Shown: positions 1-64,000 of the stretch, one piece after another | Layout of the letters: each line of letters starts with the position of its first letter | Position numbering within the stretch: the stretch's first letter is position 1 | Origin: Fomes fomentarius | Lineage: Eukaryota > Basidiomycota > Agaricomycetes > Polyporales > Polyporaceae | NCBI GenBank assembly: GCA_022606135.1 | Contig: JABYQN010000011.1 | Coordinates: forward strand, 1,240,001 to 1,304,000 | DNA length: 64,000 nt | Reading direction: 5' to 3' | Position numbers and translations under genes: made by a program | The notes under the pieces: generated by a model | What the model was told of the DNA's origin: nothing | What the model saw: only the letters and a program-made list of their open reading frames with translations | The model's database searches: none

Positions 1-3000
1 ATCCATCCAAGCACGTACGTACGTCTCTGCTACGGAGCTTCACGGTCTCACTCAAAGGTTTATGAAGAGTATTAATACTGTCACGACAGGGTCCAGGCTG
101 AAGCAGAACGTCGACTCAAACATACAGCAAACATACAGTACCGTCGAACGCCGGACTCTTTCTTATGGATCTGTTTCTTTCACGTACCTGTCTTCAATTC
201 CTAACGGGCTGACCATATCACCATCGAAAAGAACATGGCAACCGAAGCACGCATCCAGCCCAAGCCAGAGGTACTTTTGAAGTTCCTACGGCCCCATCGA
301 CAGCCTCCCACCGACCGGGGCAAGCACCTGAACGCCCTCCGACCGGCATCGCTGGCGATACCGTTGGACGGACGCCTTCGCGGTGCTTGACACTAAGCGC
401 GGTCCATACCCTCCATCTCACGGAACAGAGCACTACCTCACACTCGCAGCACGGCTCGTCGACAGTAATCCGTCACTCGGTAGGCGCCGGCAGCCGTGAG
501 CGGGGCGGGTTGCGCATCGGGCAGGAGGTGAAGGATGGGGCCAAGTAGGGATGGGCACAGACAATACCACCCTGACCTCACCCATTCCCATCTGAATGTC
601 CGCGTGCAGAGCCGGATGGTACGAGCGACCGTGGAGGCGATCCACCCGCGCTTGTTTCGTCACCGTGCTCGTAACACACGTCCAGGCTCCGCGAAGGGCG
701 GGAGGGTGCGGATGTGCTGGAAAATGTGTGGTCGCCCCGAGCGGGGGGGGGGACCTTGACCCGATTAATTGATGGCTATGTGTCGTGCTCAGCCGGCGGA
801 CGCGCGAGAACGGACGAGGCGAAGGGCGTCCTGGCGCAGGAAATTGACGAGTACCGCCGGATGCTCGAGAACAAAACGGAGGCGGTACGTGTCGGACGGC
901 ACGCTCGACCTCGCACATGGTGCTCTGGACCCGCCAGTCATGGGAAAAGAGAGAGAGGGAGATAGGGAGGGGAGGAATGGGAGGAATGGGCAATGGAGCT
1001 CGAGAGGAGAGCCGCGCCGCTGCACGTGTCCGCAAGCATTGCTTCATCTTCCATGCCTCGCTCGCCCACGTCTTCGTCTTCGTCTACGACTGGCACGACC
1101 CTTGAATCGCATTTACGTTTGAACCTCAAACCTCGCGTGCCTCGCACACCGAGCGTCGAGGATCACGAGTAAGAAACGATCATTGGGGTCGTGGTCGTGG
1201 TCGCGGTCGCCAGAGGCACCATGAACCATCCCTGGCATGAACGGCTGCACGTCAAGAAGCTTGGGGACGCTGACCGCGGGTGGCACTTTCTGCCTTGCCT
1301 GACTGGCTGACTTCCTGGCGTCAGGTGCGCTGGACGAGGAAGAGAAGCGACTTCGACGCACCCACGCCTTTCCGCCTTGCCTTTCGCGAGTCTCGGCACG
1401 CACCTCGGCATGCAGTGCCTTCTCTCCCAGCTCGCTCGATACCGCGAAGGTCACGAAAGAGACGGAAATCGATCGCGAGCGAGCCCGCCCGTGCAGAAGG
1501 AGAAGGAGGCAGAGAAGAAGCGGGAGTACTGGACGGCGCTGACCGTGAAGGATGTTGACGACATGACCGCTGAGCCTCGACGGAACCCCGCCGCTCGTCT
1601 GAGGGCGATAACACTTGTCATGGCATGTACGCGACGGCCTTCAGCAAATGTGAGTACCAGGATAGGAAGTCGGCCACTCTCCGGAAGACGTTCTCACACT
1701 GATCCGAATCGCGTCTGGTAGCGGTTCGAAAAAGGGCCGCCTTGGCGGAGAGTTCTAAGTTCTGAGCGGTACACTTAGCACTGGACTTCCCGGGCACTCC
1801 CGTGCCCATATCTGCACCATTCCTGGACGACGCGAAGACTGAAAGGTAGGCGTGAGCATGACCTCAATATGAATGGATCGCGGAAGGACCACACAGTCTA
1901 GAAGTATGTGTACTTACGGGATGTACCGGTACCTACCGATGGGTCTCAATCAAAACTCCAGATTGCCGGTGGCGCTTCGCTGCATTGTCAAACCGCACGC
2001 CGTTGCCTTCACGAAAATGGCTGCATCTACATTGGTTTTGCATCAGAGACGCTCGGTACGGTCGAGAAGCACAGCCAAAAAGCGCGAACTGACCCGACCC
2101 TCTTGAGAATTCGTGCCCTGAAGAAGTAGGTCCCTGGTAGCCACTGGGGTACTGATAGCGTTCACGTTCAGTTCACCTTCGTACGTCCTTCTATATGCGC
2201 GTCTTGATCTTGCGTGCCGCCCGATTGTGCCTCTTGTATTCCGCAGAGCGCGGCGCATGCACACTTGAACCGCTTTCAGAGGTGGTTGTGGAAGTGGCAG
2301 CCTGGTCCCTGGAAGCGCTGATCCAAGTCAAGAGCGTGGTCTGCAGAGAGAAGCAGGTAGGGTTGGCGTTGCTGAGCAGTGGAAGCGGCGGGTGCTCTCC
2401 GGGCGCAAACCTTCTGCTGCGTGCTGGCTCTGACCCCAGAAGGAGAGAGGTGCCCGAATAAGCCGGCTACCGACACGACGGGACGATATGATGGTAGCGA
2501 CTCTGTCGAAGTCTGTTGATCATTTTCATTTTGCTGCCTGCCCCTGGGCTGCGCCGTAGGCCCTACGGCGCAGCAGTGTTTGTCCTTGTTCGGGTCCGTG
2601 GTTAACGCTGAGCGTGCAGCGGTGGCCTGCGCGGGCGACGTATCCATATGCTGCATGTACGGCGGCGGTCTCCACACACCGTAGTGGCCGAGTGAGTTGA
2701 CATGGGCATGCCACTGCCCGTGACCGTATGAGAATGAGTACACGGATATGATCAATGACCAGAGGACGCGGCGTTCTCAGCCCTGCGACATTGGCATCTT
2801 TGTCGGGTACCGCCTACGCCAAATTCACAGGTACCCATGTCAACTCTGGTTCCGGGACCAAGGTCGGGGTAATGGAGCCGTTTGTTGCTCGATCCTGGCG
2901 GTCTGGATGGCTTGATGCCTTTCATGCTGTGCACCGAGAGTCAAATGAGATGTCGACAGGGCTAATGACCAGTAGTTGACTGACCGCTAGAAGAGCGAGC

Positions 3001-6000
3001 ACTTCAGGAAACACACGGAGCAAGGATCCGTAACATGCCGAACTATTCGGTGGCCCCCAAGAACCCGGATTCGTCCTTCGGCTCATTCAGTGACTTCTCG
3101 GTGATGTCATGAAGCGGCAACAGACTAGTACTGAACTCACCGGCGCTCGGCACGAAGCCGTCTTCTTCCTTGTCATCATGCTTGGCCCTATGAACACAAA
3201 GATGAACAGAGGTATGCATCGTTTCGTGCGGTGCTACAGCCTTCCACGATGGGGCGCAGTCAGTGCTCGAGAACAGTTCTTCCGGAGTGCTACTGGATGA
3301 ACAAGGATCTGAGAAGTATGGCGCAACCGGCGATATGTGTGGAACTGTCCTGCACCAAACAACTGTAGCGTTAGGGGGGGGTGAGCATATTGATATTGAT
3401 TTGCGCTACATTGCGTGGCCACTCACAGACCACATTGCTATGCGGCATAGCAATATCTCTAATTGGCAGTGGGTGGCGAGTCAGTATCACGCAAACCCGC
3501 CGCCGCCACTGTACGATTGGTCTTGGGCCACGATGAGCCCATTCTGACATTACGACGGGGAGGGGGGTCAGCTGGCTTGATCGGGCCGAGCACCTGCGAC
3601 GAGCGTACGTGGCAACACGACGAGCCGCGCCTCAGTGAACTTAGGGCGAATGTTTCACTGGAATGGAGCACCCGTAATTTGACGACCGTACCGGTCAGCA
3701 TTGTATCATGAAGGGTACATAAGTAAGCAAACGAAGCCGGCGGTGCGTGTGGGCGTTGGCGCGGAATGGTGTTTCCGCCGCGACTCGAAGAACCAAGCAT
3801 CGGAGGAACGAGTCCGAACGACTCACATGAGGCGCTTGAAGTGACCAGAAGTAGACGCCATCCCTCCATTGCACCCAGCAGCAGCGCGGCGAATACCAAG
3901 GGTCGGATCGCTGTGTCAATCCCGCTATGTCAAGCGTTGATAAGGTTTGAACTTGAATAGCAACTTACCCAGCTTAACGCCACACAACCGGTTCGTTTGC
4001 CCTGACCTGCGCTGTCACTAGGCCCATCGTGACAGCCGGTGGAGGAGAACCATCCAGCACGGAACTCATGCGAGACGATCGGAGGACACCGATGGAGAAC
4101 AAAGTGGCGGAATCGCCTCGAGATTGGGAAGGAGACGCCCCAGTGTCCGACATCGCGTGGCCGGAGCGTTCAACATTGTTAGACACTGTATGGCGTGGGG
4201 CGACGAGCGTCGCGCCTGCCAGCATGACACGAAACACTTTGCGAGTGGGGAATGATCGAGTTTGTCTGACAGACATTGCAAAGTAAGATTCAAGTGGCTG
4301 TACGAGACAGAACGAAGCCGCCTCGACTCGCACCTGCACAGATTGTTCAATCTTCTGATCTACACTGCGCATTCGCCGACCGCAGCCTGAACCCAAGTCT
4401 TGAGCGTGAGAGACTAGGGCCACGAACACTCTACGCTCTGACGTCAGCTCATCTCAGGCGTTCCACCGCGCGGAACGATCGCTGGGCCACTGGCTCAAAT
4501 CAAACGCAGCACCGCGTAGGACAAGTTAGACGTTTGTAACGTCTTCAAGACACAGCTTCTCCCGGGCCGGCAGGCCCGCCCGCCCAAGTCCGTTTTTGAC
4601 CGAGGTGATCGCAGGAGATGCCTCGAGGGAGGATTGGTGCACGTTACGCATCTGCCTCCGGAGATTGTTGGTCAGGCCCCCGCCGGACAGACACAGCATG
4701 AAGAGAGATTTTGAGACAGGTACCTCGCACGCCCACGCGAGCCCCGATGCAGTCCAGCATCATTTTTTTTTGGCGAGATCGACTCCTGGCAGTGGTGGTG
4801 CGCCCCGACCGCTGCCGTGTGACCTAGATGATACCGCGGGTACCATAGTCGACACAATACGATACACCCGCGCCCATGGCATGTCCGAATTCCCGAAGGC
4901 CGTCCGAGTCGCCGCATAGAAACGGTCTCCGCTGGCATCATAAGGCCTAGGACGAGTCAGGTCAGCGCGCGCATTCCAGTCAGTGGGTCAGAATACTTGG
5001 GTCGACCCGGTGAAACAGGTTCCGAGCTGAACACACGCCAGATTGCAAGGTGAAGTGGGTCGGGTAGCTGTACTTATCCACCATGTCTCCGATATACCAG
5101 TGGTGCCGTGGCAACTAGCACTGTCCAGGCACAAAGTGCACTCGGTTTGCTGGTCGAGGTGATGGCGCAGGTGGGAGTTGGCAGTGCCACGTACCTAGCC
5201 GAGTGAGAGCCTCCGATAGAATGCGGAGGCGCATCAGGCGAGCGACGGCTTGACGCGCATTGTCGGGGCGGGTGGAGGGCGCAAGAGAGGCCTCGAGGCG
5301 GATATGTGCGACCGGCGTCTCCCACCTGGCACCCACGACGCCCACATTTAATTTTGAAGGACAAGTCACGACGAGGTCAATTCGTAGTGGATGACACTGC
5401 GGAAGAAGATACGTATGACTCGTGCTGGTAAGGCGAAGACTGCGATGACTCGGAATATCTGCCAGATCTAGCCGTATAGCTGTCTGTGTCTGAAGGGAGA
5501 ACGTGGCAAACGGAGATTCAGGGATTTCATGGCGCCTGTTGCCAGGTAGTGCATAGGCGCCCTCGAGGCCCGTACTTGCCGCGATCTGCACTCTGTGCGT
5601 GCTGGGGAATGGAAACCGTCGAGGTAAGATTCAGTAGCCATTACCTGGAGCATGGTGCGTCGTGGCCCCGGCGTTACAACTCTCGAAGGAATGACCTGCA
5701 AAGGCCGTGAGGTACCAGAGCTCTGGCTCTCGCCGGCCTCGGTCGGCGGTTCTGTAGGAAGTCCTTGCTCTTTCCGTCCTATCGATCAGCCCATCCGGCG
5801 TTGAGCGGTGCGGCCTGGGAAGCCATCGGGAGCGTTGCAGGACCCCGTACGCTGCCTGTTCGCCGCTCAACCTTCCCGCGTCTTTCCTCAACTTGCCACG
5901 CGTTCGGGTGATACAGCATCTCACCATCTCCAGAGTGGAACCTCACCGCCTTCTCTCCAATTTCGTCCGCCATCGGCATCCCGCCCACGTATTTGCTTGG
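1..6000. other. Gene-poor stretch at the left edge
   Basis: I see no convincing gene here. The open frames on both strands are short, overlap one another and show no recognisable domain, signal peptide or credible exon chain. The only coding-like patches are the two described separately at about 714-1570. The final part, from about 5950, is the promoter side of the adenylating-enzyme gene. The rest may be heavily decayed sequence or true intergenic DNA. Confidence 0.5.
714..1570 (+). other. Possible decayed coding remnant
   Basis: Two patches read like real protein on the plus strand. One at about 800-885 encodes an acidic, helical stretch (DEAKGVLAQEIDEYRRMLEN). Another at about 1489-1570 encodes a charged stretch containing KEKEAEKKREYW and TVKDVDDMTAEP. 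No open frame joins them and I cannot define splice sites that do so. I do not recognise the family. They may be exons of a dead gene or chance low-complexity frames in GC-rich DNA. Confidence 0.2.
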
Positions 6001-6002
6001 CC

Positions 6003-6008
6003 TATAAA
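6003..6008 (+). promoter_or_regulatory. Probable TATA box of the adenylating-enzyme gene
   Basis: A TATAAA hexamer lies 228 bases upstream of the start codon at 6231, followed by a pyrimidine-rich leader. Position and context fit a fungal core promoter with a long 5' untranslated leader. The transcription start itself cannot be seen. Confidence 0.4.
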
Positions 6009-6230
6009 GGACCATGACTAGGATGCACCATCCCATCATCTATCTCATACTTCCTACTCTCGGTTCCGGCGCAGCTACCCTCCTGGTCCCCTGCTCTCCT
6101 CGTCTGCGTCTCTTTCCTCTTCGAGTATATTAGAGGTCTTTAATCGTCTTCGTCTTCCCCTACTCTACCTCCTTTGTGCTTCAGTTTCTGTCCATCCCCT
6201 TCGTGCACCATTCCCACCTCGTCTACAACG

Positions 6231-7972
6231 ATGGCCGCCTACAAGACTCACCTCCAGGCCCTCTACGACTGCATCCCCACCTACTCTTCATTGCCTATAT
6301 TCAAATTGCCAGTGTACGATAGCGAAGGTCAGCTCAAGGCATGGCAACCGGTGTCATATAGCCAGTTCACTTCCGACGTGGAGCACTTCGCCGCCCACCT
6401 ATCGCAAAAATTGGCTGCCGACGGCGTTGCACCCCGATCGGTGGTAGGTCTTTGGTGAGTACCAACATTCTCTGATATACAGTCTTCGTACTGACCAATT
6501 CGTTGTCAGGTCCAACGGAATGTCGTATGTCGACGTACTCTACATCTACGGTATTGCCCGGGCCGGCTACATTCCTCAACTCTTTTCACTACGACTACCT
6601 AACCCGGATGTAATCTACGAGCTACTCCAGAACGCTCAAGGCAAGGCGATCGTCTACGAGCCCGAGCTCGAGAGCATCCTCGGCAACACCCCCTGCCCTG
6701 CCTATGCCGCCATCGATCTCCGCAGCATCGAGGTCGACCGCAAGTTTCTCCCCCCTCTGCCGCAGCCCACGGCGGCGGACGACACCGTGATGATCTTCCA
6801 CACCTCCGGGTCGACATCTGGTCGCCCGAAGCTTCTGCGGTGCAACTACAAATGGCTCGACGCCATGGTGCGCAAGTCCGCGACCGTCAGTCGTCCCCTG
6901 CACCAGACTAATCAAGAGGTCACCGTCGCTATGTGAGTAACCCCACTCTGCTTCGCGTCCACATAGAGCGCTGACTGACGCGCTCATCATCAGGGGAAGC
7001 ATGTGTCACATCGGGCAGACGTTCATGTTCCTCGCGTCCTTCCAGAATGGCGCCTGCACCATCCAGCCAAAGGCGGTCACGTTCTCCACCGACGAGCTCG
7101 CGTTCATGATCACGCACGGCGGCCTCAGCCGCCTCAACCAGTTCCCCGCCTTCTTCGCCGTCCACCTCCGCGCCGCCCGCCAGAACCCGAAGCTGCTCGG
7201 CCTCCTCCAGTCGCTCGACGAGATCCTCTACTCTGGCCAGCCCATGCCTCTCGAGGACGAGGCGTGGGCGTACGCGCAGAACCTGCAGATCCGCAACCTC
7301 TTCGGAAGCACCGAGTGCGGCGCCATGCTCCTCTCCGTCCGCGGAGGCGGCAAGCCTAACCCCACTCTCCGTCCGATCGAGGGCACCGAGTACGCGTTCA
7401 TGCCCGTCGAGGACTCCCAGTCCGAGTCCGAGTCCGCCGAGAGCGGATATGCCAACGCGAACGCCCGCCTGCTCGAGCTCGTCATCCTCTCCACCTCCCC
7501 CGACTGCCCGCACCCCTCCATGCGCGCCGCGGACGGGCATTACCACACCGGCGACCTCTTCGTCGAGGCCGCGCCCGGCGCGTACACCAGCCGCGGGCGC
7601 GGCGACGACTGGATCAAGTCCGAGAACGCCCTCCGGTGCGACACGCGCGCGATCGAGGACAACGTCCGGCAGACGTGCGCCAGCCTCATCCACGAGTGCA
7701 TCGTCGTCGGCAACGGCCGCCCCAGCCCCGCCCTGTTCGTAGAGGTGGCCGAGGGGCTCGCGATGGACGAGGCGCGGCTGCGGCGGGAGATCATCAGGAG
7801 GACGAGGCAGTTCCACGCGAGGCGCTACCTCCACGAACGCATCTCGGACGCGAAGATGGTGGTGGTTGTGGCCCGTGGCACCCTTCCCCGCACGGCGACG
7901 AAGGGGAACGTCAGGAGGCGCGAGGTCGAGCAGATGTTCAAGAACGAGCTCGATGCCATGTTCGCGCACTGA
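6231..7972 (+). CDS. Stand-alone adenylating enzyme (AMP-binding, NRPS-like A domain)
   Basis: Three exons (6231-6454, 6510-6932, 6994-7972) give a 541-aa protein. It belongs to the acyl-adenylate-forming superfamily, which activates a carboxylic acid with ATP to an acyl-AMP. Visible core motifs are the A3 phosphate loop HTSGSTSGRPK (about residues 172-182), the A5-like FGSTECG, the A7 YHTGDL with D403, an A8-like GRGDDWIKSEN and the A10 lysine in TATKGNV (K519). The ATG was chosen because MAAYKTHLQALYD is a typical A-domain opening and both introns join in frame. No carrier-protein or reductase domain follows: the stop comes soon after A10. It therefore resembles the A domain of a fungal alpha-aminoadipate-reductase-like enzyme without its T and R partners. 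The substrate is unknown. It is intact and has no obvious cluster partners nearby. Confidence 0.85.
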
Positions 7973-9182
7973 GCGGGGAGGCACGCGATTCAAAATGAGT
8001 TGATCGTCAAAAGATCCTGTCCCCTGGAACGTCGGGGGCTTCGGTAGCCTTTCCCTACCACCCCACCCTTCCTCCATATCAACCTCACCCTGATTTTGCT
8101 TGCATTCCCTTTCATCTTCATCGTATATATCTTACTAATTCTTCCCCCTACATACTTTACTTTATTACAGCTATATATATACATAACTAGTACCTATTAC
8201 GCTCACATCTCTTTCTTCCATCCGCACTTGCGGACTCGATCGATGTTCTCTTGCTGTAGCATAGTATTTTATATCTGGATCTCGTGTAGCTCAACTGAAC
8301 CCACAATACTATCCATTCTGAGCCGAAACCGTCTCCTTGAAGTCGTGGCCCGCGAAACCAGTGGGCTTTGGCAAACACTATGTCTTGCACAGTAGTCAGT
8401 AAGCCAGGGGTTCGGGTTCCATTCTCATGACACAGCTCTCATGTGCGATGGCTTCCCGTTTTCTATGCGGGAACTCCCCGTCGCCAGTGCTGGCCCGCTC
8501 TCGTCGATCAAACATGCGACAGGGAAGACAATAAGTATGTACTTACACATCCAGAGGCTGTCCCAGCTTCTATCAGACCATCAACACCCCCATTCTATAG
8601 AAAGGCAGTCGCAGCCCGCAGAAGCACAGACTCCATGCGTGCCACAGTTGTGTGGATGATCATAACTTCAGGGGGCGCTGGCACAGCGATGGCCCTTCAG
8701 TTTCTGTGGATCGGTAAACAGTATGAATGCCGGCGCAAGAGATGTAAGAACATGCGAAGCCTGTGATGTGTGGGTCCGGGGCTGCAGTCAGTTTGAGTAT
8801 CATACCAACCAGGACAATTGAATTCCGATGACCCCTGCACCGGTGCGGTCATCCCCGGCAGACAGTGGCAACATAGTAGTACAGGTGGCATCATGATGTC
8901 GACGAGATGAAGTGATCCGGACTAACCTCACTCGCGGTCGGCTGGCGTGCTGAAGAAGACTCGAAGGGGGAGGCGCAGCCTAATAGGGCTCTGTGCTATG
9001 AAGCTAATCTAGATCAGATCCCGAAGTTCAAACGTTCAAGGCGGTGTTTTGCTGAGGAGGTTCTCCGGAAGCGCCCGTATCCGACTTTGGACCTGTACTA
9101 CCACAATGATCCACACTGCAGTACTCGTCTTGCAATGCTGGCAGCTCCGCATCTCCTGCGTTGTCACTTCCTCTCATAGCAA
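7973..9182. other. Intergenic, T-rich 3' region of the adenylating-enzyme gene
   Basis: The first 250 bases are T- and A-rich with several poly-pyrimidine tracts and fit a 3' untranslated region and terminator. Beyond about 8250 I find no supported gene or RNA. Confidence 0.4.
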
Positions 9183-9275
9183 ATGCCTTTCCTCGCTATC
9201 TCTGACTACCGCCTTCTCGCCCACCTCTGTCTGCCCCAGTACGGCTTCACCAAGTCCGAGATTGTGCCAGTGTAT
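9183..9275 (+). pseudogene. Possible N-terminal relic of an SGYLL-family gene
   Basis: A short frame starting at the ATG at 9183 reads ISDYRLLAHLCLPQYGFTKS. It aligns position by position with the family N-terminus (VSGYLLDEEMLRHLCILKYGATEA). No other part of the family protein follows, and the upstream promoter element is absent. The match is short, so a chance resemblance remains possible, although it lies just left of the other copies. Confidence 0.35.
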
Positions 9276-9932
9276 AGTGTTTCTAACGTGAAACCAGGTA
9301 CTCCACGTCTCGCTCTATGTGCTCTGTCCTGCTCCAGCACATAGCTTATTCATTCTGTAGGTCTATCTCCGAATCTGCCCCTACTCGTGAGTCCTTATTG
9401 ATCATCCTTCTTTCTCCTTACTTACGTGTATGCGCCAGTATGACAGCATGCGCAAGAGGCTATCGAAAAGTGCAATAGGATGATCCTGCATATATGCTGC
9501 GATAATAGATAGAGTTCTCCACGACTCTCACCAGGCGAAACGACGACAATGATGGACCGGAGAAATGTAAGTAGGTATACGAATCAAGGAGGTTCCGCTT
9601 TCCACGTCGCTGAACGATACCCGGCTCTGGTTCCATCACGTACGTGCGCACCTACGAAACCATCTGTATGGAACTTCTCTTACAAACCGCAGAGACCATG
9701 GTCATACTCAATTTCCTGGGCCATCACTGACACTGATCTCCCGAGCGCAGTGATGCTGCGCACCACGACGCTTTCTTCACCGGCAGTAATTAGCCGGCAG
9801 TAGAGGAGTTTGATCCGAACCGCCCAAGGAATTCCCACTCGGATGTGACTATGAACGCGGACGCCAAGGCAAGAGAGCTTTAAAACGGCGTGCTCATCAA
9901 CGCGGCTAGCCCTCGGACTTCCAGCCTCCCAA

Positions 9933-10751
9933 ATGGCTTGTTTCTCACTCGGACTCATTCTGTCCGCCTTGCTCTTCCCCGCAATCGCGGCGGCGCAAGA
10001 GACCAATTCCACGAGTAAGCTCCATTCCGCTTCGCTTCGTCTCTGTCACTCAACTGCGCCGTTCTGTTGCTTCGCAGCCCCAACCAAAATTGGAATCCTC
10101 CTGTTCCCCGCCTTCGAGCCCCTCGACGTGTTTGGTCCCGCCGAAGCTCTGCAGACGCTCGGACGCCAAACGCACCTCGACCTCTACCTCATCTCCAACG
10201 TCAACGGCACGGATCTTTCCCCGGTCAGCACCGAGCCGCGCTCGGCGGCCATGAACCCGTTCAACTCGACATTCTGGCAGTCCGTCGTCCCCACGCACAC
10301 GCTCGAGACCGTCCCGGACGATCTTGAGGTCCTGCTGGTCCCCGGAGGTCTGGGGACGCGGGCGCAGGACCTCCAGCCGACGGCGGACTTCATCAAGGCG
10401 GTGTACCCGAAACTGCATTCGCTCATCAGCGTGTGCACGGGCGCGATCCTCGTCGGCAAGTCGGGCGTCCTGGACGGGAGGAGGGCAACGACGAACAAGG
10501 CGTCGTTCAACCAGATCACGCCGCAGTTCCCGCACGTGCAGTGGGATCGGTACCCGCGCTGGGTCGTCGACGGCAACGTGTGGTCGTCCGGAGGCGTCTC
10601 CGCTGGCACCGATGTTGCGTTCGGCTGGATCGCGAGCACGTTTGGCGAGGACGTCGCGAGAGACGTGGCAAACAGGGTCGAGTACGAGTGGAGGAACGAC
10701 CCGAACTGGGATCCGTTTGCATACGTTTGGAAGGACTCCAACTTGAACTAG
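9933..10751 (+). CDS. Secreted DJ-1/PfpI-family protein (isonitrile-hydratase-like)
   Basis: Two exons (9933-10014 and 10078-10751, intron 63 bases) encode 251 aa. The start gives a clean signal peptide of about 20 residues ending AAAQ, so the protein is probably secreted or vesicular. The body is a glutamine-amidotransferase-like DJ-1/PfpI fold. It has an early acidic residue in FEPLDVFGPAEAL, the VPGGLG turn, and a nucleophile elbow ISVCTGAILVG with C147. The downstream motif RRATTNKAS resembles the ATTHW/ATTHK stretch of fungal and bacterial isonitrile hydratases and AraC-linked amidotransferase domains. Substrate is unknown; members include hydratases, chaperone/deglycase-like proteins and proteins without known activity. 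The intron is in frame and has no stop, so retention would extend the N-terminus, but GTAAGC and TTCGCAG are good splice sites. It appears intact. Confidence 0.8.
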   Translation: MACFSLGLILSALLFPAIAAAQETNSTSKLHSASLRLCHSTAPFCCFAAPTKIGILLFPAFEPLDVFGPAEALQTLGRQTHLDLYLISNVNGTDLSPVSTEPRSAAMNPFNSTFWQSVVPTHTLETVPDDLEVLLVPGGLGTRAQDLQPTADFIKAVYPKLHSLISVCTGAILVGKSGVLDGRRATTNKASFNQITPQFPHVQWDRYPRWVVDGNVWSSGGVSAGTDVAFGWIASTFGEDVARDVANRVEYEWRNDPNWDPFAYVWKDSNLN

Positions 10752-10893
10752 ACTGGCCTACCGAGGACATCGTAATTGAACTATCTATGTGCGTTCATCG
10801 AGACACCGTATACGACTATTACGACACAACTTGAAATGAGGACATGATATAAGTGTATTCTGATTGGAGCACGCCCGGGCCACAGCAAGTGTA

Positions 10894-11068
10894 CAGACGC
10901 CCATGTTGCTCGATAAGCGCTTTTACCTGTCTTTCCACCCTCGCTCAGGCCTCAGGCCTCATCATCCACTCCGTTCTCCTCAATATAAACAGAAAATCCA
11001 TAGTAGTTATACACAGAGACAAGAGGTCTATTGACATCTTTGTCTCAGGCTACCAAGCTGCAAAATGA
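10894..11068 (+). pseudogene. Truncated SGYLL-family copy with its promoter element
   Basis: A perfect CAGACGCCCATGTT element at 10894-10907 is followed by a pyrimidine-rich leader. At about 11024-11068 comes a frame reading RSIDIFVSGYQAAK and then a stop. IDIFVSGY is the exact N-terminal motif of the family, but the rest of the protein is missing. This is a 5' fragment left by truncation or partial duplication. It independently supports the link between the promoter element and this gene family. Confidence 0.6.
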
Positions 11069-12375
11069 TCAACGAGAAATTCCGCCTTGCACGCGAGCGA
11101 TCCTAACAGGAATTCATTGACAGCCACAAGTATCAAGGGCGGACGGCCGCTGTACTAGTACGTACGCTGATGATCATGTCCTGTCTATATCGAACCCTCC
11201 GACACGCTCTGGTTGATAGCAGCCCCCGTTTCCGGTATCCTAGCACGTTGACTAGCTTGTCTTTGTTGAAGTTCGTGAGTATATTGCTCCGTGCCTACGA
11301 TTTTGAACACGGGACTGATACGGGCTTATAGGGACGCGGGCACGATGTGATATCCACTTTTGTGGCTGCTAGGATGTACATTGTAGGCAGCGCTTTCCCC
11401 GTGATCACATTCCGTGTTCCATGCACCATCGCCGTTCCATGTGTCCAGCGATCGACTCTTGCTTAGACGCAAACTTCTCACATCCTCATCCACCATCTCA
11501 CGAACAGTTATCAGTATGTACTTCACGCACTTGTGAACCTATCATAGGCATGAGATGGATTCTTCGCCCTCGTCCTCTCCCTCGCCACGACATCGTATGA
11601 CCACTCGGAATATCAGCTTCAAGTGCATAGAAGGTTGGTACTGTCTTCCCGTTGCGCTTTTATATGTATGCACTATCCTCGGCTTCAACTCCACGTTGAT
11701 ATTACCAGTCTCCCCACCCATCGGAGAAACATGCGCCACCTGCGCGGCGTCCCACGCATATGCCAACGCATCCATTACATCGACCGTACCGAACTCGCCA
11801 CCCTCCCCTACGGGCTTGTCCTCGCCACACGCCCAATGCCTCCTTTTGCGCAAGCGTCGTCAACAAAATCGCATGTTCTCTCGATCCGGAATGAGAACAA
11901 GTGGACAAACGGTGGGGACTGCCTCCACTCCTCTGGCATCGACTAACATGGCATACTAATGGCCCTCTCGTTGTACCTCTTGGCTCATCAAAATGAATTT
12001 ACAACGACACAATAGGGGTGAACGCTACTCCAGGACAATGTATTCTTCGAGTCGTGGTTTCCGTTATGCCATGTTGTATGCCTCGTGTTCGTCGCCTCTC
12101 CACGTGCGTCGGTATGGACTTTTGGGCGAACCACATAAGCTGTGAGTCTTTATCCTCACGATCGGTGAAATTCAATCCAGCGTGCTTGGCAGGGTGCGTC
12201 ATAGATGTATTCTGCACACGTACATACTTTGTATTATAGGGCACTTTTGGTTCTCTGCTTTCTTTTCACGACACGAAAGATTATACTGCCCGCTTCCACC
12301 AATGTCGTAAGCGTTATATTTGCGAGGAGCTGTCCGAGTCGCATCGCCATTCTGAGAATAGTCAGTCTAAATTGA
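11069..12375. other. Intergenic stretch, no supported gene
   Basis: A pair of overlapping open frames on opposite strands at about 11542-11959 is conspicuous, but neither resembles a family I recognise and no exon chain can be built. The 18 bases around 12227-12244 (CTTTGTATTATAGGGCAC) recur with one change near 40537, in the flank of another family relic. Confidence 0.3.
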
Positions 12376-12407
12376 GCGCCTAGGGCTCAACCACAGACGC
12401 CCATGTT
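12376..12407 (+). promoter_or_regulatory. Bipartite SGYLL promoter element
   Basis: GCGCCTA at 12376-12382 is followed by CAGACGCCCATGTT at 12394-12407, about 108 bases before the start codon at 12515. The same pair, in the same order and orientation relative to the gene, precedes most other family copies. A pyrimidine-rich leader with CTCGACTCTC units lies between it and the ATG. It may be a transcription-factor site or core promoter. Confidence 0.6.
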
Positions 12408-12514
12408 TGATTCGGATTTGGGTGAGTCTTGGTTACATACACGTCACTTGTTCTCCTCGACTCTCACCGCCTCGACTCTCATCCACCTCCACAAACACTA
12501 TTTCAATGTACATT

Positions 12515-13214
12515 ATGGCCGATGCCACCAAGCGAGCTTCTCGCGTGGTACCTATCGACATCTTTCTCTCTGGCTATCTTCTTGATAGAGAGATGCTCAA
12601 GCACCTCTGTATCCTCAAGTACGGCGCCACCGAAGCACAGGTGGACGACCTCGGGCCCGTCGACTACGCCACTATCTACTACTCAAAGCGATGCTTCCTC
12701 GAAGCGCCATGGCTTGTCCCCATCTCGTGTCTTTCCGCAGCGGACCCAAATGTCGTAGAAACAAAGTGGCTGATCCCTGGCAAAGCCGCCTTCATCCGTC
12801 CGCAAACGCAGCCTCCCAATCTTCAGTACGATGCGGAGACGAAGGCGTATCTGGACACTTGGTTCCCCCGGGAACTTTTGAAGAGGCCCGAGTTCAAAGG
12901 TGTTCGCTTTGTCAAGACGTATTGGCCACGACATATTCAGCGTATGTCCCTATTGCCTTTAGTAAGGGTGTGCTCACTGACCCTTCCTCGTCATGTACAC
13001 AGCTGTCGGTATCGTTCATGCCAACATGGTGATGGCCACGAAGAAGGGAGCTCGTGCCGAACATTTGCGACGCCAGCAGGAATGGGTTGACTTGTGCAGG
13101 GCAAATGGGAAGCCGGATGTGAAAATTGTATGTCTCCGTCCCAGCCCGATTTTCCGCCGTTGCTCATGCTTTCGACTACAGCCTGCACCATTCCCAGTTT
13201 CATGGCATCTATGA
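12515..13214 (+). CDS. SGYLL-family small protein, copy 1 (function unknown)
   Basis: Exons 12515-12941, 13003-13127 and 13182-13214 join in phase to give 194 aa. I do not recognise the family. Visible features are an N-terminal DIFLSGYLLD..MLKHLCILKYGATEAQVDDLGPVDYATIYY block, a middle block APWLVPI....DPNV.ETKWLIPGKAAFIRP, then YDAETKAYLDTWFPRELLKRPEFKGVRFVKTYWPR. Exon 2 gives a basic, helical segment with MATKKGAR and a QQEWVD-like stretch. A 10-residue C-terminus, PAPFPVSWHL, comes from a separate mini-exon. There is no signal peptide or membrane segment. The start at 12515 was preferred over the in-frame ATG at 12506 because paralogues start M-A/V-x-A-T-K. All splice sites are canonical and the copy looks intact. 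Confidence 0.75.
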
Positions 13215-13989
13215 CCTCCACTTCATATCCGGCAACGCGGGGAGGTAGCTCAACAACGTTCTTCATCCTTGGTCCACAACTGACGCCGTTCATTTGCGAG
13301 ATTCAGTGGATGTCAGGCGTGCAGCGATGGGGTTATTTCCTATAGACCGGTCGTTGCATATTCGTGTATTGAAGTACATTGCTGTTACTTGTGTGCAGGG
13401 GCACATACTCATCATGTACTTATATATATGGGATATAGGGATCAGTTTGGTTCTCTGCTATTCCCTTGTTAACGCCATCGCGAAGCATGTCACATCAGGA
13501 ATGCGGCTTTGCCAAATGCAGATACTATCTAGTGGAGAGATCCGATACTATGTTGTAGAGGGAGTTCGCGTGAACTTTGTTATCGTGCCTTGAACTCGTA
13601 ACCATCGGTGATGACTAAATCATTTCTCGAACCCAACTCCAAGTTCATGATGGACGCAAGTATTTACTGGAACAGATCCGCTCTCTCCGTGTTTAAGCTG
13701 AGCTGCAGGTGATCCATCGCATTATCACTCATGTCACACGTTCCCGCCCACCAACATCATGACTAGTAGCACATACAAGCATCGGCCCTTTCTCGTACAT
13801 ATACGCGCATCGACAACATTGCAAAGCAAATTGAATATACACTACGGTTTCCAACGCAATCGCGGACTCTTGGACACAGGCAACAGCATAACGTTCCATT
13901 CGGAGGACATACACGATAAGACGTGCCGAGCGACTGAAAACGAAGATGACGTGAGCAAGCGTTCCCTGCCAGATGCACTGAAGGAGCTC
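13215..13989. other. 3' flank of SGYLL copy 1, no further gene seen
   Basis: The first 120 bases resemble the 3' flanks of other family copies (Tyr/Thr-rich frame, then TTCATC..GGT and a conserved TTCGTTTGC-like block). The remainder up to the nuclease-like gene shows no supported gene. Confidence 0.35.
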
Positions 13990-15732
13990 TTAGCGAATAG
14001 GGCTATCCTCATAGAATTTGGCTGCCTTCCATTTAAGCCTAGTGATCTCCCGTAGTTTGTTGTGGATGTGCGGGCTGTTCCATGGGTACCATCTCTCTGC
14101 ATCTCCATTAGCCGTATACGGCCGCAAATTATGAATAGTCGACCCCGGGCCCGTCCTGTCCCGCTCAGCCAGCAGGAACTCGAGGCCCCCTTCTGGCTCC
14201 TTGGCAACGCGACAGCCCATGAACCAGATGTCCATGGGATCCAGGAAGAGAGCAAAGTATCGTGAGAGCTGATGCAGCGGGTTATCGTGGAGCTTGTCTT
14301 CGACAATGAGGAGACCATCGTAGGTATCCTGTCTGAGAACCATGAAGTCCGGAATGCCGTGCGGGGCGTGGCCGTGACCCCTTGCGGGGACATCGCGCGC
14401 GAATGAGTCAACCGAGACTGAGTTCAAGCTTTCCTTGTCCGAAGGAAATCCTGAAACTTGCGGCGTGGAGGGATTAGCAGAGTCCATCGTCTGGTTGAAG
14501 TCCGGAGGAGAGAGCATAGACTCTTGAGTGACCATCGACGGAAGTGTCAGATCTCGGACACCTGATTGTGCAGCGGAAGGCGTGGATGGTCCGGCATAAC
14601 GAAGGGCATGCGATGCATGGTTGCCTCTATGTTGATGAGGAGAGCGACGCCGTTCAGCCTGAGACGAAGAGGGTGCATCGGCGCCGAAGGATTGGGAGGG
14701 TGATGAATAGTCCAAGGGGTCTTCGGGATCGATAATGGGACCTGAGAACACATCGACAAAATACTTCGGTAGGTCCAATCGCTCTCCGTCAGGTACCGGA
14801 TTGAAGGCAATGTTGAAGTAGGATGGAGAAGAGTCGTCTTGTCGTGAGGTTGATGCATCTCTTGACGCGCGGGGTGTCGAATGGGCCTCTGGATGAAAGT
14901 CTATATCGAATTCCTGCATCAATATGTCCTGCAATGTTTCCTCACACTCCACCCATGAACTCTTTTCACTAGGATCATCGCCAGGACCATCTGCAGGACG
15001 TATTGCCGTAAGCCACTGGTCCCTGCGGCGTGCAAGAAGGGAATATTCCTCTCGTGGCTTTGCGACTACTTCATTCCGGACCCTGTAGTGTGGGGCGACC
15101 TTGAAACATCCCTCCTCGGGAAAGATCACATGCAACAAGGGACCAACACAAGCATCTACGGTCGACTCATACCGTGGAGCATGGATGTCCCGCATGTCGT
15201 CTAATAACCGGGAATTTGCCGTTCGCGAATGTTGGTGACCTAGTTGTTCAAGTGGAACATGTACGAGGTGGTCATTGAAGGGTAATTAGCCAAAGAAGCT
15301 TTCCGTACCTTATTCAAGCGTTCTATGACGCTCTTGATTGCATGCTTTAAGTCATGACGGTACGTGCAGCCTCGGACTGATCATGCGTTAGTTTATATGT
15401 ATTGGTATAACCATGCTCGTGTGGACTCACGAATCCAATACCTAGACATGGTTGGGTCGTGGTGGACCACAGTGAGCAGAAGCAGTTAGGACGCAGCAGA
15501 GCAGACTTACAATAGTGCATTCCCTCAGTTTTGCTACCAACTTCGAGAGCTCATCTTCCACATTTTTCAATGGCGCCTCAGTGTCTCTGGTTGTGTGGTT
15601 TAGCGTGTTTACAGCGAGTTATGGAACAGAGGCTCACATGGTCTGGATTTTGTCTCCTGGCTTTGCCCGTTTTCTTAACTGATCAGGCAGCTCCTGATTT
15701 TCAGCGCTCAGCTTTCTTTTGGATCGTCGCAT
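13990..15732 (-). pseudogene. PD-(D/E)XK nuclease-like protein, copy 1, 5' end frameshifted
   Basis: This is homologous along its length to the intact gene at 49024-50780. Exons read on the minus strand are 15732-15638, 15586-15511, 15441-15431, 15376-15309 and 15239-13990. Exon 4 is 68 bases instead of 76 and shifts the frame. The start of exon 5 has a 4-base loss and a TAG where the intact copy has TGG. From M at 15195 an uninterrupted 401-aa frame remains. It carries the nuclease signature GIPDF (D283), IVEDK (E299, K301) and QLSRY (Q309, Y313). The middle is Ser/Pro-rich and probably disordered. A shortened protein starting at 15195 could still be made, so loss of function is likely rather than certain. 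It is divergent from the SGYLL gene at 16023, with 290 bases between. Confidence 0.65.
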
Positions 15733-15810
15733 CGCGATGCTGAGAGTGATGGAGGAGGTCGAGGTTTGAAGATGGTTAAAAGCCTAGTTAGTGATATCTA
15801 AAGCGGACAG

Positions 15811-15851
15811 GCGCCTATATACGAACTCCGCCTGGAACAGACGCCCATGTT
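15811..15851 (+). promoter_or_regulatory. Bipartite element in the divergent nuclease/SGYLL promoter
   Basis: GCGCCTA (15811-15817) and CAGACGCCCATGTT (15838-15851) lie in the 290-base region between the nuclease-like start (15732, minus) and the SGYLL start (16023, plus). A CT-rich leader containing several CTCGACTCTCA units follows. Because only one element is present, it may drive both genes. Confidence 0.6.
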
Positions 15852-16022
15852 CGGTGACAATTGAGTGTTGGTTACATACTTCGCTCCTCGACTCTCAGTG
15901 TCTCACTCCTCGGCTCTCATCCTCCGCTCCTCGACTCTCACTCGCTCTTTGAGTCACATCTGCTTCTCGAGTCACATCTGCCTCCCTCTAAACCGCCTCC
16001 CTTTTTGTCACCGTCATACATC

Positions 16023-17463
16023 ATGGCCCACGCCACCAAACCAGGCTCTCGCATGTTATCCATCGACATCGTGGTCTCTGGCTATCTTCTCGATAAAGAT
16101 ATGCTCAAGCACCTCTGTATCCTCAAATATGGCGCCACCCAAGCACAGGTGGACGACTTCGGGCCTGTCGATTTTGCCACTCTCTACTATTCCCAGCGCA
16201 ACTTCCTCGACGCGCCATGGCTCGTCCCCATTCCGTGTCGATCCAAAACCGACCCAAATGTCATGGAAACTAGGTGGCTGATTCCTGGCAAAGCCGCCTT
16301 CATCCGCCCGGGAACGTCGCCTCCCAAGCTTGAGTACGATACTGAGACTAAGGCGTATCTGGACACTTGGTTTCCCCGGGACCTCTTGAAGAGGCCCGAG
16401 TTCAAAGGCATTCGCTTCATTCAGACGTATTGGCCACAAGATATCCAGCGTATGTCTCATTGCTTTCAGTCAGGGCGTGTCCACTGACTTCTCGCTAATC
16501 ATATATACAGCTGTCGGTATCATTCTTGGTAACATGAAGATGGCCACGAAGAAGGGAGCTCGTGCTGCACACCTGCAATACCAACAGAAATGGGTTGACT
16601 TGTCCAGGGCAAATGGAAAGCCGTATACGAAACTTGTATGTCTCCCTCTCGGCTTAACTTTATGCTGTTGCTCATGATTTCGACTACACGCCCAAACGAA
16701 TATAGTATCTGGGACTTATTGAGGTCGACCGTTAATTTCCCGATGCAGGTCCGATCACCTTCCCATACCGCGGCATGTCATCTACAGATACCGTGAAAAA
16801 AGCATATGTCACGCATTAGCGGCGTAAGGTCACTGTAAGTAATGTCACATATCACCCACATCTATTCTCATGTAATGTGCAGGTATGGTATGGGCGCCTG
16901 ATGACACCGAGAATCTCAAGTGGTGCCTTCAATGGGTACACCTTTGCTGCTGCATCTTCTAGCAGTCTGTTGTTGGAGATCAATTTGCTGTAGTATATTA
17001 GCATATATGTACATACTTAGAGCCAGAATCAACCAGAGCTTCCTCGTCTAGTGCACTTGTTCTGGTGGGGGAGAACAGAAAAATTCGTTCAAGTCCAGCA
17101 GAGGTGGTGATATATGCTATACAATCTTTATGTACAAGAAGCCAAAGTGGTGTAGTGGTAAGAGGTGATGGGATAGTAAGCCACAAGCTAATGACGTGGG
17201 TTCGAGTCCCAGTGGTGTGGTCCATTTTGTAATCCTCCTCTGTGCTCAGGCTTGCCTTTTGCGGCAATCAAGCGCCCGCATCCGTACCTTCAGATATCGG
17301 GCCATTATATATATATTTGTCCCCCCAATGCTCGGGTCGACGGATAATTGGGGCTTACAACCCGGCTACCTCCCCAATGCTCTTCGTCTCAGTTATACAC
17401 AACTTATAGAACTCGTTTGGGCGTGTACAGCCAGCACCATTCCCTGTTTCATGGCATCTATGA
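16023..17463 (+). CDS. SGYLL-family small protein, copy 2, with a transposon in intron 2
   Basis: Exons 16023-16449, 16511-16635 and 17431-17463 encode 194 aa: MAHATKPGSR at the start, VSGYLLDKDMLKHLCILKYGATQA, the WLIPGKAAFIRP block, and PAPFPVSWHL at the end. Exon lengths 427, 125 and 33 match the family exactly. Intron 2, 53-60 bases in most other copies, is 795 bases here because a 739-base element with terminal inverted repeats sits just upstream of the 3' splice site. The open frame is undamaged, but splicing of the last exon may be altered. Function is unknown. It is head-to-head with the nuclease-like gene at 15732. Confidence 0.7.
16687..17425. mobile_element. Non-autonomous TIR element (MITE-like) with TA target duplication
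   Basis: The element begins CACGCCCAAACGA (16687-16699) and ends with its exact reverse complement TCGTTTGGGCGTG (17413-17425). TA flanks both ends (16685-16686 and 17426-17427). Removing it together with one TA restores the CGACTACAGCC seen at the same place in intron 2 of copy 1, so this is a clean insertion. No transposase frame is present in the 739 bases. A 2-base TA duplication is usual for Tc1/mariner-like elements. The interior contains a tRNA-like segment. Confidence 0.75.
17141..17222 (+). other. tRNA-like segment (SINE head or tRNA pseudogene) inside the TIR element
   Basis: A box A-like stretch (TGTAGTGGTAAGAGG, 17151-17165) is followed about 30 bases later by an excellent box B (GGGTTCGAGTCCC, 17198-17210). 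The T-arm pairs over four bases. An acceptor stem is only partly formed and I cannot assign an anticodon loop with confidence. It is better explained as a decayed tRNA or the pol III head of a SINE than as a working tRNA gene. Confidence 0.45.
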
Positions 17464-17599
17464 TTTATCATCGCTGGTGACTGTCACCTCCTTCACATAC
17501 TCGGCAACGTCACTCAACGACGATCTTCATCTCTAGTGGACAACTGACACTGTTCGTTTGCTAGCGACTTCAGATTCATCTCTCCTTTATCCCTGTGTT

Positions 17600-17990
17600 C
17601 TCCGTATATTCGCTATCTCATAGGCATCTGGATGGACTCCTGCGTAGATATTGGCCCTCCATGACATCCATAATTCTCTGTACGAGTAGATCTAGCACGC
17701 ACATATCCCCTACGTCGTTTCTCTGCATAGTTTGTCTCATCCCCGCATCCCGAGGGCCATTGAATTGGTGTCATACCAGCTCCCCGGTATCGTATATGGT
17801 TCTTGTTCTCATCTCGTAGAGAACAGCCGCGATAAACAAGAGCCGCTACGTACTCGAGTACGCAGACTAACGCATCCTTAGCTACAAGCCATTCTGGCTC
17901 ACTCTCCATCAAAACTGCGCATACTATGGCATTCGTGGCTTTTGTCCAATAGTTATTAATCGACGCTACGCTACCAAAGTCACAAATCAT
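17600..17990 (-). other. Conserved 3' segment of SGYLL units, possible convergent small gene
   Basis: On the minus strand this segment reads VLMESEPEWLVAKDALVCVL in one frame and, further on in another frame, MRQTMQRNDVGDMCVLDLLV. Both patches recur in the same order near 43.5-43.9 kb and 52.8-53.2 kb; the second also occurs near 45.0-45.1 and 47.8-47.9 kb. It lies downstream of SGYLL genes and points towards them. An intron could join the two frames, but I cannot place splice sites that work in every copy. It may be a third, decaying gene of the unit or a conserved noncoding tail. Confidence 0.4.
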
Positions 17991-18189
17991 ATCATCAGAC
18001 TTCTAGCAGGCATGACATTTCTTATGACCTCCATTACGTTGTGTTCATCGCGCAACGGCGGAGCCGCCGCGCGACCTTGGCCACCATTCCCCAGATCGGG
18101 TCTTACAGCACAAGGAGTTCTATCTTCGAACCACGGTTCTGTCGCACTACTCACGCCCCACGATTTCATATATCAAAGAATAGCAAAAC

Positions 18190-19202
18190 TGGGCTTGGAG
18201 GTGCACAGGGGCAACAAATGCCGAGCTGATCAACAACATGGCGAAGAACGCGATCATCACTTCTGAGCGGGTTCGTGCGGTCAGTCTATCTTTGCCCTAG
18301 TGTTGTGTCAGTGAGCATAGGGAGCGTCGATGTCGTTGCTCATAATTGGGATAGGCAATGTCCAAGGTAGATCGCGCGTTCTACGTGCGGCACCCCGGCT
18401 CAGCATACGAGGACTCGCCGCAGTACGTACATCACGATCCACCAGTGACCAGACTCTCACCCTACATCGCTCACAGGCCAATTGGACATGGGGCAACCAT
18501 ATCTGCACCGCACATGGTGAGCACCTCCCTACTGCACTGCATCCCAATCACTGTGCGTTGAGCTCTGTCGCGAATCTTGACAGCACGCGCACGCAGCAGA
18601 GAACCTACTGCCCACGTCGGATGCGGCTCGGGGTACCTGTCTGCAGTACTCTACCAGCTCATGCAGGACCCCTCTAACCCCCGGTCCGCGGAGAGCAAGG
18701 TAGTGGGAATTGAGCACATCCCGGAGCTCGTGAAGTGGTCCGTCAAGAATCTGCGCAGAGATGGGCTCGGGAAGGCCCTTCATGAAGGGAGCATCAAGGT
18801 GATCACTGGAGGTGGGCGGAAAGGTGCGTGTTGCGTGGAGGGGTCGGGAGACGAGAGCGCGACTCACTTGGATGTATGGTGTCTCAACTCTGAGTCTGAA
18901 TGATAGGTCTGCCTGAGGAGGGGCCTTACGACGCGATCCACGTTGGTGCGGCAGCCCCGATGCTCCCTGCCCCGTTGGTGGAACAGCTTGCACGGCCTGG
19001 GCGGATGTTCATCCCAGTCGGGACGCATGTGCAGCAGATCGTGCAGGTCGACAAGGACGTGAATGGAAACGTTACCGAGAAGCCGTTGCTTGACGTGATG
19101 GTACGCCCTCCTTCCCCTCCAAACAGTTGCGCATCCCGCCGCTGATAGCCTTTCCTCTCAATACAGTATGTTCCGTTGACAGACCGCGACAAGCAGGTAT
19201 GA
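18190..19202 (+). pseudogene. Protein-L-isoaspartate O-methyltransferase pseudogene
   Basis: The exon chain reads AWRCTGATNAELINNMAKNA, AMSKVDRAFYVRHPG, the PIGHGATISAPHM substrate segment, HAHAAENLLP, VGCGSGYLSAVLYQLM (SAM-binding motif I), GPYDAIHVGAAAP, RPGRMFIPVGT and YVPLTDRDKQV-stop at 19202. These are the family motifs of PIMT, which repairs isoaspartyl residues using S-adenosylmethionine. Two lesions are visible. The expected ATG before AWRC is TGG (18190-18192). Between LLP and VGCGSG about ten residues are missing and the frame changes, removing the strand before motif I. The other splice sites and the stop are preserved, so loss looks fairly recent. A working copy presumably exists elsewhere. 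Confidence 0.75.
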
Positions 19203-19392
19203 CTGGCGGGGCGGAACGAGTGCGGGATGTAGGATTAAGCAGGAAGAGAGGCGAGATGTCGGCAACGTAGCAAGAACTGTATCATAGTTGTATTCATAGC
19301 CGTGGAGTGTACGAGAGAGTTGAGAAGGTTCCGTGCAATTATCTGAAGAAAGAAAACATTGCTACTGCCAGCAAGGGAGGCGGCGTTTGCAA

Positions 19393-19420
19393 TCGGATGC
19401 TCGGACCGGAGAGTCTCACC
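19393..19420 (+). repeat. 28-base repeat shared with 20657-20684
   Basis: TCGGATGCTCGGAC followed by GGAGAGTCTC occurs here, about 98 bases before the SGYLL copy at 19518. It recurs at 20657-20684 just before the farnesyltransferase alpha pseudogene, with only two or three differences. It may mark a duplicated promoter fragment or a recombination junction. Confidence 0.5.
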
Positions 19421-19517
19421 TTTGGCGCTGGCAGTGTTCAACCTTCAACTTGAGTGTTGCACGACTTGAACTTGAAATATCGAAACTTGAAGAGCTTGTC
19501 CTCCACTTACTCTCACC

Positions 19518-20219
19518 ATGGCTGACAGCACGTCGTCCGCCCGGATACACCTTGACATCACTGTCTGTGGCTATCTCCTCACAAGAGAGATGGTCAGACA
19601 TCTATGTGTGCTCAAGTACGGCTTCACCACGGACCAGTTAAACGGCATGAGTTCCATCGATTGTGCCACTCTCTACTACGCTCGACGTTACATCATGGAA
19701 TCGCCGCGTCTTCTTGATCTTGTGCACAAGAAGACAGAGACGAGATGGCTTCTCGTCGGGGGTGCCGCCTTTTTCCGTACGGGCACGACGCCCCCCAGGC
19801 TCGTTCTCGACGCAGAAATCAAGGCGTATCTGGACCACTGGTTCCCGCCCGACTTACATCACCGTGATGAATTCAAGGGGATGCGTTACGTGCAAATACT
19901 CTGGCCTGATAATGTCATACGTGCGTCGCGTCCCCAACCATGCCGTGTTGTGGCTGAGATTGACCGGCTTTGGCTGATTGATATTTGGGTATAGCTTATG
20001 GCATCGTCCGTCACAAGATGAACATGAGGTCGAAGAAATATCGGGAGGAGTGGAGAGAGGACCGGCGGAAGTGGATCGCTGAAGAGAAGGCTAAAGGGGT
20101 GACAGAATTTGTACGTTGCTCTCTCTAAGGATCTGTTTCTTCTACACGACTGATCGACGCTCGATGGTTCATTCAAACAGCCCCCTCGGTTCCCGGTTCT
20201 GTGGCCCCCAAGCCCTTGA
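19518..20219 (+). CDS. SGYLL-family small protein, divergent copy 3
   Basis: Exons 19518-19920, 19995-20110 and 20181-20219 join in phase to 185 aa. It is the most diverged apparently intact member: DITVCGYLLTREMVRHLCVLK, IDCATLYYARR, ETRWLLVGGAAFFRTG, IKAYLDHWFPPDL, DEFKGMRYVQILWP, then a very basic helix (MNMRSKKYREEWREDRRKWI) and a last exon reading PPRFPVLWPPSP. The preserved exon phases and the FPV-W core of the last exon, despite much sequence change, point to purifying selection. The bipartite promoter element of the other copies is absent. It stands between two pseudogenes. Function is unknown. Confidence 0.7.
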
Positions 20220-20650
20220 TCCCTCATGTCGGCGGTCGTTGTCTCCGTTCGATCTTCATCGCAGCATTCACGCGGTCATTCACTGTCCTCCTTTCAAAAC
20301 GCGCCTCTCGGCCTTCCTTCATGACGGCTACTATCAAGAGAGACGGTTATGGGTACTCATGATTACCGCGCAAGTCACGATCAACATCCCGAGATAGACT
20401 TGACCCATACCTTTCCTTGGTTTGTTCCGCTCTGGACTTTCGCCATTCTCTCGCCCTTCCCTTTACACTAGAATCGTCTAGTAATTATCTCAACCATTCC
20501 GGATATCCTTCCGTAGTTCTATTTTACGCCACTCAAACATGTATACCAGAGTTCGACCTTCAATACTCGCGACCACATTCCAATCCCGATCCGAATCCAT
20601 TCACATCCGAGACGAGTTGAGGTTAGTACACTCCGTTTTGATCAAATATT
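20220..20650. other. Intergenic, no gene seen
   Basis: Mixed pyrimidine-rich sequence between SGYLL copy 3 and the next pseudogene. No open frame of interest, RNA gene or repeat was recognised. Confidence 0.4.
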
Positions 20651-20707
20651 ATGCCGTCGGATGCTCGGACTGGAGAGTCTCGCCCTCAGACCACGACGGC
20701 CTCTGCC

Positions 20708-21659
20708 ATGTCTGAGCTACTCGCTGACGATGCCAGGTGGGCAGATTTCGTACCCATACGCCGTGAACCCGATTGCCCCCATCTTCTAGAGCGAGGAGTG
20801 TCCGTGCCAGCCCAGTCCGCTCGCATACTATACTCAAGACGGAAGAGACCGGCTTGCGTATGCTCAAGCTCACGGAGCGAATTATCCGGATGAGCCCTGC
20901 CCACTACACTGCATGGTGAGCATCTGGCCGTTTCTGTCCTTCGCATAACAGCCTAAACATGATCTCGTGACTCTACCCCAACACGCAGGTAACACAGATC
21001 AAGCTCACGCTTGATGAAGAGTTACAACACATGCACGACATCGTATTCACCTTCCTCAAAACGTACCAAGTCTGGCACCATCGCCGTCTCCTACTCACCG
21101 TGCTCAACTCCGTCGATGCGGCGGCACGCGAGCTCGGGTTTCTCAAGGCTGTTTCTCCGCTCAGACACCAAGAACTACCACACATTGTCTTACCCTCAGT
21201 GGATCGTCCACTAAAATGACGAGCCTCGCCTTTGGCCGGAGGAGCGCGCGTATGCCGAGGAGCTGCTGGAAGAGGACGTGCGGAATAACTCCGCGTGGCA
21301 CCATCGGTTCTTTGTCGTGTTCTCGAGTGGTGTCAGGGCGGGCGATGAGGACAGGGAGCAGGTTCTCAGGCGGGAGCTCCCGTGCGTCGCAGTCGTTTTT
21401 CTTCGTTCGCCTGACTGATCGCCCTCATGCCTGCCTTTCGTGTGGCGAGCGTAGTTTCGCGAAGGAAAAGATGTCGCTCGCCCCGAACAACCCCTCCGCA
21501 CGGAACTACCTCCGCGGTACGCTCGAGCACGCCAACACGCCCTTGGCGGTTGTTCAGCCCTTCGTGGAGCCATACACGACCACCCAGCCGTCTACGCGTC
21601 GCCAGGAGTTCATCAACCTGGCAAGACCTGGCAGTGCTTTGGGATGCATCCGAGAGTAA
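20708..21659 (+). pseudogene. Farnesyl/geranylgeranyltransferase alpha-subunit pseudogene
   Basis: Fragments in the correct order match the prenyltransferase alpha subunit (RAM2/FNTA family): ADDARWADFVPI, LTERIIRMSPAHYTA, TYQVWHHRRLLLTVLN, RELGFLKAVSP, WPEERAYAEELLEEDVRNN, SAWHHRFFVVFSSGVRAGDE, and AKEKMSLAPNNPSARNYLRG near the end. The repeated W-HHR PFTA motifs are diagnostic. They lie in different frames, with a stop (TAG at FYSEE), at least two frame shifts and loss of the QWI repeat, so no functional product is possible. The enzyme is normally essential for prenylation of Ras-type proteins, so this should be a second, dead copy. Confidence 0.75.
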
Positions 21660-21887
21660 GTTGGATCGGCCATCAACGTTCAACAGCCGTACATCGTCTT
21701 GATCCTACATGGCGGCAACGCGACCCCTTCTTAATATTTAATAGTCGCCGAGGTTGAATTGGATGTGCGCAGATTCCGGGGCGAGGGTCGCCGTTGTGCG
21801 TCGCTAGAAGTACTAGGCTGTCATTGAGGTATGTCTCTAAAGGTAAGTGGACATGCCCATTCTCGCATCACTTCCCTCATATACTTG

Positions 21888-23243
21888 ATGCCTCTTGTGG
21901 TTCGTTTATCCGCGCTCGCGCTTGCTCTCGTGGGCACCGTTCTGGCCGGTCCTTTGGTGAACATCAAACCTACTCAAGCACTTATCATGCCCAACGGCTA
22001 CATCGTCTCGCTCAAGCCTACCACCAACCTCGCTGCTCACCGGGACATTCTCCACAACCTACCTCAAGCGCTCCGCTTGGCTGGTGGTCAAATCTGAACG
22101 CGTTTGCAAGCACGTTCAACGACGAAGCGCCGCAGGCTCACGGCAGTTGCGGCCATCGAGCGCGATACCACTGAAGGTGTGGACGCCCTTGTCACGCAAT
22201 CCGACGCAATTTGCAACCTGCAGCGGACTCCTGAAACTACCAGGCTTGAAAGTAATGACACCAACACACGCAACTATAGTTACACGTATAATGATAGTGC
22301 TGGGACTGGCGTTGACATCTATGTCATTGATAGCGGTGGGTACTTTCTTATCTTGGTATTTCAGCATATTCATGTGGCGTTTGCCTGGCAGGGGTCAATA
22401 TTAATCACACCGAATCTGACGGCCGTGCCTCTTGGGGAAAGGTACGTTCACAGATATCCTTGCTTTAACGCCATTCCTGATCTCCATTCAACATAGACCT
22501 TTGGTGGAGTCGACGACGTAGATGTGTATGGGCATGGAACTCACGTCGGTAGGTTGCACTCAACTAGGTTTTGGACTAGCTCTCACCTGCTGCAGCTGGC
22601 ACCGCTGCCGGCAAGACTTTCGGCGTTGCGACATGTTGACATCGCATATAATATTGCAGCAATGACCTGGGCCACCGAGCAAGCGACTACTGTCACTCTT
22701 CGTCTGAGCGTCGTCACCATTTCCCTTCACTTCGACCCGAGTGACGTGCTTGACGCTGCAGTCACCAACGTACGTGTTGGCTTGGTCAACTGACCTGACT
22801 TCTGGTGCTCATGCTCATACTGCACCATTCGTGCTTAGGCTGTCAACGCTGTCATCCACCTGACCGCATCAGCAGACAACCCTGCAAAAGCATGGGATAG
22901 CCAAAGCCTGGGACGTGCAGAAGCAGCCTTCACCGTCGGCGCGACGGACATCAACGACGAAATGGCATGCTATAGTAATTTGGGCGCCGGAGTGGACATC
23001 TTTGCTCCCGGGTCTCTTGTCTTCGTATATCGGCTACGGTTCGGCGGCTCACGCGATTTTCTCGCTCGTAGACCAACAGATCAACAACAGCACTAGGGTG
23101 CTAAGTGGGACATCCGTGTCGACTCCGCACGTTGTACGTGGGCCTCCTTGAACCTACACGCTTTGCAGCTGATCGCACATCGGTAGGTTGGCTTAGCCAC
23201 GTACATTATCAACGAGCTTGCGACTAACGGCGCAAACCTCTAG
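21888..23243 (+). pseudogene. Proteinase K-like subtilisin pseudogene
   Basis: This is homologous to the intact gene at 58469-60135. It keeps a signal peptide and the propeptide start (GPLVNIKPT, PNGYIVSLKP, AAHRDIL), then DIYVIDSG with the catalytic Asp, GHGTHV with the catalytic His, WVTEQATTVT, SPSDVLDAAVTN-like sequence, GAGVDIFAPGS and LSGTSVSTPHV with the catalytic Ser. The last exon reads NELATNGANL-stop (23243). The propeptide is broken by at least two frame changes and a deletion around 22070-22160, and the catalytic domain by several more. It is dead despite keeping all three catalytic-site motifs. Confidence 0.8.
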
Positions 23244-23803
23244 GGCATCAACACGTGAGTGCAGTCTCCAGCAACTGCCCCGTAAGTCGATTGAACATGC
23301 ATCCTGACTTTCGTCGCCCCTCAATACGCACTGATCTCCGTGCCTACCGAGTTGTGTTCATAATTCGCGATGTCGAAGTACCATTGCTTCTCAGTTCTGC
23401 CATTGCACCAATCGAACGTGCATAGAGTAAAAGTTAACTCGAAAACATGGGAACGATGTACGTTATACAACCCAACTAGGATCTCTGTCTTGAGTCACAA
23501 CAAATCTACGCTGCTCATCCGAGATCTCGGAAGTGAGTCAGACCTCAGGTGTATGGCTCTAATCTGACTAGTCACTAGCAAATGCGTGTCAGCTACAGAA
23601 ACCCCCGACCGAATTGAGGGCATGACTGACCCTCCCTTACTAGTATAATATTACTCCATTGTTGTGCGTCATCCTACCCTGGCTGCATGGTCGACATTAT
23701 CTAGCAATGGACAGTGTCAGTGGTCGACCAGAGATAAAGAACGTTGTCGAGCTAGATACCCACATTGCTATGTATAAGGTGGAGGTGACAGTTACGCCGC
23801 AGG
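23244..23803. other. Intergenic between subtilisin pseudogene and SGYLL copy 4
   Basis: The right-hand 100 bases are the 3' flank of the minus-strand SGYLL gene. Apart from this I see no gene or repeat. Confidence 0.4.
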
Positions 23804-24517
23804 TCATAGATGCCATGAAACAGGGAATGGCGCGGGCTGTCGTTGAAGTTGAAAGCATGAGCAAAAGCAAACATATAAGGTGGGATGAAGACATACAAGT
23901 TCTACATCCACCTTCCCAAGTGACCTCCCCTTGTCAACCCATTCCTGCTGCTCTCGCAGGTGTTCAGCACGAGCACCCTTCTTCTTGGCCATCACTAGGT
24001 TCGCATAAACGATACCAACAGCTGTGTACGTGATCAGCGAGAGGTCAACGGGCACGGCAGCACGCCCTGACAGAAGGCAATGGGACATACGCGGGATATC
24101 TCGTGGCCAATACGTCTGAATGAAGTGAATGCCTTTGAACTCGGGCCTCTTGAAGAGGACCCGTGGAAACCAAGTGTCCAGATACGCCTTCGTCTCCGCA
24201 TCGTACTCGAGCTTGGGAGGCTGCGATTTCGGACGGATGAAGGCGGCTTTGCCAGGAATCAACCACCTTGTTTCCATCACATTTGGGTCCTTTTTGGAGC
24301 GACACGGAATGGGGACGAGCCATGGCGCGTCGAGGAAGCTGCGCTTGGAGTAGTAGATAGTGGCGCAGTCGACGGGTCCGAGGTCGTCCACCTGTGCTTC
24401 CGTGGCGCCGTACGAGATGATACAGAGGTGCCTGAGCATCTTTTCATCTAGAAGATAGCCAGAGACACAGATGTCGATAGGTATCGCGCGAGAGGCTGAT
24501 TTGGTGGAGGCGGCCAT
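23804..24517 (-). CDS. SGYLL-family small protein, copy 4
   Basis: Minus-strand exons 24517-24091, 24021-23897 and 23836-23804 encode 194 aa. The sequence runs MAASTKSASR, VSGYLLDEKMLRHLCIISYGATEA, ETRWLIPGKAAFIRPKSQPP, TYWPRDIP, GIVYANLVMAKKKGARAEHL, and PAPFPVSWHL at the end. In this copy both introns (69 and 60 bases) are multiples of three without stops, so the whole gene can be read as a single 237-aa frame. The conserved splice sites and the intron positions of the paralogues favour the spliced form. Function is unknown. It is intact. Confidence 0.75.
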   Translation of the reverse strand: MAASTKSASRAIPIDICVSGYLLDEKMLRHLCIISYGATEAQVDDLGPVDCATIYYSKRSFLDAPWLVPIPCRSKKDPNVMETRWLIPGKAAFIRPKSQPPKLEYDAETKAYLDTWFPRVLFKRPEFKGIHFIQTYWPRDIPRMSHCLLSGRAAVPVDLSLITYTAVGIVYANLVMAKKKGARAEHLREQQEWVDKGRSLGKVDVELVCLHPTLYVCFCSCFQLQRQPAPFPVSWHL

Positions 24518-24674
24518 GATATACGGTGTTGAGAGGGGGGCAAATGATAGTTGAGGAGGGGGGGTGAGAGTCGAGGAGGTGAGAGTCGTGGAGATACGAG
24601 TCGAGGGAGGCAGATGAAAGATGTGGCGGCAGATGAGAGTCGAGGTGAGAGTCTACCAACCGAGACCTCAATTG

Positions 24675-24706
24675 AACATGGGCGTCTGTGGCTGAGATGT
24701 AGGCGC
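24675..24706 (-). promoter_or_regulatory. Bipartite SGYLL promoter element
   Basis: On the minus strand GCGCCTA (24706-24700) is followed by a perfect CAGACGCCCATGTT (24688-24675), about 158 bases before the start at 24517. The leader between contains CTCGACTCTCA and CTCCACGACTCTCACC units. Confidence 0.6.
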
Positions 24707-24760
24707 TCATCTGGATGACCATTCATCCGCCGGTCCGCAGCCCATAGCTGGGACAATCAG

Positions 24761-24805
24761 CGACCTGCCACAGTACCAAGGATGCAGAGCTCTTTCAACA
24801 TCTCT
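24761..24805 (-). pseudogene. Short SGYLL N-terminal relic upstream of copy 4
   Basis: On the minus strand this reads EMLKELCILGTVAGR, matching the EMLKHLCIL part of the family N-terminus. An almost identical relic (EMSKQLCILGTVAGR) lies upstream of copy 5 at about 41094-41138. The two promoters therefore descend from one duplicated segment that already contained a dead fragment. Confidence 0.5.
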
Positions 24806-25290
24806 GTGTTGTGACAATAGTCTGTGAGATTTGAGAACCTGTCTGTTATTGGTGAGAGCATCAGTTGAGTGAGCGTAGGTAAAAAGATCAAGTCAATCGA
24901 AAAGCGCAGCCTGGCGTCCAAGGTTCAACTTTGACTGTTCAACACACAGCCAACTTCCGCGCAGTAGCCATAACATGGGAGCTAAGCATGAAGCATTTAA
25001 AGATCAGAATCGTATTGAGAGGATTTTCAGAGAGATATGAAACATTCATACTACTACTGTAGTCTACTCGTACATATGATGAGATCGTGAAAGGTCCATC
25101 TAACAATACTTGTGACAGAGAAGGTTTTGGGTATGAAAAGAAACAATACTATAATACAATCAGTGTTGCCGACATATGAACGGCCAACTAGTTGTGTATG
25201 AAGAAGACAAGAGTTGACTGCGATGCGGCATGACCGGATGTGGTAAACGCACTGTATCAGGATGAGGATGTAGGTGCACAGAAAGATCAT

Positions 25291-25994
25291 TCAAAGACGG
25301 AATGAGGCAGGGAATGGTACTGGCTGTTGTGAAACACATCAGAAACATGACTCGGACTGAATCGAGCTGCAGCGAAACGTACAAGCTTCGTGTCCGGCAT
25401 TCCATGGGACCTTTGATCATCAACCCAATCTTGTTGACGCTGCAGACGTGCCTCACGAGCCTCCTTGTTTGAAGTCAGCCTCATTTTCGCGAGCACAATG
25501 CCCATAGCTGTGATACGATGATTGTGGACACGACTCAACATAGAGAAATTGAGGAACTTGGACGTACGCGGCGTATCTCGCGGCTACAACGTCTTGACAA
25601 AACGAACACCCTTGAGTTCAGGCCTCTTGAAGAGTCAACGGGGCAACCAGGTGTCCAGATACGCCTGGGTTTCTGGATCGTACGTGTGCTTGGGAGGTGT
25701 TGTGCCCGGTCGGAAATACACGGCATTGCCAGTGAGAAGCCACCCCTTCTCAACGACATCAGGGTCGGTTTTGGAGCGATATGACATGGGAACGAGCCAT
25801 GGAGCATCGAGGAAGTGGTATTTGGAGTAGTGGAGAATGGCAAAGTCGATGGGACCGAGGTTGTCGATCTGGGCCTCAGTAGCGTTGTACGTGAGGAGAC
25901 AGAGTTGTTTGAGCATCTCTTTTGTTAGAAGATACCCAGAAACAGAGATATCGACAGAAATCCTCCGAGAGGACTCTTTGTTGATGTTGGCCAT
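25291..25994 (-). pseudogene. SGYLL-family copy with two in-frame stops
   Basis: Minus-strand exons 25994-25568, 25507-25383 and 25323-25291 have exactly the family lengths (427, 125, 33) and no frameshift. Exon 1 carries two nonsense changes: TGA after WLPR (CGT-TGA-CTC) and TAG where the family has the Trp of YWPRD. The last exon would read PVPFPASFRL. Loss of exactly two codons with everything else in phase suggests recent inactivation of a diverged member (MANINKESSRR, VSGYLLTKEMLKQLCLLTYN). Confidence 0.75.
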
Positions 25995-26057
25995 CTGTAC
26001 AGAGATAGGATGAGGATTGACAATGAGGAAGGGGGTGGTTGTTGAACCGCAAATTTC

Positions 26058-26071
26058 AACATGGACGTCTG
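26058..26071 (-). promoter_or_regulatory. SGYLL promoter element, one mismatch
   Basis: CAGACGTCCATGTT on the minus strand, 64 bases upstream of the start at 25994, preceded by a GTGCCTA variant of the first half-site. This fits the decayed state of the gene it precedes. Confidence 0.5.
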
Positions 26072-26589
26072 ACTCTGTAGGCACTTCGGGTCGAACGCTC
26101 ACTGACCCCTATCTCCGTTCGCTGCGACTATGACCATCTCTCTTTCTGATCATCATCACCTTGGCGAAGCGACATCTCAAGAACAGACCGGAGATCGAGC
26201 AACACATATAGCCTGAGAAGCTCCAAGAGGTGTGCGAAATTCCACAAGGCTGGGATGTCTCGCTATTTCGCGTGTATTTGTACGATATTATGGTATGTAC
26301 AGCTTGTACATTACTCTCCTGCGTCTTCGTATATATGTGCATCTATTTTGGCCGATGAGAATGTCTGATAGGAGAGCTACTGATCGAACCTCCCCGCTTG
26401 ATTGTGGGTGGGACCTGTGATTGTCAACTCCTGTTGGTATACTTGGCCAACTTCCTCAGACATGGCCATCCGCGTCTTGATGCCCAATGTCATGCACATG
26501 GGTAGAACTTAGATCTGAATAAGACGTACATAACATATCACGAGGGTTAATCTGTATGGAACGAACAGCATGGAACTCAGGCCTCTTGA

Positions 26590-26930
26590 ATGGTTCCTAG
26601 AGAAAGTAATCATCTTCGTGATCGACTTTGCGGTTCGGAAGCGTTTCCAACGTGGCAATAGAAGGGGAATATGCCAGGTATAAACCATCTGCTTTGATTA
26701 CCTCTTGGTCAGACTTTGAGAGATATGGGAGGGCGAAGAGCCTTGGCGAGTCAAGAATCTCCCTTCTGGCATTGTGGAGACTCGCACATTCGACTGGTCT
26801 GAGGTTGTTGACAAACGCCCCAGTGTGAGTGGCGCCGTACTTGAGAAGACAGAACTAGAATTACCTGTATATCCGTTCTGTAGCTAGAAACGACGAGGTC
26901 AACAGTCGTCATCGGAGAAGTTGATTCGAA
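26590..26930 (-). pseudogene. Degenerate SGYLL-family relic
   Basis: On the minus strand, scattered frames read MTTVDLVVSSYRTD, then LLKYGATHTGAFVNNLRPVE, then ARREILDSPRLFALPYLSKS. These follow the family order (DI-VSGYLL, LKYGATEA-VDDLGPVD, FLDAPWLVP-RSK). There are several indels and stops and the C-terminal half is missing. Confidence 0.55.
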
Positions 26931-27277
26931 ATACAAGTGAGACCCCGACCGAGATCACTGATGGATACAGGAGTCAATGTTCAACATGAACTTGGGACTC
27001 GAGAGCACAATTAGTAAGTCCACGCTCAACAGCACATATGGAGGCAGCCAAAGTAAGGCAGTCCTCCGAGGTCAGAGAAGAATGCAGACTGCGGTCGCCA
27101 TGCTAGTCTACTAGCGCCGTGAGGAAGCGCCGTCCAGTTGTTCGCTGTTTGGCTCAAATACGTGAAGGGCTTAAGTATACCGAACAATGTCCACCAAACT
27201 TCTTGTCTCCTTCCCTCATCTTCCTCCACGAGCCTGGACGGTTCGTAGCACACTTGTCTACCTCACTTGCTTCCTGT

Positions 27278-28303
27278 ATGCGTTTCTTCTCGTTCGTTTT
27301 CCTTCTGGCGGTGCCGGCCACCGTTTCGGCTTGCGAGGGCGACTGCATTGTCGGTATCACGAATGCATGGCTCACCAACTACACGGCGCCCATCAGCTTG
27401 GTCTTCAACAGCATGGTATGTTCACACGGAACTTCTGGTCTATCGATATCAACTTTTGCGTGTTACATCTAGGCGAGCCAGATATCAGACCTCATCCCTG
27501 AGCACCCGCCTCCGGCCACGACGCTCAGGTTCCTTGATCCCATACTGTCCGCCTACCACAAGATGGCCTACCAATCACTAGAAGCTGCCATCTTCCCGGG
27601 CTTCTTCCACGGAAAGTGTCTCGACGCCGACGGCAAAGTACCCCCGAACTGCCCCAACCCGGATTGTCCTATCGTCTGCGGCACGCCCGGCTCCCTCGTC
27701 CACTTCTATCCCAAGCTCCGCTGGATCGTGTTCAACGAAACATACCATACTCTTGAGAAGCTTTCTACCCCGGGCACGGACGCTTACCAGCAAGTCGAGC
27801 AGAGCGTCTTGGCCGCTGCGGATGGGGGGGTCTCGAACGATTATCCGCGACGGAGCTATAGCAGAGTATTTGCTCGCGGCGGCGTCGGATTACCCTTCAA
27901 CCTGATGCAGAACAACCAAGGCTCCGGTCCGCCTTTTGGCGTGGCTCGTCCACCTCCTGCCCCTGCGCCTTCCGCTGTAGACACACCTCCTCCCCCTGCA
28001 GACGAGCCCCCTTTCCCTGGCTCGCCGTTGGCTGGATCTACGTCTGGTCAACCTGTCTCTTTCTTGGATCTCCTCTCAGGCGGCAAAAGTGTCCCTTCGG
28101 CGTCCTCATCTGCCCCGACCAAGAAGCTCCTGCCAGTCCTCAAAGCGCGCAGGCCGGACATCAAGGCTGGCCTCAAGAGCATCATGCAGCAAATCCGGGT
28201 GTTGCTGAACGAAGCGTGTGGAGGGGACGGTGAGGACACGGACGGGCTGCCGGACTGCAGTTGGGAGAAAACGATGAAGGACTTCATCTTGTCGTACCCT
28301 TGA
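27278..28303 (+). CDS. Secreted cysteine- and proline-containing protein, unknown function
   Basis: Exons 27278-27415 and 27473-28303 encode 322 aa. The first 18 residues form a signal peptide (MRFFSFVFLLAVPATVSA) followed by CEGDCIVGITNAWL. A cysteine cluster (CLDADGKVPPNCPNPDCPIVC) comes next. A Pro/Ser-rich region at roughly residues 200-260 is probably disordered. The C-terminal domain is acidic and includes LLNEACGG and LPDCSWEKTMKDFI. One N-glycosylation site is near the start (NYT). The intron has good GTATGT and CATCTAG sites and joins in frame. I do not recognise a named family; the layout fits a secreted or cell-wall protein. Intact. Confidence 0.7.
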
Positions 28304-29165
28304 GTGTACCGTTGACGGCGCGCTGTAACCTATTCGCTTCGAAGCATGCATTCTGTCCAATCCATACGTCGATGTTTGCATCGCGGCCAGTGCGCCACCC
28401 CGCGGCAGTGATGGAAGGCGCAAGTGTCGCATGGCATCTCATGTGCATTGGTCCAAACGCCATGTGCTCGCAAACTTGCCTTGCTCGGGACGGTGTATGC
28501 GGTCATCAGAGGATTCAGAGCCATGAATCGCAATACGGGCGCGATTGACGAACTGTCTCCTGAACAAGCGAGACGTTTCAAGTCGGTGCTGTCTGGCGCG
28601 GTCGCAAAGAAGCTCACTCGTCATTCTTCTGCCCGAGCGCGGGCGAATTCACAACGACCAATTGTCACTCAAGCTGCGGCCATCTTCAAATCCTTTTTCC
28701 TGGTGGCACCACTATCGACCTGGTTCCGCCGACGGTGGGGCCAATGCGCATACAAGGACAGGAAGGTTGATTTGGTTTGAAGTAAGATTACGATGTAGTA
28801 CAGTTGGGTGACAGCATATGTACGTATTATGGTACAACAGTCAGCGTAGGCCGACGGAGTAGGAGGGGAGGCATGATGGCATTGTGACGCGGGCAGCAGG
28901 CACGGTTTGGCAATTCCCTGCCACACGTCGCTGTCGTCGCACCGGCACGTCGGGTGTTGAGCGACGACCGCTGTTACGTCTTGCAGGCGAGTAGTGGTGC
29001 AGGGCCAGGTAGTCAGAGGTGGGTAGAGGGTGTCTATGGTAATAATGGTGGGCGGTCGCGAGGGACGGGGGTTGTATAAGCCATACCGCCGCGCTTTTGC
29101 GCTAGCCGTCTCGGGTTTGTGAATGCGTCTCATTCGTCCAAGATGTTGGTAGTGCGTTGCAGAGT
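28304..29165. other. Intergenic, no supported gene
   Basis: One 118-codon plus-strand frame (28424-28780) is basic and lacks a recognisable domain, and the minus strand has an overlapping frame of similar length. I treat both as chance. The right end is the 3' flank of the P450 gene. Confidence 0.35.
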
Positions 29166-31824
29166 TCATACGTATGGCTTGTAAGGTGACACTTTGAGTG
29201 GCAGCTCCGGCCTTTTACCGTTTACGCCGACGGTAGGGAATCGAATGCCAGAGATGTTCCATACGATGGGCTTGTCCGTCAGCTCGAACTTGAAGTTGGC
29301 GAGGAGCAGCGCCAGGATGACCTCTGTGGATAGATGACATCAGCCATGAATATGAATGTCGTACGACGGGTACAAGCTTACTCATTTCCAGCTGGGAGAA
29401 TTTGAAGCCGCTATATGCGCGAGAGTCATTCCAGCAGTCAGCCATATGCTACACCACACACGCGGTCGGATCTGAAACACATACATGCATGCCCTACCGC
29501 CGCCAATGAACGTCATCCTACACGTGCAATTTAGCATATGTCCGACAAGCCCGCATTACAGACCATATGCACTCACAGGTTCGAGTACACGCCAGGTATA
29601 TGGGCCTCAGTGACTGCCTCTGGCAATGAGGAGAGCCAGCGGTCCGGCTTCCACTCCCACGCGTCCTCACCCCACGTTCGCTTGTTCATGTTAGAACCCA
29701 GAATGCCCAGAAGCACGACGGTGCCCTTCGGAATGGGGATCTCGGACATGAGTGTTCCGTCGACACCACGGATAGGGTCCGATAGCGGAAGGACCATATC
29801 GCGTTGTGCTCTGCGTAGAAAGACAGCCGAAAGAGCGGCGAGTTTAGCATCTGGTTAGCCTGGGAACAGATATCAGGGACGGATACATGCACGTACTCTC
29901 GGAAGATGAACATTGCGGGCGGATACCTAAGTGTGGGAATCCGAGGGAAGAAAATAGGAATGAAGATTAGCACGGATTGAATCTGGTGGAGCGTATGCAG
30001 AAGAGACGAAATGATCGGGACGTACAGTCGAAGAGTCTCCCTGCAGACTGCGTCTAAGAAGGGAAGTGTGTGGAGTTCATCGTACGAGAGGGGGCAGCCA
30101 TCCGAACTTGCTCGAAGTATCTCTTGGCGAAGGCGCTCCTGAACGTCTGGCTGCTGGGCGAGTAGGTGGAGAATCTGAGATAGCATGTTCGATGTTGTGT
30201 CCATCGCTGCGAATGTCATCGTCCTGCGAAATAACCCAGCTTACTGTCAGCCCATGTCCCTGTGGCGCTCGCGATGAAAATAGAAGGGAAGCTTACACCA
30301 TCTGGCCGATAAGCTCATCGTCGGACAGCTTGTCTTCCACGGAGGCAAGGGTGTTGGCCTTCACTAGCTCAAACACGTTGCGACGATCAGCCCACTGCAT
30401 CAGTGGCGTCGCGATCTCTACTCACGAAGGATGCTCATCAAATCCTTGCCCTCGCCGACCTGAAGGAGCAGCGCTTCATCGCCCCTTTGGAGTAGTGTCT
30501 TCTTCTCGTCGTAGATCTCCGTTGCGCGACGATGCATGGTGTCGACGACGCCCTTGAGCTTATGCAGACGCTTCATTGGGATCCATTCTAGCACCTTGCG
30601 ACGGAATGCTGGCGTTCCAATGAGCGAGACATAGGGCATTGCCCACCGAAACACCGACAGGTCGTACAACGCCGGTCTACACGCGGCCGTTAGCAACCGC
30701 CATTCAAAAGACAGAAAAACGCATGGGAAGGGGCAGGGCACGTGGAGGGTAGGGGGGAAGGAGCGGGGGGCGGAGAAGGTACTGACACGTATGCCTTGAC
30801 CGCCTCTGCGTACACGTCAGGGGTGACATCCTCTTTGAGAGGGTCGAACGAGTAACCAAGGCCAGCTTGACCAATAAGTTCAAGTGCAGTACGTCCCATC
30901 CAGTTGAGCATGTCTATCTCCGCGGGCGCGTTCCGCACGCGCTCGTCAATGGCAGCTCGGAGCTGGATGCACGGGAAATCCGGAAACGTATCGCACGGAA
31001 GTCACGGCAACAGGGAAACAGAAGTGATGGAGTGTGAGTCCCGGTTGACATGAGACCATGATAGGCCGGGCCACGAACCTTCTGGCCGACGTCATAAAAC
31101 ATCGGCATCATATGCCGCATGTGGTTTATGGAAAAGATGGGGTTGAGCATCCTTCGCTGCTTGCGGTGGTGGTCACCTACCATTCCGCAGGTTTATCATC
31201 ACCATTCATCATTGAATTGACCAGGAGGTAAGACGTACCCAGAGTGGATAGCAGCCCGGGCCCGAGCGTCAGAAGATTGCTCCTGAGATAACGATATGAG
31301 GCGATGACAACGGGAGAAGTAGTGAAGAAGACGAACTTGATGAACCAGTCAGGTTGCTCGTAGGAATACTGGTCTTTGACGACGATGCTGTGCATGGCCC
31401 TGGGGTCATACACGTAGAGGATCTTCCGCTGAAGTGATACATATGAATAGCTGGTCGCCTCTCTCGGGAACGGGTAGCACTTACACCATGGGCGCCTTGT
31501 AGCCTCACTACAGATTCGTAGTTCCCGATCAAATCGCGGTAGAAGGGCATACCCTGTCTGTCGACAAGCTGGGGCAGATTACCTAGCACAGACAGGCGGT
31601 CAACATCCAGCACTTTCACAATTGAAAACCAGCGAGCAGGAAAATCGGTATTGCGACGTGAGTAGAGAGTCGCACTCACCTGTGACCCACGACGGACACG
31701 GCGGACCCGGGATGTTGTCAAGATGATTATTGACAAACATCTGCCTGAAGTACTTCCACAGCGTCCATGTCACGGCGCAGATAACAGCACTCTCTAGAAT
31801 CATGTTGATCACTGCGACGCCCAT
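29166..31824 (-). CDS. Cytochrome P450 monooxygenase, copy 1
   Basis: This is a minus-strand gene with about a dozen exons. The start at 31824 gives an N-terminal membrane anchor (MGVAVINMILESAVICAVTW) and then the proline hinge NIPGPP. The helix-C region reads DHHRKQRRMLNPIFS. The I-helix oxygen-binding motif is AAMDTTSN, the K-helix ExxR is in CRETLRL, and a PERW-like motif appears as WKPDRW. The heme loop is GGGRACIGFKFSQ with the axial Cys. The end is SPYKPYV-stop at 29166. It should be an ER-bound haem-thiolate monooxygenase working with NADPH-P450 reductase; the substrate is unknown. All motifs are intact. It is closely related to the P450 at 60635-63135, sharing most exon boundaries. 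No other biosynthetic genes are adjacent. Confidence 0.85.
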
Positions 31825-34800
31825 TGGGTAGGTTTGACAGGAAGGAAGCGATGGAGGAGAGGTAGTGTCAGGGGCAGGATGAGGATGGGTGGTCAAGGAG
31901 AATCCCTAGGGGACGAGGAGCGTGGAGCATAACTATATATCAGATATGTCCTCGGAGATGAGGTAACTGACAAGAGGAACTTGCCTAAGCACGTTTGAAC
32001 TACCGCCCGAAAAGAGCGGTGGGACGGGTTGAGGGGATCAGCGATGGAAGGATATGGGCCGCGCGCCCCTGCCACACAGTCCGTTCAGCAAGGAATTACC
32101 AAACGCGGGCGTACAGAAGCAGCGTGCAAAATTGAGCTGCCTTCCGGGAGCAGATCTGAACGTATCTGGAGGCTGTTCTGCGAAGATGGGCAACCTGTAA
32201 GATGAAGCTCGGCGAGAGAAGACAAGGGGAGATGACCGCGAGGCTCCGAAGGACCGGGGCACCGAAGGACGTGGCTCTAAGTAGAGTCGCGTTCGCAAGA
32301 GGATGTCTGCTCAAGGTTGGCAAACACTAAGAGCGTGCGGCTACGGAGGGCGTCTTAAGTGTTGACTCCCAGAGAAGCGTATCATATGGCCTGTGATGCG
32401 CTACGCGAAGTCTAGACCCGGTGAGCGCGGGTTTGGTAATAATGAGAAAGAGATAGGGACGGGTATGTGTGCAGGGTCGCTGCGAGTGCGTGGGCACCCG
32501 CATCGCAATAGGCGACCAGGATCGGGAGGGTGGAGCGGACGATATATCAGAAGTGCCGCGTGGAATAACAGAATACTCGAGACGGAAACGAGAAGAAACA
32601 GCCTGTGAAGGAGAAAGACTACGGCAGATGGGGAAGCGGTGGGCGAGCGCGAGTAAGTACCAGCTCCGAGGACTTTCGGCCTTCGGCTGTGACCGCGGAC
32701 TTGATACCTCCGTGGGCGAAACGGCCGGGATGATGCGGCACCTGCCACGGTTCCGACAACTCTAAAATCGGGTGCAAGTCATCGGTGCCTCACTCTGCAG
32801 CGCTGATTTCTGGGGCAGTTGATCGTGAACAGAGGGTACCAGAGGGGCGAAGAGCAGTCAGCAAGCCAAGCTACTTAGCAGTAAGTAGCTTGCAGCGCTT
32901 CCGTGCTATCTGACCCCTGGGATGATGAGCGCCTACAGCAACTCCCACGTCAGCGATCGACCCGACGACAAAGTAAAGCAGTGCACTGTACCTGCACCCC
33001 TGCGTGCTCGATTCACGGTTCGCACTCCCATCTACGCTTGGCACTTGCTTTTGGACGGTCTTCAAGCACCTGAGACCCCATTTTCACGCTAAGAGGAACA
33101 CCGTCTACACATGCGTCGAGCACGCGACTAAGCGTGCGGGTCGAGAGCGAAGAGAACACCAGAGAATCCAATCCCCCCACTCGAGGAAGAAACCCCCGCG
33201 GACACAGTGCGCAGTTCCTCTTCTAGTCTGTGCTTCCTGATTCGAATCAATGTTTGCGCAGGGAGATCAGTGACAAGATAATACCTGGCGTCCTGCAACA
33301 TACGATCCATGCTCCAGGGAGCACAATCTCCGCAAGCTATCATCGGTCGGGTCGACCGCGAGCTAGACGGACGGCCCGCGTCACGTCCCCAGAGCAATCT
33401 GGAGCCGTGATAATGACCCATGTGAGGTGATTGTATGTCCGCCTGCATTTACGTATATCTTGATCGGAAAGCCGTCACCGTGCCGCTACTGCGAAGGTAG
33501 GGTCACAAGTCAGGTTTGTGTAACACGCAGCTAGGCTATATGCGCACCATCGGTTCATCGTCCGAGATGTACACGACAATTGCGCTTCCCTCATAAACGG
33601 GTGCATACGTAGCATATGCTCCGAGACTTGCTCCGTGCTTCCCAAAGGATCAGTGCTGGCACTTCCTCCGAGAGCGTGAGTTCAGCACACATACCCTGGC
33701 AGATGCGTGAATCTGCGTGTCCAGATTCACGCTTCCACTGTGTAACTCGGGCAAACTTTCTCCGTGCTGCGTGCGACGTCAAGTGAGAAGTCCAGAGACA
33801 TTGTGGTCGTCGTGGTCATGTTCTGGGCGAAGAAGTACATGGCCGCGCGTCGCGTCGTGTTTAGTAGTCACGTGATGGGAAAATGTTCCACATCTCATTC
33901 AGGCAACCTCTGTAGTTTGTCACTTTGGGCTGACCGTGGGCGCAGCAGCATGGCACTGGGTGCATGACAATGCATTTTTCCTCTTCTCTCCGACTCCGAC
34001 CAGAACACAGAAGGGAAGCAGCCGTCGGATTGACATATGTACCTCGTAGCGGTCAAGCGATGTGATGCGAAGGGTGAAGCCCTGTCGTCCGGCGACCATC
34101 CGGTCATTATTCGAGCAATTAGGAGGTTTGTACGTGGTGCGCTAGAAGACCTTTCATAAGTGCTCACCAAAATTAAATTCTCATGCAGAAGCCTTCCCCC
34201 GCACACGGCGACCTCCGCTGCACGCTGCCATGATCTCATAGATGTTCCAGCTCGCCCGGGAGCAGACTCTCCATGGGGTACGCCGTCCCTCGTCGCTCCG
34301 TCGTTGTGACGCTTGGAGACAGACTTCCCCCTTTGTCCGTCAGTCCCACGTCACAGAAACGCTTATGCGTTAGCCGGGGGACCAGGATCTACCAATTCAC
34401 CATCGATGGCAGTTTACGCGTACCAAGTTTTGGGATGGCTTCCCAGCTTGTGTCCAGACGTCGGAATGGGCGCTCCTGGCAGGCAGCGGGTGCATATTCG
34501 CCTGGGGTCACTGGGGTGACATTGGAGCACCCAACTGCTCGAGTCATATCGGGGTTGGAGGAGATCCGGCCCAAGCTGCGCGCGCCCAATCAGATGAGAG
34601 TGCACGACGGCAAGAGACGCGGAAGAATGCATCATAAGCTCACCTCCGCCGGAGCATTACGCGAGAATGAAACCCGACGTGCTTCTGTGCGCCCACCCAA
34701 AGGCGCAAGGCAAGGTCTGCCCCGGCGTGCGGGATGAAGGAGTCGAGCGCGCCCACGAGGTAGAGAAGAGTGGTACAACGTCAACGGATGAATTGAATGC

Positions 34801-35654
34801 CAGACTCAAGAGTCGAATCCCCCGCGTCGACGTCAGCGCCATCCGATAAGGACAAGGACGACGAACACCGCCAGCCCAGCCGGCCATCGTAGGTATTCGA
34901 GGGCCTCGAACGGTCCGACAGTCGCTATCTAAAACAGGGAAAATGCTCTCTCGTTATTCCCGCGCACACCGCAGACGAACCATTGAACATTTCTCACCGG
35001 CACTCGCATTCCCTCCCCCGTCGTCCGAGAACTCTGCGACTGGACGGACGCATGGGGCGGCCGCGGGAGCCTCACAGATACTCTTCCCAACATGTCATAT
35101 CCGCTGCCCGCTACGACACCCGCCTCCTCGCCCGCAGCAGTAGTTTGCGTCTTCTTCCCGAGGTGTGCCTGCGTCGTCATCTGCGACCGCATGGCTGTGG
35201 GCTCACGGCCCACAGTCTACGAAGGGGGATCCCACCCTCACGCTATTACAACGACATCGCATGTCCGCATATTCATACCGGAGGACGAGCTTAGGGGGAG
35301 CAGTTGCTCAGCATTCTCGTGAATGCAGGGAAGCGTCTGGCCGCACCTCCACAACGCATCATAAGATCAACATCGCAGAAGCAACGCTTCCCACCTGACT
35401 GGCATTGCCCATCCCAGAGACGGGAACCGGCATCGATCGCGCTGACTGGGTCACTGTTGACGAGGGTTGGGGAGTTAGAGCGGTGTTGGGCATCTGAGAT
35501 CAGGGATCAGAGAGAACGCACCTCGCAATTGTATCGGTATCGCGAATAGGTCAAGTCTGACCTATTCAGACGGAGCATCGTGCGGCGCGCTCGGGCTTCA
35601 GGCAGCCGCCTCAGATTTCAGCTGCTACACCGCACCGCGGTCGGACGAAACTTA
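31825..35654. other. Long gene-poor stretch
   Basis: Nearly 4 kb without a gene I can support. Short frames on both strands are Arg/Ser/Pro-rich shadows without splice partners. No SGYLL relic, promoter element, tRNA or terminal-repeat element was recognised. Confidence 0.4.
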
Positions 35655-36323
35655 CCTGCACCCTACACGAGAAGCCAAACCATGTATGAAATCCGCAATC
35701 AACCTTCACTATTCCAGAGTGAAAAGCTGACCCGACCCACCTGAACTTCAGGTGCCCAGCTTGATCGACTGCCCATGAGGACGACCGTGCCAGATCACCG
35801 GGCACGCATATGCGGGAGCGCTGTGTTCGTGACGTCAACTAGTCTGAAAAAGTTGACGTCAAACTGCCTCCGGAGGAGGTCTGAGCTGCGTGTTGGATGC
35901 GAGGTCACGATAAATTGCGAGCAGCGGCATCCAGGGTGCAGTAGAAGGGGAAGCGTGTGTACCCAGCTTCCTCAAGGATAGCCTTGTAGCCCATCCCCGT
36001 GTTATTAACGACGACATCGATCCGCCCAAAGAAGCCCAGTGCCCGATTGAATTTCGCTTGAATACTCGGGAACCCTTCCGTCACATCTAGCTCGAGTACG
36101 CGAACTTTGTCCGTCTCGGGGAAGTCTTGGATTTTCTCGACCGACCGAGCCGTCGCAATTACGCAGTCTCCACAGTTCAACGCTGCCAGAACAAGCTCCC
36201 GACCGAACCCAGAAGACGTGCCTATGCAAGGTAAATCACGTTAATCGGAATACATCCATCTCGAGAGCTGAATATGTGCTCACCAGTGATGAACCAAACC
36301 AACTCTCCCTTTATTTCCACCAT
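35655..36323 (-). pseudogene. Short-chain dehydrogenase/reductase, truncated pseudogene
   Basis: Minus-strand exons join in phase: MVEIKGELVWFIT, then GTSSGFGRELVLAALN (the TGxxxGxG cofactor loop), VIATARSVEKI, VLELDVTEGF, FGRIDVVVNNTGMG (NNAG-type motif), then SDLLRRQFDVNFFRLV and DVTNTALPHMRAR. A TGA replaces the expected Arg codon, after which the same frame continues SGTVVLMGSRSSWAPEVQ, clearly the family sequence before the active site. Beyond about 35655 the homology stops, so the catalytic YxxxK region is missing. This was an NAD(P)-dependent SDR and is now dead. Confidence 0.7.
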
Positions 36324-37406
36324 GTCGATAGAGTTCGATAAAGATAGTGTTGCGTGGCCCTACGCAATTTGAGGTGGAAGAGCGCAGATTAACAGAACTA
36401 GAACTGCAGGGTCTTCTACGGAACTTCGATATCGTCCTGACCCCATACGCACTTCGTTAATCTCGACTGTTACCCTCTTCAGCACAATCAGAACGGTCTA
36501 GTCTTGTACTGGATGGTGGGAAAGAGAGGGGCTACTGCGCAGAGATCTGTCAATGAATCGTTTCGGATATACTGGCGGAACATGTGCCCGCTCGTGACGT
36601 TCTCCGAAATTGCTCGTGCTGGCAGGCAAATGAGACAGCGTTCAACAAGATTTCGGGGGAATAAAGTCGTTGCTCGCGATGATACATGGTGATGTAAGAC
36701 ATGTAAAGACGTTCTTAAGAACAGTTGTTAGTCCAAGGGCCAACACGACCCAATAGTAAATGACGGTTGCACATACCTGCTGTCCAGCCCTACAGAATCG
36801 AATTTGGAATACCCCCAAACATGCGCCCATCCTCTGCTTCCTCGGCGCATAGTTGAGATAGTGAAGAGAACAAGACGGAGACGGAGATGAAGGTGGGTAT
36901 AAACATTGTAAGAAGAATAGAGACCTCCGAGCGCCCATCGTCCTCATCGTCCACGATCTCCATCTGGTCTCACACCACCATCCTTGTTCTGCGCGTGCTC
37001 GAGTCCAGACTGTCTCCTTGTATCTCGGAGATCGTCTAATTGCTGAAGACACACGCCTGGGAATTGACGTTTGCTACCCCAGAAACAGCTGGTTGGATCA
37101 ACCCCATATCCGTGTCGAAACTCTCAAACTGAGAATAGCATCCAATTAGCGATCCTTTCGCCGGATTTGCGCTGGACCCGAGCACAAGAATACATGATTA
37201 GATATTAGCCATTGCGTGAGTACTCGAATCTTAATGGATATGGGGTGTCCTCGTGGAGAGCGGAAGGGTGCGGAGGCTGCGGGGGCGCGGCGATAGACAC
37301 GAGTCCTGCACGCTGAACGTCCTGAATGGCTCTGGTTGTGCTCGGTATTCCGGCTCGGCGGAAACGAAGTGGCACTGATTGATGTTTGCCTGTGTAGAGT
37401 TTTGAC
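36324..37406. other. Intergenic and promoter region of the CUE-domain gene
   Basis: No supported gene. The frames here lack domain matches. The last few hundred bases are the upstream region of the plus-strand gene at 37407. Confidence 0.4.
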
Positions 37407-39898
37407 ATGGCGATAACTCTCGCACCGCTCCCACTTTACCCCTCCACGCGTGCACGAGCGTCGCTCTCGCCATCCCAGTCCGCGACACTCGTTCAAACGG
37501 TCTTTACCGTGCTCTCACAAGTCCTCTCCTTGTCCGATTCTCAGATATCGACTCCGGCTAACGCAGCATTCGTTTCGTCGTATGTCAAAGATGCTGCCCA
37601 ACAGTCGCTACAGGCGTTGGTCTGGGGCACAAATGATCCATCGAGCAAGCTCTCACCGACTGAGCGAAACATCCGACACGCGGTCTTCGTACTTGTGGGA
37701 CGACTTGCGCCCCTCGGTGCACTCGATCTCCAAACATTCGTAGACTTCAGCGTCGCGTATTCCCGCATCTCTCCATCCCGTCTCCGTCCCCTGTTCTCTG
37801 CTGCCTTCATCCAACCGTCGAAATCCTCAGCCTTGGTGGACAATGTCCAGAAGAGCGCAGTGCCAGCCTTCACGGCTCTGCTTGCCTCGCCCACTCAGGG
37901 ACTCTACGGACTGCGAAAGACAGCTCACATCCTTCTCTCGTTCCTCCGTCCGGCACCTCCAGAGGTCACTCGTTCCTTCGCCCGGAACAAGCCATTCGTG
38001 CGTGCCTTAGCCACTGCATACCACGCAGGACTCGCATCGTTCGCACAAACCTACGGCGGTCTCCGTACGCTCTCCTCACTCACCGCAAACACAACCCAAG
38101 GACGCGAACTCGACGAGTGGGAGCGCCTTCTCCTCGAAACTAAAGTTGCCCTCCTTGACACCTTTCACGTTCTCGTACGCACGCTCCTCGACGATGTCGC
38201 CTCCATCGCATCCGCCGGCCCAGTACTGGCCGCACAAGCCGAGCCCGCGTTCGAAGTCGTCTTCGACCTCCTCGACCTCCGCGCCTCAGACGAGGGTACA
38301 GGCGTGCCGCCGACCCCGTTCCTCAACCGGCCGTTACTAGCGGACTACCAGCACGCATATGAACACTCCAGGACGCTGGCTGACGTGCTCCGCCGGACTG
38401 AGGATGCGCGCACAGACTTGCTCGAGGCCTCGTTGCGCGCGATGTCCATGGACCTGGCCTCTGGCTCTGGCGAGCGCGCCCCCGGAGCGCTGAAGCTCAT
38501 CCTCCGATCTTCTGGCGTCCCACCTGGCATCGACAACACCGGACGCGGACCCGCTCGAACGTTCACTGATGCCCAGGGCAAGGGCAAGGGCAGGGACGTC
38601 GGGGAGCGCTTAGGTGGTGCCGTGGGGGATGGCGTGATTCCGGATGGACAGGCGGACCTTGCCGTCGCCCAGGTTCTTGACCTGCTGCCGGACCAGGACC
38701 CTATGTATGTGCGGTATGTATTGTCGCATAGCGACTATCCGTACAGAGGGGACGCTGAGCGACTCATTGGCGCGCTCCTTGAGGGCACAGCACCTTTGCC
38801 TGCTGACGTACAGGCTGCCATCGCGAGACAGGATGTGGGTAGTATGGCGGCGGCGCGTGAGCCAGAAAGGGCAACGGACGAGTTTGCATACACGCGAGAA
38901 AGGCGGAACGTCTTCGATGACGAAGTCATGGACCTCAGCAAGGTCAAGATCGGGAAGTCGAGGTATGTTCAGCTCATTCCCTGTAGGTACGGCGTCTTCT
39001 CATGGTGTATCTACAGCGACGATGCACACACAGTCCTCGAAGATCGCACCTTCATCGAGCAGATGAAGGCAGACATCCTCCGGCGCGCGGAAGAGATCTC
39101 GGACTCCGAAGACGAAGATGAAGAAGCTGCCCTGGGCAAGGGCAAGGGCAAGGTCCAGGCCTATGAAGAGGAGCTGGACGATGAAGACGGCGTCCGTGTA
39201 CGCGACGGCCATGCCAGTGAAGAAGATGAGGAGGAGACTGACGCCGAAGACAGCGGCGGAATTGACGTGCGTGTCTACGACGCATACATGAGAGGTATCG
39301 CTCACACAGGCTTACAGACGCCTCTAAATCCTGAGACCATACTTGAACTCGCGTACATCCGGGACCCCAAGCTGTTCGACCGGGACGCTCAGACACGACG
39401 GAGCAAGGCCCGTGCGGATCTCAAGACGCAGACCGGTATGGGAGATGAGCAGATCGAAGGGTGGAAGATCATGCTCGAGCGAGACGTGCGTATTCTGCTG
39501 CTCGAATACATACGCGTACACTGGACTAACAGCGTGCCTATCGACAGCCAAAGAAGAAAGAACGGATGTTTGCAAAGCACGAATTCACTGGAAATAAGCC
39601 GCTCAACGCGCCCATCGCGGAGAGCAGCCAGTCAGGTGCCCGCGGCGACGGGGGTGCAGGCGGGGGTGGACGTGGACCCTCGCGTGGTCGCGGACGAGGT
39701 CGCGGTCGTGGCGGTGGCGGACGCGGACGAGGTGGTGGACGTGGTGGGTCACAGCATGAGGGAGGCGGAGGCGGCGGGGGGAGCAGTGATGCTGCCCGCG
39801 ACCGTGCGTGGAAGGACAAGGACAAGGCGAGGAGAGCGAACCATGACAGGAAACGTGGGCACGACAAGAAAATGGCTCGAGTTGGCGGGCCGAACTGA
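37407..39898 (+). CDS. CUE-domain protein, ASCC2/Cue3 (RQT complex) homologue
   Basis: Exons 37407-38962, 39017-39485 and 39548-39898 encode 791 aa. The N-terminal 330 residues are a helical ASCC2-like domain. A CUE ubiquitin-binding domain follows at about residues 415-465 (VAQVLDLLPDQDPMYVRYVL, then YPYRGDAERLIGALL). Next come acidic low-complexity stretches (SDSEDEDEE) and a C-terminal Arg/Gly-rich RGG tract before a basic tail. In yeast the homologue Cue3 acts in the ribosome-quality-control trigger complex with Slh1 and Rqt4, splitting stalled, ubiquitinated ribosomes; human ASCC2 also binds K63-linked ubiquitin. The RGG tail suggests RNA contact. Intron 1 (54 bases) is in frame without a stop, so its retention would add 18 residues. 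Intact; a housekeeping gene inside the repeat-rich region. Confidence 0.8.
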
Positions 39899-40075
39899 TA
39901 TGTCCGAATCTGTAGCGGAGACTTCATAATGCGAGCTCGATTTCGAAGTTCTGTTCGCGCCGGCCTTAGAATATGGGTAGGTACGTTGACTCTTGCAAGG
40001 AAAGGCGTTTCGCGTACACTGAAGGATCGCTCAAGAAACATGGTCCTGTTGAGATTGCTTCGTGCTACACCCTAT

Positions 40076-40330
40076 GGCTTGTCCACAAAGGCGCTGGTGG
40101 TTGGTAATGGTCTTCATCTCCGGCACGAACCCCCCGATGGACCCCGGCCCCAAAGCGTACTTGAGTGTCGAGTTGGGAAGTGCTCAAACATATTGGCCTC
40201 GAGACATCCGAGGTACGGTGTTCATTGACGTCGATCGTCACTTGAGTACTGACCAATGCAATAGCTGCAGGTATCGTGCTCGCCAAGATGACAAGTGTTC
40301 AACAAGGAAGGGCATGCAGTCTCCCCAGTA
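40076..40330 (+). pseudogene. SGYLL-family relic (end of exon 1, intron 1, start of exon 2)
   Basis: A frame reads PGPKAYLSVELGSAQTYWPR and DIR, then a GTACGG..AATAG intron, then AAGIVLAKMTSVQQGRA. This matches the family order YLDTWFP..TYWPRDI followed by VGIVYANLVMATKKGAR. Both ends are missing and the middle is degenerate. Confidence 0.55.
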
Positions 40331-41027
40331 TCATGGCATATCAATTGATCTCTCGTTGCGTAGCTCGGCGAGTATCAGGCCTCAGAATGAACTTACAGCC
40401 ATGCAACAGTGGCAGGATAGCGTAGTCTTCATCTTCGTCACCATCTGAGATATAGTCCAGGTTCTTATACCATATTCGTCGTCGCATGCTCGTGTTGCAT
40501 GCGCTTCGTCTTCGTCATGTGTACTTTACACACTAACTTTGTATTATGGGGCACGTTTTAGTCTTGTTATCCTAGCATCCCACGAACACCCAGGCTGCCC
40601 GCCCGGGTCACAAATAGGGTACGCATCACTATATGCGAATACCATGCGGAGCGTTAATTTCGTTTGCCTTGAGGAGTTGATGTGCTCGCAGCCCTTGGCC
40701 CTCCCTGACTTCAGCCTTCACTGGCAGGCTCTCATCAGCAGCCATTCCATACTCGCGCGACACGGTCTGCCTTGTCAGAAGCCATGCGCTCATGCTGTGA
40801 TTTTGCGCGGTCGGGGAGGGAGCACGTTCTCGCGCGAACAACTGCCATGGGGATTTGCTCTTATCGGGATAAATTCCGTGGTTAAAACTGCGTCTCGAGT
40901 CTTGCGTAGTTCACATGTTATGGCTACTGCGCGGAAGGTAGCTGTATGTTGAACATTGAACATTGAACCCCGGATGGTACTGGGCTGCACTTTTCGATTG
41001 ACTTGACCTTTGACCTACACAGTAACT

Positions 41028-41140
41028 CCCTCGGATGACGCTCTCACTGTAACAGACGGGCTCTCGTACCTCACAGACTATGTTTTCGACGCAGAGATGT
41101 CGAAACAACTCTGCATCCTCGGCACTGTGGCAGGTCGCAT
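41028..41140 (+). pseudogene. SGYLL N-terminal relic upstream of copy 5
   Basis: The frame reads DGLSYLTDYVFDAEMSKQLC and ILGTVAGR, resembling the family N-terminus before breaking off. The last third is nearly identical to the relic at 24761-24805 upstream of copy 4. It lies immediately before the bipartite promoter element. Confidence 0.5.
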
Positions 41141-41155
41141 GGTCCATCTAAATGA

Positions 41156-41187
41156 GCGCCTACGTCTCAGCCACAGACGCCCATGTT
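41156..41187 (+). promoter_or_regulatory. Bipartite SGYLL promoter element
   Basis: GCGCCTA at 41156-41162 and CAGACGCCCATGTT at 41174-41187, about 158 bases before the start at 41345. Repeated CTCGACTCTCA and CTCCACGA(C/T)TCTCA units fill the leader. Confidence 0.6.
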
Positions 41188-41344
41188 CAACTGAGGTCTC
41201 GATTGGTAGACTCTCACCTCGACTCTCATCTGCCGCCACATCTATCATCTGCCTCCCTCGACTCGTATCTCCACGACTCTCACCTCCACGATTCTCATCC
41301 CCCTCTCAACTATCATCCGCCCCCTCGAAACACCGCCGTATATC

Positions 41345-42048
41345 ATGGCCGCCTCCACCAAACCAGCCCCTCGCGTACCTATCGACATCTTTGTCTCTGG
41401 CTATCTTCTCGATGAAGACATGCTCAGGCACCTTTGTATCATCTCGTACGGCGCCACTGAAGCCCGGGTAGATGACCTCGGGCCCGTCGATTGCGCCACA
41501 CTCTATTACACTAAGCGCAGCTTCCTCGACGCGCCATGGCTCGTCCCCATTCCGTGTCCATCCAAAACCGACCCAAATGTCATGGTAACAAGGTGGCTGA
41601 TTCCTGGCAAAGCCGCCTTCATCCGTCCGAAATCGCAGCCTCCCAAGCTCGAGTACGATGCGGAGACGAAGGCGTATCTGGACACTTGGTTTCCCCAGAG
41701 TCTCTTGAAGAGGCCCGAGTTCAAAGGCATTCGCTTTATTCAGACTTATTGGCCCCGAGATATCCGCCGTATGTACCATTGCCTTCAGTCAGGGCGTTCC
41801 GCCGTGCCCGCTAACCTCTCGCTGATCACGTACACAGCTGTCGGTATCGTTTATGCGAACCTGGTGATGGCCACGAAGAAGGGGGCTCGTGCTGCACACC
41901 TGCGGCAGCAGCAGGAATGGGTTGACAAGGGGAGGTCACTTGGGAAGATGGATATCAAGCTTGTATGTCTCCGTCCCAATTTGGTTTTTGCTGTTGCTCA
42001 TGCTTTTGACGACAGCCTGCACCATTCCCTGTTTCATGGCATATATGA
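41345..42048 (+). CDS. SGYLL-family small protein, copy 5
   Basis: Exons 41345-41768, 41838-41962 and 42016-42048 encode 193 aa: MAASTKPAPRVPIDIFVSGY, LLDEDMLRHLCIISYGATEA, VTRWLIPGKAAFIRP, TYWPRDIR, GIVYANLVMATKKGARAAHL, ending PAPFPVSWHI. It is close to copies 4, 7 and 8. The final residue (I instead of L) comes from an ATA codon. Function is unknown and the frame is intact. Its 3' flank (about 42080-42250) is almost identical, in inverse orientation, to that of the copy at 48062-48768. Confidence 0.75.
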
Positions 42049-42289
42049 TCAGGCATCGTCTGTGACTGTCACCTCCAATTCATACCCAGCAACGCGGGGA
42101 TTGCTGTAGGTACAATAATCTTTTTCATCTGTGGTCAACGACTGACGTGGTTCGTTTGCTGGCGACTTTAGATTCCCGTACATTCGCTATCTCATCTGAA
42201 TGGACCACTGCATAGACTTCACACCGCATACATTAATTCCTGTACGAGTAGATCCAGCACGCACATTACACACATTCAACGGCGTGTCG

Positions 42290-42450
42290 ATGTTTCTTGT
42301 CGGGTGGTTTAGTCAAAGTCCGTGTTGACGGTGGGTTAGAGAACAGAGGCTCACATGGTCTGAGGTTTTTGCCCGCTGCTTTAGTTGTTGGGCTATTTCT
42401 GATGTTGCGATACACGGGATTGCTTTCTAGTTGCTGTATTGCCGTGTAGA
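42290..42450 (-). pseudogene. Relic of a nuclease-like gene (exon 1/intron 1), divergent from copy 6
   Basis: On the minus strand, the splice region CAGACCATGTGAGCCTCTGT and the following GCCGTCAACACGGACTTTGAC-like intron sequence match intron 1 of the nuclease-like gene at 49024-50780 almost base for base. The upstream part (GCAGCGGGCAAAAA) is a degraded exon 1. Nothing downstream of this remains. It sits head-to-head with the SGYLL gene at 42674, the same arrangement as the two recognisable nuclease-like genes. Confidence 0.6.
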
Positions 42451-42544
42451 ATAGTGGGAGAGGTTGAGGGTAATCAAGAAAGGATGGTCCTACATCCTCG
42501 GCGCAGCTGTAGCATGAGCGCTTAGGTTTGAACTTCACCAGCCA

Positions 42545-42558
42545 CAGACGCCCATGTT
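42545..42558 (+). promoter_or_regulatory. SGYLL promoter element
   Basis: A perfect CAGACGCCCATGTT, 116 bases upstream of the start at 42674. The GCGCCTA half is weak here (only a GAGCGCTTA-like sequence lies about 20 bases before it). Confidence 0.55.
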
Positions 42559-42673
42559 CCAGTTACAATTTGAGCGTCAAGGTGACGTCTTGCACTCATC
42601 CACCATCTCGACTCTCATCCCCTCCTCAACTATCATCCATCTTCTCCAAACTACGTTTTAACTTTCCTAAACT

Positions 42674-43366
42674 ATGGCCAACCAACCACCTTCTTGCAGG
42701 ACTGCTATCAACATCTTTGTCTCTGGCTATCTTCTCGATGAAGAGATGCTGAAGCACCTCTGTCTCCTCAAGTACGGCGCGACTGAAGCAGAAGTCGACG
42801 ACCTCGGACCTGTGGATTTTGCCTCTCTCTACTACGCTGAGCGCAACTTTCTCGACGCGCCATGGCTTGTACCCATCTCGTATCGCTCCAAGACCAACCC
42901 AAAAGTCATAGAATCAGGGTGGCTGATCCCCGGCAAAGCCGCGTTCTTCCGTCCTGGAGCGGAGCCTCCCCAGCTTCCGTACGACGCCGAGACCAGGGCG
43001 TACCTAGACACTTGGTTTCCGCGGGACCTGTTCAAGAGGCCCGAGTTCAAAGGTGTTCGCTTTGTTGAGACGCATTGGCCGCGAGATATTCCGCGTATGT
43101 CCCGTATGGCTCTAGTCGGGGCGTGCTCGCTGACCCTCCCTCATCATGTACACAGCTGTCGGTATCGTGCTTGGTAACCTTAAGATGGCTGCGAACAAGG
43201 AAGCTCGTGCCGGACATATGCGACGCCAGCAGAGATGGGTCGACTATCGGAGGTCACATGGGCAGCCGGATACGAAACTTGTATGTCCTGGTCCCAGCTT
43301 CACTTGATGCCGTTGCTCATGCTTTGACGACAGCCTGCACCATTCCCTGTTTCATGGCATCTATGA
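42674..43366 (+). CDS. SGYLL-family small protein, copy 6
   Basis: Exons 42674-43094, 43156-43280 and 43334-43366 encode 192 aa. The start MANQPPSCRTAINIFVSGYL differs from the MxxATK type of its neighbours; then come LLDEEMLKHLCLLKYGATEA, ESGWLIPGKAAFFRPG, RPEFKGVRFVETHWPRDI, GIVLGNLKMAANKEARAGHM and PAPFPVSWHL. All phases fit. Function is unknown. It belongs to a different subgroup from copies 4, 5, 7 and 8, and stands next to the decayed nuclease-like fragment. Confidence 0.75.
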
Positions 43367-43539
43367 TCTATTATCGCCCGTGACTATCACCTATACTTCA
43401 TAACCAGTAACGCAGTGTCGCTATAGGTAGTACAATAATTTGGTTCATCGGTGGTCGACGGCTTACGCACACTTCGTTCGTTGGCGGGGTTAGTTGCGCA
43501 ATTCCTCTTTCCTTTCCCGTTATGCTTGCTATCTCATGG

Positions 43540-43960
43540 GCATCATGATGAAGCGCTGCGTATACTTTGGCCCTCCACGACATCTATCATTATCTAGTAG
43601 AACCTGTATATTATCAGCAAGCACATGTATCATCGGCCACACGTCGTTCCTCTGAATGTGTTCTCTCATCAGTGGATCCACGACAAGAGCGTCGCGAGTG
43701 ATCAGCCCCATGATTTTGTTAGATGCAGCACCGTTGATTGCATCCTTCACAACATGCCACCTCCCGAGTCTGGTATCAAACATGTCGCTTCAAGTACTAG
43801 TATTCTTTCTCTCGTGCGGAAATGCCGCGATCAATAGTGCGGCTAGCGTAGACTACCGCACCCTTCGCCGCTTCTAGAAGATAATCTGGTTCACTCTCCA
43901 TCGAAACTTCGCATTCTATGGTATCTGTGGCTTTTGCCAGACTCATTGTTGTCATCTAGA
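43540..43960 (-). other. Conserved 3' segment of SGYLL units
   Basis: On the minus strand the first part reads KATDTIECEVSMESEPDYLL and runs to a stop. A second frame reads DPLMREHIQRNDVWPMIHVL. Both correspond to patches in the segments at 17.6-18.0 and 52.8-53.2 kb. The spacing between patches is larger here, and I cannot join them without assuming an intron or a frameshift. Confidence 0.4.
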
Positions 43961-43981
43961 TACGCGCCCACTTTTCAGCCA

Positions 43982-43995
43982 CAGACGCTCATGTT
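43982..43995 (+). promoter_or_regulatory. SGYLL promoter element, one mismatch
   Basis: CAGACGCTCATGTT, 144 bases upstream of the start at 44139, preceded by GCGCCCA about 10 bases earlier (a variant of GCGCCTA). Confidence 0.5.
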
Positions 43996-44018
43996 CAATT
44001 GAGGTCTCGGTTAGCGCT

Positions 44019-44099
44019 CCTCGACTCTCATCCACCTCGACTCTCATCCACCTCGACTCTCATCCACCTCCTCGACTCTCACCCTCCTCTTCGACTCTA
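44019..44099 (+). repeat. CTCGACTCTCATCCAC minisatellite in a 5' leader
   Basis: Three to five copies of a 16-base unit, CTCGACTCTCATCCAC, stand in tandem between the promoter element and the start codon at 44139. Variable numbers of the same unit, more or less degenerate, occupy this position before the other copies (about 15893-15950, 24550-24660 minus, 41210-41320, 42600-42640, 45300-45350, 48785-48880 minus). Confidence 0.65.
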
Positions 44100-44138
44100 A
44101 TTTGCCTCCTTCAAACACCATCTTCGTCTCCGTACATC

Positions 44139-44848
44139 ATGGTCGACGCCACCAAATCAGCCTCTCGCGCGGTACCTATCGACATCTGTGTCTCTGGATA
44201 CCTTCTCGATGAAGAGATGCTCAGGCACCTCTGTATCCTCAAGTACGGCGCCACGGAAGCAGAGGTGGACGATCTCGGGCCCGTCGACTGCGCCACTTTC
44301 TACTACACTGAGCGCTGCTTCCTCGACGCGCCATGGCTCGTCCCCATTCCGTGTCGCTCCAAAAAGGACCCAAATGTGATGGTCACAAGGTGGCTGATTC
44401 CTGGCAAAGCCGCCTTCATTCGTCCGAAATCGCAGCCTCCCAAGCTAGAGTACGATGCGGAGACGAAGGCGTATCTGGACACTTGGTTCCCCCGGAGTCT
44501 CTTGAAGAGGCCCGAGTTCAAAGGCATTCGCTTCATTCAGACTTATTGGCCACGAGATATCCGCCGTATGTACCACTGCCTTTAGTCAGGGCGTGCTGCC
44601 GTGCCCGTTGACCTCTCGCTGATCACGTACACAGCTGTCGGTATCGTTTATGCGAACCTGGTGATGGCCACGAAGAAGGGGGCTCGTGCTGCACACCTGC
44701 GGCAGCAGCAGGAATGGGTTGACAAGGGGAGGTCACTTGGGAAGGTGGATATAAAACTTGTATGTCTTTGTCCCAGCTTGTTTTCTTTTGCCGTTGCTCA
44801 TGCTTTGGACGACAGCCTGCACCATTCCCTGTGTCATGGCATCTATGA
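44139..44848 (+). CDS. SGYLL-family small protein, copy 7
   Basis: Exons 44139-44565, 44635-44759 and 44816-44848 encode 194 aa: MVDATKSASRAVPIDICVSG, YLLDEEMLRHLCILKYGATE, VTRWLIPGKAAFIRPKSQPP, TYWPRDIR, GIVYANLVMATKKGARAAHL, PAPFPVSWHL. The coding part is nearly identical to the inverted copy at 48768-48062; exon 2, intron 2 and much of exon 1 match base for base as far as I can compare by eye. Intact; function unknown. Confidence 0.75.
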
Positions 44849-44989
44849 TCTGTCATCGCCCGTGACTATCACTTATACTCCATACCCAGTAACGCGGTAT
44901 TGCTGTAGGTAAGATGACAACTTGCTTCATCTCCGGTCGATGACTGACACACTGTTCGTTTGTTGGCGATTTCAGATTCCTGCATATTT

Positions 44990-45180
44990 GCTATCTTATG
45001 GGCATCTAGCATGGCCGTACACCGCATCTATTGTTATCTGTACGAGTAGATCTAGCACGCACATATCCCACACGTCGTTTCTCTCCATATATTCTCTAAT
45101 CAGCGCATCTACGAGGGGAGCACCACAAGTAATTGTCCCCGTCCCGTTATGTGCATTTGATTTTTTTTGTCGCATGGTCA
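44990..45180 (-). other. Conserved 3' segment of SGYLL units (short version)
   Basis: On the minus strand a frame reads DALIREYMERNDVWDMCVLD and LLVQ, matching the second patch of the segments at 17.6, 43.6 and 52.9 kb. The first patch (MESEP) is not found here. A T-run interrupts the sequence at about 45160. Confidence 0.4.
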
Positions 45181-45240
45181 ATTTGAGAATGAGAGGTCGA
45201 GGATGGAGAATGGTTGAAGTAGTACATCTAAAGAGGACGA

Positions 45241-45279
45241 GCGCCTACGTTACAACGCAGCGATTCAGACGCCCATGTT
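45241..45279 (+). promoter_or_regulatory. Bipartite element in a decayed divergent promoter
   Basis: GCGCCTA (45241-45247) and CAGACGCCCATGTT (45266-45279) precede the truncated copy at 45364. The 60 bases to the left (GAGGTCGAGGATGGAGAATGGTTG) match the sequence just 5' of the nuclease-like start at 49024 in inverse orientation, so this too was once a shared divergent promoter. Confidence 0.55.
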
Positions 45280-45363
45280 TGAGTTCTCGGTTACATACAT
45301 ACTCTTCACTCATTCACTCCTCGACTCCCACCTCCTCGATTTTTATCCGCCTCCTACACACGC

Positions 45364-45910
45364 ATGTTCAATATAACCACAACAACAGCCTATTGCGTGA
45401 TAGTCATCGACATCTTTGTCTCTGGCTATCTCCTCGTTCAAGAGATGCTCCCAAAGCACGTCTGCCTCCTCAAGTACGGGGCCATTGAAGCGAAGGTGGA
45501 CGACCTCGGCCTCGTCGATTGTGCCACTCTCTGCTACGCCGTGCGCAGGCCTCTTGACGCGCCATGGCCTGTCCCCGTTCTGTCTCGATCCATAAACGAC
45601 CCAGATGTAACAGAAACAAGGTGGCTGATTACTGGCAAAGCCGTGTTCTTCCGTCCGAAGATGTTACCTTACAAGCTTGAGTACGATGCCGAGACCAGGA
45701 CATTTCTAAACACTTGGTTTTCCCCGGATATCCTAAAGAGGCCCGAGTCCAAAGGTGTTCGCTTTATTCAGACGCATTCGCCGCGAGATATCCCGCGTAT
45801 GTCCCATTACCTTGAGTCATGGCGTGCCCACTGACCCTCCCTCATCATGTAAATAGCCGTGGGTATCGTCCGTGATAACCTGCAGATGGCTGGGAAGAGC
45901 TTGTCAATGT
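45364..45910 (+). pseudogene. SGYLL-family copy truncated in exon 2
   Basis: Exon 1 (45364-45796, 433 bases) is open: VIDIFVSGYLL, then VCLLKYGAIEAKVDDLGLVD, ETRWLITGKAVFFRP, HSPRDIP. Intron 1 and its phase are preserved, and exon 2 begins VGIVRDNLQMAGK. Homology then stops abruptly at about 45900 and unrelated sequence follows, without the basic helix or the PAPFPVSWHL exon. Several family-invariant residues are changed (YWPRD to HSPRD, IPGKAAF to ITGKAVF), consistent with relaxed selection. Confidence 0.65.
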
Positions 45911-46082
45911 GGTTAGTGCTCTTTTTCGCTCTCGGTGAATTGGGATTGTTCTTACAACAGTTTCTTGCCCACTATCCCAGTACTATATAGATATCTCTCC
46001 CGGGTAGTCCTGGCAGGCGCTCTCGCTCGCCCACTCAGGGTTCAAAGCTTAGCCCTCTCCAATCGCTTTCCGGCGTTAAATG

Positions 46083-46647
46083 AGCTACCAGAGACCCGCT
46101 CCGCGTTTTGCCTACCGATATACGACGGCGTATATTGAACTACGGTGAGTCATTACGGGACTTATTATGGACGGGCGACGTCCCTTATTCAGCCTCTGTG
46201 CACAGTCTGGTTCCAGCACTACCGGAAAGGGAACTTCCGCGACGAAGGTCTGCCCTTAAGCAAGTGGACGAAGTGCGAGTCCAAACAGACATGGGTGAGT
46301 CGTAAATCATCACGGTCGACATGCATTCATACTGAGACGGCCGTCCGCAGCGAACCACCTATCTCCAAACCATTCCCAAACGCTCTCCACCCCATTTCCC
46401 TTATTCCGGCTACATCACTTCTCCTTGTTCCGGCCATCAAACTCTCCAAGAGATCAGGGAGGAGAAGTGGCGCGAGGAAGCCGACACATCGAAGCCGACG
46501 AAGGTCGAGATGCGTGAGATGTACAAGGAACTAGGCGGGCGGAAGGCTAGGAGAAAGGGCAAACTCGGAGGTACCTCGGGGATGAGAGACCGGGGTGGAT
46601 GCAGGGTTGAAAGAATTGGAATTGTGGGCGATCCAGCGTACATCTGA
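46083..46647 (+). other. Possible gene fragment after the truncated copy
   Basis: A three-part frame can be spliced: a segment ending DIRRRILNY (up to 46144), WFQHYRKGNFRDEGLPLSKW plus TKCESKQTW (46205-46293), and from 46351 a long open exon with QEIREEKWREEADTSKPTKV, EMREMYKELGGRKARRKGK and a stop at 46647. The junctions use GTGAGT..CACAG and GTGAGT..CCGCAG and keep phase. No start codon is available in the first segment and I do not recognise the family. It may be the 3' part of a gene whose 5' end was lost in the recombination that truncated the SGYLL copy. Confidence 0.3.
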
Positions 46648-47800
46648 GCCCTATTCAATACACCTTGAGCGATTCCTCCACTATTACATTGTAGAATTGG
46701 AACCCCTGCAGACATCGTTACCACTCCGGTGCGGTGTGCGGAGGGGCATGCGGAGGGGTATGCGGACAGTGATTCCATGACGAGACAAGAATAGGGGGCG
46801 GGCAGCGTGCGAGTACGGTATACCGAAAGTCTGGGGTCTGATTGTAACGAGAGGATGTGCATGCAAGACACATGCTATGCGGAAGAGAGTAGTCTGCGGG
46901 CAGGGTGATCTGGAGAAAATGGGGTACTGTGAAGGACATGCATGCGCTGGGCTAAGACGGTGATACGGATACAGGTAGGAGTACGGGGACAACGGGGGAC
47001 GCGAGCGTGATCATGAGGCGAAGTCGACCGAGCGAGTGAGAGGATCTGACGGCTCGCACCAGAGGTAATGCACAGAAACGACAATGACAACGTGCACACA
47101 ACGTCCAGACCAGCCCAAACGAATGAACATCCTGCCTGCCCCGACGCGCAGCTCGACCCAACTTGTAAACATGTGTTGCGATGCGGTGTCCTGTGCGGGT
47201 ACCCATGCATGTGCGCCGTGCGGTACGTGCCCAGACCTGAGCTCGACACGCACGCACGCGCCCTCGACTTCTCCGTGTCCGACTCATTCTGTGACAATCC
47301 TGCATCTCCTTCCCCTACACCCAATTCCTAGTGCAATGGCTCAGCCACTCCGCCTTGCGACCACTGGGTCGGTGGCGCAATTGGTACCCTAGAGCCTGTC
47401 CATACGCCACTTGTGGACCTGGTGACATACGGCCAGCCTGAGGCCATGGCGATACACCGCCAGAGTAGAGTGACGCGGTCCAGGACTTACGTGTGCGGTA
47501 GTCGGCACCAAGAGCCTGTTGAGGTGTTCATTGTGCGTGTACGCTGCTTGAGGATGGCCAGGGTGACCGTGTGCGGTTGATCTGAGTCATGGCGTATGCT
47601 TCGCCAGCGGGGGGGTACAGCTTGCGCGTACGGGTCGTGGTCGTAGTACATCTGGTTGGGGTCATTGCGAAACTGCATGTTCGGGTGTAGGTGAGGCAGT
47701 ACCGCGTAAGGATCATTAACAGCTCAGTAGTGGACCCCGCTGAAGGGGCAACACTGCCCGCATGGGTGTCCGGTCGTGTAAGGTTGACTTGGGAAGATGT
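46648..47800. other. Intergenic, no supported gene
   Basis: Several overlapping frames on both strands are rich in Cys/His/Thr but follow simple-sequence composition. A tRNA-like box A at about 47370 has no partner (see rejected items). From about 47810 the 3' flank of the minus-strand SGYLL gene begins, including the RNDVWDMCVLDLLVQ patch on the plus strand. Confidence 0.35.
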
Positions 47801-48061
47801 CTCGAAACCTGCTCCACTTTTGCAGAGAAATGATGTGTGGGATATGTGCGTGCTAGATCTACTCGTACAGGAAGTAATGTATGCGGTGTGAAGTCTACGC
47901 AATGGTCCATTCAGATGAGATAGCGAATGTACGGGAATCTAAAGTCGCCAGCAAACGAACCACGTCAGTCGTTGACCACAGATGAAAAAGATTATTGTAC
48001 CTACAGCGATCCCCGCATTGCTGGGTATGAATCGGAGGTGACAGTCACAGGCGATGCCAGA

Positions 48062-48768
48062 TCATAGATGCCATGACACAGGGAATGGTGCAGGCTGTCG
48101 TCCAAAGCATGAGCAACGGCAAAAGAAAACAAGCTGGGACAAAGACATACAAGTTTTATATCCACCTTCCCAAGTGACCTCCCCTTGTCAACCCATTCCT
48201 GCTGCTGCCGCAGGTGTGCAGCACGAGCCCCCTTCTTCGTGGCCATCACCAGGTTCGCATAAACGATACCGACAGCTGTGTACGTGATCAGCGAGAGGTC
48301 AACGGGCACGGCAGCACGCCCTGACTAAAGGCAGTGGTACATACGGCGGATATCTCGTGGCCAATAAGTCTGAATGAAGCGAATGCCTTTGAACTCGGGC
48401 CTCTTCAAGAGACTCCGGGGGAACCAAGTGTCCAGATACGCCTTCGTCTCCGCATCGTACTCTAGCTTGGGAGGCTGCGATTTCGGACGAATGAAGGCGG
48501 CTTTGCCAGGAATCAGCCACCTTGTGACCATCACATTTGGGTCCTTTTTGGAGCGACACGGAATGGGGACGAGCCATGGCGCGTCGAGGAAGCAGCGCTC
48601 AGTGTAGTAGAAAGTGGCGCAGTCGACGGGCCCGAGATCGTCCACCTCTGCTTCCGTGGCGCCGTACTTGAGGATACAGAGGTGCCTGAGCATCTCTTCA
48701 TCGAGAAGGTATCCAGAGACAGAGATGTCGATAGGTACGCGAGGGGCTGATTTGGTGGCGTCGACCAT
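48062..48768 (-). CDS. SGYLL-family small protein, copy 8
   Basis: Minus-strand exons 48768-48345, 48275-48151 and 48094-48062 encode 193 aa: MVDATKSAPRVPIDISVSGY, LLDEEMLRHLCILKYGATEA, VTRWLIPGKAAFIRP, TYWPRDIR, GIVYANLVMATKKGARAAHL and PAPFPVSWHL. From the RHLCILKYG block to the end it is practically identical to copy 7, whereas the N-terminal APRVPIDI resembles copy 5 and so does its 3' flank. It is therefore a mosaic. It is head-to-head with the intact nuclease-like gene at 49024, 255 bases away, making this the best-preserved example of the two-gene unit. Confidence 0.75.
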
Positions 48769-48913
48769 GATGTACGGTGTTTCGGGGAGGTGGATGAGAG
48801 TCAAGGAGGTGGAAATCGAGAAGGTGAGAATCGAAGAGGTGGGAGTCGAGGAGGTGGGAGTCAAGGGGATGGGAGTGAGTGGATGAAGCACAAGACGGTA
48901 ACCGAACAACTTG

Positions 48914-48954
48914 AACATGGGCGTCTGTGGCTGGCGGAGCTCCAAAATAGGCGC
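48914..48954 (-). promoter_or_regulatory. Bipartite element in the intact divergent promoter
   Basis: On the minus strand GCGCCTA (48954-48948) and CAGACGCCCATGTT (48927-48914) lie between the SGYLL start (48768) and the nuclease-like start (49024). It is the only copy of the element in the 255-base intergenic region, so both genes may depend on it. Confidence 0.6.
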
Positions 48955-49023
48955 TCGGCTTACACTCGGGCCGAAAAGTCATAACCATTCTTGATCCTCG
49001 ACCTTTTCCCAATCATTCTCCGA

Positions 49024-50780
49024 ATGGCGATGCGGCGATCCAAGAGAAAACAGAACGCTGAATATCAGGAACTGCCTGCTCAGTCAAAGAAACGGGCAAA
49101 GCCAGGAGAAAAAATTCAGACCATGTGAGCCTCTGTTTAATCCTCGCCGTCAACACGGACTTTGACACCCAACCAGAGACACTGAGGCGTCGTTGAAAAG
49201 TGTGAAAGATGAGCTCTCGAAGTTGGTAGAAAAACTCACAGAATGTACCGTCGTGAGTCTGCTCTGCTGCGTACTAGCTGCATACGCTTACCACGACCTA
49301 ACCACGACCTAACCATGTCCAGATATTGGACGAGTAAGCCTGTCTGCACGAACATGGTTAGACATATACATTTTAGCTGACGCGTAACCAGTTCCAAGCT
49401 GCACATCCGTAAAGACTTGTACCATGCAGTTGATAGCGTTAGGGTTCGCTTGGATCAGATGCTCAAGGTACGGAAAGTTTCGTTCGCTGGCTACCCTTCA
49501 ATAACCAGTCACTCTTGTACATGTTCTACTACAACAACCAGGCAACCGATGATCGAGAACGTAGGATTCCTGAATGGTTATGGGATGACATGCGCGATAT
49601 CCATGCTCCACGGTACGAGTCGACTGTAGATGCTTGTGTCGGACCCATGTTGCATGTGATCTTTCCCGAGGAGGGCTCCTTCAAGGTCGCCCCACACCAC
49701 AAGGTCCGGAACGAAGTAGCTTCAAAGCCACGAGAGGGGCAGTCCCTCATTGCACGCCGCACGGAGGAGTGGGCTGCGGGAACGCGTCCTGAAGATGGAT
49801 CTGGCGATGATCCTCCCGATGATCCTCCCGGCAGGCGTTCATGGGTGGAGTCTGAGGAAGCGTTGCGGGACAGATTGATGCAGCAAAATGATACAGACTT
49901 TACAGACTTCAATCCACAGGCCCAATCAACACCCCGCGTGTTAGTAGATGCAGCAACCTCGCGGGAAAACGACTCTCCTTCATCCAAGTTCTTGGACTTC
50001 ACATTCCTTCCGGAACATATCGAGGAGCAAATAGAGTCGCCGATCGATTTGGCTTCCATCGGAGAGCCGTCGACCACCTTCGGCACCAATGCACCCCCTT
50101 CGTCTCAGGCTGAACAGTGTCGCTCTCCCCATAATCATGGGGGCAAGAACGTATTGTATGCCTCTGGTGATGCTGGACCATCCACGCCTCCTACTGTTGC
50201 GCAAGCAGACGAAAAGTGGCTGGAACCTCCCTCGGAGTTAGAGGTCGCTCAACTCTCGCCTATGCTCTCTTCTGCCGATTTCAACCGGGCCATGGACTCT
50301 CTCAATCCTATCACGCCACAAGTTTCAGGATTCCCTTCGGAAAGGGAAGACTCGAACGCAGTCTCATTTGATACGTTCTTGCGAAAAGTCCCCGCAAGGG
50401 GTCATGGCCACGCCCCGCACGGCATACCGGACTTCATGGTTCTGAGACAGGACACCTACGATGTTCTCCTCATCGTCGAGGACAAGATCCACGGTAACCC
50501 GATGCATCAGCTCTCACGATACTCTACTTTCTTCCCGGAATCCCTGGATATCTGGTTCATGGGCTGTCGTGTCGCCAAGGAGCCAGAAGGGGGCCTCGAG
50601 TTCATCCTGGCAGAGCGGAGCAGGAAGGTCGCGGGGTCTCTGCAAGTTTATACGGCTGAGGGAAATCCCAAGAAGAAATGGTACCCGTGGGACAGCGCAC
50701 ACATCCACAACAAACTACGGGAGATCGCTAGGCTTAACTGGAAGGCAGCCGATCTCCGTGACAGGGACCTGACTGACTAA
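49024..50780 (+). CDS. PD-(D/E)XK nuclease-like protein, intact copy
   Basis: Exons 49024-49124, 49177-49252, 49323-49333 (11 bases), 49392-49467 and 49542-50780 encode 500 aa. The N-terminus is strongly basic (MAMRRSKRK, KKRAKPGEK; possible nuclear signal), then a helical, coiled-coil-like stretch to about residue 88. A conserved block DMRDIHAPRYESTVDACVGP with HVIFPEEGSFKVAPH follows, then a Ser/Pro/Asp-rich disordered middle (about 180-360). The C-terminal domain carries GIPDF (P384, D385), LLIVEDK (E401, K403) and QLSRY (Q411, Y415). This is the PD-(D/E)XK signature with a RecB-type QxxxY, as in many metal-dependent DNA nucleases and in some fungal proteins of this fold. All proposed catalytic residues are present. 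Activity and target are unknown. No DNA-binding or kinase domain was recognised. Confidence 0.7.
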
Positions 50781-52021
50781 GACCCCTTCCATTTCATCCC
50801 GTGCCGCTTGCTCACTTCATCTCCGTTTATAGCTGGTCAACTCGTCTCAACTTTCAAGATGCTTGTCACCCGAATGGAACGATCGTTTCGTTGCCTGTGT
50901 CCATGAGACCTGGCGTGGAACATTGTTGTGTATGTGTATGAGAAAGAGCGGAGGTCTATGCTTGGATTTGCTAGCCATGTTGTTGGTTGATGAGAATGTA
51001 TGACATATGTGATGATGGAATGGTATGTGCGGGTCGATATGTGACGTGCGGGTAACTTGAGTGATAATCATCGCGTGAAAAAGAACCATGGCGAGTCAGC
51101 AATCTAAGAATCTGTTCCGTAAGAAATGACGAGAGAGGTATGACTTCATGAGTTCATGGGTCGTCTACTTCGTCTGTGAACTCGGCCTAGAGGCTGAGCT
51201 TCATTGATTGGCCAAACCGTAAGCCACGGTATCTATTACTACCACAACGGAAGATGACCTCTGCCGTTGTCTAGGACATGAGCAGGAACTCCGTGAGCCA
51301 TGCAAGTTATCCATTGTTCTCGGACCTAAGCGCTTCCGAAAACAAGAGTACATCCCACACCATGTCCCTTGGCTGGGACAAAGGCCGCGTACGCATGGTG
51401 TTCCCTGTACATCATCCGCTATTAAATACCTAGTCCTACGACTGGGGCGGAATGGGGCCCCTTGTTCATCCAGCAAAACTACCGTGATAGTCAGCAAGGC
51501 TAACAGAGTGGCAGACATACGCAGGCTTGCCGACTCACGAAAACCCGTTGCTCTTTTTGATCGACCCGTAGTATGCCGCAACAACGTCTCCCACGCCTTC
51601 ACGGCGGATTCTGTATGGAAGCTATTGATTTTCACAGGTCGTTCGGGAGAGGAGATAGATGTATTGCACGGAAGGCGCGAGCGAGCGAGCGAAGGCATCT
51701 GCAGTGTCGTCCAGTGTCCTGTATAGTAGTTCAAATTCTTCCCTGGCACCATTTATGTTGAACATTGCGTAGGAAGTCGAGATGGGCAAAGAGGACACGG
51801 AGCTCTCGTAGTGAAGCGAGCGTGTTCGCGATATCGACCTGCGGGGGCATCACATACAAGCTATGTCAGTACCAAATACCAATGAACGTAGACGTTCGAA
51901 CATACCACCGGAACATCCACCACACTGCTCGAGCGATCGCGGTCGTCCGCTAGTACTACTAGTAGACGCCAAGGCTATTGAAAAGACGGATCCACAGCCA
52001 CACATTCGCTCACTTCACACC
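50781..52021. other. Intergenic, no supported gene
   Basis: Short mixed frames only; the 183-codon minus-strand frame at 51201-51752 has no recognisable motif and no splice partners. No promoter element was found here. Confidence 0.4.
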
Positions 52022-52640
52022 ATGATTGACACGGCGAAATGAATGTCTCGCGAGACTATCGACATCTTCTCTGGCTTTCTCCTCGATGAAGACATGCCCA
52101 GTCACCTCTGTCTCCTCAAGTACGGCGCCACTGAAGCAAATGTCGACGACCTCGGTCCTATCTCTCTACTACTGTGAGCGCGGCTTCCTCGACGCACCGT
52201 AGCTCGTCCCCCTCCGTGTGGATTCAAAACCTACTCAAATGTGATGAAAGAAAGGTGGCTTACTCGTAGCAAAGCCGCGATCATCTGTCAGAAAACGTCG
52301 CCTCCGAAGCTTCAGTACGATACCGAGACCAGGGTGTATCTGGACACTTAGTTTCCCCGGGACCTGTTCAAGGGGCCCGGGTTCAAAGGCATTCGCTTCA
52401 TTATGACGTATTGGCCGCGAGATATCCACCGTATTTCCCATTGCCTTCAGTCTGGGTGTGTCCACTGACCTCTCTCTCATTCTGTACACAGCTGTGGGTA
52501 TCGTTCTGGGTAACGGTAACCTGAAGATGGCTGGGAAGAAGGAAGTGCACTTGCAATTCCAGCAGGGATGGATTGACTATATGAGGTCACATGGAAAGCC
52601 GAATACGAAACTTGCACATCTCCGTCCCAGCCTGATAATA
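52022..52640 (+). pseudogene. SGYLL-family pseudogene lacking its last exon
   Basis: Homology starts at ATG 52022 with a TGA six codons later, then TIDIFSGFLLDEDM, HLCLLKYGATEANVDDLGP, a deletion, and stops at GCACCG-TAG and CACT-TAG. The ends of exon 1 (YWPRDIH), intron 1 and exon 2 (VGIVLGNGNLKMAGKKEVHL) can still be followed. Exon 3 is deleted: the flank that normally follows PAPFPVSWHL comes straight after the start of intron 2. The usual promoter element is missing. Confidence 0.7.
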
Positions 52641-53620
52641 TGATCTGTCATCACTTCTACTCCATACCCAGCAACACGAGCATCACTGTAGGTAGCTCAA
52701 CATCCTTCTGCATTTCCAATCGCCAACTGACACTGTTCGTTTGCTGGCGAATTTAGATCCATATTTCCTTTATCCCCCTTGATCTTCGCATTTTCGCATA
52801 ATCGCTATTTCATATGGGCATCTGGATGGACCACTGCGTAGACCTTACACCACCACGACATGTATTATTCTCTGTACGAGTAGAACTGACACACACATAA
52901 AACACCCGTCGTTTCTCTGCATGGTTTGTCTCATCAGCGCATCCACGAGGGCCGCTCAGATGAAACTTCTTCTTGTCATGTCTGCTCCCTGGTATCATAT
53001 ATGGTGCTCTTAAGTAATCTTGATCGTCTTGTAGGGAACCGTCGCAGACATGATATAAGCAATGCCGCGACGCATACCTTGCTGAAAGTTCTTCTGGTTT
53101 GTTCTCCATCAAACGTTCGTATTTCAGGGCATCGCATTCATGGCTTAACCTCACCGTTGCGAGACCAATCTGGTGACTGGCCGAAGAGGCGGATGCTTTT
53201 TGGTGTCCAGGCAGACGATGACAATTCCCTCGCACCCAAGACTCAAGAGAAGAACTGTACCGCAAACAGCATCGGCCACATCCATTCTTTTGGAATAGAA
53301 GTATAGTGTAGAGTCGCTCTGATAGATGGGCGCGTCGATTCCACAGCCAGGCCACTGGAAGTCTCCCGACGTTGAACGAAGTTCGGCTGGGACCGTATCC
53401 TCGTCGCCCAAGATAGGTATGAGGCGCTGTCAACCAGGATGTTGCCGTCGAGGCGTCCCACTCTCACGGGCGGGCCAGCTTCCTAGATGCACTGAAGCGA
53501 TGACGAGATGCGATGGCAAACGGACTTGGTGTCTAGCTTGTAATGAGTTACCCTAACGATGAAGCAATCCAGCCCGCGCCTAACCGTGTTGCAAGCGAAC
53601 GCAACTCATTGAAGTTACCG
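52641..53620 (-). other. SGYLL 3' flank and conserved convergent segment
   Basis: At about 52800-53160 the minus strand reads CDALKYERLMENKPEELSAR and, in another frame further on, ALMRQTMQRNDGCFMCV. These match the two patches of the segments at 17.6-18.0 and 43.5-43.9 kb. Upstream of it (53160-53620) no gene could be supported. Confidence 0.4.
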
Positions 53621-54173
53621 CATCAGGCTACGGGGAACGATAGCAGCAGTCCCGCCTGAGAATAGGGATGACCGTTACGAAGACGAAGAACGCCAGCAAG
53701 ACTCCAACGGAGAGAGGAGAACACGCTGGCAAGTGCGTCTACAGGAGGATGTGGATCCCTATGAGGGAAAGGATCAGGGCGTGCACTGCGTGTGTTGTCT
53801 GAAAAGGTCGTGTCCCAAGTGCCATTGTACGCCAGCGCCACAGAGGAAGACAACGAAGGTAAGAGTTAACGGAACCTTATAGGAGCGGAAAGTAGACCGC
53901 AAGGTGAGGCGGCGTTCGTGTGCGATTGTCCCAAGACCCACATCGGAGGACGACCGTACATTCTGCGAGCATTCTACTCACCGAAAAAAACGATCGCAGG
54001 TTCACTCGATCTGGTACAGGTCCGACATCTCGGCCGACCAAGGTTGATTCCGTCATCGAGGAACTCATCAACATCATTGAAGCTAATGAACGGGAGTGCT
54101 GAGCAACGTAGACGGGTAACCAAGGACGGTAAGGAGACAAACCTCGGAGGTACGTATACAAGTGAGCATTGTT

Positions 54174-55419
54174 CTACTGCTGCTCAAAGTACCACTTGTA
54201 CGCCTCAGTCCACGCCTTCTTCCCGTCCTTCTCGATCACGTCCTACATCGGTATTCTCAGTCGTGTGTCCACTACTGAAACACAAAGGTCTCACCCCATG
54301 GCAAGGGATGATTCTCTCGAAGTCCCATCCTGCCACTGTCTTGACGTCGCGCTTCATTGCTCTAGCAGAACATTCAGAGACGACACGTAATCACAACGGA
54401 AGTGCGACGAACTCCTTGTCGACCCCAAGCGTCCATGCAAACCTTCGGTGGGCCCACATGTATGGGTTCAAGGTGCCGAATAACGGGACTTTACCAGATG
54501 AGCCGGTCAACGAATACTGCAAAACCAGCAACAGTAGATCTGTAAGTCGCCGCGTGGGCGACTATATGCGTGGTCGTACCTGTTCCGTTGCTGGTAGGTT
54601 GAACAGTAAGTCCGCTTCAATCATGGTCTTCGATGCCGGATGGAAGAACGCGACGTCTTTATTCTTGAAGCCAGAGAAGTAACTTAAACCGTCTCAGCGA
54701 TGGCAAAACCGTGGGCTCGCTGGCGACCAATACACACCAATGCTGGATCTGCACACAACTGCGTCAGACCTTGCCAGCGCAATGCGTGTCTTGGACATAA
54801 CTCACATCATCTTCGAACCCATACTTTGTGTTTGGAGGGTCAGCACCCCAAGCTACGAGATGCGCATCACTCGCATGTTCAATAGGGAAGTGGGAAGTGG
54901 GAAGAGGGATACACACACACCTCCGTCAAACTTGAGCCCCTCCTTCGCCTTCTTCTTAATCGCCTCATCCACCGCGATGAGCTTTGCATCTGGATACGCC
55001 TTCTTGAACTCCCCTGTCAAATGGGTTGTAGGCATGGCAACAATGTAATGTTTTCAAATCAGAGCATACCAAGGAAGATATGATGGACTGCATCGGCTCC
55101 TATGATCCACCTGCAACGTCTTGTCCAGGGAAACACTCATGGGAAATAACAGGCAACTCACTTCACGGGCCCCAGTTCCCCCAGTTTCGCCTTCGTTCCG
55201 TCGTCCAGCGGCGTCGAGGCGAGCACCCACACGTCGCCATTCTTGAGCTTTATTGCGGTGGAACGGCCACCGACCGGAAAGAGGTTGAATCGGGAGAACG
55301 GGCTGCAGAAGTGAAGACGTGTGTGTGATGTTGTGCTGCTGGATGTATGCTCACCATGAGAACGTCCAGACGTCCTTCGTGACCTCACGAATCGCACACT
55401 TGGCGCTACCGGTGGTCAT
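54174..55419 (-). CDS. DUF4336-family protein
   Basis: Ten minus-strand exons (55419-55355, 55302-55162, 55110-55070, 55013-54921, 54852-54806, 54748-54738, 54682-54580, 54516-54413, 54361-54295, 54242-54174) join in phase to 246 aa. They read IREVTKDVWTFSCPFSRFNL, FPVGGRSTAIKLKNGDVWVL, WIIGADAVHH, YPDAKLIAVDEAIKKKAKEG, FSGFKNKDVAFFHPASKTM, EADLLFNLPATEQ, YMWAHRRFAW, DFERIIPCHGDVIEKDGKKA and KWYFEQQ-stop. This is the fungal DUF4336 family, which has a metallo-beta-lactamase-like fold; its biochemical role is not established to my knowledge. An 11-base exon (54748-54738) is needed to keep frame. Intact. A TATATA-like element lies about 165 bases upstream (near 55583). Confidence 0.75.
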
Positions 55420-55720
55420 GATTTGAGGCAGGGCGGACGAAAGAGCTCAAGTAGAGGAGTAGAAGCAACTTCTGGAGGCGGACCTGGTGAGGAACGCATG
55501 TCGGAGTGGCCGGATAACGACGGTGCGAGTCGCGACCGACATACATGACGTCGTTCCCATCATGGCCGCGATTGTCTCCTACTATATAAGGCAAGTCGAG
55601 AATATCTCATGATATTTGTGTAGAAGTACCCACTACCCATACAACTGTTCGTAAAACGTATACACATACAATGCGTCACCAGAAGTAGATATAGATAGTG
55701 TTTTCATACCGAGTGCTCAG

Positions 55721-57444
55721 TCATGAAGCCTCGATAGTGATGTCCTGGAATACGTTTCGAAGTGCCGCACAGAGTGCATCAGAGACACTAGTAGACGCGT
55801 CATGGGCTATCGCGCGACTGCGACAGCTGTAACGCAGCGACAACTTCTTCAAGTTCTCCGAATTCGATGCCGAGTGAGCTGTGTCTGCACCACCTTCAAG
55901 CCCCTCGCTAATTGCTTGGGCCACGCCCGGAACGTCTTCTTCGTCTATATACACCCCGAGATATCCACCGTCCCCACACGCGCATAGGGATCCCGAATCG
56001 AACCGCACTTGCTCCCGAGTGCAGTAAATAGAGCTTCGACGTCCCCGCCGCGCACGTCGAGTCGTCCGATGCGTTCGAAGACGTCGAGGAGGAGGCGAAA
56101 CACCTGCGAGTGCTTCATGAACCCACGCGCGTGGAGATCGACCACAAGCTCAGCAAGAGGAGGCGCGCGAGAAGAGCCCAAGTCGGAACTACGTCCGTAG
56201 GCGAGCTGGAACGCGAAGAACTCCGCCGGGGAGAGATTCCATGCAGTTGTGCATATGCTCGCCAACTCTTGAGAGGTCCTCAGAGTGAAATAGTCCGTGC
56301 ATTGGAGACCTGTAGAGCAGATACGGAAGACACCAAGGTCATCCTGTGGCAGAGAGAATTCTACGATTCTGGGAGTGTCGCGGTCGAGGCGCTGAAATGC
56401 TAGGTTGAAGAGTGACATCAGGAAGAAACTGTAGTGGGTGAGTTGTGCTTGGGACGCGCTGTGCGTCCAAGGCGCGAGCGTGATGTCGAGCCGCGTAGCA
56501 GCTGGCAGCGACGCGCAGTGGAGGGCGTGTGCGAACACCGTTAAGCATCGAGGTTCGTCTGTGACAGTACAGAGCTGGAGCTCGCGGAGGGGAGTAGTAC
56601 GCGACCAAGCTTCTGCAGACACTTGGCCTTCAAAGTCCGTCGCAGGAAGAGCATGCCACAGGGTTAAGGTTTCGAGGTGAGGCGAACGCAGTAATCCGCG
56701 ATGCAGACTCGTCCAGTAGAACAGCCTGCCGCCACGCCTAGATGTATTGGGACCATTACCGACTACGCTGAGGTGCCTAAGAGACGAGCCGCAGAGCCAG
56801 GGAAGGAAGAAGGAACCAGAGACGCGCAGAGTGTGTAGGCTGGGCAGCGCAGGATCTCGAGGTGGGAACGGGTGGAATTGCGGATAATGATGTGCCCAGT
56901 GATTTGCCATTTCAGGGCAGGTCAAGTCGAGGAGCTCCAGACGCGGGAGTCCACTTGCCAACAGCGCAAAGAGGTCCAGCAGTACAAATTGTCCAGCAAC
57001 AACTGTGAGCGATGCGATGCGTGTCGAGATTGGAGGTGGCATGAGGAGAGGGAGGAAGCTTCTCTTGCAATACGTCTCCGCCACACAACTTCTATCTTCC
57101 GTTGTATCCAGAGCAAGCGATAATGAGTAGGGAGCGGACCGTCGCAATGCCTCCGTGTAGCGGTCTAATAGGTTGTGTCGCCAAGGGCTGCAGTGAGAGG
57201 CCGAGGGCGCAGAGGAGTTCTCTGGTATCATCCAGGTGTTGGCTAGCACGCTCGCCCAGAATGCTGGCGAGTTCTTGATGAGATCACGCCATGCACAGCA
57301 GACATGTCCTAGCTCTGCCAGGCTCCAAGGTTCCTGCGAGCGTACAAGAACGAGAATGTGGAGGAGTAGTTCTGGTGGGAGACACTGGATCGGAGTCGTT
57401 TGGGGCCCATCTTTCTTGTTGCTAGAATACATCGTTGATGACAT
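55721..57444 (-). CDS. F-box protein, apparently frameshifted near its C-terminus
   Basis: A single minus-strand frame from M 57444 (or the in-frame M at 57597) encodes an F-box at about residues 19-65 (CLPPELLLHILVLVRSQEPW, then LGHVCCAWRDLIKNSPAFW). A long leucine-rich region with irregular LRR-like segments follows (RLELLDLTCPEM, HLETLTLWHALP). F-box proteins link targets to SCF ubiquitin ligases; this type is greatly expanded in basidiomycetes. The frame ends at a stop at 55945. The overlapping frame continues convincingly from about 56008 (VRFDSGSLCACGDGGYLGVY, DEEDVPGVAQAISEGLEGG, VFQDITIEAS-stop at 55721). One missing or extra base at about 55990-56030 would join them. I see no intron that would. 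It may be a recent frameshift, a programmed product end or a sequencing error. Confidence 0.7.
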
Positions 57445-57597
57445 GAGACCCGCAGTACTAGGATGTTTCAGTCGTAGGAGGTGTCGCGAGGTAGAGTCAA
57501 CTGTTAGGGGTAAGTAGGTGGAAGAGAGAGAGCAGGGTAGCGAACGATCTCGATAATCATCCAGACTGTCCAGGCTGACCTGCCCTAAACTCCACAA

Positions 57598-58400
57598 CTA
57601 TCAATACTTATACTACTTACCGCGTCTAGCGCTGGCGATCTGTCTTGAAGGACAGATAATGCTCGAGCTCCATCATCCAGACGGGCGCAACTTGGAACCT
57701 GCAGCGAATCTCACACCAAGGACCGTCATTCTTGCCTCACCCAAATCGCGGCGTGTGGCTACTAATACTTGCTACTACCTAGTCTCTCGGCGGAACGACT
57801 CAGAGCGAAAACGAGGGCGAGGACGGCTATGCGACTCACTGCGCTTCGTTAACTGGAGGTTCTCTGAGTCATCAAGACTAGTACTCAGCATATGGACAGA
57901 GTCACTAGGTGACTAGCCTGGTAACATCCTGGTAACATCTCCCAAAGCTGGTGTTGCGGCTGGCGCGACTTACACGGCCCGGACGGTACCACTCGCGTAT
58001 AAATGATATGCGTAAGTACTCGCGTGTTGCTATGTAATAGCACTCAGTGATACTGAGGCCTGATCGATGATCTCCAGTACCAGTCCAGTCAAAGTCGCCC
58101 TTTCTTCCATAGAAAACGGGGGCTTGCCTGCCATGTGAGAACCGGCTCCGAGTCCGTAATTCTGCTTAAAAACTTCAATAACAACGTCTTCGAAGCTCAC
58201 GTCGGCCAATAGTGGCCATCAAGCAACCATCATGCGTATCGACCACGCACGCCATTCGTATGAATTAAATACCCACATGACCATGCGCGGGGGTACAATA
58301 TTAATCTGCGACTGCCGTTATCGAAGGATGAAGCGACTGGATCCGGACTTCGCGACTGCGGCTGATCGCGACGCGAACCTATCGTCAAGGTCACCTCCAG
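57598..58400. other. Divergent intergenic region between F-box and subtilisin genes
   Basis: About 800 bases between the two divergent genes. I see no gene. Apart from the TATA box listed next, no regulatory motif could be assigned. Confidence 0.4.
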
Positions 58401-58406
58401 TATAAA
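58401..58406 (+). promoter_or_regulatory. Probable TATA box of the subtilisin gene
   Basis: TATAAA, 63 bases upstream of the start codon at 58469, a good distance for a highly expressed fungal secreted-enzyme gene with a short leader. Confidence 0.5.
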
Positions 58407-58468
58407 GACGGTAGGTTTTCCCGTTTTCATCCTTTGAAGCATCGACTTCGGCTGACCGTCTAACAAAC

Positions 58469-60135
58469 ATGTCGTTCACGACTCGCTTCGCCGTTCTCGC
58501 CCTTGCACTCATCACCGCCGTTCAGGGTGGTCCTCTCGTCAACATCAAGAGCACGACCGCAGAGAAGGTTCCCAATGGCTACATCGTCTCGCTCAAGCCC
58601 GGAGCGCGTCTGAACGCGCACCGCGACATCCTCCGCAACTTCGCCCGTGGGGACTCGGACGTCAAGTACGAGTGGCCAAACCTGAACGCGATTGCGGGCA
58701 AATTCAGCGACGAGGCGCTCCAGGCTTTTCGCGAGTCGGACGACGTCGCGGCCATCGAGCACGATACGATCGGCGGGGTCGACGCGATTGTCACCCAGAC
58801 GGGCGCGATTTGGAACCTGCAGCGCATCTCCCAGGTCCCGAAGCTCACAAGCAACGACACCAACGCGCGCAACTACAACTACACGTACGACGATAGCGCA
58901 GGAGAAGGAGTCGACATCTACGTCATTGATAGCGGTGCGTCACACGACCTTCATGTCGCGACGGGTTTATATGCTAAGTCGTGCGCTCAGGCATCCAGCT
59001 CAATCACACTGAGTTCGGTGGGCGCGCGTCGTGGGGCAAGGTTCACGTTCTGACGCTTGTATCAGCTTCTGGTAACTGATCAATGGTTTCCAGACCTTCG
59101 GTGGATACGGTGATAACGAGGACGGCCTCGGGCATGGCACGCATGTCTGTATGTTACGTTTTCAGTCGTCATAGGATCACTGCTCAATCCTCCCCCTCAC
59201 AGCTGGTACCGCCGCTGGCGCGACATTTGGTGTTGCGAAAAAGGCAAACCTCACGGCTGTGCGTGTTCTTGACGATAATGGTGCAGGCGGTAAGTTCCAC
59301 GAGCTTTCATGCTGCTCACGCGATCCTAAACTCTGCTCCTTACTAGTGGTCTCCGACACGTAAGGTGACCTTCGACCGGCAGCCCCGGGCCCAAACTGAC
59401 GTACCGTCTATAGCATTGCTGCCGTAGACTGGGTTACTGAGCAGGCCACCACTGTTACTCATCGACCCAGCATCGGTACTATCTCCCTCCACTTCAGTCC
59501 CAGTGACGTGTTGGATGCTGCAGTCACCAACGTACGTATCTATCGCTATGTCTAGAAATTGCACAATGCTCATGCTCGCTGGAACGGCATAGGCTATCAA
59601 CGCTGGCGTGCACATCACCGCGTCCGCAGGCAACGCCGCGTCGCTCTCGTCGACGCAGAGTCCTGCGCGTGCGGAGGCGATCATCACTGTCGGCGCCGCC
59701 AACATCCTTGACGCGAAGTCGACTTACAGCAATTACGGCCCTGGCGTCGATATCTTTGCTCCCGGGGACAACATCCTCTCTTCTTACATTGGCAGCAGCA
59801 ACAACGCAACCGAGGTACTCTCCGGTACATCCATGTCTACCCCTCACGTTGTGCGTCTCCTTTCTCTTCTGAGGCTTGTCATTGCAAGAGTGGTGCTCAA
59901 GATGCGCGTAGGCTGGCTTGGTAGCATACCTGATTGGGCTCGAAGGCAACAAGCCCCCTCGTGAAGTTCTTGCCCGCCTCAAGGAATTCAGTCCCGACGG
60001 TATTTTGACTGGAGTTCGTGAGTAGTCATTTCTCTCTTGCTTCGCCTTTCATCCGTGAGTTGAGTCAGTTGACTCACTGGCTGTCTAGCTTCCGACACGA
60101 TCAACGAGCTTGCCAACAACGGCGCGAACCTTTGA
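58469..60135 (+). CDS. Secreted proteinase K-like subtilisin (peptidase S8)
   Basis: Nine exons (58469-58934, 58991-59040, 59094-59148, 59203-59289, 59347-59359, 59414-59531, 59593-59850, 59912-60017, 60089-60135) join in phase to 399 aa. A 20-residue signal peptide (MSFTTRFAVLALALITAVQG) is followed by an inhibitor-I9 propeptide (PNGYIVSLKPGARLNAHRDI) ending near GAIWNLQRIS. The S8 domain has catalytic D154 (YVIDSG), H186 (GHGTH), oxyanion-hole N277 (ASAGNA) and S343 (SGTSMSTPHV). It should be an extracellular endopeptidase matured by removal of the propeptide. N-glycosylation sites include NDT, NYT and NAT. A 13-base exon is needed at 59347-59359. Intact, in contrast to the pseudogene at 21888-23243. 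It is divergent from the F-box gene. Confidence 0.9.
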
Positions 60136-60634
60136 TAGATTGAAGACCTAGATTCTGACTTTGACTCTAGCATCCTTGTACATTCTGATGGAGACGCGAT
60201 GGCGCGATTCCATGGGCTTCCAGACATGAATGGCGAGACCCCTCGACGTATGTCCAGTCTGGGAAGGCGGCCGGTGATAGATACTGCAACCGTCATCTAA
60301 TCGTGCCGCCGACGGGCAGCTTCATGACCGAGACGGTACGTGCGCTTAAGAAGCTGTTGTGTATGCGGCAAGTGAGAGTGCTTCTCGAAGCTCAGGACGT
60401 AATGGGCCCCCGGATCTTGTCTTCGAGCCCCATGTGCACGCTCGTGGGCGACTCATGCACTCACTATCGGGCTTCCTTTTCCGTGCCATACCGCCTCAAT
60501 CCTCATGGACTTCTCTGAATCAGATGTCCTTCAATGCGAGAATATCCGAAAATCGTACGGTACAACACTGGATCCGTTGCGCCGTTGCACTAGTGTTACA
60601 GACTCTTTGTAGACTCTTTAAACCCTCTTCCTCT
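60136..60634. other. Intergenic between subtilisin and P450 (convergent)
   Basis: About 500 bases between two convergent genes, presumably holding both 3' untranslated regions. No gene or repeat seen. Confidence 0.45.
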
Positions 60635-63135
60635 TCACGTTGATACCGACACCGGGCGTTTGTACAAGCCGAGCTTCATAGGCAGCGACGGTTTCGCTCC
60701 GTCCCCGACCGTCGGGTAGCGAACCCCTGACATGTTCCAGAACACGGGCTTGCTGGAGGGTGCGAATGTGAACTTGGAGAGGAGCATGCATAGGATGACC
60801 TCTGACGACGGACATGAAGGCGTGAGCAAACCGCACAGCGAGACTATAGAGGCGTAGGCAGTGCTTACTCATCTCGAGCTGCGAGAACTTGAAGCCGCTG
60901 GGAGAAAGAAAGTCAGCGGATGAGGGTCACCAACTCTGACCAATACAATACATGGAGACGAGACATACATGCACGCCCGGCCTCCTCCGAGGAACGTCAT
61001 CCTGTGAGCAACGCCATAGTCAGACAAACGCACAAGTTCCGAGCGAGCGAACAGTCCGCTCGAACGCACAGATTAGAATATATGCCAGGTATCTTCGCGT
61101 CCTGGACGGTTCCAGGGAGGGGCGAGAGCCACCGCTCGGGCTTCCACTCCATCGCGTCCTCGCCCCAGACGGCCTTGTTGCGGTTCGACGAGAGGAGGCC
61201 GACGACTACAACCGTATCCTTGGGAATGGGGATCTCGTGGATCGTCGAGCCGTCTCGTCCCCTAATCGGGGTCGAGAGCGGGAGCACGGCGTCCTGGCGG
61301 GTCCTGTGGGGGTGTACCAATGTAAGTAGACGTGGTAGACGTGATGGCATGGGAGGGGTGTCCTGCTTACTCGCGGAATACAGTAGTCACAGGTGCATGT
61401 CTGCGAAACAGGTCAATGTGATCAGGTCAAGGTGGGGCGGGATGCATGTGCTTGGAGGACGCACAGTCGTAGGCTCTCCCTGCACACGGCGTCCAGGTAC
61501 GGAAGTGAGACCAGGGCGTCGTAATCGAGGTCCTGGCCTTGCGAAGCGTCGAGGATCTCCTGTCGCAGCCGTTCTTGCACGTCAGGATGCTCCGAGAGCA
61601 GCTGAAGCGTGATCGCCAACGCATTTGACGTCGTGTCCATAGCAGCTAGAATGAACGTGCTTCAATCATCAAGCATATATAAGTCAATTCTCCGCTGTTT
61701 TCGTGACGAGGCATAGCAACGTAACGTACGACATTTGTGCAATAAGCTCTTCCTCTGGTAATTTGTCCTGTTCAGACGCAAGCATGTTGGCTCGCACTTC
61801 CCAAGGTGGAATTCAATCACCATCAGCCACATCTCTGAATTCACGTACTCACTCAAAATACTGATAAGGTCCCTCCCTTCGCCAATATTCTGCTTGACAG
61901 CCTCGTCGCCCTTCTCCAGAGCACGTATCTTCTCTTTGTAGATCTCAATAGACCGGCGGTGCATGACGTCAACAATCGCCTTGAGGTGCTGGACGCCCTC
62001 GTGTGGGAAGAGCTCGACCAGTTTTCGCCGGAGCCACGGGTTGCCAATGTCTGGGATGTATGGTAGGAGTCGCCGGAGGAGAGATACCTTGATCATGGCG
62101 GGCCTTGTTAGATGTCATCACATATCGTCAGCTCATAGTGGGAGTCCGAGAGTGGGAAGATTCCCGCACTGGAAGGCTTTGATAGCGGTACCGAAATCGT
62201 CTGGAGCATCAGCGACGAGCGAGTCGAACGAGTACCCGAGCCCGGCCTGTCCGATGAGCTCCAGAGCAGTGCGGCCCATCCACGCGATCATGTCGACCTC
62301 GATTCCCTCCGGATGTCTACTGATGCGTTTGTCGAGCGCTTCTATGAGCTGAGAGGGGCACAGTGATATCATAATGCAGGTGAGGTCTGGGTGAGTGAAG
62401 ACTAGCAGGAACGGACGCACCCTGTGGCCGACGGTGTTGAATATCGGTATCATTCGGCGCATGTGCGCGATGGAGAAGACAGGGTTGAGAAGCTTGCGCT
62501 GCTTACGGTGGTGGTCTCCTGCTCGGACGGCTTCGTGAGCAAGCCGTGAAACGATGGGTAAGATATGAAACAGACGCATACCCAGAGTTGAAAGCAAGCC
62601 CGGGCCCAAGTTGAACATATTAGTCCTTTATGAAGCATTGAGTACGGTAGAATGGCATGTACGTTACTTGGATACGTACTTGATGAACCATGTCGCCTCT
62701 TCGAAGATATACTGATCCTTCACGATGATGTTATGCATCGCGAGAGGATCGAAGACGTAGAGCATCCGGTGCTATGTAGCGCCATGCACCCGTCAGAGCG
62801 ACGCTATAGTCATACGAGGAGGAGGGCGATGTAGAGATGAACCTACTCCCAGCGGTCCGTACAGCCTGACAATTCCCGGATAATTGTCCGTGAGATACTG
62901 AATGAACGCCCAACCATTCTTGTGGAGGACCTGTTTCAGATTCCCTACCACATATAGCCACGTCAGTGATCGCGTATCTTAGTAGCACTGGATCAAACGT
63001 ACCGTAGCGGAACGACTCTCTCGGAGGACCGGGGATATTATCAAGAGGTGACGGGATCACGGTCTGACGGAAGTACTTCCACAGAACCCATGAGACAGAA
63101 CAGATGAGAATGCCCTGTAGTAATGACGCCAGCAT
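60635..63135 (-). CDS. Cytochrome P450 monooxygenase, copy 2
   Basis: A multi-exon minus-strand gene starting at M 63135. The anchor MLASLLQGILICSVSWVLWK is followed by the hinge NIPGPPRESF. The helix-C region reads DHHRKQRKLLNPVFSIAHM. The I-helix motif is AAMDTTSN, ExxR lies in CRESLRL, a WKPERW motif is present, and the heme loop is LGGGRACIGFKFSQ with the axial Cys. The end is YKRPVSVST-stop at 60635. Splice junctions I checked (for example KAFQ/PAMIKV across the intron at about 62090-62160) keep phase. It is a paralogue of the P450 at 29166-31824 with very similar length and exon layout. An ER-membrane monooxygenase is expected; substrate unknown. Intact. Confidence 0.85.
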
Positions 63136-63193
63136 AGTCAGATGAGAATTGGGGGAAGGGGGTGACGATGCAACCAAAGACAGAATCGTTCTG

Positions 63194-63199
63194 TTTATA
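63194..63199 (-). promoter_or_regulatory. Probable TATA box of P450 copy 2
   Basis: TATAAA on the minus strand, about 60 bases upstream of the start codon at 63135. Confidence 0.45.
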
Positions 63200-64000
63200 T
63201 GCTCATCGTCGGAATCGGGCGCGCAGGCAATAGAAGTAGAAGGCCCATAGCTAATGGCGGTCGACAAACGTCCGCCAGGGTCGGGCCTTGAGCGTGTGCG
63301 TATGCTCAAAATATGTGTCAACCTCCACGAAGAAGGTCGAACATGGGAACTTTGGTCCGGTGACGGGGACGACGTGAGGTCAGTAATGCGGTCATGTTCA
63401 CATCACTGAGAGTTTTCGCCGACTTAATTATTAACGCCGAACACGGGTTTTATCACAAATCGAGTGGATGCCTATGCCTTGAGGGTTATAGCTGGCTGAC
63501 CGGGTAGGCTTGTAGAGGTACCTGAGCCTAGGCGCATTCTTGCGTATGGCGACTCGGCACTTGCTTACTGGTTGGAATATATAACTGTTGTCAGCGATAA
63601 GCCGGACTCCGCACTATACATATGACTCGTTGCTACTGACTGGTCAATAAATTCTTCGCCGCAGAAGTGTCAGGGAAGGGGTGAATAGAAGCCCAATGAG
63701 TCAATCGGGCTATGTCAATGAGGATCAGGTGAAACAGTTTGTCGCTCACCGGCCATTCGCCGGCTAAAGATTGTTTCTGTCGTGTTCGAGCACTGTTGTT
63801 CAAGAAGGAAGTCTTGCGCATCAACAGTGGGAATTGAGTCTCGCCATCACCTTACCACAAAGTTGACATCCGCAGTGTTTGCCACTTGTGGGGGTTCGTA
63901 TGTGGGATTCTAATCTGTTCTCATGATTCAGATGACCAGGGTTTCGGAATCGATGTTACATACTTGTCCAACGTCCAGCTGTGTCATCTCCGAAAACTGA
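63200..64000. other. Upstream region of P450 copy 2, window edge
   Basis: No supported gene. A 63-codon minus-strand frame at 63633-63824 lacks any recognisable motif. A gene starting beyond the window cannot be excluded. Confidence 0.35.

What the first reader, a model, noticed from the sequence alone, without database searches (positions are those of the whole stretch)
48062..50780. Two-gene unit: SGYLL gene head-to-head with a PD-(D/E)XK nuclease-like gene
The intact nuclease-like gene (P384-D385, E401-x-K403, Q411xxxY415) starts 255 bases from an intact SGYLL gene in divergent orientation. The same pairing occurs at 14.0-17.5 kb and as a relic at 42.3-43.4 kb. Three independent occurrences argue for a co-inherited unit. 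Nuclease-like PD-(D/E)XK domains also occur in fungal spore-killer (Spok) proteins, so a two-component conflict or genome-defence role is one hypothesis, but nothing here proves it.
Basis: partly seen in the sequence, partly recalled or inferred. Interest (0 to 1): 0.85.

Follow-up and report, generated by a model that had tools for sequence, protein, structure and literature searches.

The report
Paired nuclease and partner genes, polypore
In the tinder fungus a predicted DNA-cutting enzyme gene sits head to head with a small partner gene across one short shared promoter, and such pairs occur on several chromosomes, which makes them candidate poison-and-antidote units, although nobody has tested that.

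Summary
At 48062-50780 a 193-aa SGYLL gene (-, 3 exons) and a 511-aa nuclease-like gene (+, 5 exons) start 255 bp apart. The window is from Fomes fomentarius. In its 40.9-Mb genome I found 8 nuclease loci; 5 have a head-to-head SGYLL gene (two in this window, one each on contigs C5, C7, C15). Nuclease copies on different contigs are saturated at synonymous sites, and the 10-kb loci share only these two genes, so the pairing is old. The link is one-way: most SGYLL copies stand alone, and one unpaired nuclease (C11:1.118 Mb) may be intact. The nuclease is probably a PD-(D/E)XK enzyme whose fold is split by a ~220-residue insert; the structure model is weak. New: a 13-base promoter box (ACATGGGCGTCTG) occurs 12 times in the genome, 11 of them just upstream of SGYLL genes or relics, and lies in the shared promoter of this pair. 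Neither family passes a Pfam cut-off. Best reading: a two-gene toxin-antidote-like unit (nuclease poison, SGYLL neutraliser). The unit is well supported; the antidote role is inference. It is not a Spok: no kinase domain follows the nuclease.

The parts
48062..48768 (-). SGYLL gene, 3 exons (48768-48345, 48275-48151, 48094-48062), 193 aa, pI 9.2
   Evidence: spliced model; same exon structure as the public model of a paralogue (P0009); pI; 23 further matches in the genome
48769..49023 (.). 255-bp shared intergenic region, presumed bidirectional promoter
48915..48927 (+). promoter box 1, ACATGGGCGTCTG
   Evidence: 12 exact copies in 40.9 Mb, reversed control 0; 11 of 12 just upstream of SGYLL genes or relics
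48934..48942 (+). GCGGAGCTC followed by an A/T-rich, TATA-like stretch facing the nuclease; also in the 14-kb, C5 and C15 units and, without a nuclease, at C15:55 kb
   Evidence: compared by eye in the sequences
48948..48956 (+). promoter box 2, TAGGCGCTC
49024..50780 (+). nuclease-like gene, 5 exons, 511 aa: basic N-terminus (NLS-like), helical region, split PD-(D/E)XK domain
   Evidence: spliced model; dN/dS; structure
50427..50432 (+). PD of the PD-(D/E)XK motif (P395-D396)
   Evidence: invariant in alignment A1, 11 rows
50478..50486 (+). ExK of the motif (E412-D413-K414)
   Evidence: E and K invariant in A1
50508..50522 (+). QxxxY (Q422-Y426)
   Evidence: Q invariant, Y nearly invariant in A1
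13990..15738 (-). second nuclease copy, 5' exons damaged, 401-aa 3' reading frame open
16023..17460 (+). SGYLL partner of the second copy; its last exon lies beyond a ~0.7-kb insertion
42266..42370 (-). nuclease relic (end of exon 1 to exon 2) divergent from SGYLL at 42674
   Evidence: blastn 76% over 108 nt, E 3e-14
42674..43363 (+). SGYLL gene beside the relic
   Evidence: P0014

Best explanation
A two-gene, toxin-antidote-like unit of a polypore. A nuclear PD-(D/E)XK nuclease (basic N-terminus, helical region that may dimerise, catalytic domain split by a long disordered insert) can damage DNA; the small basic SGYLL protein made from the same short bidirectional promoter holds it in check. 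Nuclei or cells that lose the pair would be harmed by leftover nuclease, which keeps the pair together and lets SGYLL persist alone as protection after the nuclease decays. Shown by computation: the unit, its age, the shared promoter module in most units, the nuclease motif. Inferred: nuclear location, DNA cleavage, neutralisation by SGYLL, and the selfish benefit.
For: Five of 8 nuclease loci have a divergent SGYLL. Two of the 3 unpaired loci are decayed: C11:1125 kb has the catalytic K replaced by E and a broken frame, C11:1311 kb is an N-terminal fragment with stops. By contrast 19 of 24 SGYLL matches have no stop inside the match, 14 of them outside a divergent pair: the partner often persists alone. 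Two unpaired SGYLL genes still have a nuclease-region relic in the divergent position (42.3 kb; C8:1664 kb). Copies on C5, C7, C15 and C11 differ at pS 0.66-0.76 yet keep the arrangement and share nothing else in 10 kb. Between contigs nuclease dN/dS is 0.17-0.32 where defined, with dS saturated; for SGYLL pairs with dS under 1.2 it is 0.16-0.54, two pairs with dS 0 left out. PD-(D/E)XK evidence. Literature lead: a PD-(D/E)XK domain with QxxxY is needed for killing by SPOK proteins, which act through DNA damage (passages read in PMC6660238 and PMC9972908).
Against: No toxicity, inhibition or expression data. The third unpaired nuclease (C11:1118 kb, public model P0007, 357 aa) keeps the full motif in open frames, and the exon search that succeeds for 4 of 5 paired copies also returns models for it and for the decayed C11:1125 kb copy, so 'unpaired nucleases decay' rests on two loci only. 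One paired copy (14 kb) is damaged too. Between the two window copies dN/dS is 0.63 overall, also in the C-terminal domain, a weak constraint. SGYLL is far more numerous than the nuclease, which also fits a family with a role of its own. SGYLL is basic, whereas many nuclease inhibitors are acidic (recalled). The C7 unit lacks box 1. The pair correlation within the C11-type pairs alone is not significant (29 of 120).
Confidence: 0.36

Rival explanations
1. A host-serving two-component pair: nuclease plus regulatory partner in DNA processing, defence against invading DNA, or recognition of non-self nuclei in the mycelium; the shared promoter gives balanced expression. No killing of non-carriers.
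For: Conserved arrangement over saturated synonymous divergence; shared promoter box in several units; SGYLL mostly maintained without the nuclease; one unpaired nuclease perhaps intact.
Against: Copy number and presence vary: 8 nuclease loci, of which the 14-kb, C11:1125-kb and C11:1311-kb ones are damaged; hits from other assemblies include nuclease types 64% (P0003) or under 40% (P0008) identical to the copies here. Such turnover fits conflict better than housekeeping, though defence genes also turn over.
Confidence: 0.35
2. A two-gene mobile element (the nuclease acting in its own movement, as TnsA or homing nucleases do), now mostly immobile.
For: Compact pair on four contigs with unrelated flanks; decaying copies and relics.
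Against: No inverted repeats of 14 nt or more bracket the unit within 46.5-52 kb (both pairs found there are printed); at C5 and C7 the bracketing pairs printed are weak (18-25 nt, 76-83%) and not close to the gene ends. Genes contain several introns; copy number is low; the 720 bp beyond the nuclease stop are single-copy, although the 561 bp beyond the SGYLL stop have 7 further matches, on C11, C4 and C10.
Confidence: 0.12
3. Two unrelated genes that share a bidirectional promoter and were copied together; the proteins do not work together.
For: Divergent neighbours with short gaps are common in compact fungal genomes (general knowledge). Within the C11 cluster, linkage could come from tandem duplication. 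Three of 8 nuclease loci and most SGYLL genes are not in a divergent pair.
Against: Head-to-head order survives saturation on C5, C7, C15 while flanks do not.
Confidence: 0.17

Closest known systems
Spok spore killers (Podospora and other ascomycetes)
   Different: Spok carries its resistance function in the same protein, in a kinase domain; here the protein ends 85 residues after the QxxxY motif and the candidate antidote is a separate gene. QxxxY starts 8 residues after the catalytic K here, 54 after it in SPOK3. No sequence homology was tested.
PD-(D/E)XK nucleases: type I/IIG restriction enzymes, Holliday junction resolvases, VRR-NUC
   Different: About 220 mostly low-confidence residues separate the first helix and strand from the PD strand; no family profile is matched above its cut-off.
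Neurospora Sk-2 (rfk-1 killer, rsk resistance)
   Same: Fungal killer with killing and resistance in separate genes (recalled; only a search listing and abstract starts seen).
   Different: There the genes lie in a large rearranged, recombination-suppressed block (recalled); here they are 255 bp apart and share an intergenic region.

Membership tests
PD-(D/E)XK nuclease superfamily | PD-x(n)-(D/E)xK catalytic motif conserved across the family | tested here: met
   P, D, E, K and Q invariant in 11 aligned members; the C11:1125-kb copy, not in that alignment, has K replaced by E and a broken frame
PD-(D/E)XK nuclease superfamily | alpha-beta-beta-beta-alpha-beta core fold | tested here: inconclusive
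PD-(D/E)XK nuclease superfamily | match to a family profile | tested here: inconclusive
   VRR_NUC E 0.11 in 1 of 11 members and 0.057-0.2 in 2 of 8 domain pieces, under its cut-off; none in NCBIfam or PADLOC; a Holliday junction resolvase PHROG at E 0.28 in 2 of 11 members and 0.13 in 1 of 8 pieces
PD-(D/E)XK nuclease superfamily | nuclease activity | not testable with these tools
   needs purified protein
Spok spore killers | nuclease and kinase domains in one protein | tested here: not met
   no Pfam match, kinase included, in the 421-aa last exon that holds the nuclease domain and the C-terminus; 85 residues after QxxxY
Spok spore killers | sequence homology to the Spok nuclease domain | not tested
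Two-gene toxin-antitoxin type systems | tight conserved linkage of the two genes | tested here: met
   5 of 8 nuclease loci, divergent; promoter module shared by the 49-kb, 14-kb, C5 and C15 units, not found in C7
Two-gene toxin-antitoxin type systems | toxicity of one product relieved by the other | not testable with these tools
   needs expression tests
Two-gene DNA transposon | terminal inverted repeats around the unit | tested here: inconclusive
   none around the 49-kb unit (2 of 2 pairs printed); for four other regions only the 5 longest pairs are printed, with weak bracketing pairs at C5 and C7

The most novel reading that the evidence does not exclude
A two-gene killer element of a mushroom-forming basidiomycete: a nuclear, split PD-(D/E)XK nuclease as poison and SGYLL as a separate antidote that also binds the ACATGGGCGTCTG box and regulates its own bidirectional promoter, like a bacterial antitoxin.
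Probability: 0.14. Interest if true: 0.88.

Novelty: new variant of a known kind. Interest (0 to 1): 0.6.

Why it matters
If true it would be a molecularly defined toxin-antidote element in mushroom-forming fungi with poison and antidote in separate divergent genes, and it comes with short, testable parts. My searches combining spore killers or meiotic drive with basidiomycetes or Basidiomycota (listings and abstract starts only, plus passages of PMC10427833) showed no described basidiomycete killer gene, but they cover only open-licence papers. Even without the conflict role, two protein families that pass no Pfam cut-off, their one-way linkage, and a promoter box that marks part of the SGYLL family genome-wide give a concrete way to find and test the system in other polypores.

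Full report
WHAT IS THERE. The window lies in Fomes fomentarius: window proteins match records named for that species, on a contig of the same length as C11. It is positions 1240001-1304000 of contig C11 of a 40.9-Mb genome in 24 contigs. The SGYLL gene runs 48768-48062 (-) in three exons, 193 aa; the nuclease-like gene 49024-50780 (+) in five exons, 511 aa. The gap between start codons is 255 bp. The exon layout of SGYLL agrees with the public model of a paralogue (P0009). The exon models rest on open frames and GT-AG sites; no transcript was available.

GENOME-WIDE LINKAGE. A translated search with the nuclease gives 13 matches that I group into 8 loci: two in this window, C5:2.351 Mb, C15:0.129 Mb, C7:0.948 Mb, and C11:1.118, 1.125 and 1.311 Mb (the C7 query gives the same loci). 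Two short relics found by DNA (below) are not counted. SGYLL gives 24 matches, 19 without a stop inside the match (23 matches with the C7 query). Five nuclease loci have a divergent SGYLL: the two in this window, C5, C15 and C7. Of the other three, C11:1.125 Mb has a SGYLL gene downstream in convergent order (by my reading with a frameshift near its start); the other two have none detected in the 10 kb fetched. So 14 of the 19 stop-free SGYLL matches are not in a divergent pair. Outside C11 there are 8 SGYLL loci in 38.6 Mb, so one within 1.5 kb of a given point is expected at about 6 in 10,000; 3 of 3 nuclease loci there have one (my arithmetic). The tool states that its counts are lower bounds.

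AGE. Between contigs the nuclease copies differ at pS 0.66-0.76 (dS at least 1.6 or undefined in all 9 comparisons) and pN 0.31-0.43. The two window copies have dN/dS 0.63 over the aligned frame: 0.25 in the N-terminal conserved part, 0.78 in the linker, 0.63 in the C-terminal domain (ratios from its dS and dN); the 14-kb copy is damaged. The 10-kb loci on C5, C7 and C15 share with each other and with 11 kb around each window unit only the two genes (E 1e-5). Distances between nuclease proteins and between their SGYLL partners correlate at r 0.94 over 8 pairs, reached by 32 of 40,320 permutations; within the five C11-type pairs the correlation is 0.24 and not significant (29 of 120). Five of the 8 pairs are from this genome; three are from other contigs and rest on the inference of the next paragraph; P0005 was cut to its first 215 residues for that test.

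OTHER ASSEMBLIES. Protein searches returned relatives on short contigs of unnamed origin. Nuclease hits and SGYLL hits have the same longest-contig length in three cases: 8261 (P0005, P0012), 3322 (P0020 and P0023, P0010) and 4610 (P0021, P0011). I infer one contig in each case; the contigs were not seen. Four other short-contig lengths with a nuclease hit (4554, 2882, 7635, 5709) have no SGYLL hit of that length, so 3 of 7. P0012 is 86.5% identical to the SGYLL at 42.7 kb, the copy whose nuclease is only a relic here, so the nuclease seems lost in one lineage and kept, at least in part, in another. One nuclease hit is named Earliella scabrosa (P0022), so the family is not confined to Fomes; no SGYLL hit bears that name, but the search sees close relatives only. 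P0008 has no counterpart over 40% identity in the loci compared here, and P0003 is equally far (64%) from both window copies.

SGYLL. No Pfam match at E 0.1 or better, no clear fold, pI 9.2. The model, of the paralogue P0009 (mean pLDDT 70), has strand-helix-helix-strand-strand-helix-helix-strand and C-terminal helices. I see no obvious catalytic set and take it for a binding protein.

PROMOTER. The intergenic regions of the 49-kb, 14-kb, C5 and C15 units contain a common module: ACATGGGCGTCTG (one mismatch in C5), GCGGAG plus an A/T-rich stretch, then, except in C15, TAGGCGCTC or similar. The exact 13-mer occurs 12 times in the genome, its reversed control 0 times. Nine of the 12 lie 58-172 bp upstream of a SGYLL start, reading away from SGYLL; one lies upstream of a SGYLL relic at window 11.03 kb and one upstream of a degenerate SGYLL match on C1 (E down to 7e-11); one (C5:2848898) has no SGYLL match in the 8 kb fetched. 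Of 22 SGYLL starts examined, 9 have the exact box, 4 have one mismatch, 1 has two, and 8 have three or more, among them C7, both C10 copies and C8:1664 kb, so it marks part of the family. At one mismatch there are 96 sites against 68 in the control. Box 2 follows at +24 in the unpaired genes at 12.5, 24.5, 41.3 and 44.1 kb (the last with 3 mismatches), at +33 in the 49-kb, 14-kb and ex-paired 42.7-kb units and at +41 in C5, but also at +31 in the unpaired 45.4-kb gene; at 25.9 kb, C15, C15:55 kb, 10.9 kb and C1 it is poor. The GCGGAG stretch is also present at the unpaired C15:55-kb gene and altered at 42.7 kb. So the idea that a nuclease-facing TATA-like stretch marks paired units is only a lead, drawn by eye after seeing the sequences.

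DECAY. Nuclease: the 14-kb copy (paired) is damaged at its 5' end; C11:1.125 Mb (unpaired) has lost the catalytic K and its frame; C11:1.311 Mb (unpaired) is a fragment. C11:1.118 Mb (unpaired) keeps the motif and has a public model, P0007. My exon search gave models for 4 of 5 paired copies and for 2 of 3 unpaired ones, so it does not separate the two groups. SGYLL: 19 of 24 matches are free of stops. Two SGYLL genes keep a nuclease-region relic in the divergent position: 42.3 kb and C8:1664 kb (this one matches the region 5' of the C7 nuclease domain, where the exon model is weak). The partner outlives the nuclease more often than the reverse, but the evidence that unpaired nucleases decay is two loci against one.

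MECHANISM. Shown: an old head-to-head pair with a shared promoter module in most units, and a conserved nuclease motif. Likely: a PD-(D/E)XK nuclease. Inferred: action in the nucleus, DNA cleavage, control by SGYLL, selfish maintenance. SPOK proteins show that such a domain can be a poison in fungi: the catalytic K is needed for killing (PMC6660238, passages) and the effect is DNA damage (PMC9972908, passages). Spok differs in gene layout, motif spacing and the kinase antidote. I rate the toxin-antidote reading at 0.36, a host-serving pair at 0.35, coincidental co-duplication at 0.17 and a mobile element at 0.12. The statement 'a conserved two-gene unit with a PD-(D/E)XK-type enzyme', without the function, I would put at about 0.8.

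NOVELTY. Neither family passes a Pfam cut-off; the hits that bear a name are 'hypothetical protein'. A search of the paper library for the two locus-tag prefixes found nothing. The kind of system, nuclease plus neutralising partner, is known; this layout in a basidiomycete would be a new variant.

Noticed in passing
window 10894-11060: Exact promoter box followed by a short SGYLL relic (IDIFVSGY), not in the protein search of the genome.
   Followed up: yes
L046 (C1:3439000-3447000), 3712-4057: Degenerate SGYLL copy with an exact promoter box upstream, missed by the genome search.
   Followed up: yes
window 16700-17405: About 0.7-kb insertion in the last intron region of the SGYLL gene at 16 kb; ends look like inverted repeats (CACGCCCAAACGA), possibly a MITE (read by eye).
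   Followed up: no
window 44172-44897 and 48013-48738: 726-nt inverted repeat, 98% complementary: a recent duplication of the SGYLL gene and its 3' flank.
   Followed up: partly
L036 and L037 (C11:1.118 and 1.125 Mb): Two nuclease copies 94-98% identical in opposite orientation on either side of a DEAD-box-like gene (named by eye); one has the catalytic K replaced by E, the other keeps it.
   Followed up: partly
window 45900-47900: Sequence shared with stretches near the C10 SGYLL genes and with C4, perhaps a dispersed repeat; the public model P0015 runs from SGYLL into it.
   Followed up: no
window 22250, 58469-59053; L038:2521-3027: Several copies of what looks like a subtilisin-like protease gene start near the cluster (named by eye).
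   Followed up: no
C8:1617807 and C8:1664021 (L041, L042): Two SGYLL genes in duplicated segments of several kb; the second has a relic of the C7-type nuclease region.
   Followed up: partly
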